Virus record (IMG/VR): IMGVR_UViG_3300027714_000036
Location: 1 to 44,882 of that record
From: a virus
Direction: 5' to 3' (one strand)
DNA: 44,882 nucleotides
Below, one piece after another: positions 1 through 44,882 of the stretch. The first letter of the stretch is position 1. Every line of letters begins with the position of its first letter. Made by a program: the position numbers and the translations under genes. The notes under the pieces are model-generated. The model was given only the letters and a program-made list of their open reading frames with translations, ran no database searches and was not told where the DNA came from.

Positions 1-2846
1 TCATAACCACTCATATTAATCATAGCGGTTTGTGCACCAGAACCAGCAGTATTTGTTGCTATAATGTTTAGAGTTGTACCTGTGTTACCACTATCACCAA
101 TGGTTAATCCATCGAATGTAGGTGAATCAGTTGAACGAACGTTTTGGTTCATATTGTAAACCTCAGTAAGTCCTTGTCCAGTATTTATGCGTTGTGTATA
201 TAAATCACCAAACACTTCAAAGTTTGAATCTGAATACCATCTATCTGATGATTCTTTCCAATAAAATGATTTTGTTGATGATGAACCTCTTAATACTTCA
301 ATACCTGCATTCTCCGATGGAGTACCAGTTGTAAAGTTTGAATTAAGAGTTATAATATTATCTGCCAATTGAATTATTTCAGTATTGACAGTTGTTTGTG
401 TACCAGTAACATTTAAGTTACCAGTTAAGTTTAATGTTGTTCCATCGAAAGTAAGATTACTCTCAACGTTTGCCCCAGTACCATCATAGGTAAGTAAACC
501 ATTGTTAGTAGTACCAGTTAATGCTAATGCTCCGGATGTACCTCCACTACCAGCAGTTCCATTTGTTCCTGATGTACCTCCACTACCAGCAGTTCCATTT
601 GTACCACCACTACCAGCAGTTCCGTTCGTTCCAGATGTTCCAGAAGTACCGCTTGTTCCAGAAGTACCGGTTGTTCCAGATGTTCCAGATGTTCCACTTG
701 TCCCAGATGTACCAGATGTACCCCCACTACCAGCAGTTCCATTTGTACCACCAGTTCCAGCAGTTCCTGCAGTTCCGTTCGTTCCTGAAGTTCCTCCAGT
801 TCCAGCAGTTCCATTTGTACCACCACTACCAGATGTACCTCCACTACCAGCAGTTCCATTTGTACCACCAGTTCCTGCAGTTCCGTTCGTTCCTGAAGTT
901 CCTCCAGTTCCAGCAGTTCCATTTGTACCACCACTACCAGCAGTTCCGTTAGTTCCAGATGTTCCAGATGTTCCACTTGTCCCAGATGTTCCTGATGTAC
1001 CATCAACACCGCTTGTTCCAGAAGTACCAGAAGTTCCAGAAGTTCCAGAAGTACCTGCCGTTCCACCAGAACCAGCCGTTGCGTTAGTTCCAGATGTTCC
1101 AGAAGTACCGCTTGTTCCAGAAGTACCGGTTGTTCCAGATGTTCCAGATGTTCCAGATGTTCCACTTGTCCCAGATGTACCAGTAGCTCCACCAGTTCCA
1201 GTAGCTCCATCCAATCCGGATGTACCAGATGTACCAGATGTACCTGAAGTTCCCGATGTACCAGAAGTACCAGAAGTACCTCCACTACCACCAGTTCCAG
1301 CAGTTCCGTTTGTTCCACTTGTCCCAGATGTTCCACTTGTCCCAGATGTTCCACCAGTACCATCTTCACCAGAAGTACCAGAAGTACCAGAAGTACCAGA
1401 AGTACCAGAAGTACCAGAAGTACCACCACTACCACCAGTTCCAGCAGTTCCACCACTACCACTTGTACCAGACGAACCAAATCCAGATGAACCAGATGTT
1501 CCTCCACTACCAGCAGTTCCCTTTGTACCAGAAGAACCAGAAGTACCAGAAGTACCGCTTGTTCCAGAAGTACCAGAAGTACCCTCACTACCATCAGTAC
1601 CATCTTCACCAGAAGAACCAGATGTACCACTTGTACCACTACTTCCAGAAGTACCAGATGTACCACCAGAACCAGACGTTCCAGATGTACCAGAAGTTCC
1701 TGATGTGCCTCCAGAACCAGATGTACCACCAGAACCAGATGTTCCAGATGTACCAGAAGTACCAGAAGTACCAGAAGTACCACCGCTTCCATCAGTACCA
1801 TCTTCACCAGATGTTCCAGAAGAACCAGATGTACCAGATGTACCAGAAGAACCAGAAGTACCAGATGTTCCAGATGTTCCAGATGTTCCAGAAGAACCAG
1901 CCGTTCCAGCTGCCTCTAACCATTCGGTACCTGTATATCGATATATGTTAGTATCAGTATCGTTGTAATATATTTCACCAACTCTACCAGATGCAGGGTC
2001 TGATGAATATTTTGGTATTTGTATTGTATCTTTTATTCTAACCGAACCAGTAAACTCTTGAACAGCTGAAGAATCATCTCCAAATTTGTTTGAACCAGTT
2101 GCGTAAATTATTGATGATGAAATGTAAGTTGCCTTTAACTCAGTTGTTGTAATTATTCCCTCAACATTTAAGTTTTGGATTGTTGCAGTTCCTTCTACAT
2201 CTAAGTCTCCAGCTATATTAGCAGAACCAGACACACCCAAATACTTTTGAGTTACAATTCCTACATTGGTAACTAAACCTTCATTAGGAGAGATTATAGC
2301 TGTTGCGGAACCAGATTGTAATCTATTAATATCACCAACCGAATCAGCTGATATATTAAACAACCTACTACCATCACCTTCTACAAAAGATGCTGAAAGT
2401 GTGTTTGTTACTAATACTGAACCAGTTATATCAGTATCAACATTTATTGAAAGTTTATCATCAGTTATAGTTGCGTTAGAATCACCTTCAGCAATTCTAT
2501 TGATATCACCAACCAATGCTGATGTAGGTATATTGGTTATAGAATTTCCGTCACCTTCAAAAGACCCACTAAATGAGCCACTAAATTCAGTACCACTAAT
2601 AATTGTACCATCTATCGTACCTACAACGATACCATCTGCAGTAAGTGTGGATGTAACCACCTCACTTCCACTAAATACCGAACCAGTATATGAAACGGCA
2701 GAAATACCTTTCTCAACTGATAATTCGGTGTTAATAATAACCGAATCAGTTGAAATATTTAGTTGCTCAACTCCATTTACATCTAATGATAGTAAACTTT
2801 GACTGATTTGATTTAAACCATTTGGGTTTTTACCTGTGTATTTCAT
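1..2846 (-). CDS. Collagen-like tail fibre protein, partial (C-terminus beyond left edge)
   Basis: The minus-strand frame is open from an ATG at 2846-2844 to the window edge, giving 948 visible codons with no stop. I translated it directly. Residues 1-305 are fibre modules: two GDG..(I/L)xNI units, a GSNKFG...QEFTGSV module, and a turn ending GTEWLEAAG. Residues about 306-772 are Gly-X-Y triplets, mostly GTS, GSS and GTA. The visible C-terminal part has TGNLNVTGTQTTVNTE and ADNIITLNSN, followed by AGIEVLRG and FYWKESSDRW. These are typical of fibres in marine T4-like phages. The start lies 13 bases after the stop of the preceding gene, with only an A-rich leader. It probably forms a trimeric fibre shaft. 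The receptor-binding end is not in the window. Confidence 0.85.
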   Translation of the reverse strand, partial: MKYTGKNPNGLNQISQSLLSLDVNGVEQLNISTDSVIINTELSVEKGISAVSYTGSVFSGSEVVTSTLTADGIVVGTIDGTIISGTEFSGSFSGSFEGDGNSITNIPTSALVGDINRIAEGDSNATITDDKLSINVDTDITGSVLVTNTLSASFVEGDGSRLFNISADSVGDINRLQSGSATAIISPNEGLVTNVGIVTQKYLGVSGSANIAGDLDVEGTATIQNLNVEGIITTTELKATYISSSIIYATGSNKFGDDSSAVQEFTGSVRIKDTIQIPKYSSDPASGRVGEIYYNDTDTNIYRYTGTEWLEAAGTAGSSGTSGTSGTSGTSGSSGTSGTSGSSGTSGEDGTDGSGGTSGTSGTSGTSGTSGSGGTSGSGGTSGTSGTSGTSGSGGTSGTSGSSGTSGTSGSSGEDGTDGSEGTSGTSGTSGTSGTSGSSGTKGTAGSGGTSGSSGFGSSGTSGSGGTAGTGGSGGTSGTSGTSGTSGTSGTSGEDGTGGTSGTSGTSGTSGTNGTAGTGGSGGTSGTSGTSGTSGTSGTSGTSGLDGATGTGGATGTSGTSGTSGTSGTSGTTGTSGTSGTSGTSGTNATAGSGGTAGTSGTSGTSGTSGTSGVDGTSGTSGTSGTSGTSGTNGTAGSGGTNGTAGTGGTSGTNGTAGTGGTNGTAGSGGTSGSGGTNGTAGTGGTSGTNGTAGTAGTGGTNGTAGSGGTSGTSGTSGTSGTSGTTGTSGTSGTSGTSGTNGTAGSGGTNGTAGSGGTSGTNGTAGSGGTSGALALTGTTNNGLLTYDGTGANVESNLTFDGTTLNLTGNLNVTGTQTTVNTEIIQLADNIITLNSNFTTGTPSENAGIEVLRGSSSTKSFYWKESSDRWYSDSNFEVFGDLYTQRINTGQGLTEVYNMNQNVRSTDSPTFDGLTIGDSGNTGTTLNIIATNTAGSGAQTAMINMSGY
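532..1931 (-). repeat. Collagen-like Gly-X-Y array in the left-edge fibre
   Basis: About 460 residues of nearly uninterrupted Gly-X-Y triplets, where X and Y are mainly Thr, Ser, Ala, Asn and Asp. At DNA level this is a tandem array of degenerate 9-bp words such as ccagatgtt, ccagaagta and ccagcagtt on the plus strand. Triplets of this kind are expected to form a trimeric shaft. The DNA is prone to slippage, so length could vary between relatives or in assemblies. Confidence 0.85.
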
Positions 2847-2859
2847 TCACTTTTTTATT

Positions 2860-3192
2860 TTATGTAATTTCCAATACCGATACTACAACATCTACCGATG
2901 AATTTACCGAAGATGTTACAGTTATTGAATCATTTGCTTCTAATACTACTTTTTGGTCACCGCCTACTAAAATAGTTGATGAACCTTGTGGGAGTGTTGC
3001 CCCCTTTACTAAATATTTTGTTACCCCAGCCGAATTATCAGTTATTTCAACATCAATTTCTATATTTTGTGCTACGATATTAGCTACATTCACACCAATC
3101 ACAGTTGCAGATGTTGCCGCTGGACAGGAATAAACTGATAACCCACTGGTTCCAGCGGGTCCTTTTATACTATTTTTAAATGTATTTGCCAT
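2860..3192 (-). CDS. Small virion structural protein, 110 aa
   Basis: A 110-residue beta-rich protein starting MANTFKNSIKG. It has YLVKGATLP, an IIxGGDQKVVLE-like stretch (read here as ILVGGDQKVVLE) and a C-terminal VVVSVLEIT. I recognise this pattern from small structural proteins of marine T4-like phages, but the exact virion position is unknown to me. It has no signal peptide or membrane segment. It sits between two fibre genes, with 10 bases upstream and 13 bases downstream, so it is almost certainly co-transcribed with them. Its two halves resemble the N- and C-terminal ends of the 288-residue protein at 16716-17582. It may be a decoration or fibre-attachment protein. Confidence 0.75.
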   Translation of the reverse strand: MANTFKNSIKGPAGTSGLSVYSCPAATSATVIGVNVANIVAQNIEIDVEITDNSAGVTKYLVKGATLPQGSSTILVGGDQKVVLEANDSITVTSSVNSSVDVVVSVLEIT

Positions 3193-3202
3193 ATTTTATG
3201 TT

Positions 3203-3523
3203 TTATCCTAATGCTATTGCGAATGCTATTGCTGAATCTAATACACTTACCCCATCCACATTATATGAACCACCCTGTAAATCAATTGAACCAGAAACAT
3301 TTATTGAACCACTTGATACTAATACAAATTCAGTTGTATTATCTTTCTCATACCCAATTTGAAGGGAATCCTTTACACTTAGGTTAGTAAACTCCGCTGT
3401 ATCTACTGATATATCACCTTTAAAACTTCCAGTAAAGGAACCAGTAAAGGAACCACTCAAATCAGCGTATGCCGATGGTGCTTGGTTGATTGAACCCGAA
3501 AAACTTGGTGAATCTATTCTCAT
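3203..3523 (-). CDS. Small fibre-like protein, 106 aa
   Basis: The N-terminus MRIDSPSFSGSINQ is followed by three GSF(T/K)G turns and then FVLVSSGSINVSGSIDLQGG. These are the same beta-turn words (SGS, GSF, VSGS) as in the large fibres. No known enzyme motif is visible. It could be a short fibre tip or adaptor made from a piece of the neighbouring fibre modules. A TATAAATATAAAG element (plus-strand reading) lies 26 bases upstream of its start. The function is inferred only from composition and neighbours. Confidence 0.7.
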   Translation of the reverse strand: MRIDSPSFSGSINQAPSAYADLSGSFTGSFTGSFKGDISVDTAEFTNLSVKDSLQIGYEKDNTTEFVLVSSGSINVSGSIDLQGGSYNVDGVSVLDSAIAFAIALG

Positions 3524-3549
3524 ATCACTTTAAATCTATTCTATTTAGA

Positions 3550-3562
3550 TATAAATATAAAG
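3550..3562 (-). promoter_or_regulatory. AT-rich intergenic motif, candidate promoter element
   Basis: Plus-strand TATAAATATAAAG in the 56-bp gap upstream of the 106-aa gene. Read on the coding strand it is CTTTATATTTATA. The same 13 bases occur upstream of the gp13-like gene at 36376-36388. The sense strand of this gap also contains GATAAATA and CTAAATA, which resemble T4-like late promoter boxes. Whether it is used is unknown. Confidence 0.3.
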
Positions 3563-3579
3563 TATTTATCTTTTACCTT

Positions 3580-4041
3580 CTAAGGTCGAGCTGGCCAGCT
3601 CAAAGAAAATGGATTTGATTGAGATGTTATATCTCTTAGGGATTGTCTGTAAGTTTGCCACTCAGTTAGAGTAGAACCTGTTATTGGTGAATCTTGGAAT
3701 TGAGTCCAATCCGATTGTGTAAGTAAAGTATCTCTAAGTTCTCTAATTTCTAACCACTTTTCTTCAACTTTTGTTGAAATTTCTTCATCTGAAGCGTTTG
3801 TTTCGTTCCAAACTTGGATATATACCGAACCAGATAGTATCGGAGTATCCTCTTCGTAGTTTTTTGTATAATCACTACCACAATTAATTGAAGTGACTGG
3901 ATATACGTTAAAATCTTCCAAAGAATCATTAGTAAGTGATGTAGGAAAGCTTATATTACTATTTTCAGCTTTTAAATCACTAATTGTATATGGATATATT
4001 ATATTTTCGTTGTCTATCTTTAAATACATAATTATTTCCAA
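3580..4041 (-). CDS. Tail fibre assembly chaperone-like protein
   Basis: 153 residues. The C-terminal half has a conserved-looking pattern: KWLEIRELRDTLLTQSDW, then a short turn, EWQTYRQSLRDIT, and a final P...WPARP. This Arg-Asp-Leu-Leu / Trp-x-x-Tyr-Arg / Trp-Pro signature is typical of phage tail-fibre assembly chaperones of the Phage_tail_APC type, which usually sit next to the fibre they fold. Here it is embedded among fibre genes. The start used (4041) overlaps the upstream stop by 10 bases. An alternative ATG at 4029, giving MYLKIDNEN, begins two bases after that stop and may be the true start. Family assignment is by motif only. Confidence 0.7.
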   Translation of the reverse strand: MEIIMYLKIDNENIIYPYTISDLKAENSNISFPTSLTNDSLEDFNVYPVTSINCGSDYTKNYEEDTPILSGSVYIQVWNETNASDEEISTKVEEKWLEIRELRDTLLTQSDWTQFQDSPITGSTLTEWQTYRQSLRDITSQSNPFSLSWPARP

Positions 4042-4907
4042 TTTATAGGTATTGAACTAAAATTTGTTGCCCCAGTACAATTGTTAAATGCGTTTACACC
4101 TAAAGGTTCGGGGTTTCTACTCCATAATGCTTCAACAGTTCCCCAATTTGAGGAACCATTATTAGTCGATGACATATTAAATACATTTAAAAAGATACTA
4201 ACATTTTGATTATACTGAAATGTTGGTATGTTTGTTAATGCTCTATTGTTTCTGAATGTTGATGAAAAGTTAATTACAATTGTATTATATCTAAACAACT
4301 CATTTGGTACAGTCACTAAAGATGTACATGCATTGAATGTAGATGCGAATGAAGATACACCCGTATTATTATCAAATAAATTGTTAGGAACTGATGTTAT
4401 CTTTGTAAATGAAAAAGTATCCACAAATTCGTATGCAGATGTTGAAAAAGCAAATAAACCAGATGGTATCGATGTTATACTTGTACCTCTAAATGTATTG
4501 TTCCATTGAGTTACCCTACTTAATCCATTCGTTGCAGATGGTATTGATGTTATGTTTACACATCCGTAGAAATTTAAACTACGAAGTCCAACATTACCCC
4601 AGTCTAATATTGCACTATACAATAATTTATAGGTATCGTTATCTACTCTAAATCCAGGTAATGAACCGATGATTGAAACTGTATAAGTTCCACCAGATGT
4701 ATATGTATGAAAACGATTTGCATCATTTACATTTGTTACAGTACTTTCAGAACTATCACCCCAATCTACTATAATGTTAGGTTGAGTACCAGCTACTGAG
4801 AATAATGGTAACCCATAGGTTTGACCAGAGGATAATGTTAATTGAAATTTAAATGGTTCCACTTCTCCTCCTCCTGATGATGCGATTAATCTCCTTGCTA
4901 TACTCAT
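4032..4907 (-). CDS. BspA/PKD-like surface protein, candidate adhesin
   Basis: 291 residues. Residues about 15-80 look like a PKD-type beta domain: IIVDWGDSSES, then FHTYTSGGTYTVSIIG, with the characteristic DWGD and YTVSI strands. The rest is a run of BspA-type (DUF285-like) leucine-rich units, in which phrases such as ITSIPSGLF, ITSVPNNLF, LVTVPNELF and LTNIPTF alternate with FxxTF turns. Such proteins mediate binding to surfaces in bacteria and are also found in phage distal fibre genes. The protein lies directly after the 3921-residue fibre and before the chaperone-like gene, which fits a receptor-binding or fibre-tip role. That role is inference. An out-of-frame ATG lies 8 bases upstream of the start used. 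Confidence 0.75.
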   Translation of the reverse strand: MSIARRLIASSGGGEVEPFKFQLTLSSGQTYGLPLFSVAGTQPNIIVDWGDSSESTVTNVNDANRFHTYTSGGTYTVSIIGSLPGFRVDNDTYKLLYSAILDWGNVGLRSLNFYGCVNITSIPSATNGLSRVTQWNNTFRGTSITSIPSGLFAFSTSAYEFVDTFSFTKITSVPNNLFDNNTGVSSFASTFNACTSLVTVPNELFRYNTIVINFSSTFRNNRALTNIPTFQYNQNVSIFLNVFNMSSTNNGSSNWGTVEALWSRNPEPLGVNAFNNCTGATNFSSIPINWK

Positions 4908-4927
4908 AATTCATAACTATTACCTTT

Positions 4928-7900
4928 TTAACTTAAATTTACTGCCGTTAGGAATCCGTAATAACTTACCCCTCCATCATAAGTATAGAATACCAAGATA
5001 TCCGTTCCACTAGCAGTTAATGCTGGTGCTATTCCACCTGCCCATAATGTACCAGTTGGCCACGTTATCGCCTGTGAACCACCATTGTTTAATACCAATG
5101 TAAATCCAAATGCTTTCGGAGCCGTTGGTGAGTTTGCGAATGCTATTGTAGAAGTTGCGTTTACAGTATATTCAAAATTATTTGCTGATGTTAAATCAAT
5201 TGATGTACTACCACCTGTTCCCAATGTTGAATAAAGTTCAACAAAGTTTTTCGTATGTATTGATGTAGAACCACTAACTTCACCACTTGCTATTAAATCA
5301 CCACCAGCGATTAAATCCACAGTTGTGTTAACACTACCAGTTACACTTAGTAAAGTTCCATTATATACTAAATCAGTATTAACGTAATTAGATTCTAAAT
5401 CATTATCCCAACGAACTACACCATCATTAGCTGTACCAAATTGGGTTATACTCTCACCAGAAGTTCCAGAAGAACCAGCTCCAGAAGTACCACTACTTCC
5501 ACTTTCTCCAGAAGTACCAGACGAACCACTACTACCAGCTGAACCGAAGTTTGTACCATCCAATCCGGATATTCCAGATGTTCCATTTGAACCAAGTACT
5601 CCATCTACACCAGACGTTCCAGATGAACCAGCTCCAGATGTTCCAGCAGTACCAGATGTTCCGAAGTTTGTACCATCCAATCCAGATGTTCCAGAGATAC
5701 CAGATGTACCAAATGAACCTGATAATCCAGAAGTTCCAGATGAACCAGCTCCAGAAGTTCCAGATGAACCAGATGAACCAAATAAAGTACCATCTTGCCC
5801 AGATGTTCCAGAGATACCAGATGTACCCGATGAACCTAATCCAGACGTTCCAGAAGAACCACTTTCACCAGAAGTACCAGAAGAACCACTACTCCCAAAT
5901 AAAGTACCATCTTGCCCAGATGTTCCACTAACACCAGAAGTACCACTACTTCCTAACCCAGATGTTCCAGAAGAACCGCTTTCACCAGAAGTACCAGAAG
6001 AACCACTACTTCCAAATAAAGTTCCATCTTGCCCAGAAGAACCAGATGTACCATTAGTTCCTAATCCCGATGTTCCAGAAGAACCAGTTATTCCACTCGT
6101 ACCAGAAGAACCAGAAGAACCGAATAAAGTTCCATCTTGTCCAGAAGAACCAGATGTACCATTAGTTCCTAATCCTGATGTTCCAGATGAACCAGTTATT
6201 CCACTCGTTCCAGATGTACCACTACTTCCAAATAAAGTTCCATCTTGCCCAGATGTTCCAGAGATACCCGAAGTACCACTACTACCCAATCCAGATGTTC
6301 CAGATGAACCACTCTCACCGCTCGTTCCAGCCGTTCCAGATGAACCAAATAAAGTACCATCTTGTCCAGATGAACCAGAAGTTCCAGATGTACCATCTGA
6401 ACCTAAACCAGAAGTACCAGACGAACCACTCTCCCCACTTGTCCCAGACGAACCAGATGAACCAAAGAAAGTACCATCCTGTCCAGATGAACCAGAGATA
6501 CCAGATGTACCATTACTCCCTAATCCAGATGTACCACTACTTCCGCTTGAACCAGAAGTTCCAGATGAACCAGATGAACCAAATAAAGTACCATCTTGTC
6601 CAGATGTTCCACTAATACCAGATGTTCCATTACTTCCTAATCCAGATGTCCCAGATGAACCACTCTCCCCACTTGTCCCAGATGAACCAGATGAGCCAAA
6701 GAAAGTACCATCCTGCCCAGATGTTCCAGAGATACCCGAAGTACCACTACTACCCAATCCAGATGTTCCAGATGAACCAGATATTCCAGCAGTTCCAGAA
6801 GAACCACTACTTCCAAAGAAAGTACCATCTTGCCCAGATGTTCCAGTTTGACCAGATGTACCTGCTGAACCACTTTCTCCAGAAGTTCCAGAAGAACCAC
6901 TACTTCCACTCGTTCCAGATGTACCAGAAGAACCGAATAAAGTTCCATCTTGTCCAGATGAACCAGATGTACCTGCTGAACCACTTTCTCCAGAAGTTCC
7001 AGAAGAACCACTACTTCCACTCGTTCCAGATGTACCACTACTTCCAAATAAAGTACCATCTTGCCCAGACGAACCTGATGTACCAGTTGTACCAGAAGAA
7101 CCAGAAGTACCACTACTACCAGAAGAACCAGATGTACCAGATGAACCAGATGAACCAAAGAAAGTTCCATCTTGCCCAGATGAACCTGATGTACCAGTTG
7201 TACCAGAAGAACCAGAAGTACCAGAAGAACCACTACTCCCACTCGTTCCAGCCGTTCCAGATGAGCCAAATAATGTACCATCTTGTCCAGAAGAACCAGA
7301 TGTTCCAGAAGAACCAGAAGAACCAGAAGTACCACTACTACCACTACTACCAGATGTACCACTACTACCAAATAATGTACCATCTTGTCCAGAAGAACCA
7401 GATGTTCCAGAAGTTCCAGAAGAACCACTACTACCACTTGTCCCAGATGAACCAGACGAACCTGATGTGCCACTCGTTCCAGAAGAACCACTTATACCAC
7501 TTGTTCCAGATGTACCATCAGTACCAGTTGAACCAGAAGTTCCAGACGAACCAGATGAACCTGATGTACCAGATGTACCAGATGTACCAGTTGAACCACT
7601 ACTACCACTACTACCAGATGTACCAGATGTACCAGAAGAACCACTACTCCCACTCGTTCCAGATGTTCCATTTGAACCTGAAGTTCCAGAAGTACCCGAT
7701 GAACCAGATGAACCAGATGAACCAGATGTACCACTACTACCAGATGTACCAGATGTACCAGATGTTCCGTTTGAACCAGAAGTACCAGATGTACCAGAAG
7801 AACCACTACTACCACTCGTTCCAGAAGTACCGCTTGTTCCAGAAGAACCAGACGTACCACTCGTTCCAGATGAACCAGCTTCACCAGAAGTTCCACTTGT

Positions 7901-10900
7901 CCCAGAAGTTCCAGAAGTTCCAGAAGTTCCAGAAGAACCGCTTACACCAGATGTACCGCTTGTTCCAGATGTACCCGATGAACCAGCTTCTCCACTTGTC
8001 CCAGATGTCCCAGACGTTCCAGATGTCCCAGAAGTTCCAGAAGAACCACTCTCCCCACTCGTTCCACTTGAACCAGAAGAACCAGAAGTTCCATTACTAC
8101 CACTCAATCCACTACTTCCAGATGTTCCACTACTTCCAGAAGAACCACTGCTTCCACTACTACCACTACTACCAGATGAACCAGATGTTCCACTACTTCC
8201 AGATGTTCCACTACTTCCAGAAGAACCACTACTTCCACTACTACCAGAAGTTCCAGATGTACCAGAAGTACCACTACTTCCAGATGAACCAGATGAACCA
8301 CTACTTCCAGATGTTCCACTACTTCCACTCGTTCCAGACGAACCAGATGAACCTGATGTACCACTCGTTCCAGAAGAACCAGATGTTCCACTACTTCCAC
8401 TACTACCACTTGTACCAGATGTACCACTACTTCCACTCGTTCCTGCTGAACCTGCTGAACCAGAAGTTCCAGATGTTCCAGAAGAACCAGATGTTCCAGA
8501 AGAACCAGATGTTCCAGAAGTTCCAGACGAACCACTACTCCCACTCGTTCCAGAAGTACCAGATGAACCAGATGTACCAGAAGTACCATTTTTATTTACA
8601 ATACTAATCGTTCCAATCATCCCAGAATGATTAACACATTGATAAACTATACTATTAGGAGCATCTTCGGGAACTCTATATTTTATTAATACATCGGTAC
8701 CATACTTTCCACTAACAGTATCATTATTATCAATACCAGGTACTGATGTTGAATCACCATCTGCTAATCGTATAGCGAATGGGTGAGATATACTTACGCC
8801 ACTTACATCGAAGTAATAAAGTTCTCCCTTTACTAATGTTAATGTTGGGAAATTTCCAACATATCCAGCAAAAGAATAATTAAAGCCATTGTTGGTTACT
8901 GTGTATAATCTACCACCTTCTCTACCGGTTGAACCCGATGTTCCAGAAGAACCAGAAGAACCAGAAGAACCTGATGTTCCAGATGAACCGGATGAACCAG
9001 ATGTACCACTACTACCAGATGAACCAGATGTTCCACTACTACCAGATGAACCAGATGTACCACCACTTCCGCTTGAGCCTGAAGAACCAGAAGAACCAGA
9101 TGTTCCATGCGAACCAGTTGTACCAGATGAACCACTACTTCCACTACTTCCACTACTACCGCTTGAGCCTGATGAACCAGATGTTCCAGAAGTACCAGAT
9201 GTTCCAGAAGTACCAGATGTTCCAGATGAACCAGAAGTACCAGTTGTACCACTCGTTCCAGAACTACCACTACTTCCGCTTGAACCAGACGAACCAGAAG
9301 AACCAGAAGTACCACTCGTACCACTTGTCCCAGAAGTTCCAGAAGTTCCAGAAGTACCAGAAGTACCAGATGAACCAGATGTACCATCTGAACCAGATGT
9401 TCCAGATGAACCAGAAGTACCCGATGAACCAGATGTACCACTACTACCAGATGTACCACTACTACCAGAAGTACCATCGGCGCCTTGCGCTGCTTCTATA
9501 TCTCTTTTTTCTAATCTACCAGTTGTTTCGTTATATGTTACTACGAAATCAGATGAACCACTTTCTAAGTTTTGTATAAACGTACTACCTGTGATTATTA
9601 AACTACCACTTATATCTAAACTACCAGTTAGTTCAGCATATCCCTCAAATGGGAATCCAGCTCCACTACCACCAGCGTTTAAAGCAAATTCTGCAATTGA
9701 GGAAAAAGATGATGAGTAAACATACATCGATGCCGTTTGTGCCGAAGTTAAATCTCCACCCCCACCAGCTTCTCCAGCATTTAATGCGTAAGAAGCAGTT
9801 AATGCGTAATGTGAGTATGATGCGGTTGCAACACTCATAGAAGCAGTTATATCACTACTAATATCACCAGATGAATCAGATGAAGCTGCGTTTAATGCAT
9901 ATGATGCGGTAAGAGCGAACGATGAACTCAACACCGTCATAGATGCGGTTTGTTCGTTTAATACAAAGTTTTCTAAATTATTAAGTAAAGCAATAGATGC
10001 TGAATCTAATCCAGCAACATTTGTTGCAGTATCCGCAATAAGTGCTGAACTTGCTCTAGATGCCGATGGTACAATTCCAATTACATTATCTCCACTAACT
10101 GCTCCACTTATTTTAGAACCTCCACTACCAACAACAACGTGTCCACTTGTCAATCCACTAAAGGTTACTTTAATAGAGTTACTATTAAGAGGTTCAATAG
10201 CTTGTGGAATAATCATTCCATTTGAACCAGTTTCGTAAACCTGTACTATTGGATATTCAACATCAAAGTTGTGTACAATAGTTACCTCAGTTACGTTTGT
10301 AAATGGTTCAGCAATTGTTGGTGTTGATTCAGGTACAGGTACATATTTAGAACGAGCATCATCATAAATAAGAATATCCCTATCTACTGCATCGCCTTCA
10401 CCATAGTACCCACCATAAAGTGAACCAGTAATTTGCCCACCATTAATAATTGGTGAGTATATATTTTTTTCTACACTCAATCCTCCACTAATGGATGCTG
10501 ATGTGTTTATTTGTAATCCTAAGTTTGGTGAAATTTCTGCAGTTGCACTACCACTTTCTAATAAGGAAGTTTCAAATGCTAAGTTAGCGATGTTAATATT
10601 ACTTAACCCACTACCATCACCAACGAATGTTGAACCACTTGCAGCAATAACATCACTACCAGTTATGAATAACCCACCACTTACACTAAGTGATTGAGAT
10701 ACACTAACTCCTACATTTATTTCTAACCCTCTATCAGGTGAAATAATTGCAACAGCTGAACCACTTTCAATTTTATCTAATTTTAAATCTTGTAATGATT
10801 CCGCTGGTATGTTAAATAATCCACTACCATCACCATCATATCGAGATGCGGTTATTGGAACATTCACAAATAACTTATCAGGGTCAATTATTGCTTCACC

Positions 10901-13900
10901 GGAACCAGAGTTAATTTTTACTAATTGTAAATCTTCAAGTGCATCTAATGGAATATTGAATAAACCACCACCATCACCAATGAACAGTGATGCTGATACA
11001 GAACCACTAATATCAACTGATGATGTAAATTGTGAACCACTAAATGAGTTTACAATGAAGAACTCACCACTCTCAACTGATGCGGTTGCCGAACCACTAG
11101 CTATCTTTGGGGATGCTGCGGCTTGTACATTTGTAATTTGGCTACCATCACCAATAAATGCTCTAGCTATTACAGATTCTGATACAAATATTGAACCACT
11201 AAATTCTGATTTAACTACGTGTGTGGAATCTTCAACTATAAATCGACCATCTTCTTTTACAGATGCAGTAACTGAACCCGTAAAGATACTGGATGCATCA
11301 ATCGATAAGTTAGCCAAATCAATATTTGTAATACCACTACCATCACCAGTTATAATCCCACCAGTAACAGTAAATGAACCACTTACATCAACTGAGCCTG
11401 TAAATGTAGAACCACTATCTAATGATGTTACTACAAATCCCTCAATTGGGTCAACCGATGCAGTTACAGAACCAGATGTTATTTGACTTATCTCTAACGA
11501 TAAGTTTGCCAATTGTATGTTTGTTAATCCACTACCATCTCCTTCAAATAATGAAGCTGAGATTGAACCACTAATATCAACTGAACCCGTAAATGTAGAA
11601 CCACTTTCAATAGAAGTTACTACAAATCCAGTATCAGGTGCAACTGAAGCTGTAACACTACCACTTTTTATTTCGGTAGATATAAGTGCGTTAATAGCTT
11701 CTTGCGAAAGTGCGGTAAATGGTATATCAAATAAATCAGCACCACTACCACTAAATACAGAACCACTAATTACACTAATACCACCACTTACAAATAATGA
11801 ACCACTAAAAGTAGAACCACTAATTACAGAATCTACGATGAATCCTCTTTCAACATCAACCGATGCCGTTACACTACCAGTTGATATTCTACCAGCTTCG
11901 AACGATAAGATAGCATCAACTGCATCTTGTGCAGCCGGTGTAAATGCTGCTAAAGGTATGTTGAATAAATTCTCACCACTACCACTAAACGATGAACCAC
12001 TATTTATTTCAACTCCACCACTTATAAATAATGAACCAGTAAATTGTGAACCACTATCTTTTGAGGTTACTACAAATCCATCATTTGGTGAAACTGATGC
12101 GGTTACTGAACCACTTACGATTTTGAATGCATCTCCAGTTAAATTAGAGAATGGTATATCAAATAAATCCCGTCCACTACCACTAAAGAATGAACCACTA
12201 TATTGTTCAGCGTTTATTATATTTGCAGTTATATTTTCAGTTACAATTAATGAACCACTTATTTTAACATCATCTTCAATTAATGAATTTGATGATGGGA
12301 ATACATTTAATTGTAAAGTACTAGCACCCATTCCAGAGTGATTTAAACAATAATAATATAAAGTTGTTGGTGTCTCTGAAGTTATTTCAATAGTAACTGC
12401 AGAACCATTAGTTCCAGCTGCTATACTACCATTATCTACATCCGTTGTATATGAACTACCACCACCATGCGTACCATCATCGGTAGTGGAGAATCTTATT
12501 TCATGAGTTGAATTACTTGAATCTGATTGATTAAACGTATAAGTGTTACCAACAGTTAAGTAAATAAGAGGTCTTAAAATACCATCTACAAAATATTTGT
12601 TACCAGCATCAGTAGATTGTACTGTAATTACTTTAGTTAAATTATCTGTTACTCTATTTTGGTTATTTACAATTAAACTACCAGTAATAGTTAGAGTATC
12701 TTCAAATTTACTTTTTGAATTTACTTCAAACCCACGTATCGGATGTACTGATGCCGTTACACTACCAGTTGCGATTAAGGTTGCAGCTTCAGTTAATGCT
12801 GATTGTGGTATATTAAATAGACCACTACCATCACCACCAATGATTCCATCATCAACGTTAAGTGAACCACTAACGTTTATAGAACCAGTAAATTCTTGTC
12901 TATCAGTAATACTATCACCAAACTGATTTGAACCAGAAGAATAAATTACTTCTGAGTTTATGAATGTTACATTAAGTTCAGTTGCGTTTATTGCTCCACC
13001 TACATATAAATCATTATCAACAGTTAAATCACCTTCAATAGATGATGAGGTGTTAACAACAAACCCAAAGTTTGGTGAAATAGATGCCGTTGCCGAACCA
13101 GATGTAATTAATGTACTAACTAATGCATCAGGGGTTAGTGCTGTTCTTGGTATATCAAATAGTTTAGCACCACTACCACTAAATGAACCAGTTTGTAATT
13201 TTATATCTCCGAAGAATGTTGAACCACTTACGATAGATGTTACAATAAATCCATCAGTAGGTTCAACCGATGCGGTTACACTTCCACTAAAAATTAATGA
13301 ACTATCTAAATCAGATATTGCTGATTTTGGTATATCGAATAACTTTTCTCCACTACCACTAAATACGGAACCACTTTCTACTCTAACTTCACCTAAGAAG
13401 GTTGAGCCACTTTCTATTGAAGTAACAGTAAAACCGGTAGATGGTCTAGTTGAAGCAGATACACTACCACTAAATATTAATGAAGTATCTAAATCAGATA
13501 TTGCTGATTTTGGTATATCGAATAACTGTTCTCCACTACCACTAAAGAATGAGCCGGATGATAAAAATACAGAACCACTAAATGTAGAACCACTTTCTAT
13601 CGAAGTTACAACAAATCCATTTTCTGGTGTTACAGATGCAGTTACACTACCACTTGTAATAAATGTTGATAAATCAGCATCTTCAGTAAGTGCCGAGCGA
13701 GGTATATTAAATAAATTTGCCCCACTACCACTAAATGTAAACCCACTTTCTACTCTAACTTCACCTAAGAAGGTTGAGCCACTTTCTATTGAAGTAACAG
13801 TAAACCCAGAATCAGGTGATACAGATGCAGTTATACTACCACTTACAATTTCACTTATTAGTAAAGCCTCCTCAGTAAGTGCCGAACGAGGTATATTGAA

Positions 13901-16693
13901 TAACCCAGCTCCACTTCCAGTAAACATAGATGCGGATACGTTACCTGTTATGTTAATTGAATCAGTTACAGTAACTAAACCATCCACATCAACACTACCA
14001 ACAAATGTAGAACCACTATCATTAGAGGTTACTACAAATCCATCATCAGGTGTAACCGTTGCAGAAACTGCTCCACTTATTATTTCAGTAATTACTATAT
14101 CAGTTAATTCAGCACCACTACCTTTAAACGTAGATGCTGATACGAATGTTACAGCTTGCATTGATGTATCCACACTTACTGAACCAGTAAATTGTGAACC
14201 AACTGTTTGAGATACTACTCTAAATCCAGCGTCAGGTGATACATCAGCAATTACAGCTCCACTAACTAATTGTGTAGTTACTATATCAGTTAAATCCCTA
14301 CCACTACCTTTGAATCCAGACGCAGTTACTGCTAAATCAACATTTATAGAACCACTAAATGTAGAACCAAGTTCTACTGATGTTACTGTAAATCCATTTT
14401 CTGGTGTTACAGATGCCGTTATGGAACCAGTAGTAATTTCCGTTGATACAAGTGCATCTTCAGTAAGTGCCGAGCGAGGTATATTAACTAATCCACTACC
14501 ATCTCCTTCAAATACTGAAGATGATATTGAACCACTAATATTAACAGAACCAGTAATCTGAGTTCCTTTTTCTTTCGATTCAATTACGAATCCTTTATTT
14601 ATATCAACTGATGCCGTTATGGAACCAGTTATCAATCGTTTTGAATCGCCTGAGATTATTGAAGAAAATGTATCATCAGATGTTGTTGAGATAGCTGCGA
14701 ATGGTATATCGTTTAATAATGCACCACTACCACTAAAAGAAGAACCGCTAGCTACACCTACATTTCCAAAGAAAGTTGAACCACTTGCGATTGATGTTAC
14801 TATGAATCCATTTTCAGCATCAACAGATGCAGAAACCGAACCACTTACTAATATTTTCGATTCATCAGATACTAATGATGTAATTGAATCTTGTGCATCT
14901 GTTGAAAGTGCTGAAAATGGTATATCTCTTAACTTTTCACCACTACCACTAAATGCCGAGCCACTTTCTACTCTCACTTCTCCAAAGAATGTAGAACCAC
15001 TCTCAACTGAAGTAACTACAAGTCCTTCTTCAAGAGTTACCGATGCTGTAATTGAACCAGTAACAATTTCAGTTGATAATAATGCATCGTTAGTAAGTGC
15101 TGACCGAGGTATATCAAATAACCCCTCACCACTACCACTAAATATTGAACCAGATGATAATGTAACATCACCGAAGAAAGTTGAACCACTTTCTATTGAA
15201 GTTACAACAAATCCGTCATTAGGTGTTACAGAGGCAGTTACACTACCACTAGCAATTCTAAATGCATCTCCAGTAAATGCTGAACGGGGTATATCAAATA
15301 AATCTGCTCCACTACCACTAAAGGTTGAGCCACTTTCTACCCTAACATCCCCAAAGAAAGTTGAACCACTTTCTATTGAAGTTACAACAAATCCATCATC
15401 AGGTGTTACAGAAGCAGTTATACTACCACTTGTTATAAATGTTGATAAATCAGCATCTTCAGTTATTGCTGATCTGGGTATGTTGAATAAATTTGCCCCA
15501 CTACCACTAAATGAACCAGTTTGTAATTTTATATCTCCGAAGAATGTTGAACCACTTTCTATTGAAGTTACCACAAGTCCCTTGCTTGGTGAAACAGATG
15601 CGGTTACGGAACCACTTACTATTACATTGGATAATAAAGCATCTTGTGTAAGTGCTGAACGGGGTATATCAAATAAATCCGCACCACTACCACTAAATAC
15701 TGAACCACTTCCTAATGAAACTCCACCACTTACGAAAAGTGATGAACTAAATTCTGCTCTATCGGTACCCTCTAATTTGAATCCAAAGTTAGGGTCAACA
15801 GATGCGGTAACAGACCCGCTTGTAATGAATGATGATAATAATGCATCAGGGGTTAATGCTGCTTTTGGTATATCAAATAGATTTGCCCCACTACCACTAA
15901 ATACACTACCACTTCCAAGTGATATACCACCACTTACAAATAATGAACCAGTGAATTGTGAACCACTTTCTTTTGATATTACAATAAATCCGGTTTCGTT
16001 ATCTACCGAAGCACTTACTGCACCATCTGCTATTCTTGATGATTGCTCTGCGGCTGGTAGGTTGAATAATTGGCTACCATCTCCGATAAAAAGTGAAGAT
16101 GATACGATTGAAGCGGTTACATTAGTTGTTGAGATATCACCCTCTACGTTTAACGAACCATTCATTCCAACTGAACCAGTAAATTCTTGCAAATCATCTG
16201 GTGTGTTACCAAACTTGTTTGAACCAGATGAGAATATAATTGATGATGATACTATTTCTACTAAGATTTCCCTAGCTACTATTCTATCATCTACATATAA
16301 ATCACCAGTAACTCTAACATCACCATTCACATCCACATCACCATCAAATGATGAAGATACGTTTACTAAGAATCCAGTGTTTGGTGCTATTGATGCGGAT
16401 GCAGACCCACTTATTAATTGACTTGAAAAAGGTAGGTTATTTAATTCGGAACCATCACCTGCAAAAGAACCACTAAATGAACCACTAAATTCTTCTAATT
16501 GGATTTTAGTGATAAATAAACGATTTCCATCTACATCTGACGCAATAAGTGCAACCGAGCCACTTGCGATACTCCCACTTAGTGGAATACCTAAATTAGG
16601 TTCCGCTTCCTGTAGCGATAAATACTCATATCTATCATCCGATACATCCTGCGGACGAACTACTCTTACCTTACCGCTTAATAATTGACTCAT
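4928..16693 (-). CDS. Giant modular fibre protein, 3921 aa, with cupredoxin-like and collagen-like domains
   Basis: One uninterrupted frame. Residues 1-40 (MSQLLSGKVRVVRP...YLSLQEAEPNLG) resemble attachment ends of phage fibres. Residues about 40-2150 hold roughly 27 copies of a module built from SGSG or GDGSG, LF(D/N)IP, SAL, GSVTASV and GFVVTSIESG. A cupredoxin-like domain interrupts them at about 1355-1465. Residues about 2160-2400 contain VTIVHNFDVEYPIVQVY and the ALTASYALNA repeats. Collagen-like Gly-X-Y triplets fill about 2405-2589 and 2702-3745, separated by a second cupredoxin-like domain. The C-terminal 175 residues end with FTLVLNNGGSQAITWPTG and a VFYTYDGGVSYYGFL segment, a tip domain seen in many phage fibres. 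It is probably a trimeric virion-surface fibre. The ATG is preceded by an A-rich leader without a clear Shine-Dalgarno sequence. Confidence 0.9.
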   Translation of the reverse strand: MSQLLSGKVRVVRPQDVSDDRYEYLSLQEAEPNLGIPLSGSIASGSVALIASDVDGNRLFITKIQLEEFSGSFSGSFAGDGSELNNLPFSSQLISGSASASIAPNTGFLVNVSSSFDGDVDVNGDVRVTGDLYVDDRIVAREILVEIVSSSIIFSSGSNKFGNTPDDLQEFTGSVGMNGSLNVEGDISTTNVTASIVSSSLFIGDGSQLFNLPAAEQSSRIADGAVSASVDNETGFIVISKESGSQFTGSLFVSGGISLGSGSVFSGSGANLFDIPKAALTPDALLSSFITSGSVTASVDPNFGFKLEGTDRAEFSSSLFVSGGVSLGSGSVFSGSGADLFDIPRSALTQDALLSNVIVSGSVTASVSPSKGLVVTSIESGSTFFGDIKLQTGSFSGSGANLFNIPRSAITEDADLSTFITSGSITASVTPDDGFVVTSIESGSTFFGDVRVESGSTFSGSGADLFDIPRSAFTGDAFRIASGSVTASVTPNDGFVVTSIESGSTFFGDVTLSSGSIFSGSGEGLFDIPRSALTNDALLSTEIVTGSITASVTLEEGLVVTSVESGSTFFGEVRVESGSAFSGSGEKLRDIPFSALSTDAQDSITSLVSDESKILVSGSVSASVDAENGFIVTSIASGSTFFGNVGVASGSSFSGSGALLNDIPFAAISTTSDDTFSSIISGDSKRLITGSITASVDINKGFVIESKEKGTQITGSVNISGSISSSVFEGDGSGLVNIPRSALTEDALVSTEITTGSITASVTPENGFTVTSVELGSTFSGSINVDLAVTASGFKGSGRDLTDIVTTQLVSGAVIADVSPDAGFRVVSQTVGSQFTGSVSVDTSMQAVTFVSASTFKGSGAELTDIVITEIISGAVSATVTPDDGFVVTSNDSGSTFVGSVDVDGLVTVTDSINITGNVSASMFTGSGAGLFNIPRSALTEEALLISEIVSGSITASVSPDSGFTVTSIESGSTFLGEVRVESGFTFSGSGANLFNIPRSALTEDADLSTFITSGSVTASVTPENGFVVTSIESGSTFSGSVFLSSGSFFSGSGEQLFDIPKSAISDLDTSLIFSGSVSASTRPSTGFTVTSIESGSTFLGEVRVESGSVFSGSGEKLFDIPKSAISDLDSSLIFSGSVTASVEPTDGFIVTSIVSGSTFFGDIKLQTGSFSGSGAKLFDIPRTALTPDALVSTLITSGSATASISPNFGFVVNTSSSIEGDLTVDNDLYVGGAINATELNVTFINSEVIYSSGSNQFGDSITDRQEFTGSINVSGSLNVDDGIIGGDGSGLFNIPQSALTEAATLIATGSVTASVHPIRGFEVNSKSKFEDTLTITGSLIVNNQNRVTDNLTKVITVQSTDAGNKYFVDGILRPLIYLTVGNTYTFNQSDSSNSTHEIRFSTTDDGTHGGGSSYTTDVDNGSIAAGTNGSAVTIEITSETPTTLYYYCLNHSGMGASTLQLNVFPSSNSLIEDDVKISGSLIVTENITANIINAEQYSGSFFSGSGRDLFDIPFSNLTGDAFKIVSGSVTASVSPNDGFVVTSKDSGSQFTGSLFISGGVEINSGSSFSGSGENLFNIPLAAFTPAAQDAVDAILSFEAGRISTGSVTASVDVERGFIVDSVISGSTFSGSLFVSGGISVISGSVFSGSGADLFDIPFTALSQEAINALISTEIKSGSVTASVAPDTGFVVTSIESGSTFTGSVDISGSISASLFEGDGSGLTNIQLANLSLEISQITSGSVTASVDPIEGFVVTSLDSGSTFTGSVDVSGSFTVTGGIITGDGSGITNIDLANLSIDASSIFTGSVTASVKEDGRFIVEDSTHVVKSEFSGSIFVSESVIARAFIGDGSQITNVQAAASPKIASGSATASVESGEFFIVNSFSGSQFTSSVDISGSVSASLFIGDGGGLFNIPLDALEDLQLVKINSGSGEAIIDPDKLFVNVPITASRYDGDGSGLFNIPAESLQDLKLDKIESGSAVAIISPDRGLEINVGVSVSQSLSVSGGLFITGSDVIAASGSTFVGDGSGLSNINIANLAFETSLLESGSATAEISPNLGLQINTSASISGGLSVEKNIYSPIINGGQITGSLYGGYYGEGDAVDRDILIYDDARSKYVPVPESTPTIAEPFTNVTEVTIVHNFDVEYPIVQVYETGSNGMIIPQAIEPLNSNSIKVTFSGLTSGHVVVGSGGSKISGAVSGDNVIGIVPSASRASSALIADTATNVAGLDSASIALLNNLENFVLNEQTASMTVLSSSFALTASYALNAASSDSSGDISSDITASMSVATASYSHYALTASYALNAGEAGGGGDLTSAQTASMYVYSSSFSSIAEFALNAGGSGAGFPFEGYAELTGSLDISGSLIITGSTFIQNLESGSSDFVVTYNETTGRLEKRDIEAAQGADGTSGSSGTSGSSGTSGSSGTSGSSGTSGSDGTSGSSGTSGTSGTSGTSGTSGTSGTSGSSGSSGSSGSSGSSGTSGTTGTSGSSGTSGTSGTSGTSGTSGSSGSSGSSGSSGSSGSSGTTGSHGTSGSSGSSGSSGSGGTSGSSGSSGTSGSSGSSGTSGSSGSSGTSGSSGSSGSSGTSGSTGREGGRLYTVTNNGFNYSFAGYVGNFPTLTLVKGELYYFDVSGVSISHPFAIRLADGDSTSVPGIDNNDTVSGKYGTDVLIKYRVPEDAPNSIVYQCVNHSGMIGTISIVNKNGTSGTSGSSGTSGTSGSSGSSGTSGTSGSSGTSGSSGTSGTSGSAGSAGTSGSSGTSGTSGSSGSSGTSGSSGTSGTSGSSGSSGTSGSSGTSGSSGSSGSSGSSGTSGTSGTSGSSGSSGSSGSSGTSGSSGTSGSSGSSGSSGSSGSSGSSGTSGSSGLSGSNGTSGSSGSSGTSGESGSSGTSGTSGTSGTSGTSGEAGSSGTSGTSGTSGVSGSSGTSGTSGTSGTSGTSGEAGSSGTSGTSGSSGTSGTSGTSGSSGSSGTSGTSGSNGTSGTSGTSGSSGTSGSSGSSGSSGTSGTSGSNGTSGTSGSSGSSGTSGTSGSSGSSGSTGTSGTSGTSGSSGSSGTSGSTGTDGTSGTSGISGSSGTSGTSGSSGSSGTSGSSGSSGTSGTSGSSGQDGTLFGSSGTSGSSGSSGTSGSSGSSGTSGSSGQDGTLFGSSGTAGTSGSSGSSGTSGSSGTTGTSGSSGQDGTFFGSSGSSGTSGSSGSSGTSGSSGTTGTSGSSGQDGTLFGSSGTSGTSGSSGSSGTSGESGSAGTSGSSGQDGTLFGSSGTSGTSGSSGSSGTSGESGSAGTSGQTGTSGQDGTFFGSSGSSGTAGISGSSGTSGLGSSGTSGISGTSGQDGTFFGSSGSSGTSGESGSSGTSGLGSNGTSGISGTSGQDGTLFGSSGSSGTSGSSGSSGTSGLGSNGTSGISGSSGQDGTFFGSSGSSGTSGESGSSGTSGLGSDGTSGTSGSSGQDGTLFGSSGTAGTSGESGSSGTSGLGSSGTSGISGTSGQDGTLFGSSGTSGTSGITGSSGTSGLGTNGTSGSSGQDGTLFGSSGSSGTSGITGSSGTSGLGTNGTSGSSGQDGTLFGSSGSSGTSGESGSSGTSGLGSSGTSGVSGTSGQDGTLFGSSGSSGTSGESGSSGTSGLGSSGTSGISGTSGQDGTLFGSSGSSGTSGAGSSGTSGLSGSFGTSGISGTSGLDGTNFGTSGTAGTSGAGSSGTSGVDGVLGSNGTSGISGLDGTNFGSAGSSGSSGTSGESGSSGTSGAGSSGTSGESITQFGTANDGVVRWDNDLESNYVNTDLVYNGTLLSVTGSVNTTVDLIAGGDLIASGEVSGSTSIHTKNFVELYSTLGTGGSTSIDLTSANNFEYTVNATSTIAFANSPTAPKAFGFTLVLNNGGSQAITWPTGTLWAGGIAPALTASGTDILVFYTYDGGVSYYGFLTAVNLS
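5460..8590 (-). repeat. Long collagen-like array with 17 regular interruptions
   Basis: About 1040 residues of Gly-X-Y triplets, chiefly GTS and GSS. In the C-terminal portion (about 5540-7400) the triplet register is broken 17 times by the phrase DGT(L/F/N)FG, where an extra residue shifts the glycine spacing. The interruptions recur every roughly 30-40 residues, mostly as GQDGTLFGSSG or GQDGTFFGSSG. Confidence 0.85.
8590..8935 (-). other. Cupredoxin-like domain B within the 3921-aa fibre
   Basis: Residues about 2587-2700, inserted between the two collagen-like arrays. The strand pattern runs YTVTNNGFNYSF, PTLTLVKGELYYFDV, ISHPFAIRL, VYQCVNHSGMIGTISI. His2637, Cys2686, His2689 and Met2692 match the His / Cys-x2-His-x2-Met ligand pattern of type 1 copper proteins, with amicyanin-type spacing. 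Copper binding is inferred from motif and spacing only. Confidence 0.7.
8925..9480 (-). repeat. Collagen-like array, N-terminal segment of the 3921-aa fibre
   Basis: About 185 residues of GTS/GSS triplets without the DGTLFG interruptions. The array starts after the phrase AAQGADGTSG and ends at GSTGREGGRLYTV, where the second cupredoxin-like domain begins. Confidence 0.85.
12300..12640 (-). other. Cupredoxin-like domain A within the 3921-aa fibre
   Basis: Residues about 1355-1465, inserted in the SGSG module region. The sequence runs YLTVGNTYTFNQSDSSNS, THEIRFSTT, TTDVDNGSIAAG, TLYYYCLNHSGMGAS. His1397, Cys1449, His1452 and Met1455 form the candidate ligand set (Cys-x2-His-x2-Met). Domains with a YYYC.NHSGMG signature occur in structural proteins of other marine T4-like phages. 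Whether they bind copper is not known to me. Confidence 0.7.
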
Positions 16694-16715
16694 CTATTAT
16701 TTTTCAACTTAACTA

Positions 16716-17582
16716 TTATTCATTTGCACTTTCCAAAATAGAAAGTACAACTTTTAAATCCTCCGAACCAGAAAATACTAACCCAAAATCTTGCTCTAAT
16801 ACTAATTTTCCGGCCACAACGGGTGATAGTGAATCTCCCTTTGGTATAGGAAAGTTACTAATAAATTCAATTTTTTCTTGTGGTACTCTTGTTGGGTTAT
16901 ATACAGTATCTGCTACTATTGTAAGTAAATCTGTTATTAACGAAATAGAACCACTTTCAGGAACTATACTTTCATCGTATGATTGAGTAAATGTAGTTTG
17001 ATATAATCTAAGTACATCCGCTGAACCAGTTACTGATTCATTTAGTAAAATTTGATTGGTTAGAGTATTTGCGTAAGTGATAGCATCATATGATGATGTC
17101 AATTGAGCATCACCTATGATTAAACTAACTCCGTTTTTATCATAAAATGATAATGCTGCTTTTTTCGTTCTCAATGTACCACCATTTTCGATATCAAACA
17201 CAATACCATCAAATGCAGTATGTATTCTTTCCTCAAATATTGATGATGTAAATGAAAATGGTATATCTTGTAAATTGTTTTGGAATCCAACGTATGCTGC
17301 TGCTTCCTTTTCAATATAAGTTCTATTAATTTCTAATAATGCCGAAGCACTATAAAAACTACCAGTATTTACCACATTTTGTAATTGTGGTTCTGGTATT
17401 TTCCGGTTTGAATCTAATTTTACAGTAACCTCTTCCGTATTGGAATTACTATTATTAGTAATCTGAGCAGATAGAACGATAGTTGAAACCCCACTTGGTG
17501 TGGAATATACAATATCATCTTCACCGGTCAGAGTTGTTACAATCGATTTAAACGCATTTAGCGGTACAAATACATCTGCCAT
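16716..17582 (-). CDS. Virion structural protein, 288 aa, with a probable inserted decayed module
   Basis: The N-terminus MADVFVPLNAFKS, then YSTPSGVSTIVLSAQITN, and the C-terminus GKLVLEQDFGLVFSG with VVLSILES resemble the two ends of the 110-aa virion protein at 2860-3192. The middle contains NRTYIEKEAAAYVGF and AFDGIVFDIENGG. These align with the FIQNETIAYVSS and DAVATDLLYGGN parts of the repeated module in the 5098-aa protein, but without the invariant Cys. The gene sits between the two giants, 41 bases after one and 22 before the other, with an AGGAAAAAG leader. It is probably an adaptor or connector between large fibre components. No enzyme motif is seen. Confidence 0.7.
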   Translation of the reverse strand: MADVFVPLNAFKSIVTTLTGEDDIVYSTPSGVSTIVLSAQITNNSNSNTEEVTVKLDSNRKIPEPQLQNVVNTGSFYSASALLEINRTYIEKEAAAYVGFQNNLQDIPFSFTSSIFEERIHTAFDGIVFDIENGGTLRTKKAALSFYDKNGVSLIIGDAQLTSSYDAITYANTLTNQILLNESVTGSADVLRLYQTTFTQSYDESIVPESGSISLITDLLTIVADTVYNPTRVPQEKIEFISNFPIPKGDSLSPVVAGKLVLEQDFGLVFSGSEDLKVVLSILESANE

Positions 17583-17600
17583 TTTATTGTCTTTTTCCTA

Positions 17601-17610
17601 TATAAATATT
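17601..17610 (-). promoter_or_regulatory. AT-rich intergenic motif between the giants
   Basis: Plus-strand TATAAATATT in the 41-bp gap between the 5098-aa gene and the 288-aa gene, 18 bases upstream of the latter's start. It is a shorter match to the TATAAATATAA element seen in other gaps. Function is unproven. Confidence 0.2.
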
Positions 17611-17623
17611 ATCTTTTTAATTA

Positions 17624-20600
17624 TTACCCTTCCAATGCAAGAGAGAATGGTGTAACTAATGAAAATAGTGAACGAGAGAATGTTCTACCCTGCAATGTAC
17701 CAGTTGCCTGATTAATTACAAGTCCCGTACCAATTCTAAAATCCCCAAGTTCATTACCTGAAGTAAAGAACACTCTACCACCAGCTATTTCAGTAATTTC
17801 TTTAGTTGGGTCAGGTACACCAGCACCACCCTGATTAGGAGGTAATGCTTTATAAGTTACACCAGCACCAGCGTATGAGAAATCATGTCCAGTTGTAATA
17901 ATTAATGAACCAAATTCTTCTAAAGGTGAGTTTCTCACAATTCGTTGGAATTGAGTTCGTAAATATCGGTTAACATCTGCAGTTTCATATTGTTGGTTAT
18001 TAATTACCTCTGCGGCTGAACCATATACACCAGTGTAATACGATTCTGCAGCTGCAATACTTCTTTCATTTCCACCATAGTATAAATCAGTTGCGATTGC
18101 ATCTACGATAAACCCAGTATCTCTATAACACTTATCTTCGTTATATTCGAAATTTGGAAATGCCGCATTTGTATATGAAATTGCAATTGATTGTAATTCT
18201 TTCTTACTAGCTCTTAAATAATCAACTGATTGTCTAGTTTGGAATGATGCTCTTGTCAATTGTTCTTTTAAGATTACTTTTTCAGATAATCCTTTAGCAA
18301 AATCAATACCATCAGTTGTTTGTGGCTTTTGTTCAGTAGTTGCTACTGAAGGAATATAGTAATAGAATGTTCCAGCCTGAACACTTCTTTCATTTCCACC
18401 ATAAACTAAATCCGTTCTAACTGCATCGATGATATATCCAATATCTCTACTACAACTAGCTTCATTATATTCAAACTCACTCCAAGATGAACTTAGGAAT
18501 GCGATTGTTTCTTTCTGAATAAACGTTTTATTACCAACTAACAAATCAGCTCCTACTAATACGGATGCCGATGGTTGTAAGAAAGTTTCATTCTTAATTA
18601 CCTTAGTTGATAAGTTACCAGCATATCTGATACCATCAACAGTTGGGTCTAATTGAGATGTAGTTGAAGGAACTCCCTTTGCAGTTGCTGCAGATGGGAA
18701 TAAATAATAGAATGAACCAGCATTTACACTTCGTTCATTTCCACCATAGTATAAATCCGTTGCAGTTGCGTCAATTAAATGACCAACATCTCTTTTACAC
18801 TTATCTTCGTTATAGAATACACCACTCCAAGAAGAAGAAACATATGCTATTACTTCGTTTTGAATAAACTCTTTATTTTCTCTTAATGAGTTCCAAGAAG
18901 ATGATACTTCATTTGAAGCTGTTACAAATTCTATATTTTGAACCAATTCTTGCGAAATACCACTAGCGTATTTTATACCATCTAAAGTAGGATATAATTG
19001 AGCGTTTACAGTTGGCGATGTATCACCAGCAACAGTAGCCGATGAAGGATATTTGTAATAAAATTCTCCAGCAGTTCTACTTCTCTCATTTCCACCATAT
19101 AGGAAATCAGTTGCTACTGCATCTAAGATATATCCAGTATCTCTACTACAACTCGCTTCGTTATATTCAAAATTACTCCAAGAAGAAGAAACATATGATA
19201 TAACTTCCGTCTGAATAAATTCTCTATTCTTTAATATCGTTTCATTACCAGCAATTCTTTCAACTGATGGTGAAACGAATATTTTATTTACAATTAACTT
19301 CTCTACTAAATCACCAGCATATTCAATACCAGTTGTAGTTGGTTCTAATTCTGAAGTTGTAGCGTTCGATGGGTATCTATAATAGAAATCACCAGCAGTT
19401 ACACTTCTCTCATTTCCACCATATAAAATATCAGTAGAAACTGCATCTACAATGTGCCCCACATCTCTCTTACAAGTTTCTTCGTTGTATCCGAATGAAC
19501 TCCAAGAAGAAGATATGTAAGCGATTGATTCTGATTGAATGAACTCTTTATTATCTCTAATTAAGTTATGTGATGTAACGTTCTCTATTGAAGAGGTAAC
19601 GTATGTTACACTTTGTATTATGTTGTTAGCCAACCTACTAGCGTATCGAATTCCATCTAATGTTTGATTCAATTGAGTACCCTGTGCTTGTGATGGGAAA
19701 TCATAATAATATTTTCCATTAAATACAGATGATGAAACTGAACCGAATAATAAATCTTCAGCTGCTCCACTAACGATTGAACCAATATCTCTACTACAAC
19801 TTGATTCGTTATAAGATGCTTCTGACCAAGACGATGATAAATATGCAATAGTTTCCGATTGTATAAATGGTATGTTTGATTTTAACAATGAATAAGCTTC
19901 TAACGTTTCTGAATCACCAATTGATGATGTATATTCAGATGTTATTGGTAAAGAACCAGTTCCATTTACAACAATATCCATTACAATACCAAATGATGAA
20001 CTTACAGCGTTTAATACCGATACTTCAGTTGTTCCACTTCCTAATGTTTGAGTTTCTGATGTAGTTTTTATTACATTTTCAGAATTCTCAGTTAATGTTG
20101 GAATTGTTAAAGTATTTTGTAATACAATTTCGTTAACTAAATCAGATATATAAGTTACTGCATCAGTTGTTTCACCTAATTGAACATTAGTTGCTTTAGA
20201 TGGGAATCTATAATAGAATTCACCAGCAGTTAATGTTCTTTGGTTACCACCATATTTTAAATCAGTTATTACTGCATCTACGATAAATCCAGTATCTCTA
20301 CTACAACTTACTTCATTGTATTGTAAGTTTGGATATTTAGCGTTTACAAACGCAACAGTTTCATTTTGAATAAATCCTCTATTCAATTTAACTGAATCAT
20401 AAACAAAATCAATTTCATTTGATGATGTTACAAATATATTTCCACCAACTAATTCAGTTGATAATCCTTTTACATAATTGATTGCCGTTACAGTTGGGTC
20501 TTTTTGTTGAGATACCGATGGTACTCCTCCAACAATTGCCGCTGATGGGTAATCATAATAATATTTACCTGCGGTGATTGTTCTTTCATTACCACCATAT

Positions 20601-23600
20601 AATAAATCAGTTGCAACTGCATCTACGATATACCCTACATCTCTCTTACAAGTTAATTCAGGGTAATCAAATCCACTCCAAGATGATGATACAAATTCAA
20701 TTGTTTCATTTTGGATAAATTCTTTGTTTGCTATTAATAAATCATAAGAAGCAGATACCTCAGCCGATGCCGTAGTGTATTCGTAGTTTCTTACAATATT
20801 TTGTACCAAATTACCAGCATACTTAATAGCTGTTACAGTTTGATTCAATTGTGAACCAGTTGCTGCAGATGGGAATTCATAGTAGAACTTAGTGTTTACA
20901 ACTGATGCTGAATTTGAATTCCAAATTAAATCCTCAGCTGCTCCACTTACTATTAAACCTACATCTCTTCTACATTTTTCCTCATCATACACAAATGTAC
21001 TCCAAGAAGAACTCATAAACAATATAGTTTCCTCTTTTATGAATTCAATGTTTTCTTTTATTAAATTGTAAGCCAATACAGTCTTAGGTGCATCTACCAA
21101 TTTACTATAATCGGTAATTGTAGGTAATGAACCAGTTCCGTTTGTTAAACCATTTATCACCATTCCAAATGATGATGAAACAATTTTAGATTGAATCTTA
21201 TCCGCTCCACTAGCTGATACGTATTGTTCTACGTTTCCAACTTTTATTAAGTTAGAAATATTTGTGTTATTAGATACCATTGTTGGTATTACACTAACAC
21301 CATTAGTAACTATATTTTCAACTAACCCAGCTCTATCACTTACAATATCGATTTCAACAGATGAACCAGTAACTAAAGAAGTATATTGGCTTGTATCCGT
21401 TACTTTAATGTTTGAATTAACATTATTTACCAATGTTGGTAGTGAACCAGTTCCATTTGTTATGATTTCGTTTATTTGTGTAAACGAACCAGTTGTAGTT
21501 GCTAATTGATTAGAAATATCATATGTACCACTTACTTTTACATATGAACCAGAGGTTATATTTTGTGGATTATCTAATTCAGAAGTTTGGAAATGCTTAG
21601 CAATAGTGAATGGGATACTATCAGAACCTAATCTAATAATATCAGTAATCATATTAATACTAGCAGATACAATACCAACCTGAGTATCACCTCCACTTAA
21701 TGAAGATGTGGTTTGAGTTGCGTTTGTTACTTTTATTAATGAATCAATACTTCTTACTTCATATGGTAACGTACTTATTGAATTACCATCAGTTCTCTTA
21801 AATGTGTGAAGTGATTGAGGTAAGTGTTTTACAGCTCCAGAAGATGCTGATACAAATGTATGAACCGATTGTGGTAAGTGTTTTACTGCTTCATTGGATG
21901 CTGATACAAATGTATGTATAGAACCAGAAGCACTTCCAGCGTTTCCTACGTTAATTGTAAACGTTCCATTCTGTCTTTCTAATCCATTAGATACAGCCGA
22001 TACAAATGTATGTGGTGTATCATATGATGAAGAACCTATATTGATTTCAAATGAGTTTGTTGTTACATTTGAAATTTCCAACCATCTTCCGCTTGGGAAG
22101 TCAGTTCCAGCTCTTGGATACGATTTACCTACAACGTTTCCATCTAATAAACAACTAAACGTTAATGAGTTATCCGAAAGTTTAATATAATCTCCGTTTG
22201 AGAAACCATGTTCAGATATAGTTAAACTAACTAATCCAGATGATGGTGTATATGTTGAATCAGATACAGTATGCTGTGTTGTACCAACTGAAGTAATTTC
22301 AATTGATTTTCCAGCATAAGGGTCTGAACCTAATCTCGGATAAGAATGAGTTGTTGTATCACTATCCATATCACAAGTAAATGCGATAGATTGATTTTCC
22401 AATACAACACTTCTTCCAACACCCAAACCAAATGATTCAGAAACAGTTAGAATCATATCACCAGTCAATGCGTTATAATCAACATTAGTTGGTGTGAATG
22501 TTTTGTTTGGACCAGATACACCTACATTAAAAGTTAACGTAGTATCGGTTACCGAAGTAATTGGCAAAGAACGTACTGCAAATGGGTCTATTCCAACTCT
22601 AGGATAAGATTTAGTAGATTGATTATCATCCATATCACAAGTGAATGCGAATGATTGAGGTTTCATAACGATACCCTCACCTACACTTAAACTATGAGTA
22701 CCAACAGTTACTACAAACTCACCATTAGATGGGTCGTATGAAGCAGTAGTTGGATTGAATTCTACATTAGGACCTGATTTACCTACATTTATAGTAACAG
22801 TATTATCAGTTACCGATTGGATACCTAATCTACTATTGTAAGCAGGTTGTCCGATTGAAGGTAACTTATGTTCACTTCTATTACCATCCATATCACAAGT
22901 GAATACGAATGATTCCGGTTTGATGTAAAGTCCATTCGTTGGTGTTAATGTATGACTTGGTATAGTCATTACAAAATCACCATTAGAAGGTTCATATGTT
23001 GCGGTTGTTGGTGTAAATGATTTTATTCCATCAGTTATAATTCCACTAACCATTTCAAATGATGAACTGATATTAGTTATGTTACTTCCACTAATTGAAA
23101 GTGAACCACTATATTGTTCAGTATCATTGAATCTAATATTACTATTTGTATTTTTTGTTATTAAAGGAACTACTAAATCAACATTAGTGATTAATTTATT
23201 AACCATCACTCTAGCGTAATCAATTGCAGTAGTTGTTTCAGTTAACTCCAATGAAGTTGTTTGTGATGGATATCTATAATAATAATCACCAGCTACAATA
23301 CTTCTTTCATTACCACCCCATAATAAATCGGTTGCAATAGCATCAACGATATATCCAGTATCTCTTCTACACTTAACTCTATCATAAGTAAAGTATGGAT
23401 ACAATTGGTCTATAAATTCAGTTACGTTATTTTGTACTAATTTTTTGTTATCTAAAATTGTAGTGTATGCTGATATCTTTTCTGAACTAGCGTTTACCAA
23501 CGTTGTACTTTGTACTATCTTATTAGCTAAACCAGCCGCATGTAATATACCAGTTATTGTTTGGTCTGATTGTGTTGTGGTTGCTTGAGATGGATATAGG

Positions 23601-26600
23601 TAATAAAATTCACCAGCGTTTACACTTCTCTGATTACCACCATATAATACATCCGTTGCAACTGCATCAATAACATGCCCAACATCTCTTTTACATTTAA
23701 TTTCATCATATTCGAAATTACTCCAAGAAGAACTCATATATGAAATTACTTCAGTTTGGATTAAATCCCTATTATCGAATAATAAACTATGAGCGGTTTG
23801 TCTTTCTATTGAAGCACTTACCAATGTTACATTGTTTATTACTTTGTTTGTTAATCGTTGAGCGTATTCAATACCATCAACAGTTTGATTTAATTGAGAA
23901 CCAGTAGCAGATGATGGGTACAGGTAATAAAATTCTCCTGCATTAACACTTCTCTCATTACCACCATATACGAAATCAGTTACAACTGCATCAATTATAT
24001 ATCCAGTATCTCTTCTACACTTAGCTTCATTATATTCAAATGTACTCCAAGATGATGATAAGAACTGAATTGTTTCCTCTTGAATCAAACTTCTATTTTG
24101 GGTAACCAATTCAGCAACTTGTAGTGTTTGTAAAGATGGTAACACTAATAAGTTACTTTGTATAATTTCGTTAGATAATCTTCTAGCGTAATTAATAGCA
24201 TCAACAGTTTGATTCAATTGTGAACCAGTTGCAGATGAAGGATTACTATAATAGAAAGATGCGGCTTGAACTGCTCTTTCGTTACCACCATATAATACAT
24301 CAGTTGCTGCTGCATCTATAATATGTCCTATATCTCTTCTACATAAACCTTCCGAATAACTAAAGTCACTCCAAGAAGATGAAATATATTCAATAGTTTC
24401 ATTTTGGATAAGTAATTTATTATCTAATAATAGAGTATGTGATGTTGTTGCTTCAGAAGAAGCAGTAACAAACTCTATGTTTTGAATTAATTTTTGTGTG
24501 AGTTTACTAGCATACTCAATACCATCCAATGTTTGATTTAACTGAGATGTTTCAGCTTGAGATGGATACTCTAAATAGTAGTTTCCATTTACTGCTGATG
24601 CTGATAATGTGTTCCAAACTAAATCTTCAGCTGCTCCACTAATAATTAATCCAATATCCCTACCACACTTAGATTCATCATATGAAGAAGTACTCCAAGA
24701 TGATGATAGATAAGCGAGAGTTTCACTTTGAATAAATGGAATATTATTTTTAATAATTTCATATGCCGCTATTGTAGATTCATCAGTAGAACGAATTTCA
24801 TATAGTTCAGGATGCTTTGTTACACTTACTGAATTTTGTTTAGTTCTAACAAATGTATGAACTGATTGTGGTAAGTGTTTAATTGCTCCATTTGATGCTG
24901 ATACAAATGTATGAGGTGATTGTGGTTCATGCTTTACTGCATTATTTGATGCTGATACGAATGTGTGTATCGAACCAGAAGCACTACCTGCATCTCCTAC
25001 ATTTATAGTAAACGTACCATCTTGTCTTTCCAAACCATTTGTTGTAGCTGATACAAATGTATGAGCTGATGTGTATGGTGAAGAACCTATATTGATATCA
25101 AATTTGTTTGATGTTACATTAGATATTTCTAACCATCTTCCAGATGGATAATCTATTCCAGTTCTAGGATATGATTTCTCAACACTATTACCATCTAATA
25201 AACAAGTATAAGTTAAACCATTATCATCAATTTTTATATAATCACCATTACTGAAATTATGATTAACTATTGTTATAGTGACATCACCAGTAGATGCATT
25301 ATAAGGAGCATCAGTTATAGTATGGGATGTAGTTCCAACTGAAGTAATAACTATTGATTGTTCAGCGTAAGGGTCAGAACCACTTCTTGGATAAGAGTGA
25401 GTTGATACATTACTATCTTGGTCACAAGTGAAAGCAAACGATTCATTTTCTAATACTACACTTCTTCCTATTCCCAATCCTAATGATTCAGAAACAGTTA
25501 AAATCATATCACCAGTCAATGCGTTATAATTAACATCAGTTGGTGTAAAGTATTTATTTGGACCAGATACCCCTACGTTAACGGTCATTGTAGTATCAGT
25601 TATACCAATAATCTTCATTGAACGACCCGCATATGGGTCAATTCCGATTCTTGGATATGATTTAGTAGATTGATTGTTATCCATATCACAAGTAAATGCG
25701 AATGATTGAGGGTCTAATATAATTCCCTCACCAACACTTAAACTATGGCTTGCAACAGTCATTACGAAATCACCAGTTGATGGGTCGTAACTAGCAGTAG
25801 TTGGATTGAACGATACATTAGGTCCAGATACTCCAACATTTACAGTTATAGTATCATCAGTTGTTGATGTGATTTCTAATTCAGTATTATAAGCAGGTTG
25901 ACCAACGCCAGGTAAATTATGTTCAGTTTTATTATTATCCATATCACAAGTAAATGTGAATGATTCTGGATTTAAATAAATTGAATCCGATACTTCAAAT
26001 ATATGGTTTGGTATAGTAATTACAAAATTACCATTAGATGGGTCATAACTAGCACTTGTTGGTGTAGATGATGATATACCACTTTTTACAATATCATAAA
26101 CAATCGATACTGATTGAGATACAAACTCTATATTTTCCAATGTTCCACTTACCGAAGATGAAATGTATTGAGATACATCCGTTACCTTTATAGTATTTGC
26201 TACATTTGAAATTTCATTAGGTAAACTACTTATTGAATTTTCAGTAGTTCTAACAAATGTATGATTTGATTGAGGTAAGTGTTTTACAGCCCCATTCGAT
26301 GCCGATACAAAAGTATGAACTGATTGAGGTAAATGTTTTACTGCATCAATCGATGATGATACAAATGTATGGATTGAACCAGATGCACTACCACCGTCAC
26401 CTACATTAATTGTAAAGGTACCATCTTGTCTTTCTAATCCATTTGTTGTAGCTGATACAAATGTATGAGCTGCTGTATATGGAGAAGAACCAATATTAAT
26501 ATCAAATGTATTTGTAGTTATGTTAGAAATCTCTAGCCATCTACCAGATGGATAATCTATTCCAGTTCTTGGATAACTCTTTTGAGTTGTATTACCATCT

Positions 26601-29600
26601 AATATACAAGTATAAGTTAATGAATTATCAGAAAGTTTAATGTAGTCACCATTACTGAAATTATGATTAGAGATTGTTATAGTAACATCCCCATTTGATG
26701 CATCATAAGGTGCATCGATTACAGTGTGTGATGATTTACCAACTGATGAAATTACAATTGATTGTTCAGCATAAGGGTCAGAACCACTTCTTGGGTAAGA
26801 GTGAGTAGTTGTGTTTCCATCTTGGTCACAAGTAAATGCGAACGATTCGTTTTCTAATACTACACTTCTACCAATTCCTAAACCAAATGATTCAGAAACA
26901 GTTAAAATCATATCTCCAGTCAATGCATTATAATCAACATCAGTTGGAGTAAAATATTTATTCGGACCTGAAGTTCCTACATTAACCGTCATTGTTGTAT
27001 CGGTTATTGAAGTAATCTTCATTGAACGACCAGCGTATGGGTCTATACCCAATCGAGGGTAAGATTTAACTGATTGGTCATTATCCATATCACAAGTAAA
27101 TGCGAATGATTCTGCATCCATTATTATTCCTTCACCAACACTTAAACTATGACTTGTAACAGTCATTACGAAATCACCAGTTGATGGGTCATACGATGCG
27201 GTTGTTGGAGTGAATTCTACGTTTGGTCCCGATATACCAACGTTAACACTTATAGTATTATTGGTTACAGATGTTATAATTAACTTATCAGTATAGGCAA
27301 TTTGACCAATTGATGGTAAATTGTGTTCAGTTTTGTTATTATCCATATCACAAGTAAATGTGAATGATTCCGGTCTTAGGTAAATACTATCAGAAACACT
27401 ATAATTGTGATTTGGGATAGTCATTACGAATTCACCATCAGCAGGATTGTATGTTGCGGTAGTTGGTGTATAACCAATACCATTTTCCAATACATCAATT
27501 ACCACAGCGAATGATGAACTTACATAAGTTATTTCACTTAATTGAGGTGATACTGATGATGTATATTGAGTTGTATTAGTAACCTTAACCAATTCAGATG
27601 TATTTTCTACTACTATTGGTAATTTACTTACCGAATTTGTAGTTGTTCTTACAAACGTATGATTGGATTGAGGTAAATGTTGTATTGCTGAATTTGATGC
27701 CGATACAAAAGTATGTGGTGATTGTGGTTCATGCTTCACAGCGTTAGCTGATGCCGATACAAAAGTATGTAAAGAATTTTGAGCAGTTCCAGCATTTCCA
27801 ACATTAATTGTAAATGTACCAGTTTGTCTTTTTATTCCACCAGTAGTTGCAGATACAAATGTATGTGCTCCAGTGTACGATGATGAACCTATATTAATAT
27901 CAAACGTATCAGTTGTTACATTTGAAATTTGAATCCATCTTCCGCTTGGGTAATCATATCCAGCTCGTGGGTATGATTTAGTTACAGTATTACCATCTAA
28001 TACACAACTATAAGTTAATCCACCATCTTCAACTTTAATATAATCTCCATTACTAAACGTATGACCAGCTATTGTTAAAGTAACTAAACCAGTTGATGCA
28101 TTATATGGAGCCTTTGTTGGTGTGTGTGATGTAGTTCCAACCGAAGTTATTACAATTGATTTTCCAGCATATGGGTCAGAACCTAATCTCGGATAAGAAT
28201 GAGTTGTAGAATCACCATCTTGGTCACAAGTGAAAGCAAAAGATTCATTTTCTAATACTACACTTCTACCTATTCCTAAACCATGTTGACCAACAGTCAC
28301 TAACATATCTCCATTTGATGCATTGTAATTAACATCGGTTGGAGTAAAGTATTTATTTGGACCAGATGCACCAACATTAAATGTTAATGTAGTATCGGTT
28401 ACTGATGTGATTGGAATAGAACGTACTGCGAATGGGTCAATACCAACTCTTGGATATGATTTAACCGATTGGTCATTATCCATATCACAAGTGAAAGCAA
28501 ATGATTCATTAGAAAGTACAATGCCTTCTCCTACACTTAAACTATGTTTACCAACAGTTGCACTAAATTCACCAGTTGCTGGGTCATAAGATGCATTGGT
28601 TGGATTAAAGTTTATATTAGGGCCTGATTTACCAACGTTTACACTTATGGTATTATCAGTTATTGAGTTTATTGTTAATTGTCCAGCATAAGCAGGTTGA
28701 CCAACTGAAGGTAATTTATGTTCAGTTCTATTACCGTCCATATCACAAGTGAATACAAATGATTCAGATTCTAAGTAAATTCTATCACCAACATATAAAC
28801 CATGTTGAGAAATAGTCATTACAAATTCCCCATCAGCAGGATTGTATGTTGCTGTTGTAGGAGTAAATACACCTACTCCGTTTTTTAATATATCAATTGA
28901 AGTTGCGAATGATGAACTGATTTCATTTGATTCGTTTAAAGAAGCCGTATATGTTAATGTATATTGCTCTATATTAGATATCTTAATTGCATCGGAGTTG
29001 TTTGTCACAACCTCAACTAATCCAATAGATGGTATTTCAACATATTTTTGAGTATCCGATAATGGCAACTCATCCACAATATTAATTATACCACTAGCAT
29101 TTACATTATTTCCGTTTACATAGAATAATCTATCAGGTGCATCAAATGGAACTATAAATGTAATTGTTCCGAATGTAGAACCATTATTAGTAATTCCATC
29201 ATTATATCTGTATTTTGTATCAGTACTTCTATTAGTTGCTATAATAAATGGTTGTGTTTCACTTAGTATTGCATTTACATTACTTAATGAATTTATTGAG
29301 AATGTATATAAATCCCCCCTCTTTAATGTAAGGGTAGGGTCTTTTACACTATCATCAAATGAACCAGTATCCTCACCTAATATTTTACCATCAACATCAT
29401 CAAACTTTTGTATTTGTGTTTTAGCTATACTAAAACTATCATCATATAATGTTACCACCTCAAAGTAAGTAGATGCATCGGATGAACCGATTATATTTAA
29501 ACTACCACTAACACCATATTGTATGATATTGGATACTGTTGAGAATGATGATGATACTTTATTTATAGTTGTTGAATCTACTGATATGGATGATGATATT

Positions 29601-32600
29601 TGTACACCACTTCCAAACTTAATACCAGCTTCAGTATTCTTTACTAAAGTTATATCAGATGGAATTGTAGTACCAATTGTAGTTGTTACTAAGTTATCAC
29701 CATATGAACTTTTAGGAATACCAACAGTTGATATTGGATTACCCTTAGAATCAGTTCCAATGGTTTGTTCAGTTTCAATTGAACTACCACTTTCAATAAT
29801 TTTTATTACAGTATCGAAATTAGATGTTACTAAATTTTCAGTAACTTCTGTTGCTACATTATCGGATGTAATTTGAGCTATACCACTAACATTTAATGGG
29901 TTTTCTAAATTCCAAATATAATCCTCTGAATTACCAGCGATTGAACTTAGTACCGAATCCGTACCATATCTAATGATATCTTCAATTATGCCAAATGATT
30001 GAGAAACAATTTGTACCTCAGTATCGGTTGCAGATATTGAACCAGTTGTTGGTTCAAATGAAGTTACTCTAATATTACCAGCATCGTTTAGAATTACCTG
30101 TGGAGTTTCTAATACAATAGATTTCGCTATTGCTTTAGTAAATTCCTTAGTATATCTAATTGCTTCTAATGTTTCCTCTAATTGAGTTGTATTAGCAATT
30201 GATGGAAATTTAAAGTAGTACAATCCAGCTAACTCACTTCGTTCGTTACCACCATATAATAAATCAGTTATCACATTATCAACAATATATCCAACATCTC
30301 GTCTACACTTAACTCTATCATATGAGAAGTTAGGGTATTGAGTATCGATATATGTAGTTGTTTCATTTTGGATTAATGAACGATTTTCTTTTATCAAATT
30401 AACTGCAGCAAGTACTGATGCTGAAGGTAATATGAATGTTTCATTATTAGCCAACTTTTGAGTAATACGTTTTGCATATTTAACTGCATCTAACGTTTGT
30501 TGTAATTGACCCGTAGTTCTATTATCAACAATTGCTAATGATGGATATTGATAGTAAAACTCACCAGCTATTACACTTCGTTCGTTACCACCATAATGTA
30601 TATCAGTTGCTACGGCATCTAAGATATATCCAATATCTCTTTTACATTTAGTATCACTATATTCAAATTCACTCCAAGAAGAAGAAATGTATGCAATTGC
30701 TTCCCCTCTAACGAAATCTTTGTTTTGATAGATTACATCATATGCATTATCCAACTCACTAGAAGCCTCTGAAAACACCTTACCATCTAATATATTGATT
30801 GCCAACTCACTAGCATACTTTACACCAGTTAATGTTGGGTCTTTTTCGGTTGTTGTTGCGTTTGAAGGGAATTGGTAATAGAATACTCCACTACGAATTG
30901 ATTCTTCATTTCCACCAAATAATAAATCATGTGCTGATGATGAGATTATGAAACCTACATCTCTTTTACACGTTTCTTGATTGTATGGATGTTCACTCCA
31001 AGAAGAACTTAAATATGCAATAGTTTCATCTTGTATGAATGGTATATTTTCTATTAATAATGTATATGCATTCTGAACATCAACCGATGGATTTTCAACC
31101 GAACTACTTAAAACAGTAGTTGGTAATGAACCAGTTCCATTTGCTAAAATATCATATACAAGTGAAAAGGATGAACTTACTGTTTGGATAGTTTCCAATG
31201 ATGAAGTTACATCAGTTTCATATATTGTAGTATCAGTAAACTTATAACCAGCCATAGTACTACTACTAACAATAGGTGATGCAGTTAATCCGTTTTGGAT
31301 AATACTAATTACAGTATCAAATTTATCTACAATAGATTTACTCGTATCGTTGGATACAGCAAAAGTTGTGTATTCAGTTATACCACCTACCTTTATGGAT
31401 GATGATACATTATTTGCTTGTACGTATGATGATGTAGCATTGTTACCTCTTTCAATGATATCTATTATAATATCAAAGTTAGTATCCATTAATTGTACAT
31501 CAGTATTAGAAGCCGTAGCTTCATTTACATATTGTATATTACCACCTACATTATATAATGATTCAGGACCATACCCACCTTTACCACTTTTAGCAAGTAA
31601 CTTAGGTACATTTGTGATACCATCTTCTACAATAGAACTTACTATTCTAAAATCTGATTTAACTCTATCAGCTACATCCGTAGTTGAATCCTCTGATACA
31701 AAATACTGAGGTACCTCAGTTAGGTCAGTTAATCGTTTTCCCTTATCTGTATTCGGAACTAAATCAGGTATTGCAGTTAATCCATTTTTAATGGTATCAA
31801 CAATAATTGAATAGTTATTTTGTACATTAAAAAATGCATCTCCATTTCCACCACTACCAGTAATAAATCGAGAACCACTAGCATACATACCAAAATCACC
31901 AAACGATGTGTTTGAGTTAAGAAGTACTGCTTGTCCACCATCTATAACCTTTACTGAGTATGCTGAGAAGTTTGTGAAGAAGGATACTAATTGAATGAAC
32001 CCCCTACCAACAACTTGACAACCTACACCATTGGGTGCAATCTGAGTGTATGCATCTAATACCATAGATGCTAATGGTGAATCTGGGTGTATCTTATTTC
32101 CATCTACATTTAAACCACCACCCCCAGCAGGAATATCTTCATACTTTTCTAAGAATGAATTCTCTTGATTTGAAATCATAGAACAATTCTGAACGTATGG
32201 TGATGTTGTAATAAATGCGTTAGGAGCAAATGCAACAGCGAATCCCTTTTCGGATACATCAACTGATGGGAATACTCTTAAATTTCCAAAAGTCATTTCA
32301 GATAAGTAGTTACCACTATTTACCCAAAATAAATCTTCGTTTTCGTTTTTAGCAAGAACTTTAGTTACCCTTAAACCACTTCCCCAAACAGTTGTGTTTT
32401 TTGGAAGTTCAATTGGGTTTTCTTCTAAGTAAGTACCCGTATCAATTTTAATAGCAAATCCACTAAATAAAGAACCAGTTGGTAACCCATATCTACCATC
32501 ATCCCCATCAGTTGCAATCTTAGCTGCCTTCTTAATCGTTCTTAATGAGAATTGGGGAGTTCTACCATCGTTATCATCACTACCATTAGTAGATGATACA

Positions 32601-32920
32601 TATAAGGTAGCATCACTCTCACCAAAGTCTTTTGCTAATATTCCACCAAATCGTTGAGTATCTACCGATTCATCAGCAAACGATGCGGTTGCATCTAATC
32701 TGTTTTCAGAATTTGCGAATATTAAATTACCATCAATTTCCAATGAACCAGTAATTTCTACTGAACCAGTTATACTTTGTGGTGTTGTTAATTCACTACC
32801 AATGTTTATTGATTGGGATACTATAAGTGAGCCAGATATAAAGACAGATTTATTTGCGGATACATTATCCTTAAAAATACTAATCTCTTCAATCTGCTTC
32901 TGTGGTATTAATCTAGCCAT
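17624..32920 (-). CDS. Giant virion structural protein, 5098 aa, modular
   Basis: One frame of 15.3 kb. Residues 1-105 are fibre-like (GSLIVSQS, TGSVEITGSLEIDG). Residues about 107-365 are a right-handed beta-helix of the pectate-lyase type: LYVSSTNGSDDNDGRTP, LRTIKKAAKIA, NTTVWGSGLRV, YVQNCSMIS, GVGCQVVGRGF. The rest combines three repeat families. There are 17 modules of about 105 residues with FIQ.ET...Y, Cys-x-Arg-Asp, DAVATDLLYGGNERS and FYY..PS. There are four arrays of beta units with FTCDMD and YPR.G.DP. There are about 17 short linkers of the SSSF..V.DII.NGTGSLP type. A ligand-less cupredoxin-like domain lies near 1190-1285. The C-terminus (TTGHDFSYAGAGVTY, GRVFFTSGNELGDF, FSRSLFSLVTPFSLALEG) resembles ends of long structural proteins in marine cyanophages. 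The start overlaps the upstream stop as TAATG. It is probably a very long virion fibre or whisker. Confidence 0.9.
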   Translation of the reverse strand: MARLIPQKQIEEISIFKDNVSANKSVFISGSLIVSQSINIGSELTTPQSITGSVEITGSLEIDGNLIFANSENRLDATASFADESVDTQRFGGILAKDFGESDATLYVSSTNGSDDNDGRTPQFSLRTIKKAAKIATDGDDGRYGLPTGSLFSGFAIKIDTGTYLEENPIELPKNTTVWGSGLRVTKVLAKNENEDLFWVNSGNYLSEMTFGNLRVFPSVDVSEKGFAVAFAPNAFITTSPYVQNCSMISNQENSFLEKYEDIPAGGGGLNVDGNKIHPDSPLASMVLDAYTQIAPNGVGCQVVGRGFIQLVSFFTNFSAYSVKVIDGGQAVLLNSNTSFGDFGMYASGSRFITGSGGNGDAFFNVQNNYSIIVDTIKNGLTAIPDLVPNTDKGKRLTDLTEVPQYFVSEDSTTDVADRVKSDFRIVSSIVEDGITNVPKLLAKSGKGGYGPESLYNVGGNIQYVNEATASNTDVQLMDTNFDIIIDIIERGNNATSSYVQANNVSSSIKVGGITEYTTFAVSNDTSKSIVDKFDTVISIIQNGLTASPIVSSSTMAGYKFTDTTIYETDVTSSLETIQTVSSSFSLVYDILANGTGSLPTTVLSSSVENPSVDVQNAYTLLIENIPFIQDETIAYLSSSWSEHPYNQETCKRDVGFIISSSAHDLLFGGNEESIRSGVFYYQFPSNATTTEKDPTLTGVKYASELAINILDGKVFSEASSELDNAYDVIYQNKDFVRGEAIAYISSSWSEFEYSDTKCKRDIGYILDAVATDIHYGGNERSVIAGEFYYQYPSLAIVDNRTTGQLQQTLDAVKYAKRITQKLANNETFILPSASVLAAVNLIKENRSLIQNETTTYIDTQYPNFSYDRVKCRRDVGYIVDNVITDLLYGGNERSELAGLYYFKFPSIANTTQLEETLEAIRYTKEFTKAIAKSIVLETPQVILNDAGNIRVTSFEPTTGSISATDTEVQIVSQSFGIIEDIIRYGTDSVLSSIAGNSEDYIWNLENPLNVSGIAQITSDNVATEVTENLVTSNFDTVIKIIESGSSIETEQTIGTDSKGNPISTVGIPKSSYGDNLVTTTIGTTIPSDITLVKNTEAGIKFGSGVQISSSISVDSTTINKVSSSFSTVSNIIQYGVSGSLNIIGSSDASTYFEVVTLYDDSFSIAKTQIQKFDDVDGKILGEDTGSFDDSVKDPTLTLKRGDLYTFSINSLSNVNAILSETQPFIIATNRSTDTKYRYNDGITNNGSTFGTITFIVPFDAPDRLFYVNGNNVNASGIINIVDELPLSDTQKYVEIPSIGLVEVVTNNSDAIKISNIEQYTLTYTASLNESNEISSSFATSIDILKNGVGVFTPTTATYNPADGEFVMTISQHGLYVGDRIYLESESFVFTCDMDGNRTEHKLPSVGQPAYAGQLTINSITDNTISVNVGKSGPNINFNPTNASYDPATGEFSATVGKHSLSVGEGIVLSNESFAFTCDMDNDQSVKSYPRVGIDPFAVRSIPITSVTDTTLTFNVGASGPNKYFTPTDVNYNASNGDMLVTVGQHGLGIGRSVVLENESFAFTCDQDGDSTTHSYPRLGSDPYAGKSIVITSVGTTSHTPTKAPYNASTGLVTLTIAGHTFSNGDYIKVEDGGLTYSCVLDGNTVTKSYPRAGYDYPSGRWIQISNVTTDTFDINIGSSSYTGAHTFVSATTGGIKRQTGTFTINVGNAGTAQNSLHTFVSASANAVKHEPQSPHTFVSASNSAIQHLPQSNHTFVRTTTNSVSKLPIVVENTSELVKVTNTTQYTSSVSPQLSEITYVSSSFAVVIDVLENGIGYTPTTATYNPADGEFVMTIPNHNYSVSDSIYLRPESFTFTCDMDNNKTEHNLPSIGQIAYTDKLIITSVTNNTISVNVGISGPNVEFTPTTASYDPSTGDFVMTVTSHSLSVGEGIIMDAESFAFTCDMDNDQSVKSYPRLGIDPYAGRSMKITSITDTTMTVNVGTSGPNKYFTPTDVDYNALTGDMILTVSESFGLGIGRSVVLENESFAFTCDQDGNTTTHSYPRSGSDPYAEQSIVISSVGKSSHTVIDAPYDASNGDVTITISNHNFSNGDYIKLSDNSLTYTCILDGNTTQKSYPRTGIDYPSGRWLEISNITTNTFDINIGSSPYTAAHTFVSATTNGLERQDGTFTINVGDGGSASGSIHTFVSSSIDAVKHLPQSVHTFVSASNGAVKHLPQSNHTFVRTTENSISSLPNEISNVANTIKVTDVSQYISSSVSGTLENIEFVSQSVSIVYDIVKSGISSSTPTSASYDPSNGNFVITIPNHIFEVSDSIYLNPESFTFTCDMDNNKTEHNLPGVGQPAYNTELEITSTTDDTITVNVGVSGPNVSFNPTTASYDPSTGDFVMTVASHSLSVGEGIILDPQSFAFTCDMDNNQSTKSYPRIGIDPYAGRSMKIIGITDTTMTVNVGVSGPNKYFTPTDVNYNALTGDMILTVSESLGLGIGRSVVLENESFAFTCDQDSNVSTHSYPRSGSDPYAEQSIVITSVGTTSHTITDAPYNASTGDVTITIVNHNFSNGDYIKIDDNGLTYTCLLDGNSVEKSYPRTGIDYPSGRWLEISNVTSNKFDINIGSSPYTSAHTFVSATTNGLERQDGTFTINVGDAGSASGSIHTFVSASNNAVKHEPQSPHTFVSASNGAIKHLPQSVHTFVRTKQNSVSVTKHPELYEIRSTDESTIAAYEIIKNNIPFIQSETLAYLSSSWSTSSYDESKCGRDIGLIISGAAEDLVWNTLSASAVNGNYYLEYPSQAETSQLNQTLDGIEYASKLTQKLIQNIEFVTASSEATTSHTLLLDNKLLIQNETIEYISSSWSDFSYSEGLCRRDIGHIIDAAATDVLYGGNERAVQAASFYYSNPSSATGSQLNQTVDAINYARRLSNEIIQSNLLVLPSLQTLQVAELVTQNRSLIQEETIQFLSSSWSTFEYNEAKCRRDTGYIIDAVVTDFVYGGNERSVNAGEFYYLYPSSATGSQLNQTVDGIEYAQRLTNKVINNVTLVSASIERQTAHSLLFDNRDLIQTEVISYMSSSWSNFEYDEIKCKRDVGHVIDAVATDVLYGGNQRSVNAGEFYYLYPSQATTTQSDQTITGILHAAGLANKIVQSTTLVNASSEKISAYTTILDNKKLVQNNVTEFIDQLYPYFTYDRVKCRRDTGYIVDAIATDLLWGGNERSIVAGDYYYRYPSQTTSLELTETTTAIDYARVMVNKLITNVDLVVPLITKNTNSNIRFNDTEQYSGSLSISGSNITNISSSFEMVSGIITDGIKSFTPTTATYEPSNGDFVMTIPSHTLTPTNGLYIKPESFVFTCDMDGNRSEHKLPSIGQPAYNSRLGIQSVTDNTVTINVGKSGPNVEFNPTTASYDPSNGEFVVTVGTHSLSVGEGIVMKPQSFAFTCDMDDNQSTKSYPRVGIDPFAVRSLPITSVTDTTLTFNVGVSGPNKTFTPTNVDYNALTGDMILTVSESFGLGVGRSVVLENQSIAFTCDMDSDTTTHSYPRLGSDPYAGKSIEITSVGTTQHTVSDSTYTPSSGLVSLTISEHGFSNGDYIKLSDNSLTFSCLLDGNVVGKSYPRAGTDFPSGRWLEISNVTTNSFEINIGSSSYDTPHTFVSAVSNGLERQNGTFTINVGNAGSASGSIHTFVSASNEAVKHLPQSVHTFVSASSGAVKHLPQSLHTFKRTDGNSISTLPYEVRSIDSLIKVTNATQTTSSLSGGDTQVGIVSASINMITDIIRLGSDSIPFTIAKHFQTSELDNPQNITSGSYVKVSGTYDISNQLATTTGSFTQINEIITNGTGSLPTLVNNVNSNIKVTDTSQYTSLVTGSSVEIDIVSDRAGLVENIVTNGVSVIPTMVSNNTNISNLIKVGNVEQYVSASGADKIQSKIVSSSFGMVINGLTNGTGSLPTITDYSKLVDAPKTVLAYNLIKENIEFIKEETILFMSSSWSTFVYDEEKCRRDVGLIVSGAAEDLIWNSNSASVVNTKFYYEFPSAATGSQLNQTVTAIKYAGNLVQNIVRNYEYTTASAEVSASYDLLIANKEFIQNETIEFVSSSWSGFDYPELTCKRDVGYIVDAVATDLLYGGNERTITAGKYYYDYPSAAIVGGVPSVSQQKDPTVTAINYVKGLSTELVGGNIFVTSSNEIDFVYDSVKLNRGFIQNETVAFVNAKYPNLQYNEVSCSRDTGFIVDAVITDLKYGGNQRTLTAGEFYYRFPSKATNVQLGETTDAVTYISDLVNEIVLQNTLTIPTLTENSENVIKTTSETQTLGSGTTEVSVLNAVSSSFGIVMDIVVNGTGSLPITSEYTSSIGDSETLEAYSLLKSNIPFIQSETIAYLSSSWSEASYNESSCSRDIGSIVSGAAEDLLFGSVSSSVFNGKYYYDFPSQAQGTQLNQTLDGIRYASRLANNIIQSVTYVTSSIENVTSHNLIRDNKEFIQSESIAYISSSWSSFGYNEETCKRDVGHIVDAVSTDILYGGNERSVTAGDFYYRYPSNATTSELEPTTTGIEYAGDLVEKLIVNKIFVSPSVERIAGNETILKNREFIQTEVISYVSSSWSNFEYNEASCSRDTGYILDAVATDFLYGGNERSRTAGEFYYKYPSSATVAGDTSPTVNAQLYPTLDGIKYASGISQELVQNIEFVTASNEVSSSWNSLRENKEFIQNEVIAYVSSSWSGVFYNEDKCKRDVGHLIDATATDLYYGGNERSVNAGSFYYLFPSAATAKGVPSTTSQLDPTVDGIRYAGNLSTKVIKNETFLQPSASVLVGADLLVGNKTFIQKETIAFLSSSWSEFEYNEASCSRDIGYIIDAVRTDLVYGGNERSVQAGTFYYYIPSVATTEQKPQTTDGIDFAKGLSEKVILKEQLTRASFQTRQSVDYLRASKKELQSIAISYTNAAFPNFEYNEDKCYRDTGFIVDAIATDLYYGGNERSIAAAESYYTGVYGSAAEVINNQQYETADVNRYLRTQFQRIVRNSPLEEFGSLIITTGHDFSYAGAGVTYKALPPNQGGAGVPDPTKEITEIAGGRVFFTSGNELGDFRIGTGLVINQATGTLQGRTFSRSLFSLVTPFSLALEG
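17950..19905 (-). repeat. Module cluster 4 of the 5098-aa protein (six copies)
   Basis: Residues about 4339-4991. The first copy has the opener form (NIPFIQSETIAYL, SGAAEDLLFGSVSSS). Four internal copies carry SSSWS..EYNE, Cys-x-Arg-Asp and YGGNERS. The last copy has the closer form (NAAFPNFEYNEDKCYRD). Its C-terminal side runs straight into the protein's final domain. Confidence 0.8.
20085..21095 (-). repeat. Module cluster 3 of the 5098-aa protein (three copies)
   Basis: Residues about 3943-4279. The opener has NIEFIKEETILFM and SGAAEDLIWNSNSAS. One internal copy has LLYGGNERT. The closer has NAKYPNLQYNEVSCSRD. The order is the same as in the other clusters. Confidence 0.8.
21790..23015 (-). 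repeat. Beta-repeat array 4 of the 5098-aa protein
   Basis: Residues about 3303-3711. Four beta units of different type follow in fixed order: TEHKLP-like, STKSYPR, TTHSYPR and a GKSYPR unit. Three of them carry FTCDMD, and the fourth has SCLLDGN. A tail of HTFVSA and HTFKRT phrases ends the array. It repeats arrays 1-3 but lies alone, between module clusters 2 and 3. Confidence 0.8.
23160..24790 (-). repeat. Module cluster 2 of the 5098-aa protein (five copies)
   Basis: Residues about 2711-3254. The opener has NIPFIQSETLAYL and SGAAEDLVWNTLSAS. Three internal copies have YGGNERA/YGGNERS/YGGNQRS. The closer has DQLYPYFTYDRVKCRRD. Each copy is about 105 residues, and each has the invariant Cys-x-Arg-Asp. 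Confidence 0.8.
24840..26070 (-). repeat. Beta-repeat array 3 of the 5098-aa protein
   Basis: Residues about 2284-2694, third of three arrays spaced about 1.4 kb apart. The four-unit order and the closing HTFVSAS / HTFVRT phrases are the same as in arrays 1 and 2. Protein identity is much higher than DNA identity, with many synonymous changes. Confidence 0.8.
26240..27475 (-). repeat. Beta-repeat array 2 of the 5098-aa protein
   Basis: Residues about 1816-2228. It begins GIGYTPTTATYNPADG, passes through four FTC/YTC beta units, and ends with HTFVSSS, HTFVSAS and HTFVRT phrases. It is about 1.4 kb from arrays 1 and 3. Confidence 0.8.
27640..28870 (-). repeat. Beta-repeat array 1 of the 5098-aa protein
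   Basis: Residues about 1351-1761. It begins GVGVFTPTTATYNPADG and contains four beta units with a Cys in each (three FTCD, one YSC). It ends with HTFVSATTGG, two HTFVSAS and HTFVRTTTNS. Confidence 0.8.
29085..29350 (-). other. Cupredoxin-like domain C, copper ligands absent
   Basis: Residues about 1190-1285 of the 5098-aa protein. PTLTLKRGDLYTFSI, QPFIIAT, VPFDAPDRLFYVNG and ASGIINIVD align with domain B of the 3921-aa protein. The candidate His, Cys, His and Met positions are here Gln, Asn, Asn and Ala. The fold is inferred from this alignment by eye. Confidence 0.55.
30110..31085 (-). repeat. Module cluster 1 of the 5098-aa protein (three copies)
   Basis: Residues about 612-937. The opener has NIPFIQDETIAYL, SSSAHDLLFGGNEES. 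The internal copy has DAVATDIHYGGNERS. The closer has DTQYPNFSYDRVKCRRD and YGGNERSELAG. Confidence 0.8.
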
Positions 32921-33306
32921 TATACTATTTCTGTAATTTTACCTTTGATTTCAAAATCAGTTCGTACCACATCAGTAGGAACTCTCGTTATACTCTCAGT
33001 AAAAGTAATTGTTATTGATGTAGCATCAAATGTTACATCGTAATTATCTATTTGCTTCACTCCATATAAATATACATCTAAGTAATCTTTAGAATCTGAA
33101 ACGACTAATTCTTCGTAAACAAATCTATACCCATCCAACACTAATGTAAATAATGTTTGAGTATCACCATCTAATGGTATTGTAGTAGGTGCTGCCTCAT
33201 ATAAAAAAGTATCCTCTATAACTTCTAATACAAAGTTTTTAAAGGATTCCCTATCTCTACGTTTGGTAATATTACCTAAATCAATATTTGGTTTTTTTCT
33301 AGCCAT
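32920..33306 (-). CDS. Beta-rich virion protein, 128 aa
   Basis: It begins MARKKPNIDLGNITKRRD, a basic N-terminus, followed by a helix (FKNFVLEVIEDTFLYEA). The C-terminal half is a beta domain: LDVYLYGVKQIDNYDVTF, ITITFTESI, DFEIKGKI. That pattern occurs in many phage fibre and baseplate subunits. The start overlaps the upstream stop as TAATG, and its own stop overlaps the start of the 5098-aa gene in the same way. Tight coupling suggests it is made in step with the giant and may attach it. The function is not established. Confidence 0.75.
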   Translation of the reverse strand: MARKKPNIDLGNITKRRDRESFKNFVLEVIEDTFLYEAAPTTIPLDGDTQTLFTLVLDGYRFVYEELVVSDSKDYLDVYLYGVKQIDNYDVTFDATSITITFTESITRVPTDVVRTDFEIKGKITEIV

Positions 33307-33680
33307 TATATTACATTTTCTAAATCACCTTCAATTTTCACCGAATCACTATCTTCAAAACCCCAAGGTTGACCATAATTAGGGTCATTTGGATTTAAAA
33401 TAGTTGATGGAAAGTTTGTTCTTATAAATTTTATATGAAAATCATTTCCAACTTGTTCAAATTTGAAATCGTTATGTGATATGAATCCACCCCATACAAA
33501 TATATCAAATCTACTATCAGGCTTCCTAAGAGATTCCAATCTACTATCTAAAGTTTTTAATCTACAATTAGTAACCTTCCAAATCCAATACAATTCATGT
33601 GTTAGATTTACAGGTGTTAATGTAAACTCTTTAGGTTGATTAACCTCTTTCATTATGTTTTTAAGAGTCTTTATGTTCAT
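33306..33680 (-). CDS. Small virion protein, 124 aa, unidentified
   Basis: It starts MNIKTLKNIMKEVNQ. The middle (HELYWIWKVTNCRLKTLDS) is helical. The C-terminal part FDIFVWGGFISHNDFKF, FHIKFIRTNF, DSVKIEGDLE is a probable beta domain resembling the end of the gp15-like protein and the next gene. It overlaps the gp15-like stop by four bases (ATGA) and the following start by one base (TAATG). I do not recognise a named family. A neck, tail-completion or fibre-attachment role is suggested only by position. Confidence 0.7.
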   Translation of the reverse strand: MNIKTLKNIMKEVNQPKEFTLTPVNLTHELYWIWKVTNCRLKTLDSRLESLRKPDSRFDIFVWGGFISHNDFKFEQVGNDFHIKFIRTNFPSTILNPNDPNYGQPWGFEDSDSVKIEGDLENVI

Positions 33681-34741
33681 AGTTGTTCGTATTTACCAAC
33701 AACATCAACTTCATCATTAGCATCCAATTCAAAACCTAAAGTTGCATTGAATATAAATACTATTTCGTTGGTTGTACCATTAAACGAATATGTGTAAGTT
33801 GTCGATGGTTTGAATTCTGAGTTTATATATACTCTAAACCAATTCAATGTATCAAACGAACCAATTAACTCACCTGGTAATATTGGTAATCTTACATTAC
33901 TTAGAGTAATAGTTCTATAATCAACAAAACCCCCACTTTGTGAGCTTCTAGTTGCAACAAAATCAATTACTGATTGATATTCGTTGTAAATATTAGGATT
34001 TGAAAATGATGTACCAGTTAAATCAGTTTCAACACCCCATACTACTTTCTTTGGAGTGAATGATTTTTTAACAGTTGGCTTATCATCAAATGTTTCAGGT
34101 AATAAGTAAGCGTTAGTCACCATTGTAAATGATGTTCTAATTACTCTCTCAGAACCTTCACCTACTTCTTGTTGATTATCAAATGAATCAATACGTGTTC
34201 TAAATTTATATCCACTATCAGTTCCCCAATATCTATCGGTTGCATATTGAAATTGTTCAATAATAGCGTTCATATGTTCGGTGAATGATGTCCATACCAT
34301 CACCTCATAGGTAACAGTAACATAATCGGGTACCGATATTTCATATTGCTCCAATGCCTTAGATGCACCTACTTGTAAACTGAATCTTTCATATTTGTTT
34401 TTCTGCGAATACTTTTTGTAAGCTGGTAATGTGTTTACATCTTTAAACTGCGCCATTCCATCTTGTCTATCGATAGAATTTCTTTTAAACATTACTAAAG
34501 GTAATTGAATCTTACCCCTACTATCTCTTAGATATCCTTTTGTTCTTGCATTATTCCATCGTTCAGCGTTTCCATATAAAAGAGGTACCTTAACTTGATT
34601 ACCATTTTCTTCTACATTTGGAATAATGGAGTCTACCATATATTCAGCAATAGTCGTATCAATATCAATAAGTTTCACACCTTTAGTGAACTCCTTACTA
34701 ATACTCATTTGATTTGCTCTATTTGTTTCTCGTTTATTCAT
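33677..34741 (-). CDS. gp15: gp15-like tail completion / sheath-stabilising protein
   Basis: 354 residues. The pattern VPLLYGNAERW, KIQLPLVMFKRNSID, VTVTYEVMVWTSFTEH and NAIIEQFQYATDRYWG follows the order of conserved blocks in T4 gp15. T4 gp15 caps the contractile tail tube and sheath and connects it to the neck. It is about 80 residues longer than T4 gp15. The extra C-terminal part (FRVYINSEFKPSTTYTYSF, NEIVFIFN, DEVDVVGKYEQL) is a beta domain like those of the next two genes. It starts as TAATG on the stop of the gp14-like gene. The assignment is by eye and fits its place after gp13- and gp14-like genes. Confidence 0.75.
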   Translation of the reverse strand: MNKRETNRANQMSISKEFTKGVKLIDIDTTIAEYMVDSIIPNVEENGNQVKVPLLYGNAERWNNARTKGYLRDSRGKIQLPLVMFKRNSIDRQDGMAQFKDVNTLPAYKKYSQKNKYERFSLQVGASKALEQYEISVPDYVTVTYEVMVWTSFTEHMNAIIEQFQYATDRYWGTDSGYKFRTRIDSFDNQQEVGEGSERVIRTSFTMVTNAYLLPETFDDKPTVKKSFTPKKVVWGVETDLTGTSFSNPNIYNEYQSVIDFVATRSSQSGGFVDYRTITLSNVRLPILPGELIGSFDTLNWFRVYINSEFKPSTTYTYSFNGTTNEIVFIFNATLGFELDANDEVDVVGKYEQL

Positions 34742-35196
34742 TAGATAACTCTCATTTCAGTTTGAATTGAACTTTTTCGTGTCATAAATGCTGAACATAA
34801 TATTGAGAATTTCTCACCACTCTGCCCTCCAATTAATTGGTCCTCTTTTACGTTATCAATTTCAAAGTATGCATCATTGTGGGAAATGATATCCCCTATT
34901 TCTGGGTAGAATCCCTTATCCTTCAATGTAATACGATTAAATCTAAATTCTACACTTTGACCCGAATCAGGTCCGAATCCTTCATAAGAAGTAGTAGTAT
35001 CATCCCTATCAATTACAGCAGAACATTGTGTACCCTGATAATATGTTTTATTTAGGGATTCCCCATATAGATTTGTTGATAAATCCTCAATGGCAAGTTT
35101 AAATAGGATTACAGTTGTTTCTATAACCGCATCCACTAATTCCTTTGAGATTCCTTCAAAGAATCTTATATCTCTATCTAACGCAAATCTTGGCAT
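34741..35196 (-). CDS. gp14-like neck protein (tentative)
   Basis: 151 residues. It has an N-terminal helical part (ELVDAVIETTVILFKLAIE), LYGESLNKTYYQG, and a C-terminal GFYPEIGDIISHNDAYFEI block. In T4 gp14 a comparable GDLIYFPMDNSLFEI block precedes the C-terminus. It lies 4 bases after the gp13-like gene and is coupled to the gp15-like gene. T4 gp14 is larger (256 aa), so this would be a reduced form. It could instead be another head-closure protein of the same position. It has no membrane segment or signal peptide. Confidence 0.6.
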   Translation of the reverse strand: MPRFALDRDIRFFEGISKELVDAVIETTVILFKLAIEDLSTNLYGESLNKTYYQGTQCSAVIDRDDTTTSYEGFGPDSGQSVEFRFNRITLKDKGFYPEIGDIISHNDAYFEIDNVKEDQLIGGQSGEKFSILCSAFMTRKSSIQTEMRVI

Positions 35197-35200
35197 ATTC

Positions 35201-36346
35201 TTATCCTACGTATATTGCTAATGGAACTTTTCTCAACATCTCTTGTTGAAAGTTAGATTCATTGTTCCTAATTTCAAATTGATTTTTTCTACTTAACTCA
35301 TCCAAGTTTTCTCTAAGTTGTTCTACCAACGCATCTTTCTCAGTTGAAGCTTCTGCTCTTAGCGCTGCTCCATCTAATGAAATTTCAGAACCTGGAATTG
35401 GAACCGAACTATATTTTTCTCTAATTGCTCCTAATAATTCCTTAGTAAGTGCAAGTGTATATTTTCTAATCCATTGCTTACCTACATCATTTATAAATGA
35501 GTAAGGAATAAAATTATATCCAATATTTGAATAATCAGATACTACATCCGATTGTACGTTTGTTGAATTTTCTATAAATTCTTTTCTTACAAAGTATTCA
35601 AACCACATTTTCTCATCGTTTGCTGGTATTGGAAATATTTGTAATTTATTATTTGTGATATTAAATGAGTGTGCTGATTTTCTTATTTGGTCATTAAATT
35701 CAATTGCTTGCATTCGTAACATATCCTGATATACAGGCATCATAACAAATTGTGATGCTGGTGACATTCCACCAAATCCAAATTCATCCATCATCTGCAT
35801 AGTACCCTGGCCACTTCCGGCATATGGGTCAAAGAATCTCGCTGATGCTGGTGGTGCTTCAAAGAACACCTTTACTACATCAATACGATTACCACCTTCA
35901 GATGAACTAGCGAATACATCTAAATCATAAGTTTGTTGTCCAGCTACTACATCAATAGAACCACTTTTTACATCAGTATTACCACCCACACCAGCTAAAG
36001 TACCATAAGCATCCGAAATACCAATCAATGTTGGTAAAATCGAACCTTCTACTAATTTTTGTGAATAATTGGTTCCCGTTGGTACTCCTTTAAGTACATC
36101 GAGATTATTTCTGATATTAAATTGATTTACTTGTGCAGCATATTCAGCGGTTGCCTCTTCGAAGCATGAATAAAAACTTTCATCAACTAATTCAACGTTT
36201 TGTATTGGGTATCCAAGTCTTTTAGCACACCAATTAGCTATTTTCGGTGCATCGGCTTGAAATATTGCATCAGTATCAAATGTACCAAATGGAGTTTGTC
36301 CCTCAGAAAAGGATGATGAGCCCGGATATATGTATTCTACTGCCAT
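35201..36346 (-). CDS. gp13: gp13-like neck (head completion) protein
   Basis: 381 residues. WIRKYTLALTKELLG at about 292-306 is followed by REKYSSVPIPGSEISLDG. This is the most recognisable block of gp13 neck proteins in marine T4-like phages. N-terminal ADAPKIANWCAKRLGYP, SCFEEATAEYAAQVNQF and the Gly/Met-rich YAGSGQGTMQMMDEFGFGG also fit. The protein closes the filled head and forms the neck with gp14. A weak Shine-Dalgarno (AGGA) lies about 8 bases before the ATG. It heads a tight run gp13-gp14-gp15, which in T4 lies on the other side of gp20-gp23. Confidence 0.8.
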   Translation of the reverse strand: MAVEYIYPGSSSFSEGQTPFGTFDTDAIFQADAPKIANWCAKRLGYPIQNVELVDESFYSCFEEATAEYAAQVNQFNIRNNLDVLKGVPTGTNYSQKLVEGSILPTLIGISDAYGTLAGVGGNTDVKSGSIDVVAGQQTYDLDVFASSSEGGNRIDVVKVFFEAPPASARFFDPYAGSGQGTMQMMDEFGFGGMSPASQFVMMPVYQDMLRMQAIEFNDQIRKSAHSFNITNNKLQIFPIPANDEKMWFEYFVRKEFIENSTNVQSDVVSDYSNIGYNFIPYSFINDVGKQWIRKYTLALTKELLGAIREKYSSVPIPGSEISLDGAALRAEASTEKDALVEQLRENLDELSRKNQFEIRNNESNFQQEMLRKVPLAIYVG

Positions 36347-36538
36347 TTATCTATTCCTATATTGTTTAACTTATCTATAAATATAAAGAAAAAGAAGAAT
36401 AGGTTTTTTAAATATGGAATCTATACATAACTCATTAATTTGTTTACGTGTTCACTATCATAGATGTCTGATAGTCAGTTAGTTACATTATACTAACCTA
36501 CTCTAATAATTGATGTGAGGATAGTATTACTCTATATT
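36347..36538. other. 192-bp intergenic region with two weak stem-loops
   Basis: It lies between the end of the 542-aa fibre gene and the gp13-like gene. It contains ACTATCA / TGATAGT (36454-36475, loop 8) and GTTAGT / ACTAAC (36478-36497, loop 8). Neither is followed by a strong T-tract on the coding strand, so a terminator is not clear. Near the gp13 side is the TATAAATATAAAG element. No ORF is credible here. Confidence 0.5.
36376..36388 (-). promoter_or_regulatory. AT-rich intergenic motif upstream of gp13-like gene
   Basis: Plus-strand TATAAATATAAAG, coding strand CTTTATATTTATA, 29 bases upstream of the gp13-like ATG. It is identical over 13 bases to the element at 3550-3562. It may be a promoter for the neck-tail-fibre block. 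Confidence 0.35.
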
Positions 36539-38167
36539 TTAATGTTGGGAATGGTTTTGCGTTCTTTGGATGAAAATGATTACATCTGCAACTTCAACAT
36601 CAACACCTCTTGGTTGTAAATTAAATTCGTTTCCATTTGCCACAAAATCTGCATCTGCATAATATTGGAATATTTCATGGAACTTGTGCCATGAGGTATC
36701 TTTCTTTGCGAAGTGTAAATCTCTACTAGCTCTTGAATATGGAGTTCCGACTGTATTATTCATAGATAATCTTATATCATCGCCATCAGATGGGTTTCGA
36801 GTTGCTCTCATACTGAAATCAATAGTGATAGAATATACATCTCCTTCATTTTCCGTTTGTATTCTTTGTGTAATTGGATTGAAAAATGGAACGGATGAGT
36901 GCATATGGGTTTCAATAGATGATGATGAATTGCAAGGAATTTTAACATCAACACCATCGTTGATATCAAACGCAGATGAAGTTGTATAAGTTGTATCATT
37001 ATATCTTGCCCAACCCAATCCACTATAACCCAATCCTTTTGGTATTGTTACGGATTGAGTAGTTTCATCTCCTTTGGTAAATTGTATTACCGAACCTGAT
37101 ATTGAACTACTTTGGAATAAAGAAGATGAATATTCAGTTCCGTTTGATTTAACTCCGTTTGTTATATCAATAGAACCAGTAATTAAAGTATCTCCGTTAA
37201 TTTCAACTGTTCCACTTAGTGTAGTATTACCATCCAATGTATTGTTTCCAATCTGAGTAGTTGAACCACTTACTAATAATGAGCCAGTTATAGTTGTTGA
37301 TGAGTTACTGAATGTAGTTGTACCTTCAATTGTAGTATTACCTACAATATCCACACTTCCACTTAGTGTAGTATTACCATCCAATGTATTGTTTCCAATC
37401 TGAGTAGTTGAACCACTTACTAATAATGAGCCAGTTATAGTTGTTGATGAGTTACTGAATGTAGTTGTACCTTCAATTGTAGTATTACCTACAATATCCA
37501 CACTTCCACTTAGTGTAGTATTACCTGCCAATGTATTGTTTCCAATCTGAGTAGTTGAACCCGTTACCGAAAAGGAACCAGTTACAATTGTATTTCCAGT
37601 TCTAAATGCCGAACCTATATGATTAAAACTACCACTTAGATATTCAAATGAACCGGTGGGTGCAATAAATGATGCATTGGGTTGCACTAATGACATACCC
37701 CCTACTGATATTTCCAAGTTTCCATTTTTGTTTGAAATAAGGGCGGATGGGTCACCAGGTGTATCAGATTCAATTGATATAGAACCCGATTGTAAGAATA
37801 TTTCCGAAAAAGGTCTATCTACAGTTCCTAATGTAGCTCCTTTTGCTATTAAGGGTACAATGTTTCCACCTAATTCAGTTATGCCACTTATATGTACTGA
37901 ACCTGTGAATTCATGCCTATCATCCGATGTGTTACCGAAAATGGTTGAACCACTATCGTACAATGTTGATGATGATATTATAGTTTCAGTACCATATACA
38001 GTTAAATCACCATTTATAGTTACATCTGCAAATTCTGCAGTTAATCCAGCGGTTGTTATAGAACCTAATGTTGTTCTTTTAGATACACCATCGGATGCTA
38101 ATGCAATTAAATCACTAATTTTAGGATTTACTTCTATGGTTAGTTCTGATATTCTTTTATTTCCCAT
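36539..38167 (-). CDS. Tail fibre-like protein, 542 aa
   Basis: The N-terminus has RISELTIEVNPKISDLIALA and SKRTTLGSITTAGL, the common start of many phage fibres. It then has INGDLTVYGTETIISSS and a GSTIFGNTSDDRHEFTGSV module shared with the larger fibres. Residues about 185-330 are a 49-residue unit (TTQIGNNTL, GNTTLSGSVDIVG, TTFSNSSTTITGSLLVSG) present in two DNA-identical copies plus partial copies. The C-terminal part (about 380-542), starting GLGWARYNDTTYTTSSAFDI, looks like a jelly-roll receptor-binding tip with Trp/His-rich segments. Its start overlaps the stop of the 80-aa gene as TAATG. Confidence 0.8.
   Translation of the reverse strand: MGNKRISELTIEVNPKISDLIALASDGVSKRTTLGSITTAGLTAEFADVTINGDLTVYGTETIISSSTLYDSGSTIFGNTSDDRHEFTGSVHISGITELGGNIVPLIAKGATLGTVDRPFSEIFLQSGSISIESDTPGDPSALISNKNGNLEISVGGMSLVQPNASFIAPTGSFEYLSGSFNHIGSAFRTGNTIVTGSFSVTGSTTQIGNNTLAGNTTLSGSVDIVGNTTIEGTTTFSNSSTTITGSLLVSGSTTQIGNNTLDGNTTLSGSVDIVGNTTIEGTTTFSNSSTTITGSLLVSGSTTQIGNNTLDGNTTLSGTVEINGDTLITGSIDITNGVKSNGTEYSSSLFQSSSISGSVIQFTKGDETTQSVTIPKGLGYSGLGWARYNDTTYTTSSAFDINDGVDVKIPCNSSSSIETHMHSSVPFFNPITQRIQTENEGDVYSITIDFSMRATRNPSDGDDIRLSMNNTVGTPYSRASRDLHFAKKDTSWHKFHEIFQYYADADFVANGNEFNLQPRGVDVEVADVIIFIQRTQNHSQH
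37211..37560 (-). repeat. 147-bp exact tandem repeat in the 542-aa fibre gene
   Basis: Copy 1 is 37211-37357 and copy 2 is 37358-37504. I find them identical base by base. A third, partial copy starts at 37505 and keeps most of the next 50 bases with a few changes (catcc to ctgcc). Each unit encodes 49 residues, so the frame is preserved. The perfect identity means a recent duplication or ongoing homogenisation. Confidence 0.9.
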
Positions 38168-38409
38168 TATACTTCTTGTAATATTCCATATTCGTTGATA
38201 CCCTCTTGTAGGATTATGTAATTATATGGTCCTTCTTGTAATATAAATCTATTATTATTAAATCTATTATTATTACCCAATTTTCTGATTAGCTCAACAT
38301 CGTATTGTTCTTCGTTTTGGTAAATATACATATTGTATTGTGTGGCTATCTCATTGATATCCCCATCATCTTTGTGTAGTTCATAATATTGCTGCCAACT
38401 TAGTACCAT
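38167..38409 (-). CDS. Small ILQEG-repeat protein, 80 aa
   Basis: It starts MVLSWQQYYELHKDDGD, an acidic amphipathic segment. The C-terminal third is repetitive: NNNRF twice, encoded by an exact 15-bp tandem repeat at 38246-38275, then ILQEG, ILQEG and ILQEV spaced by short aromatic turns. It is coupled to the 542-aa fibre by TAATG and lies just after the capsid terminator. The family is unknown to me. A fibre-binding or assembly peptide is one possibility from position. The ATG is only 4 bases from a TATAAATATAA element, so a leaderless or different start is possible. Confidence 0.6.
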   Translation of the reverse strand: MVLSWQQYYELHKDDGDINEIATQYNMYIYQNEEQYDVELIRKLGNNNRFNNNRFILQEGPYNYIILQEGINEYGILQEV

Positions 38410-38413
38410 ATTG

Positions 38414-38424
38414 TATAAATATAA
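38414..38424 (-). promoter_or_regulatory. AT-rich intergenic motif after the capsid terminator
   Basis: Plus-strand TATAAATATAA, between the terminator at 38453-38481 and the 80-aa gene. Transcription of the fibre and neck genes has to restart somewhere here if the terminator is efficient. The 4-base distance to the ATG argues against a normal leader. Confidence 0.3.
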
Positions 38425-38452
38425 TTGAATTTAAAAATTAAAAAAAAAGCAT

Positions 38453-38481
38453 AAAAAAAGAGGGATAGTTTCCTACCCCTC
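38453..38481 (-). terminator. Strong rho-independent terminator after the capsid gene
   Basis: On the coding strand a 9-bp stem GAGGGGTAG / CTATCCCTC (one G-T pair) closes a GAAA tetraloop and is followed by seven T. It begins 24 bases downstream of the capsid stop codon. A GNRA loop and a clean T-tract make this the most convincing terminator in the window. Confidence 0.9.
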
Positions 38482-38505
38482 CAATTTTATTGAATTAATT
38501 AACGA

Positions 38506-40125
38506 TTATACGTTAGCTAAATCTTTAACAAAGATACGACCGTAATATTCTGGTCTTACCATTTTCTTAGCGTATCTCGTCATAACCCCACGTCTTGGTG
38601 TGAAGTTAGTTGGGTCATACACTAATGGAGTCATAATTAATGGAACGTAAGGTGCATAAACTGCTCCAGTTTCCAAGAAGTTAGAACCTCTGAATCCTAA
38701 TAACATTTCGTTAGAAGTCATATAAGGATTTTTGTACACAGTGTATCTATTAGCGATTGCACCAACAGTTGTAACACCAGCTGCGAAAGATGTAGCATCT
38801 TTATCAGCAGATACAGTAAATCCAGGGATAGATTCTAAAATTGTACATACATCAGGAGAAGCAACAACGAAGTTAGCTCCACCTCTTAATGTCAATTGGT
38901 GAATCTTATTAGATACTTTGTTTAATTTAGTACCTAAAGTTTGGAACCAAGTGTTCTTTTGGTATGCAACACCTGCAGTAGCACCAGACCATACACCAGT
39001 TGAAGAGTTGTACTCTTCACCGATAGTAGCCGACCAGTACTCAGTTGTTAAAGCGTTAGATTTTAACATATCTAAGATTTCTAAATCAATCTCTAAAGAG
39101 ATATAATCAGATAACATAGCAGTTAATTCAGCTTCAGCATCAATTGAATGATAAGCGTTTAAATCTTGCGCCAATTCTGGAGTCCATACAGCTTTTAGTT
39201 TTCTAGTCTTAGCAACAATTGCTTCAGATTTCAATTCTAAATCTACTTCAGGAATATCAATAGATGTTCCAATAACACCAGCAGCGTTAGCTACTTGTCC
39301 GTTATTTTTACCATCTTCAAAATCACCTCTAGCATAATCAGTAGGAACTACTGAGTAAGTTAATTCAACGTTACCAGCTTTACCAGTTTCTAAACCAACA
39401 GAAGCAGATACCATTAATACTAAATCATCACCAGATACCTTATGGAATTGGTTTAAGTTAGTTACAATCTCAGCGTTAGCGATATTGAACGAACGTACAC
39501 CATCTACATCAGCAGTTGTAGGTTTAGCGAAAGTTGCTTTTACAACCTCACCAGCTTCAACAGAAGCAGATAATGCAGAATCAAATCCTACATCAGCCCA
39601 AGATGCCGAAGCAAATGTTACTGAAGCAACAGCAGTAGATGCAGTTACATCATTTGCAGTATATCCGAATCTTCCTTCTCCGTATAATCCATTGGTTGCA
39701 GAATCAGTTGAACCAGCATCAGCACCAGAACCACCGAAAAGTGATTGACCAGAGAATGCAGGGTTACCACCTTGTGCAGTACCATATTTAAAATCTAGAT
39801 AGAATACAAGACCAGAAGGTAAGTTCATAGGTTGTACACTAACGAATTCTTTAGAAGCAATCTCGCCAAAGATTCTTCTTACTAAAGGAAGTGCTACACC
39901 ACTCCACTCTTCCGAGCTAGCTGCAGTTCCAGTTTGAGTTGCCTCATCAAGCAATTGTTTTGCTTGGTTTTCAAGCATAACCGCCATCGCGCCTTGCTCT
40001 TTTGTGTTTAAGCCTTCTAAAAGTCCAGTTGCATCCCATTTACTTTTCAATTGTCTTGTTTCAGACAACATCACTTGTTGTGGGTTCTTTCCTTCCATTA
40101 ACTTAGATAAATCAAAATTTGCCAT
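38506..40125 (-). CDS. gp23: Major capsid protein, gp23-like
   Basis: 539 residues. Conserved blocks of T4-type gp23 are visible. They include the N-terminal LLEGL and MLENQAKQLLDE, WTPELAQDLNAYHSIDAEAE, NFVVASPDVCTILESIPGF, and NPYMTSNEMLLGFRGSNF. The C-terminus has APYVPLIMTPLVYDPTNF, TRYAKKMVRPEYYGRIFV. T4 gp23 is 521 aa, so length fits. Residues about 165-270 are a beta-rich insertion as in other gp23 proteins. In T4 the N-terminal part is cut off by gp21 after an (I/L)-x-Glu site, and LLE and LLDE here are candidates, but the site is not proven. The gene follows the scaffold by 34 bases and is followed by a strong terminator. The leader is A-rich (AAAAAAAGAAAATAAA). Confidence 0.95.
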   Translation of the reverse strand: MANFDLSKLMEGKNPQQVMLSETRQLKSKWDATGLLEGLNTKEQGAMAVMLENQAKQLLDEATQTGTAASSEEWSGVALPLVRRIFGEIASKEFVSVQPMNLPSGLVFYLDFKYGTAQGGNPAFSGQSLFGGSGADAGSTDSATNGLYGEGRFGYTANDVTASTAVASVTFASASWADVGFDSALSASVEAGEVVKATFAKPTTADVDGVRSFNIANAEIVTNLNQFHKVSGDDLVLMVSASVGLETGKAGNVELTYSVVPTDYARGDFEDGKNNGQVANAAGVIGTSIDIPEVDLELKSEAIVAKTRKLKAVWTPELAQDLNAYHSIDAEAELTAMLSDYISLEIDLEILDMLKSNALTTEYWSATIGEEYNSSTGVWSGATAGVAYQKNTWFQTLGTKLNKVSNKIHQLTLRGGANFVVASPDVCTILESIPGFTVSADKDATSFAAGVTTVGAIANRYTVYKNPYMTSNEMLLGFRGSNFLETGAVYAPYVPLIMTPLVYDPTNFTPRRGVMTRYAKKMVRPEYYGRIFVKDLANV

Positions 40126-40159
40126 TTTATTTTCTTTTTTTAATGTTTGTTGTTAATAA

Positions 40160-41260
40160 TTACTTAATGTTAGCAAGTTCTTTGAACCTGTTAGCCATAT
40201 TGTTTGTGTTCTCCGAAATGATATCTTTCTTAGGAGCTGTTGAAGCAACTGGTTTAGATGCAGCAGATTCTGCTACAACTCTTTTAGTTTTCTTCTCAGT
40301 ACCTGTGAAATTCATCGATTCAGCTAACGTTGCGTAAACCAATTTTACTTCTCTAACAGAACTAGTTCTGTCTAAGTTTTCTACAACTTTAGTTTTTTGT
40401 TCGTTAGTTAGGTTATAACCTCTGAACAATCTATTAGCGTATAATAACTTTGCATTTAATAAGTTTACTTCGTTGATAGTAGATTGAAGTGATTTAACAG
40501 TTTTTAAAGCTTCATCTAAATCTGCTTCTAATTCAGCAGTTTTATCTTCTTCTTCTTCCTGCAATTCCTCAACTTCTTCATCATCTCCGTATCCCATTTC
40601 TCTTAAAATTTCTTCTAAGTCGATTTCATCATCCATATCTTCTTCTTCTGAAGCTTCCTCATCGTGCATTTCTGCTACTTCTGATTCATCTTCTTCTTCT
40701 TCTGATACTTCAGCTTCTTCTTCTTCAGCTTCCATTTCATCTTCCACAGATTCTTCTTCTTCAGTTTCTTCGATTTCCTCTTCTTCAGATTCTTCGATTT
40801 CTTCTTCTCCTTCTAATCCTGCTTCCAATTCTCTAATGATAGATTCCAAATCTAACTCATCTTCCTCTACTTCTTCTTCAGATTCTTCAATCTCATCTTC
40901 CGATTCGATTTCTTCTTCTTCAGAGATAGTAGCATCATCTGCGTTAGTTGGGTCCTCAATAGAACCTTCACCTTCTTCAATTGAATCTTCATCAGATTCA
41001 ACTTCTTCAGCTTCTGTTGTTACCTCAACTGTTTCTTCAACAGCTACCTCATCTTCAACTTCTTCCTCATTTGAGTGGTCTCCCTCTTCCATAGTTTCTT
41101 CATCTTCACCTTCCATTTCAGCAGTTAGCTTCTTTGATAGGATAGATTGTAAACGTGGAGTGAAAGCTTCCTCTAATGCGATTTTAGCGTTAGCGATAGC
41201 GGTTTCTCTTACAGCTTTGGCATCAGCAATTGCTTCTTTTAACAATCTTGAATTTGCCAT
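40160..41260 (-). CDS. gp22: Prohead scaffold (core) protein, gp22-like
   Basis: 366 residues. The N-terminus has a helix (KEAIADAKAVRETAIANAKI). Residues about 50-238 are extremely acidic, with long Glu/Asp runs. Residues about 239-270 are a coiled coil. Then LLNAKLLYANRLF (267-279), the block EVKLVYATLAES, and a C-terminal FKELANIK follow. These C-terminal blocks are the most conserved part of T4-like gp22. The protein forms the internal core around which gp23 assembles and is later cut by gp21. It starts a transcription unit together with gp23, after a terminator. An AAAGG-like ribosome site lies 8 bases upstream of the ATG. Confidence 0.9.
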   Translation of the reverse strand: MANSRLLKEAIADAKAVRETAIANAKIALEEAFTPRLQSILSKKLTAEMEGEDEETMEEGDHSNEEEVEDEVAVEETVEVTTEAEEVESDEDSIEEGEGSIEDPTNADDATISEEEEIESEDEIEESEEEVEEDELDLESIIRELEAGLEGEEEIEESEEEEIEETEEEESVEDEMEAEEEEAEVSEEEEDESEVAEMHDEEASEEEDMDDEIDLEEILREMGYGDDEEVEELQEEEEDKTAELEADLDEALKTVKSLQSTINEVNLLNAKLLYANRLFRGYNLTNEQKTKVVENLDRTSSVREVKLVYATLAESMNFTGTEKKTKRVVAESAASKPVASTAPKKDIISENTNNMANRFKELANIK

Positions 41261-41375
41261 TTACTTTACCTTTTTTTAATAAATTTCTGAAGTTATTTGG
41301 GAACCCCAATGTAGAATAGTTGTAAATTGGTCGTTCGGTCACTAAACATTAAAAGTTAGTATTCATGAACCAATA

Positions 41376-41393
41376 AACCCATAAAGATGGGTT
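41376..41393 (-). promoter_or_regulatory. Stem-loop in the scaffold/capsid leader
   Basis: AACCCAT / ATGGGTT with a 4-base loop, 115 bases upstream of the scaffold ATG. On the coding strand it is followed by only TTTATT, so it is a weak terminator at best. It may protect the 5' end of the late mRNA. Confidence 0.5.
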
Positions 41394-41402
41394 ATTAACA
41401 AT

Positions 41403-41413
41403 GATAAATATAA
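41403..41413 (-). promoter_or_regulatory. AT-rich motif, candidate promoter for scaffold and capsid genes
   Basis: Plus-strand GATAAATATAA, matching the TATAAATATAA element of other gaps except for one base. It lies between the terminator at about 41473-41500 and the scaffold start. Confidence 0.3.
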
Positions 41414-41472
41414 CGAAGTTAAGAAAACACTAAAAAATATATAGTATTTTCTTTAGTTTTTTTATAAAGCAC

Positions 41473-41500
41473 AAAAAAAGATGGATAAACCATCTTTTCT
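41473..41500 (-). terminator. Rho-independent terminator of the head-maturation block
   Basis: On the coding strand AAAAGATGG and CCATCTTTT pair around a 5-base loop, and T-rich sequence follows directly. On the plus strand a TTTTCTTTT tract follows, so it could work in both directions. It lies about 25 bases after the stop of the 128-aa gene. Confidence 0.8.
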
Positions 41501-41524
41501 TTTATGTTTTAAATTTAAGAAGTA

Positions 41525-41911
41525 TTATCCTATCTTATTTAAAGAATGTGTATTGGTAGCAATCCAATCACCATCTTTAACACCAGCCATTTTAGCTGCT
41601 TTCTTAATAGCTTCAACAGTATTTCGTGCTTTCACTTTATATTTATTCTTTTTAGATAATTTAACACCATTAAGATTCATATCAGCAAAAGTCATTTCCC
41701 ATACACCAAAACCTTCGTTGATGATTGATTCTTTAACTTCTTCCTTTTCTTCTTCACTATCATCAGTAACATCTTTACCATCTTTACCATCTTTCTTAGC
41801 TAACATTTTTTCAAATGCTGCTTTTTGAGCTGGTGATTGAGCTTCATCCAATTCAGAGATAGATATTTCTCTCATTATCTCTCTTACGATTTTTCTAAGT
41901 TGTTCTTTCAT
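41525..41911 (-). CDS. Small charged protein, 128 aa, unidentified
   Basis: The N-terminus is a basic amphipathic helix (MKEQLRKIVREIMREI). AQSPAQKAAFEKMLAKK follows, then a charged linker of Lys, Asp and Glu. The C-terminal domain has VWEMTFADMNLNGVKLS and VKARNTVEAIKKAAKMAG. The mix of basic helix and acidic linker resembles small internal head proteins found between gp20 and gp22 in T4-like phages. That is a positional inference. It ends the transcription unit, followed by a terminator, and starts 4 bases after the upstream stop. Confidence 0.7.
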   Translation of the reverse strand: MKEQLRKIVREIMREISISELDEAQSPAQKAAFEKMLAKKDGKDGKDVTDDSEEEKEEVKESIINEGFGVWEMTFADMNLNGVKLSKKNKYKVKARNTVEAIKKAAKMAGVKDGDWIATNTHSLNKIG

Positions 41912-41915
41912 AGTA

Positions 41916-43178
41916 TTAATCTTCTTTGATTACTGATTGTATTTTTGCTGCTAAATCTTTATAACCATTCATTTTCAAATCAAAAGCAATTGCATCAATT
42001 GCATCAGCTCCACTCCAAGACGATTCGCTTGATGAGTGTTGACCTAATTCAGATGCTTTATCATTTTCAGGTGTTGTATAAACATCACCGGCTTCTCTAT
42101 CTTTTCTAATTTTATCAATCTTAGTATCGTAATCCTCATCACTCATAGATGGGTAATCAGGCTTTTCAGCTAATTTCTCATCACCAGTAATAACTGCCAA
42201 TAGTTGTCTTGCTTCAGTTGAGAAGTTTGAATCAGTAAGTGCTTCATATGCTGCACCTACCATAGCTTTCTGATATTCTTCCTTACCTAACTTAGCAGGA
42301 GTGATACCTAATTTCTTAGCTTGATTTCTAACTGATTTATTTACCTCAGTATTTCCAGCTCTTTGTTGAGTTGAATCTTTAGTAGGTGTATCTTTCTTAG
42401 GTTCTTCTTTTTTAGTTGCAGATGGTTTAGATTGTAATTGAGATTTTAAAGCTTTAATTCTTTTTTTAAGTTTAACTTTATTAATACCATTATCTTTAAA
42501 ACGGTCTCGCATATCCTCATCATCATTATACTTATCTACTATATCATCAAGAGTTGAATCAGTAACATCACCATATCCTTTAGCTTTAAATACATTTTGT
42601 AAATCATCAATAGTTAATTTATCATCATATATCGTACTAATACTTGCTGCGTCTTTAGTGAAGTAATCTTCATCGGCTGATGAGTATTTGGATAAATCAG
42701 GCTTACCCTCCGGCTTTGCTACTACATCTGGCTTCTTATCATCATCACCATAAATAAATTTAGAAAGCTTCCCTTGTGTTTTTTTAGGTTCATCTTCATC
42801 ATCAGCGGCCTTTCCACCGTTATTGTCAATATCTTTTTTTATTCTAGCAATGTTATCATCTTCTTTTGAAGATTTATTAAAGATATTCACTTTAGGAGTA
42901 TCTTTATCCGCAGAAGAATCACCTCCCTTCGCTGCTTTTTTCTTATCATGAGTTCCAGATTTTACAGCTGCATCTCTAGCATCTTTAGTATCGAATACAG
43001 ATACTTTACCACTATCTTTGTTTACTGCTGTAAATGATTCTTCCTTCATTAAATCAGCTGATTTTAATTTAGCTTGATGTGCTTTTGTAACACTATCTAA
43101 AGTAGGTAGTGCATCACCAAATTTTCTTTTATCAAATCCTGGTGTTGATTCGTTTAGTAAGTCTGTTAACTTTATCAT
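41916..43178 (-). CDS. Lys/Asp-rich head-region protein, 420 aa, unidentified
   Basis: It starts MIKLTDLLNES, a typical opening for proteins near phage head genes. VSVFDTKDARDAAVKSGTH (about 60-78) is a recognisable phrase in several phage proteins. The middle is low-complexity and rich in Lys, Asp and Ser, probably disordered. Residues about 190-240 (LTIDDLQNVFKAKGYGD, DDIVDKYNDDEDMRD) and the C-terminal end (AIDAIAFDLKMNGYKDLAA) look helical. It has no catalytic motif. It lies between the protease and scaffold genes, so it may be a prohead core component packaged with the DNA. Confidence 0.7.
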   Translation of the reverse strand: MIKLTDLLNESTPGFDKRKFGDALPTLDSVTKAHQAKLKSADLMKEESFTAVNKDSGKVSVFDTKDARDAAVKSGTHDKKKAAKGGDSSADKDTPKVNIFNKSSKEDDNIARIKKDIDNNGGKAADDEDEPKKTQGKLSKFIYGDDDKKPDVVAKPEGKPDLSKYSSADEDYFTKDAASISTIYDDKLTIDDLQNVFKAKGYGDVTDSTLDDIVDKYNDDEDMRDRFKDNGINKVKLKKRIKALKSQLQSKPSATKKEEPKKDTPTKDSTQQRAGNTEVNKSVRNQAKKLGITPAKLGKEEYQKAMVGAAYEALTDSNFSTEARQLLAVITGDEKLAEKPDYPSMSDEDYDTKIDKIRKDREAGDVYTTPENDKASELGQHSSSESSWSGADAIDAIAFDLKMNGYKDLAAKIQSVIKED

Positions 43179-43190
43179 AGTAGTAATTTA

Positions 43191-43736
43191 TTATTTTTTT
43201 CCTAATCTTCTATTAGCTTCTTCAATATCTAAATCAGCCATTTCGTAATATCTATTTAAAATGTTACCCATATCTTCATATAGAGCACCTAACCTCTCAT
43301 CCATTTGTCTTGCTTCTGAAGCAATCTTTTCGAATGATTTATCCATCTTCTCCAATTCACTTAGGTTACGTTTAATCGTTACCTTATCGAACCAATCATC
43401 AGATTCTCCTAATAGCAATGCCTTAGAAGCTTCTACGATTCCACCTAAAGTTTCTGCTACCTCTACGATATCAGATTTTCTTTTCATTTGTTCATCAAAA
43501 CTTTTGTAAGTTGAGATAACTTCTAAAAAGTGTTTTTTAACTTCATTTGATAAAGGTCTGTTAGCTTCAAGTGATTCAGATAAACTGAATTTACCATCAA
43601 CAACCTTTACAGAGTTAATATTAGTTTTACGGATATCATTGTATCCTTTACTTACGCTTGTACCTTGTTTAGAATCTTGCTTAAATTCTATTTTGGTTTC
43701 AGAAACGTATTTGTATATGTCAAATCCTTTTTTCAT
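43191..43736 (-). CDS. Helical head-region protein, 181 aa, unidentified
   Basis: A predicted mostly helical protein with EMDKSFEKIASEARQMDE-like coiled coil (here LEKMDKSFEKIASEARQ) and a C-terminal MADLDIEEANRRLGKK. Its start overlaps the protease stop as TAATG, so it is translated with the protease. No family is recognised. Position suggests an assembly or core protein of the prohead. Confidence 0.7.
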   Translation of the reverse strand: MKKGFDIYKYVSETKIEFKQDSKQGTSVSKGYNDIRKTNINSVKVVDGKFSLSESLEANRPLSNEVKKHFLEVISTYKSFDEQMKRKSDIVEVAETLGGIVEASKALLLGESDDWFDKVTIKRNLSELEKMDKSFEKIASEARQMDERLGALYEDMGNILNRYYEMADLDIEEANRRLGKK

Positions 43737-44323
43737 TATGATAATTCCGTTATTATTTCTCTCATTAAATTTTCTGCTTTACAAAAATCACCACAAACAT
43801 CAGTACCAATACTTTTTACTACTGATTCATTCATAGGTGTCATAAATGCACCATGTGTAGATGGGTTAGAAACAAAATCCCAACCAATTAGTTCGAAATC
43901 AGGCTCTACCTTTACTTTACCTTCTCCAATATTAGTAACTGAACCCATACCTCTTGATGAGATACCTAATAGGATACCAGCTCTTAGTAATTCTTTTAAG
44001 ATGTTACCAGATGGAGTTGGTAGTATTTCAACTGTACCTACTACATCATCACCTTCCCAGTGAATCTCTCTTATATTATGAGAAACATTCTTTAGGTTAA
44101 TTACAGAAGAATCAGGATGGTCTAATTCACCCAATGCTCTTCTTTCCTTAATAAGAGTTTGGTAATTGTTTACCTCTCTCTCTAATATATTTCTTGGGTA
44201 CACTCTTCCATTTTGGTTTTCTGCACCAGAACGTTGAAGAACTCCCTTAACTAATGTTCTACCAGAAGCATCTTCATTAACGCTACCTTTAAACAAATTA
44301 GTTTCTATAATTAAATTTTTCAT
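43736..44323 (-). CDS. gp21: Prohead maturation protease, gp21-like
   Basis: 195 residues, close to T4 gp21 (212 aa). Visible blocks are VKGVLQRSGAENQNGRVYP (26-43), ALGELDHPDSSVINL with His69, LLGISSRGMGSV with Ser122/Ser123, and ELIGWDFVSNPS with Asp149. These are the His and Ser regions of the T4-type prohead protease family (MEROPS S77), a herpes-assemblin-like serine protease. The enzyme cleaves scaffold and capsid N-termini inside the prohead before DNA packaging. The order protease, then scaffold, then capsid supports the call. The leader is A-rich with no clear Shine-Dalgarno. Confidence 0.92.
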   Translation of the reverse strand: MKNLIIETNLFKGSVNEDASGRTLVKGVLQRSGAENQNGRVYPRNILEREVNNYQTLIKERRALGELDHPDSSVINLKNVSHNIREIHWEGDDVVGTVEILPTPSGNILKELLRAGILLGISSRGMGSVTNIGEGKVKVEPDFELIGWDFVSNPSTHGAFMTPMNESVVKSIGTDVCGDFCKAENLMREIITELS

Positions 44324-44332
44324 TTCGTTCGT

Positions 44333-44882
44333 TTATTTTTTATTGTAAGTTTCCACTAAAGTATTAAACTCAGCTTTTACACCTTCAGTTAATACATCGT
44401 TAATACCTTCATTAACCAACATCTCAACTACATCACCTACCTCAAGCTCTTTTACCATTATAGTTTCCATAACAGGTCTTTCCATAAATGTAATTACCTC
44501 AAATGCCAAATCAGTTGATAATACTTCGTTAAATTTCTTTTTGTGAAGTTTGATTGTAAGTTTTTGATTTGGATTACCATCTTTACCAGCTAATGCAGAT
44601 ACAAAGTTTAATCTACCTCTTAGGTTTGCTTTCTTAATACTTCTGAATAACTTACCTCCATCCAATTCATGTTTGTTAATAAATTCTTCAACAGCCGAAC
44701 CTCTTGTCCCAGTTAGTGCAGCAATACCCATTGCTTCTTTACTAGCTGCTTCGTTTACTGATTCATCTACTTTGTATTTATAGATTACATCATTTCTATT
44801 TTTCAATGAAGTTTTACTATTTTGTAAATCATAATTTGCGTTAGCAGTAGTTGCTTTTGCAAACTTACCATTCTTTAAGTAG
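44333..44882 (-). CDS. Head-region protein, partial (N-terminus beyond right edge)
   Basis: The frame is open to the window edge, with about 182 residues visible and a stop at 44333. A TTG at 44806 is the only early start-like codon, and 25 more codons without a stop lie upstream (YLKNGKFAKATTANANYD...). I therefore take the gene as incomplete. Visible parts are AAALTG-like IAALTGTRGSAVEEFINKH, LRGRLNFVSALAG, QKLTIKLHKKKF and a C-terminal acidic helix. No family is recognised. In T4 the position next to gp21 is taken by small core proteins 67 and 68, with the portal gene further upstream, which gives a possible but unproven identity. Confidence 0.7.
   Translation of the reverse strand, partial: YLKNGKFAKATTANANYDLQNSKTSLKNRNDVIYKYKVDESVNEAASKEAMGIAALTGTRGSAVEEFINKHELDGGKLFRSIKKANLRGRLNFVSALAGKDGNPNQKLTIKLHKKKFNEVLSTDLAFEVITFMERPVMETIMVKELEVGDVVEMLVNEGINDVLTEGVKAEFNTLVETYNKK

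Follow-up and report, generated by a model that had tools for sequence, protein, structure and literature searches.

Arrays of probable phycobiliprotein-like domains with distinct end copies in a giant fibre-type protein of a virus

In the accessible part of PMC10151467, bilin biosynthesis-associated globins (BBAGs) of two groups, BBAG-1 and BBAG-3, carry a CXRD motif. Their bilin binding takes place without a lyase, and they are associated with genes for heme oxygenase (HO) and bilin reductase. BBAG-2 globins lack CXRD yet bind biliverdin according to the same part, so the triad and bilin binding appear not to be strictly tied. For phage bilin genes, the portions available describe the benefit as "still enigmatic" (PMC11480375), and that of the bilin reductases of Prochlorococcus phages as unclear, the hosts being without standard phycobilisomes (PMC2984593). 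A literature search covering few subscription journals found no report of a phycobiliprotein-like virion protein among titles and the beginnings of abstracts. Here we describe a window, the whole stretch of 44,882 nucleotides analysed from a virus record (IMGVR_UViG_3300027714_000036), which encodes a 5098-aa protein with ordered arrays of a Cys-containing module.

Module clusters and their end copies

The 5098-aa protein resembles the tail-fibre families phrog_5342, phrog_4527 and phrog_17885 and is most likely a virion fibre. No match was obtained in a DNA-level search against phages, and a Pfam scan of the protein in pieces returned no phycobilisome match and scattered others, of which only DUF1643 passed its cut-off. 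The protein contains 17 C-x-R-D modules of 108–117 residues each in clusters of 3, 5, 3 and 6 (A to D, Table 1), with the module Cys at aa 651, 759 and 872 (A), 2752, 2860, 2968, 3076 and 3184 (B), 3983, 4091 and 4206 (C), and 4375, 4483, 4591, 4708, 4823 and 4931 (D). These account for 17 of its 35 Cys residues, one per module.

Table 1. Positions of the fibre-type protein, its modules and the neighbouring protein in the window
Feature	Position	Strand	Evidence
288-aa neighbour protein	16716..17582	(-)	one domain of the module profile (E 6.7e-17); Cys, Arg and Asp all lost
Giant fibre-type protein, 5098 aa	17624..32920	(-)	ORF; PHROG tail-fibre / virion structural families
Span of the 17 modules	17912..31078		
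Cluster A opener (A1), CKRD	30755..31078	(-)	motif layout, end marks, tree
Cluster A internal (A2), CKRD	30416..30754	(-)	motif layout, end marks
Cluster A closer (A3), CRRD	30089..30415	(-)	motif layout, end marks
PF00502 match over A3	30128..30505		E 0.0026, below cut-off
Helix H of cluster A closer, IVSQSFGIIEDIIRYG	29963..30010	(-)	broad module profile match continues to profile position 159
Cluster B opener (B1), CGRD	24452..24775	(-)	motif layout, end marks, tree
Cluster B internal copies (B2–B4)	23480..24451	(-)	motif layout, end marks
Cluster B closer (B5), CRRD	23153..23479	(-)	motif layout, end marks, tree
Helix H of cluster B closer, NISSSFEMVSGIITDG	23027..23074	(-)	broad module profile match
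Cluster C opener (C1), CRRD	20759..21082	(-)	motif layout, end marks, tree
Cluster C internal (C2), CKRD	20414..20758	(-)	motif layout, end marks
Cluster C closer (C3), CSRD	20087..20413	(-)	motif layout, end marks; AlphaFold model of closer + H
Helix H of cluster C closer, VSSSFGIVMDIVVNG	19961..20005	(-)	inside helix 138–157 of the closer + H AlphaFold model
Cluster D opener (D1), CSRD	19583..19906	(-)	motif layout, end marks, tree
Cluster D internal copies (D2–D5)	18239..19582	(-)	motif layout, end marks
Cluster D closer (D6), CYRD	17912..18238	(-)	motif layout, end marks; no helix H matched downstream by profile, C-terminal domain comes next

The original prediction, that the 17 modules lie in clusters of these sizes with special first and last copies, was confirmed in its details. 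All four openers start with NI(P/E)FI(Q/K)xET (NIPFIQDET, NIPFIQSET, NIEFIKEET and NIPFIQSET) and have S-S/G-x-A-x-D-L instead of DAVATDL; YGGNERS is wholly missing from three of them and reads FGGNEES in the first. The four closers carry the predicted YPxF/FPNF or YPNL variant (YPNF, YPYF, YPNL and FPNF), and neither variant occurs in the nine internal copies. In a tree of the modules, openers grouped with openers and closers with closers, by position rather than by cluster. A branch with support 68/93 set the openers apart and another with 94/90 the closers, neither branch being starred, and the three position labels needed just two changes on the tree, the smallest number possible, a value matched in none of 200 shuffles. 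The AU test rejected each cluster's grouping as a clade (p 4.7e-4 for A, 6e-18 for B, 4.4e-4 for C and 8.9e-4 for D), and an origin of the clusters by local tandem duplication is therefore rejected.

The rule was also obeyed in 61 non-redundant clusters, nearly all from relatives and with five distant loci (L062–L066) excluded, by first copies in 61/61, middle copies in 136/136 and last copies in 60/61; the T/non-T mark used in this count was picked after the relatives had been seen and the Y/F-P mark before, a choice that leaves the blind classification test unaffected. The set derives from 100 distinct clusters, 16 of which touched a locus or frame end and were dropped, the remaining 84 being reduced to 61. 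In the blind test, profiles were derived solely from the 17 modules of the window. They assigned the correct class to 247 of 258 modules, and to 187 of the 198 whose identity to any window module was below 75%. All 11 misassigned modules were terminal copies called internal (five openers and six closers), and no internal copy (0/136) was called terminal. The tree, the 61 clusters and the blind test together support the view that each cluster is a defined structure with special ends and not a random expansion. Pigment aside, the opener-internal-closer rule represents a compact natural code for domain arrays with defined ends.

A difference at the cluster ends had also been expected in the predicted structure, and this held at the C-terminal end, where a helix H follows the closers. 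It was present after 43 of 47 closers located away from the protein's end and absent in the other four, and was found after none of 14 closers at the protein's end, 61 openers or 136 internal copies. The original prediction overlooked the phycobiliprotein-like domain, and also helix H, which lies outside the 108-aa module and is part of the unit. The closer would be the complete domain, helix H included. The openers and internal copies would be H-less copies placed ahead of it, and each cluster would form a head-to-tail array. The reading of the closer as an added cap instead of a complete domain is disfavoured. At the position corresponding to the B-helix end, YP is the commonest letter pair in 745 distant modules, yet YP and FP together account for only 165/745, with W in nine, and closers scored slightly above internal copies against the distant profile (102.1 bits, compared with 99.9, p 0.017, and 89.5 for openers).

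The end marks are complementary and point to one directional interface. The B-helix end SSSW, a putative "knob", sits on every module that has another module after it, and the E-helix/E-F loop form T-D-L...GGNERS, a putative "socket", on every module with another ahead; the opener lacks the socket and the closer the knob. Whether knob and socket touch between neighbouring modules is, on these complementary marks, an evenly balanced proposition.

Relationship of the module to phycobiliproteins

The Cys module very likely has the phycobiliprotein fold and is a remote homolog of this family, and it is probable that fold and patterned arrays hold jointly. By hhalign, a broad module profile matched 35 cyanobacterial phycobiliproteins with a probability of 95.9%, with no gap from the Cys to the E-F loop and with C-x-R-D placed on C82-x-R84-D85. 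Four phage profiles scored 40.5–58.6, compared with 10.6–10.9 when reversed and maxima of 24.0–30.5 over 40 column shuffles each. In a PDB search with the broad profile (E ≤ 10), phycocyanins made up 25 of 26 sequences (best E 0.005), and the alignments printed placed the module Cys on the bilin-attachment Cys. A PDB search with a 17-module profile gave a single weak match to R-phycocyanin (E 0.83), and one with a three-module profile gave no match. The curated PF00502 cut-off of 22.2 bits was exceeded in none of five records (best 17.6, window 12.7), and at a lenient E ≤ 10 this family also matched three of 14 control genomes, unrelated ones, besides Synechococcus.

The module is predicted to consist of the globin-like helices A-B-E-F-G, with H added in closers, the names A to H following phycobiliprotein nomenclature. 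In the AlphaFold model of the closer with helix H alone (pLDDT 83.1, pTM 0.81), a globin-like fold with helices A to H was found; openers and internal copies are without H. Phycobiliproteins occupied all 50 rows listed for this model by Foldseek (best E 1.3e-3, no match under E 0.001, TM to query 0.53–0.64) and by VIA (Z 14.2–16.3, rmsd 1.8–2.5 over 128–141 residues), in which model residues 1–156 aligned to chain residues 28–33 through 171–184. The AlphaFold model of cluster C with its flanks (pLDDT 86.6, pTM 0.85) was aligned by VIA to 995 chains, 110 of them with Z of at least 5 and, among these, 104 with Z of at least 8. The 50 rows listed had Z 12.4–16.9 and comprised 46 phycobiliproteins or phycobilisome proteins by title, 8u0f by sequence, two smURFP, an engineered allophycocyanin, and one de novo designed near-infrared protein (8j98). 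Many of the rows span residue 162–163 to 429, which bears on domain swapping between adjacent modules. Foldseek was weak for the cluster C model (best E 0.45), with the right fold in 14 of the 50 listed rows and unrelated proteins in the rest. Against predicted viral proteins, Foldseek gave 17 matches at E ≤ 0.001, and the named ones were structural proteins of cyanophages or uncultured phages.

The module begins at helix A. The N-terminal X-Y hairpin of phycobiliproteins is missing, as seen from the start of the closer + H alignments in the 50 listed rows. Asp13, Arg91 and Tyr95 are invariant in the phycobiliprotein alignment used and act in the alpha-beta contact of these proteins. Arg91 is not kept: among 745 distant modules, its column shows Asp in 620 and Arg in four; the Tyr95 column is Tyr in 96/745, and Asp13 falls ahead of the aligned part. 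A fold likeness produced by convergence or model bias, namely a generic five-helix globin-like module with a chance C-x-R-D, is very improbable: middling Z values are common with helical repeats, as the tool warns, nothing in Pfam exceeded the Phycobilisome cut-off and Foldseek was weak for the cluster model, but the evidence from sequence alone is concordant and in register, both in the profile-profile probability of 95.9% against shuffled and reversed controls and in the predominance of phycocyanins in the PDB profile search. The unnamed domain that recurs in fibres and baseplate proteins of marine phages is a probable phycobiliprotein relative.

The Cys-Arg-Asp triad and possible bilin binding

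All 258 modules of giant proteins retain the C-x-R-D bilin-attachment motif. In 745 distinct distant modules, C, R and D are kept in 97.2%, 91.9% and 98.9%, respectively, and all three are lost together in seven, where independence predicts 0.02. The 288-aa protein beside the fibre gene exists in 21 distinct versions in related loci, all of which have wholly lost the triad and retained the profile match, which suggests a fold that can do without the triad.

Since the motif is kept in every giant-protein module, the arrays may hold a covalently bound linear tetrapyrrole, a candidate function that we put forward tentatively. Where phage HO, bilin reductase and CpeT are present, they would make or attach the tetrapyrrole, which would otherwise come from the host. 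At its fullest, this reading gives a pigmented virion, in which the 17 modules of each chain carry covalent phycobilins. Phage HO and bilin reductase would supply these, with attachment by CpeT or through self-assembly; this reading is put forward just as tentatively. If true, the "auxiliary" bilin genes would serve the phage's own fibre and not, or not only, the host phycobilisome, and the arrays, with their pigment-attachment motif, could account for the presence of pigment-making genes in such phages. A phage-borne acceptor with an attachment motif also makes the benefit of phage bilin genes directly testable. Adsorption of cyanomyoviruses is light dependent in published reports, and a coloured fibre could take part in such adsorption; any use of pigment in the virion, light-linked adsorption included, is nevertheless unlikely.

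Co-occurrence of bilin genes with modules is patchy beyond the large relatives. Both HO and bilin reductase were found in four of the five lineage records over 140 kb examined (two independent lineages), three of these four also with CpeT, and in one record (G002) they lie about 140 kb from the fibre gene. None of the three genes was found in nine of 13 lineage records (eight of these nine being below 110 kb), and no PsbA/PsbD family member in nine lineage records. The 16 distant records with modules include two with bilin reductase and six with CpeT. In the Prochlorococcus phage P-HM1, CpeT is present and gp7 contains two C-x-R-D modules; DSL-LC03 has modules and no CpeT, P-SSM2 carries both HO and bilin reductase but no module, and three records found through bilin reductase (fragments of 40–57 kb) had no module.

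This patchiness bears on the alternative that the phycobiliprotein fold is a building block only, forming pigment-free stalks in which Cys-Arg-Asp serves the packing or capping of helix E, and we rate this alternative as a serious one, not far below an even chance. It agrees with the absence of the searched bilin genes from many module-bearing records, with the module's place in fibre-type and gp7-type baseplate proteins, and with the loss of the X-Y hairpin and Arg91. However, the fold is apparently independent of the triad, as in the 21 neighbour proteins, yet the triad is kept in all 258 modules, and its three residues tend toward joint loss. Quite unlikely is the binding of another planar ligand, heme or free biliverdin, for instance for shielding from light or carrying iron; the globin relationship and a large lineage record (G006) with HO and reductase without CpeT would fit, but the conserved motif is that of covalent phycobilin. 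Inter-chain disulfides through the single module Cys, locking a multi-chain fibre whose chain register is marked by openers and closers, accord with one Cys per module, 17 of the protein's 35, but leave Arg and Asp, the joint loss of the triad and the match to the bilin Cys unexplained, and are very improbable.

Comparison with known systems

Module-bearing queries in tblastn against a collection of 50,697 phage records matched 141 and 168 records, exclusively ones named Synechococcus, Prochlorococcus, Cyanophage or Marine virus. The suggested comparison with T4-like cyanophages was borne out for the module, which is also found in cyanophage fibres, but not for the major head protein, whose nearest relatives lie outside Kyanoviridae: an uncultured 484-kb phage (54%), Flavobacterium phages and the Microcystis phage Mel-JY01 (about 50%), and RM378 (40%). 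The nine named phage genomes compared are non-representative, six having been picked by module matches, one by the N-terminal region, one for its virion proteome and one by its head protein. Mel-JY01 has no module. S-CREM2, for which a virion proteome is available in the accessible part of PMC10665884, has an S-type lyase and no module, and so gives no virion evidence for module proteins; proteomic proof of a module-bearing protein in a virion was not found.

The fibre and gp7 baseplate proteins of cyanophages (phrog_4527, phrog_5342; S-RSM4, S-MbCM7, P-HM1) contain the same module with C-x-R-D mostly kept. In contrast to the window, modules in the distant loci L062–L066 show no opener-internal-closer order, and the units of L062 and L063 are 140–189 aa long, with an H-like stretch in the linker. 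The auxiliary genes for HO, PcyA/PcyX/PebS and CpeT known from phages belong to the same enzyme families as those in some of the large relatives, and the available portions of PMC11480375 and PMC10452541 discuss host phycobilisomes, phytochrome, iron supply and BBAGs, naming no virion acceptor. BBAGs, as far as the accessible part of PMC10151467 describes them, are bilin-binding globins outside the light-harvesting group, but are bacterial proteins, whereas the modules described here form arrays in a phage fibre. With phycobiliproteins (phycocyanin, phycoerythrin; PF00502), the module shares the predicted A-B-E-F-G-H helices and an in-register C-x-R-D in helix E; it differs in having no X-Y hairpin, a mostly Asp column at Arg91 and a score below the Pfam cut-off, and in its arrangement, as tandem arrays with H-less copies in one giant viral chain.

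Positional order of the modules

A C-x-R-D-x-G pattern search detected 17 modules in the giant protein, in clusters (A to D) of three, five, three and six, and the excised and aligned modules are 108–117 residues long. All four openers, the first copies of the clusters, carry N-I-P/E-F-I-Q/K-x-E-T together with S-S/G-x-A-x-D-L; the YGGNERS form is absent from three of them and reads FGGNEES in the first. The four closers, or last copies, have YPNF, YPYF, YPNL or FPNF at the site where the other copies have SSSWS, and the nine internal copies contain neither the opener nor the closer variant. The original prediction of 17 modules, their clustering and their three forms was exact by pattern search and alignment, and its expectation that copies group by position was borne out by the 17-module tree. 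One branch has all four openers on the same side (support 68/93, unstarred), and a second has all four closers on the same side (94/90, unstarred). The position label needs two changes, a number that none of 200 shuffles matched, and clusters A, B, C and D were each rejected as a clade. Because openers and closers group on the tree and the clusters are rejected as clades, module type is set by position, not by neighbourhood.

Viral contig searches for relatives yielded 42 loci with the cluster D region and 16 with cluster B. With five distant loci (L062–L066) set aside, 100 distinct clusters were counted, 84 of them not touching an end, and these were reduced to 61 at <90% identity, comprising 258 modules and two to seven modules per cluster. 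Each copy was described by the end of helix B (W of SSSW, or Y/F-P) and by the T-D-L form in helix E (T or non-T). Non-T with W was found in 61 of 61 first copies, T with W in 136 of 136 middle copies, and T with Y/F-P in 60 of 61 last copies; the sole exception, in the third cluster of L061, reads NANLS and is likewise without W. Profiles built from window modules only sorted 247 of the 258 modules correctly, including 187 of the 198 that are <75% identical to window modules. The opener–internal–closer grammar is real and common to the whole lineage. The distant fibre of L063 mixes LGTN-type units (140–144 aa) with YGGN-type units (about 162 aa), an order that is perhaps another positional code.

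Features of the window and of related viral loci
Feature	Location	Strand	Remark
Giant protein ORF, 5098 aa	17624-32920	-	
16 beta-type modules with F/Y-T-C	22157-28751 (aa 1390-3588)	-	Four groups of four: three back to back, the other after cluster B; HTFVSA-type repeats behind each; region matches phrog_1276 and phrog_5342
Helix-H-like profile matches in giant protein	aa 396-620, 1008-1158, 3721-3953 (numbering = protein + 6)		Several in a row, no module ahead
Second giant fibre-type protein, 3921 aa	4928-16693	-	Beside the first; many GSGxxLFDIPxSAL repeats, then long GTSGSSG collagen-like tracts
Leucine-rich-type repeat protein (by eye)	4032-4907	-	Matches phrog_9915
Tail-fibre assembly-type protein	3580-4041		Adjoins the repeat protein
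Major head protein	38506-40125	-	T4-related lineage with Flavobacterium, Microcystis and Rhodothermus phages
Distant fibre with mixed units	L063 1176-10544 (aa 860-2187)		
Run of heme oxygenase, bilin reductase, GroES-like and GroEL-like genes	L189 905-3551; L190 908-3540		Chaperonin names read from sequence
S-MbCM7 cpeT; module fibre gene	L068 7172-7702; 9721-20895		
S-RSM4 cpeT; module fibre gene	L070 6614-7138; 8092-21540		

Predicted fold and kinship with phycobiliproteins

An AlphaFold2 model of cluster C with both flanks (aa 3890–4345, 90 rows; pLDDT 86.6, pTM 0.85) predicted five helices per module. Its Foldseek matches were weak, with a phycoerythrin on top (E 0.45) and this fold in 14 of the 50 matches listed. 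Of the 50 matches listed by VIA-align (Z 12.4–16.9), 46 have titles that name them as phycobiliproteins or phycobilisome proteins, and 8u0f is one by sequence; two more are entries of smURFP, an engineered allophycocyanin, and the last is a de novo designed protein. For a second model, of the closer of cluster C and its linker (aa 4163–4336, 90 rows including distant phage units), phycobiliproteins occupied all 50 matches listed by Foldseek (best E 1.3e-3) and all 50 listed by VIA-align (Z 14.2–16.3, rmsd 1.8–2.5 over 128–141 residues). Since residues 1–156 of this model are collinear with phycobiliprotein chains from residues 28–33 to 171–184 in the VIA-align matches listed, the linker helix after the closer occupies the place of helix H in the model, and closer plus linker thus represents the whole phycobiliprotein fold minus the X-Y hairpin.

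The 17-module profile had a sole, weak match in the PDB, R-phycocyanin (E 0.83), covering the C-A-R-D motif, while the A3 profile, a broader phage module profile, retrieved 26 sequences at E <= 10, of which 25 are phycocyanins (best E 0.005); in the three alignments printed, the module Cys falls on the C-x-R-D Cys of phycocyanins. Cyanobacterial phycobiliproteins were collected from 80 loci with a beta-phycocyanin query and from 30 with PF00502 in four genomes. In hhalign, four phage profiles matched 52 phycobiliproteins with a probability of 88.8–95.9% and local scores of 40.5–58.6, versus 10.6–10.9 for reversed phycobiliproteins and 24.0–30.5 for the best of 40 column shuffles. Against 35 phycobiliproteins, the A3 profile reached 95.9% and the 17-module profile 84.3%, with Cys, Arg and Asp in register. 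PF00502 touched modules in three of five phage records (best E 3.2e-5), each below the cut-off, and at the same lenient limit it also responded to three unrelated control genomes. These lines of kinship evidence agree and depend on each other only in part.

Array construction and helix H

Opener-specific changes map to the C-terminal half of helix E and the E-F loop, and closer-specific changes to the end of helix B. According to the 61-cluster counts, all 197 adjacent pairs have W in the first module and T in the second; the T form is missing where a module has no predecessor, and W where it has no successor. A directional contact may be proposed, in which the B-helix end of one module would pack against the E-helix end of the next, and the W/T pattern is the trace that such contact would be expected to leave. 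In a gapless alignment, the opener-changed sites Cys+9 and Cys+13 fall on phycobiliprotein Arg91 and Tyr95, both invariant in the phycobiliprotein alignment. In phycobiliproteins, alpha and beta chains make contact through these two residues.

A structural difference was also found at the C-terminal end of the clusters: by profile, helix H is present after 43 of the 47 closers that do not lie at the end of the protein, after none of the 14 that do, and after none of the 61 openers or 136 internal copies. The distant fibres of L062 and L063 differ in having units of 140–189 aa with an H-like stretch inside the linker. Among 745 distant modules, the knob W occurs in nine, T at Cys+13 in 19 and YP/FP in 165; the marks of the window lineage are proper to it. 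From the helix H distribution, the H-like linkers of L062 and L063 and these lineage-own marks, the complete closer may be older than the openers and internal copies, which would be H-less additions.

The bilin-attachment triad, bilin genes and known systems

According to PMC10151467, the CXRD motif of phycobiliproteins holds the chromophore, covalently through Cys and by hydrogen bonds through the other two residues. This triad is present in 258 of 258 modules of the giant proteins. Among the 745 distinct modules of distant loci, C is retained in 97.2%, R in 91.9% and D in 98.9%; where C is missing, R is missing too in 15 of 21 modules and D in 8 of 21, compared with 45 of 724 for R and 0 of 724 for D where C is kept. 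The triad is wholly lost in seven modules against 0.02 expected, although the rows are related and the losses are therefore not independent events. The neighbour of the giant gene encodes a 288-aa protein in which a profile detects this domain (E 6.7e-17), yet 21 of 21 distinct versions lack all three residues of the triad, so the module fold seems to stand without it. That the giant protein keeps the triad so strictly calls for an explanation.

Heme oxygenase (HO) and bilin reductase occur jointly in 4 of 13 window-lineage records and the bilin lyase CpeT in 3 of 13, all among the five records >140 kb; because three of the four HO and reductase records have one fibre architecture, they represent two independent lineages. 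The HO and reductase genes overlap by about a dozen bases in the two large relatives L189 and L190, with the GroES-like and GroEL-like genes behind them. A PsbA/PsbD gene was found in none of nine lineage records. Among nine named phage genomes, mostly picked by module matches, six have modules and five CpeT, and all five with CpeT have modules; in S-MbCM7 and S-RSM4, cpeT is situated 1–2 kb upstream of the fibre gene that bears the modules. In the phage collection, module-bearing queries matched only records named Synechococcus, Prochlorococcus, Cyanophage or Marine virus. Several observations count against a pigment reading: P-SSM2 has no module despite its HO and reductase, DSL-LC03 has no CpeT despite its modules, three fragments found via their reductase have no module, and 16 distant module records include reductase in two and CpeT in six. 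HO, bilin reductase and CpeT were not found in the window's own 44.9-kb record.

In the literature, it is called 'still enigmatic' that HO and reductase genes occur together in phages, with bilin biosynthesis-associated globins (BBAGs) as one possible partner (PMC11480375), the benefit of bilin reductase genes in Prochlorococcus phages is called unclear and light-dependent adsorption is reported for several cyanomyoviruses (PMC2984593), and CpeT is present in 31 of 153 cyanophage genomes, in myocyanophages only (PMC10452541). Going by titles and the beginnings of abstracts, no paper listed in our literature searches describes a virion protein that resembles phycobiliproteins. BBAG-2 globins bind biliverdin though without CXRD (PMC10151467), therefore caution is needed, as triad and bilin binding are not strictly coupled. 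That the modules carry pigment is given a little short of an even chance. Compared with known systems, the module domain is not a light-harvesting phycobiliprotein, because it lacks the X-Y hairpin and Arg91 and stays below the Pfam cut-off; it is very probably a member of the wider phycobiliprotein and bilin-binding-globin fold.
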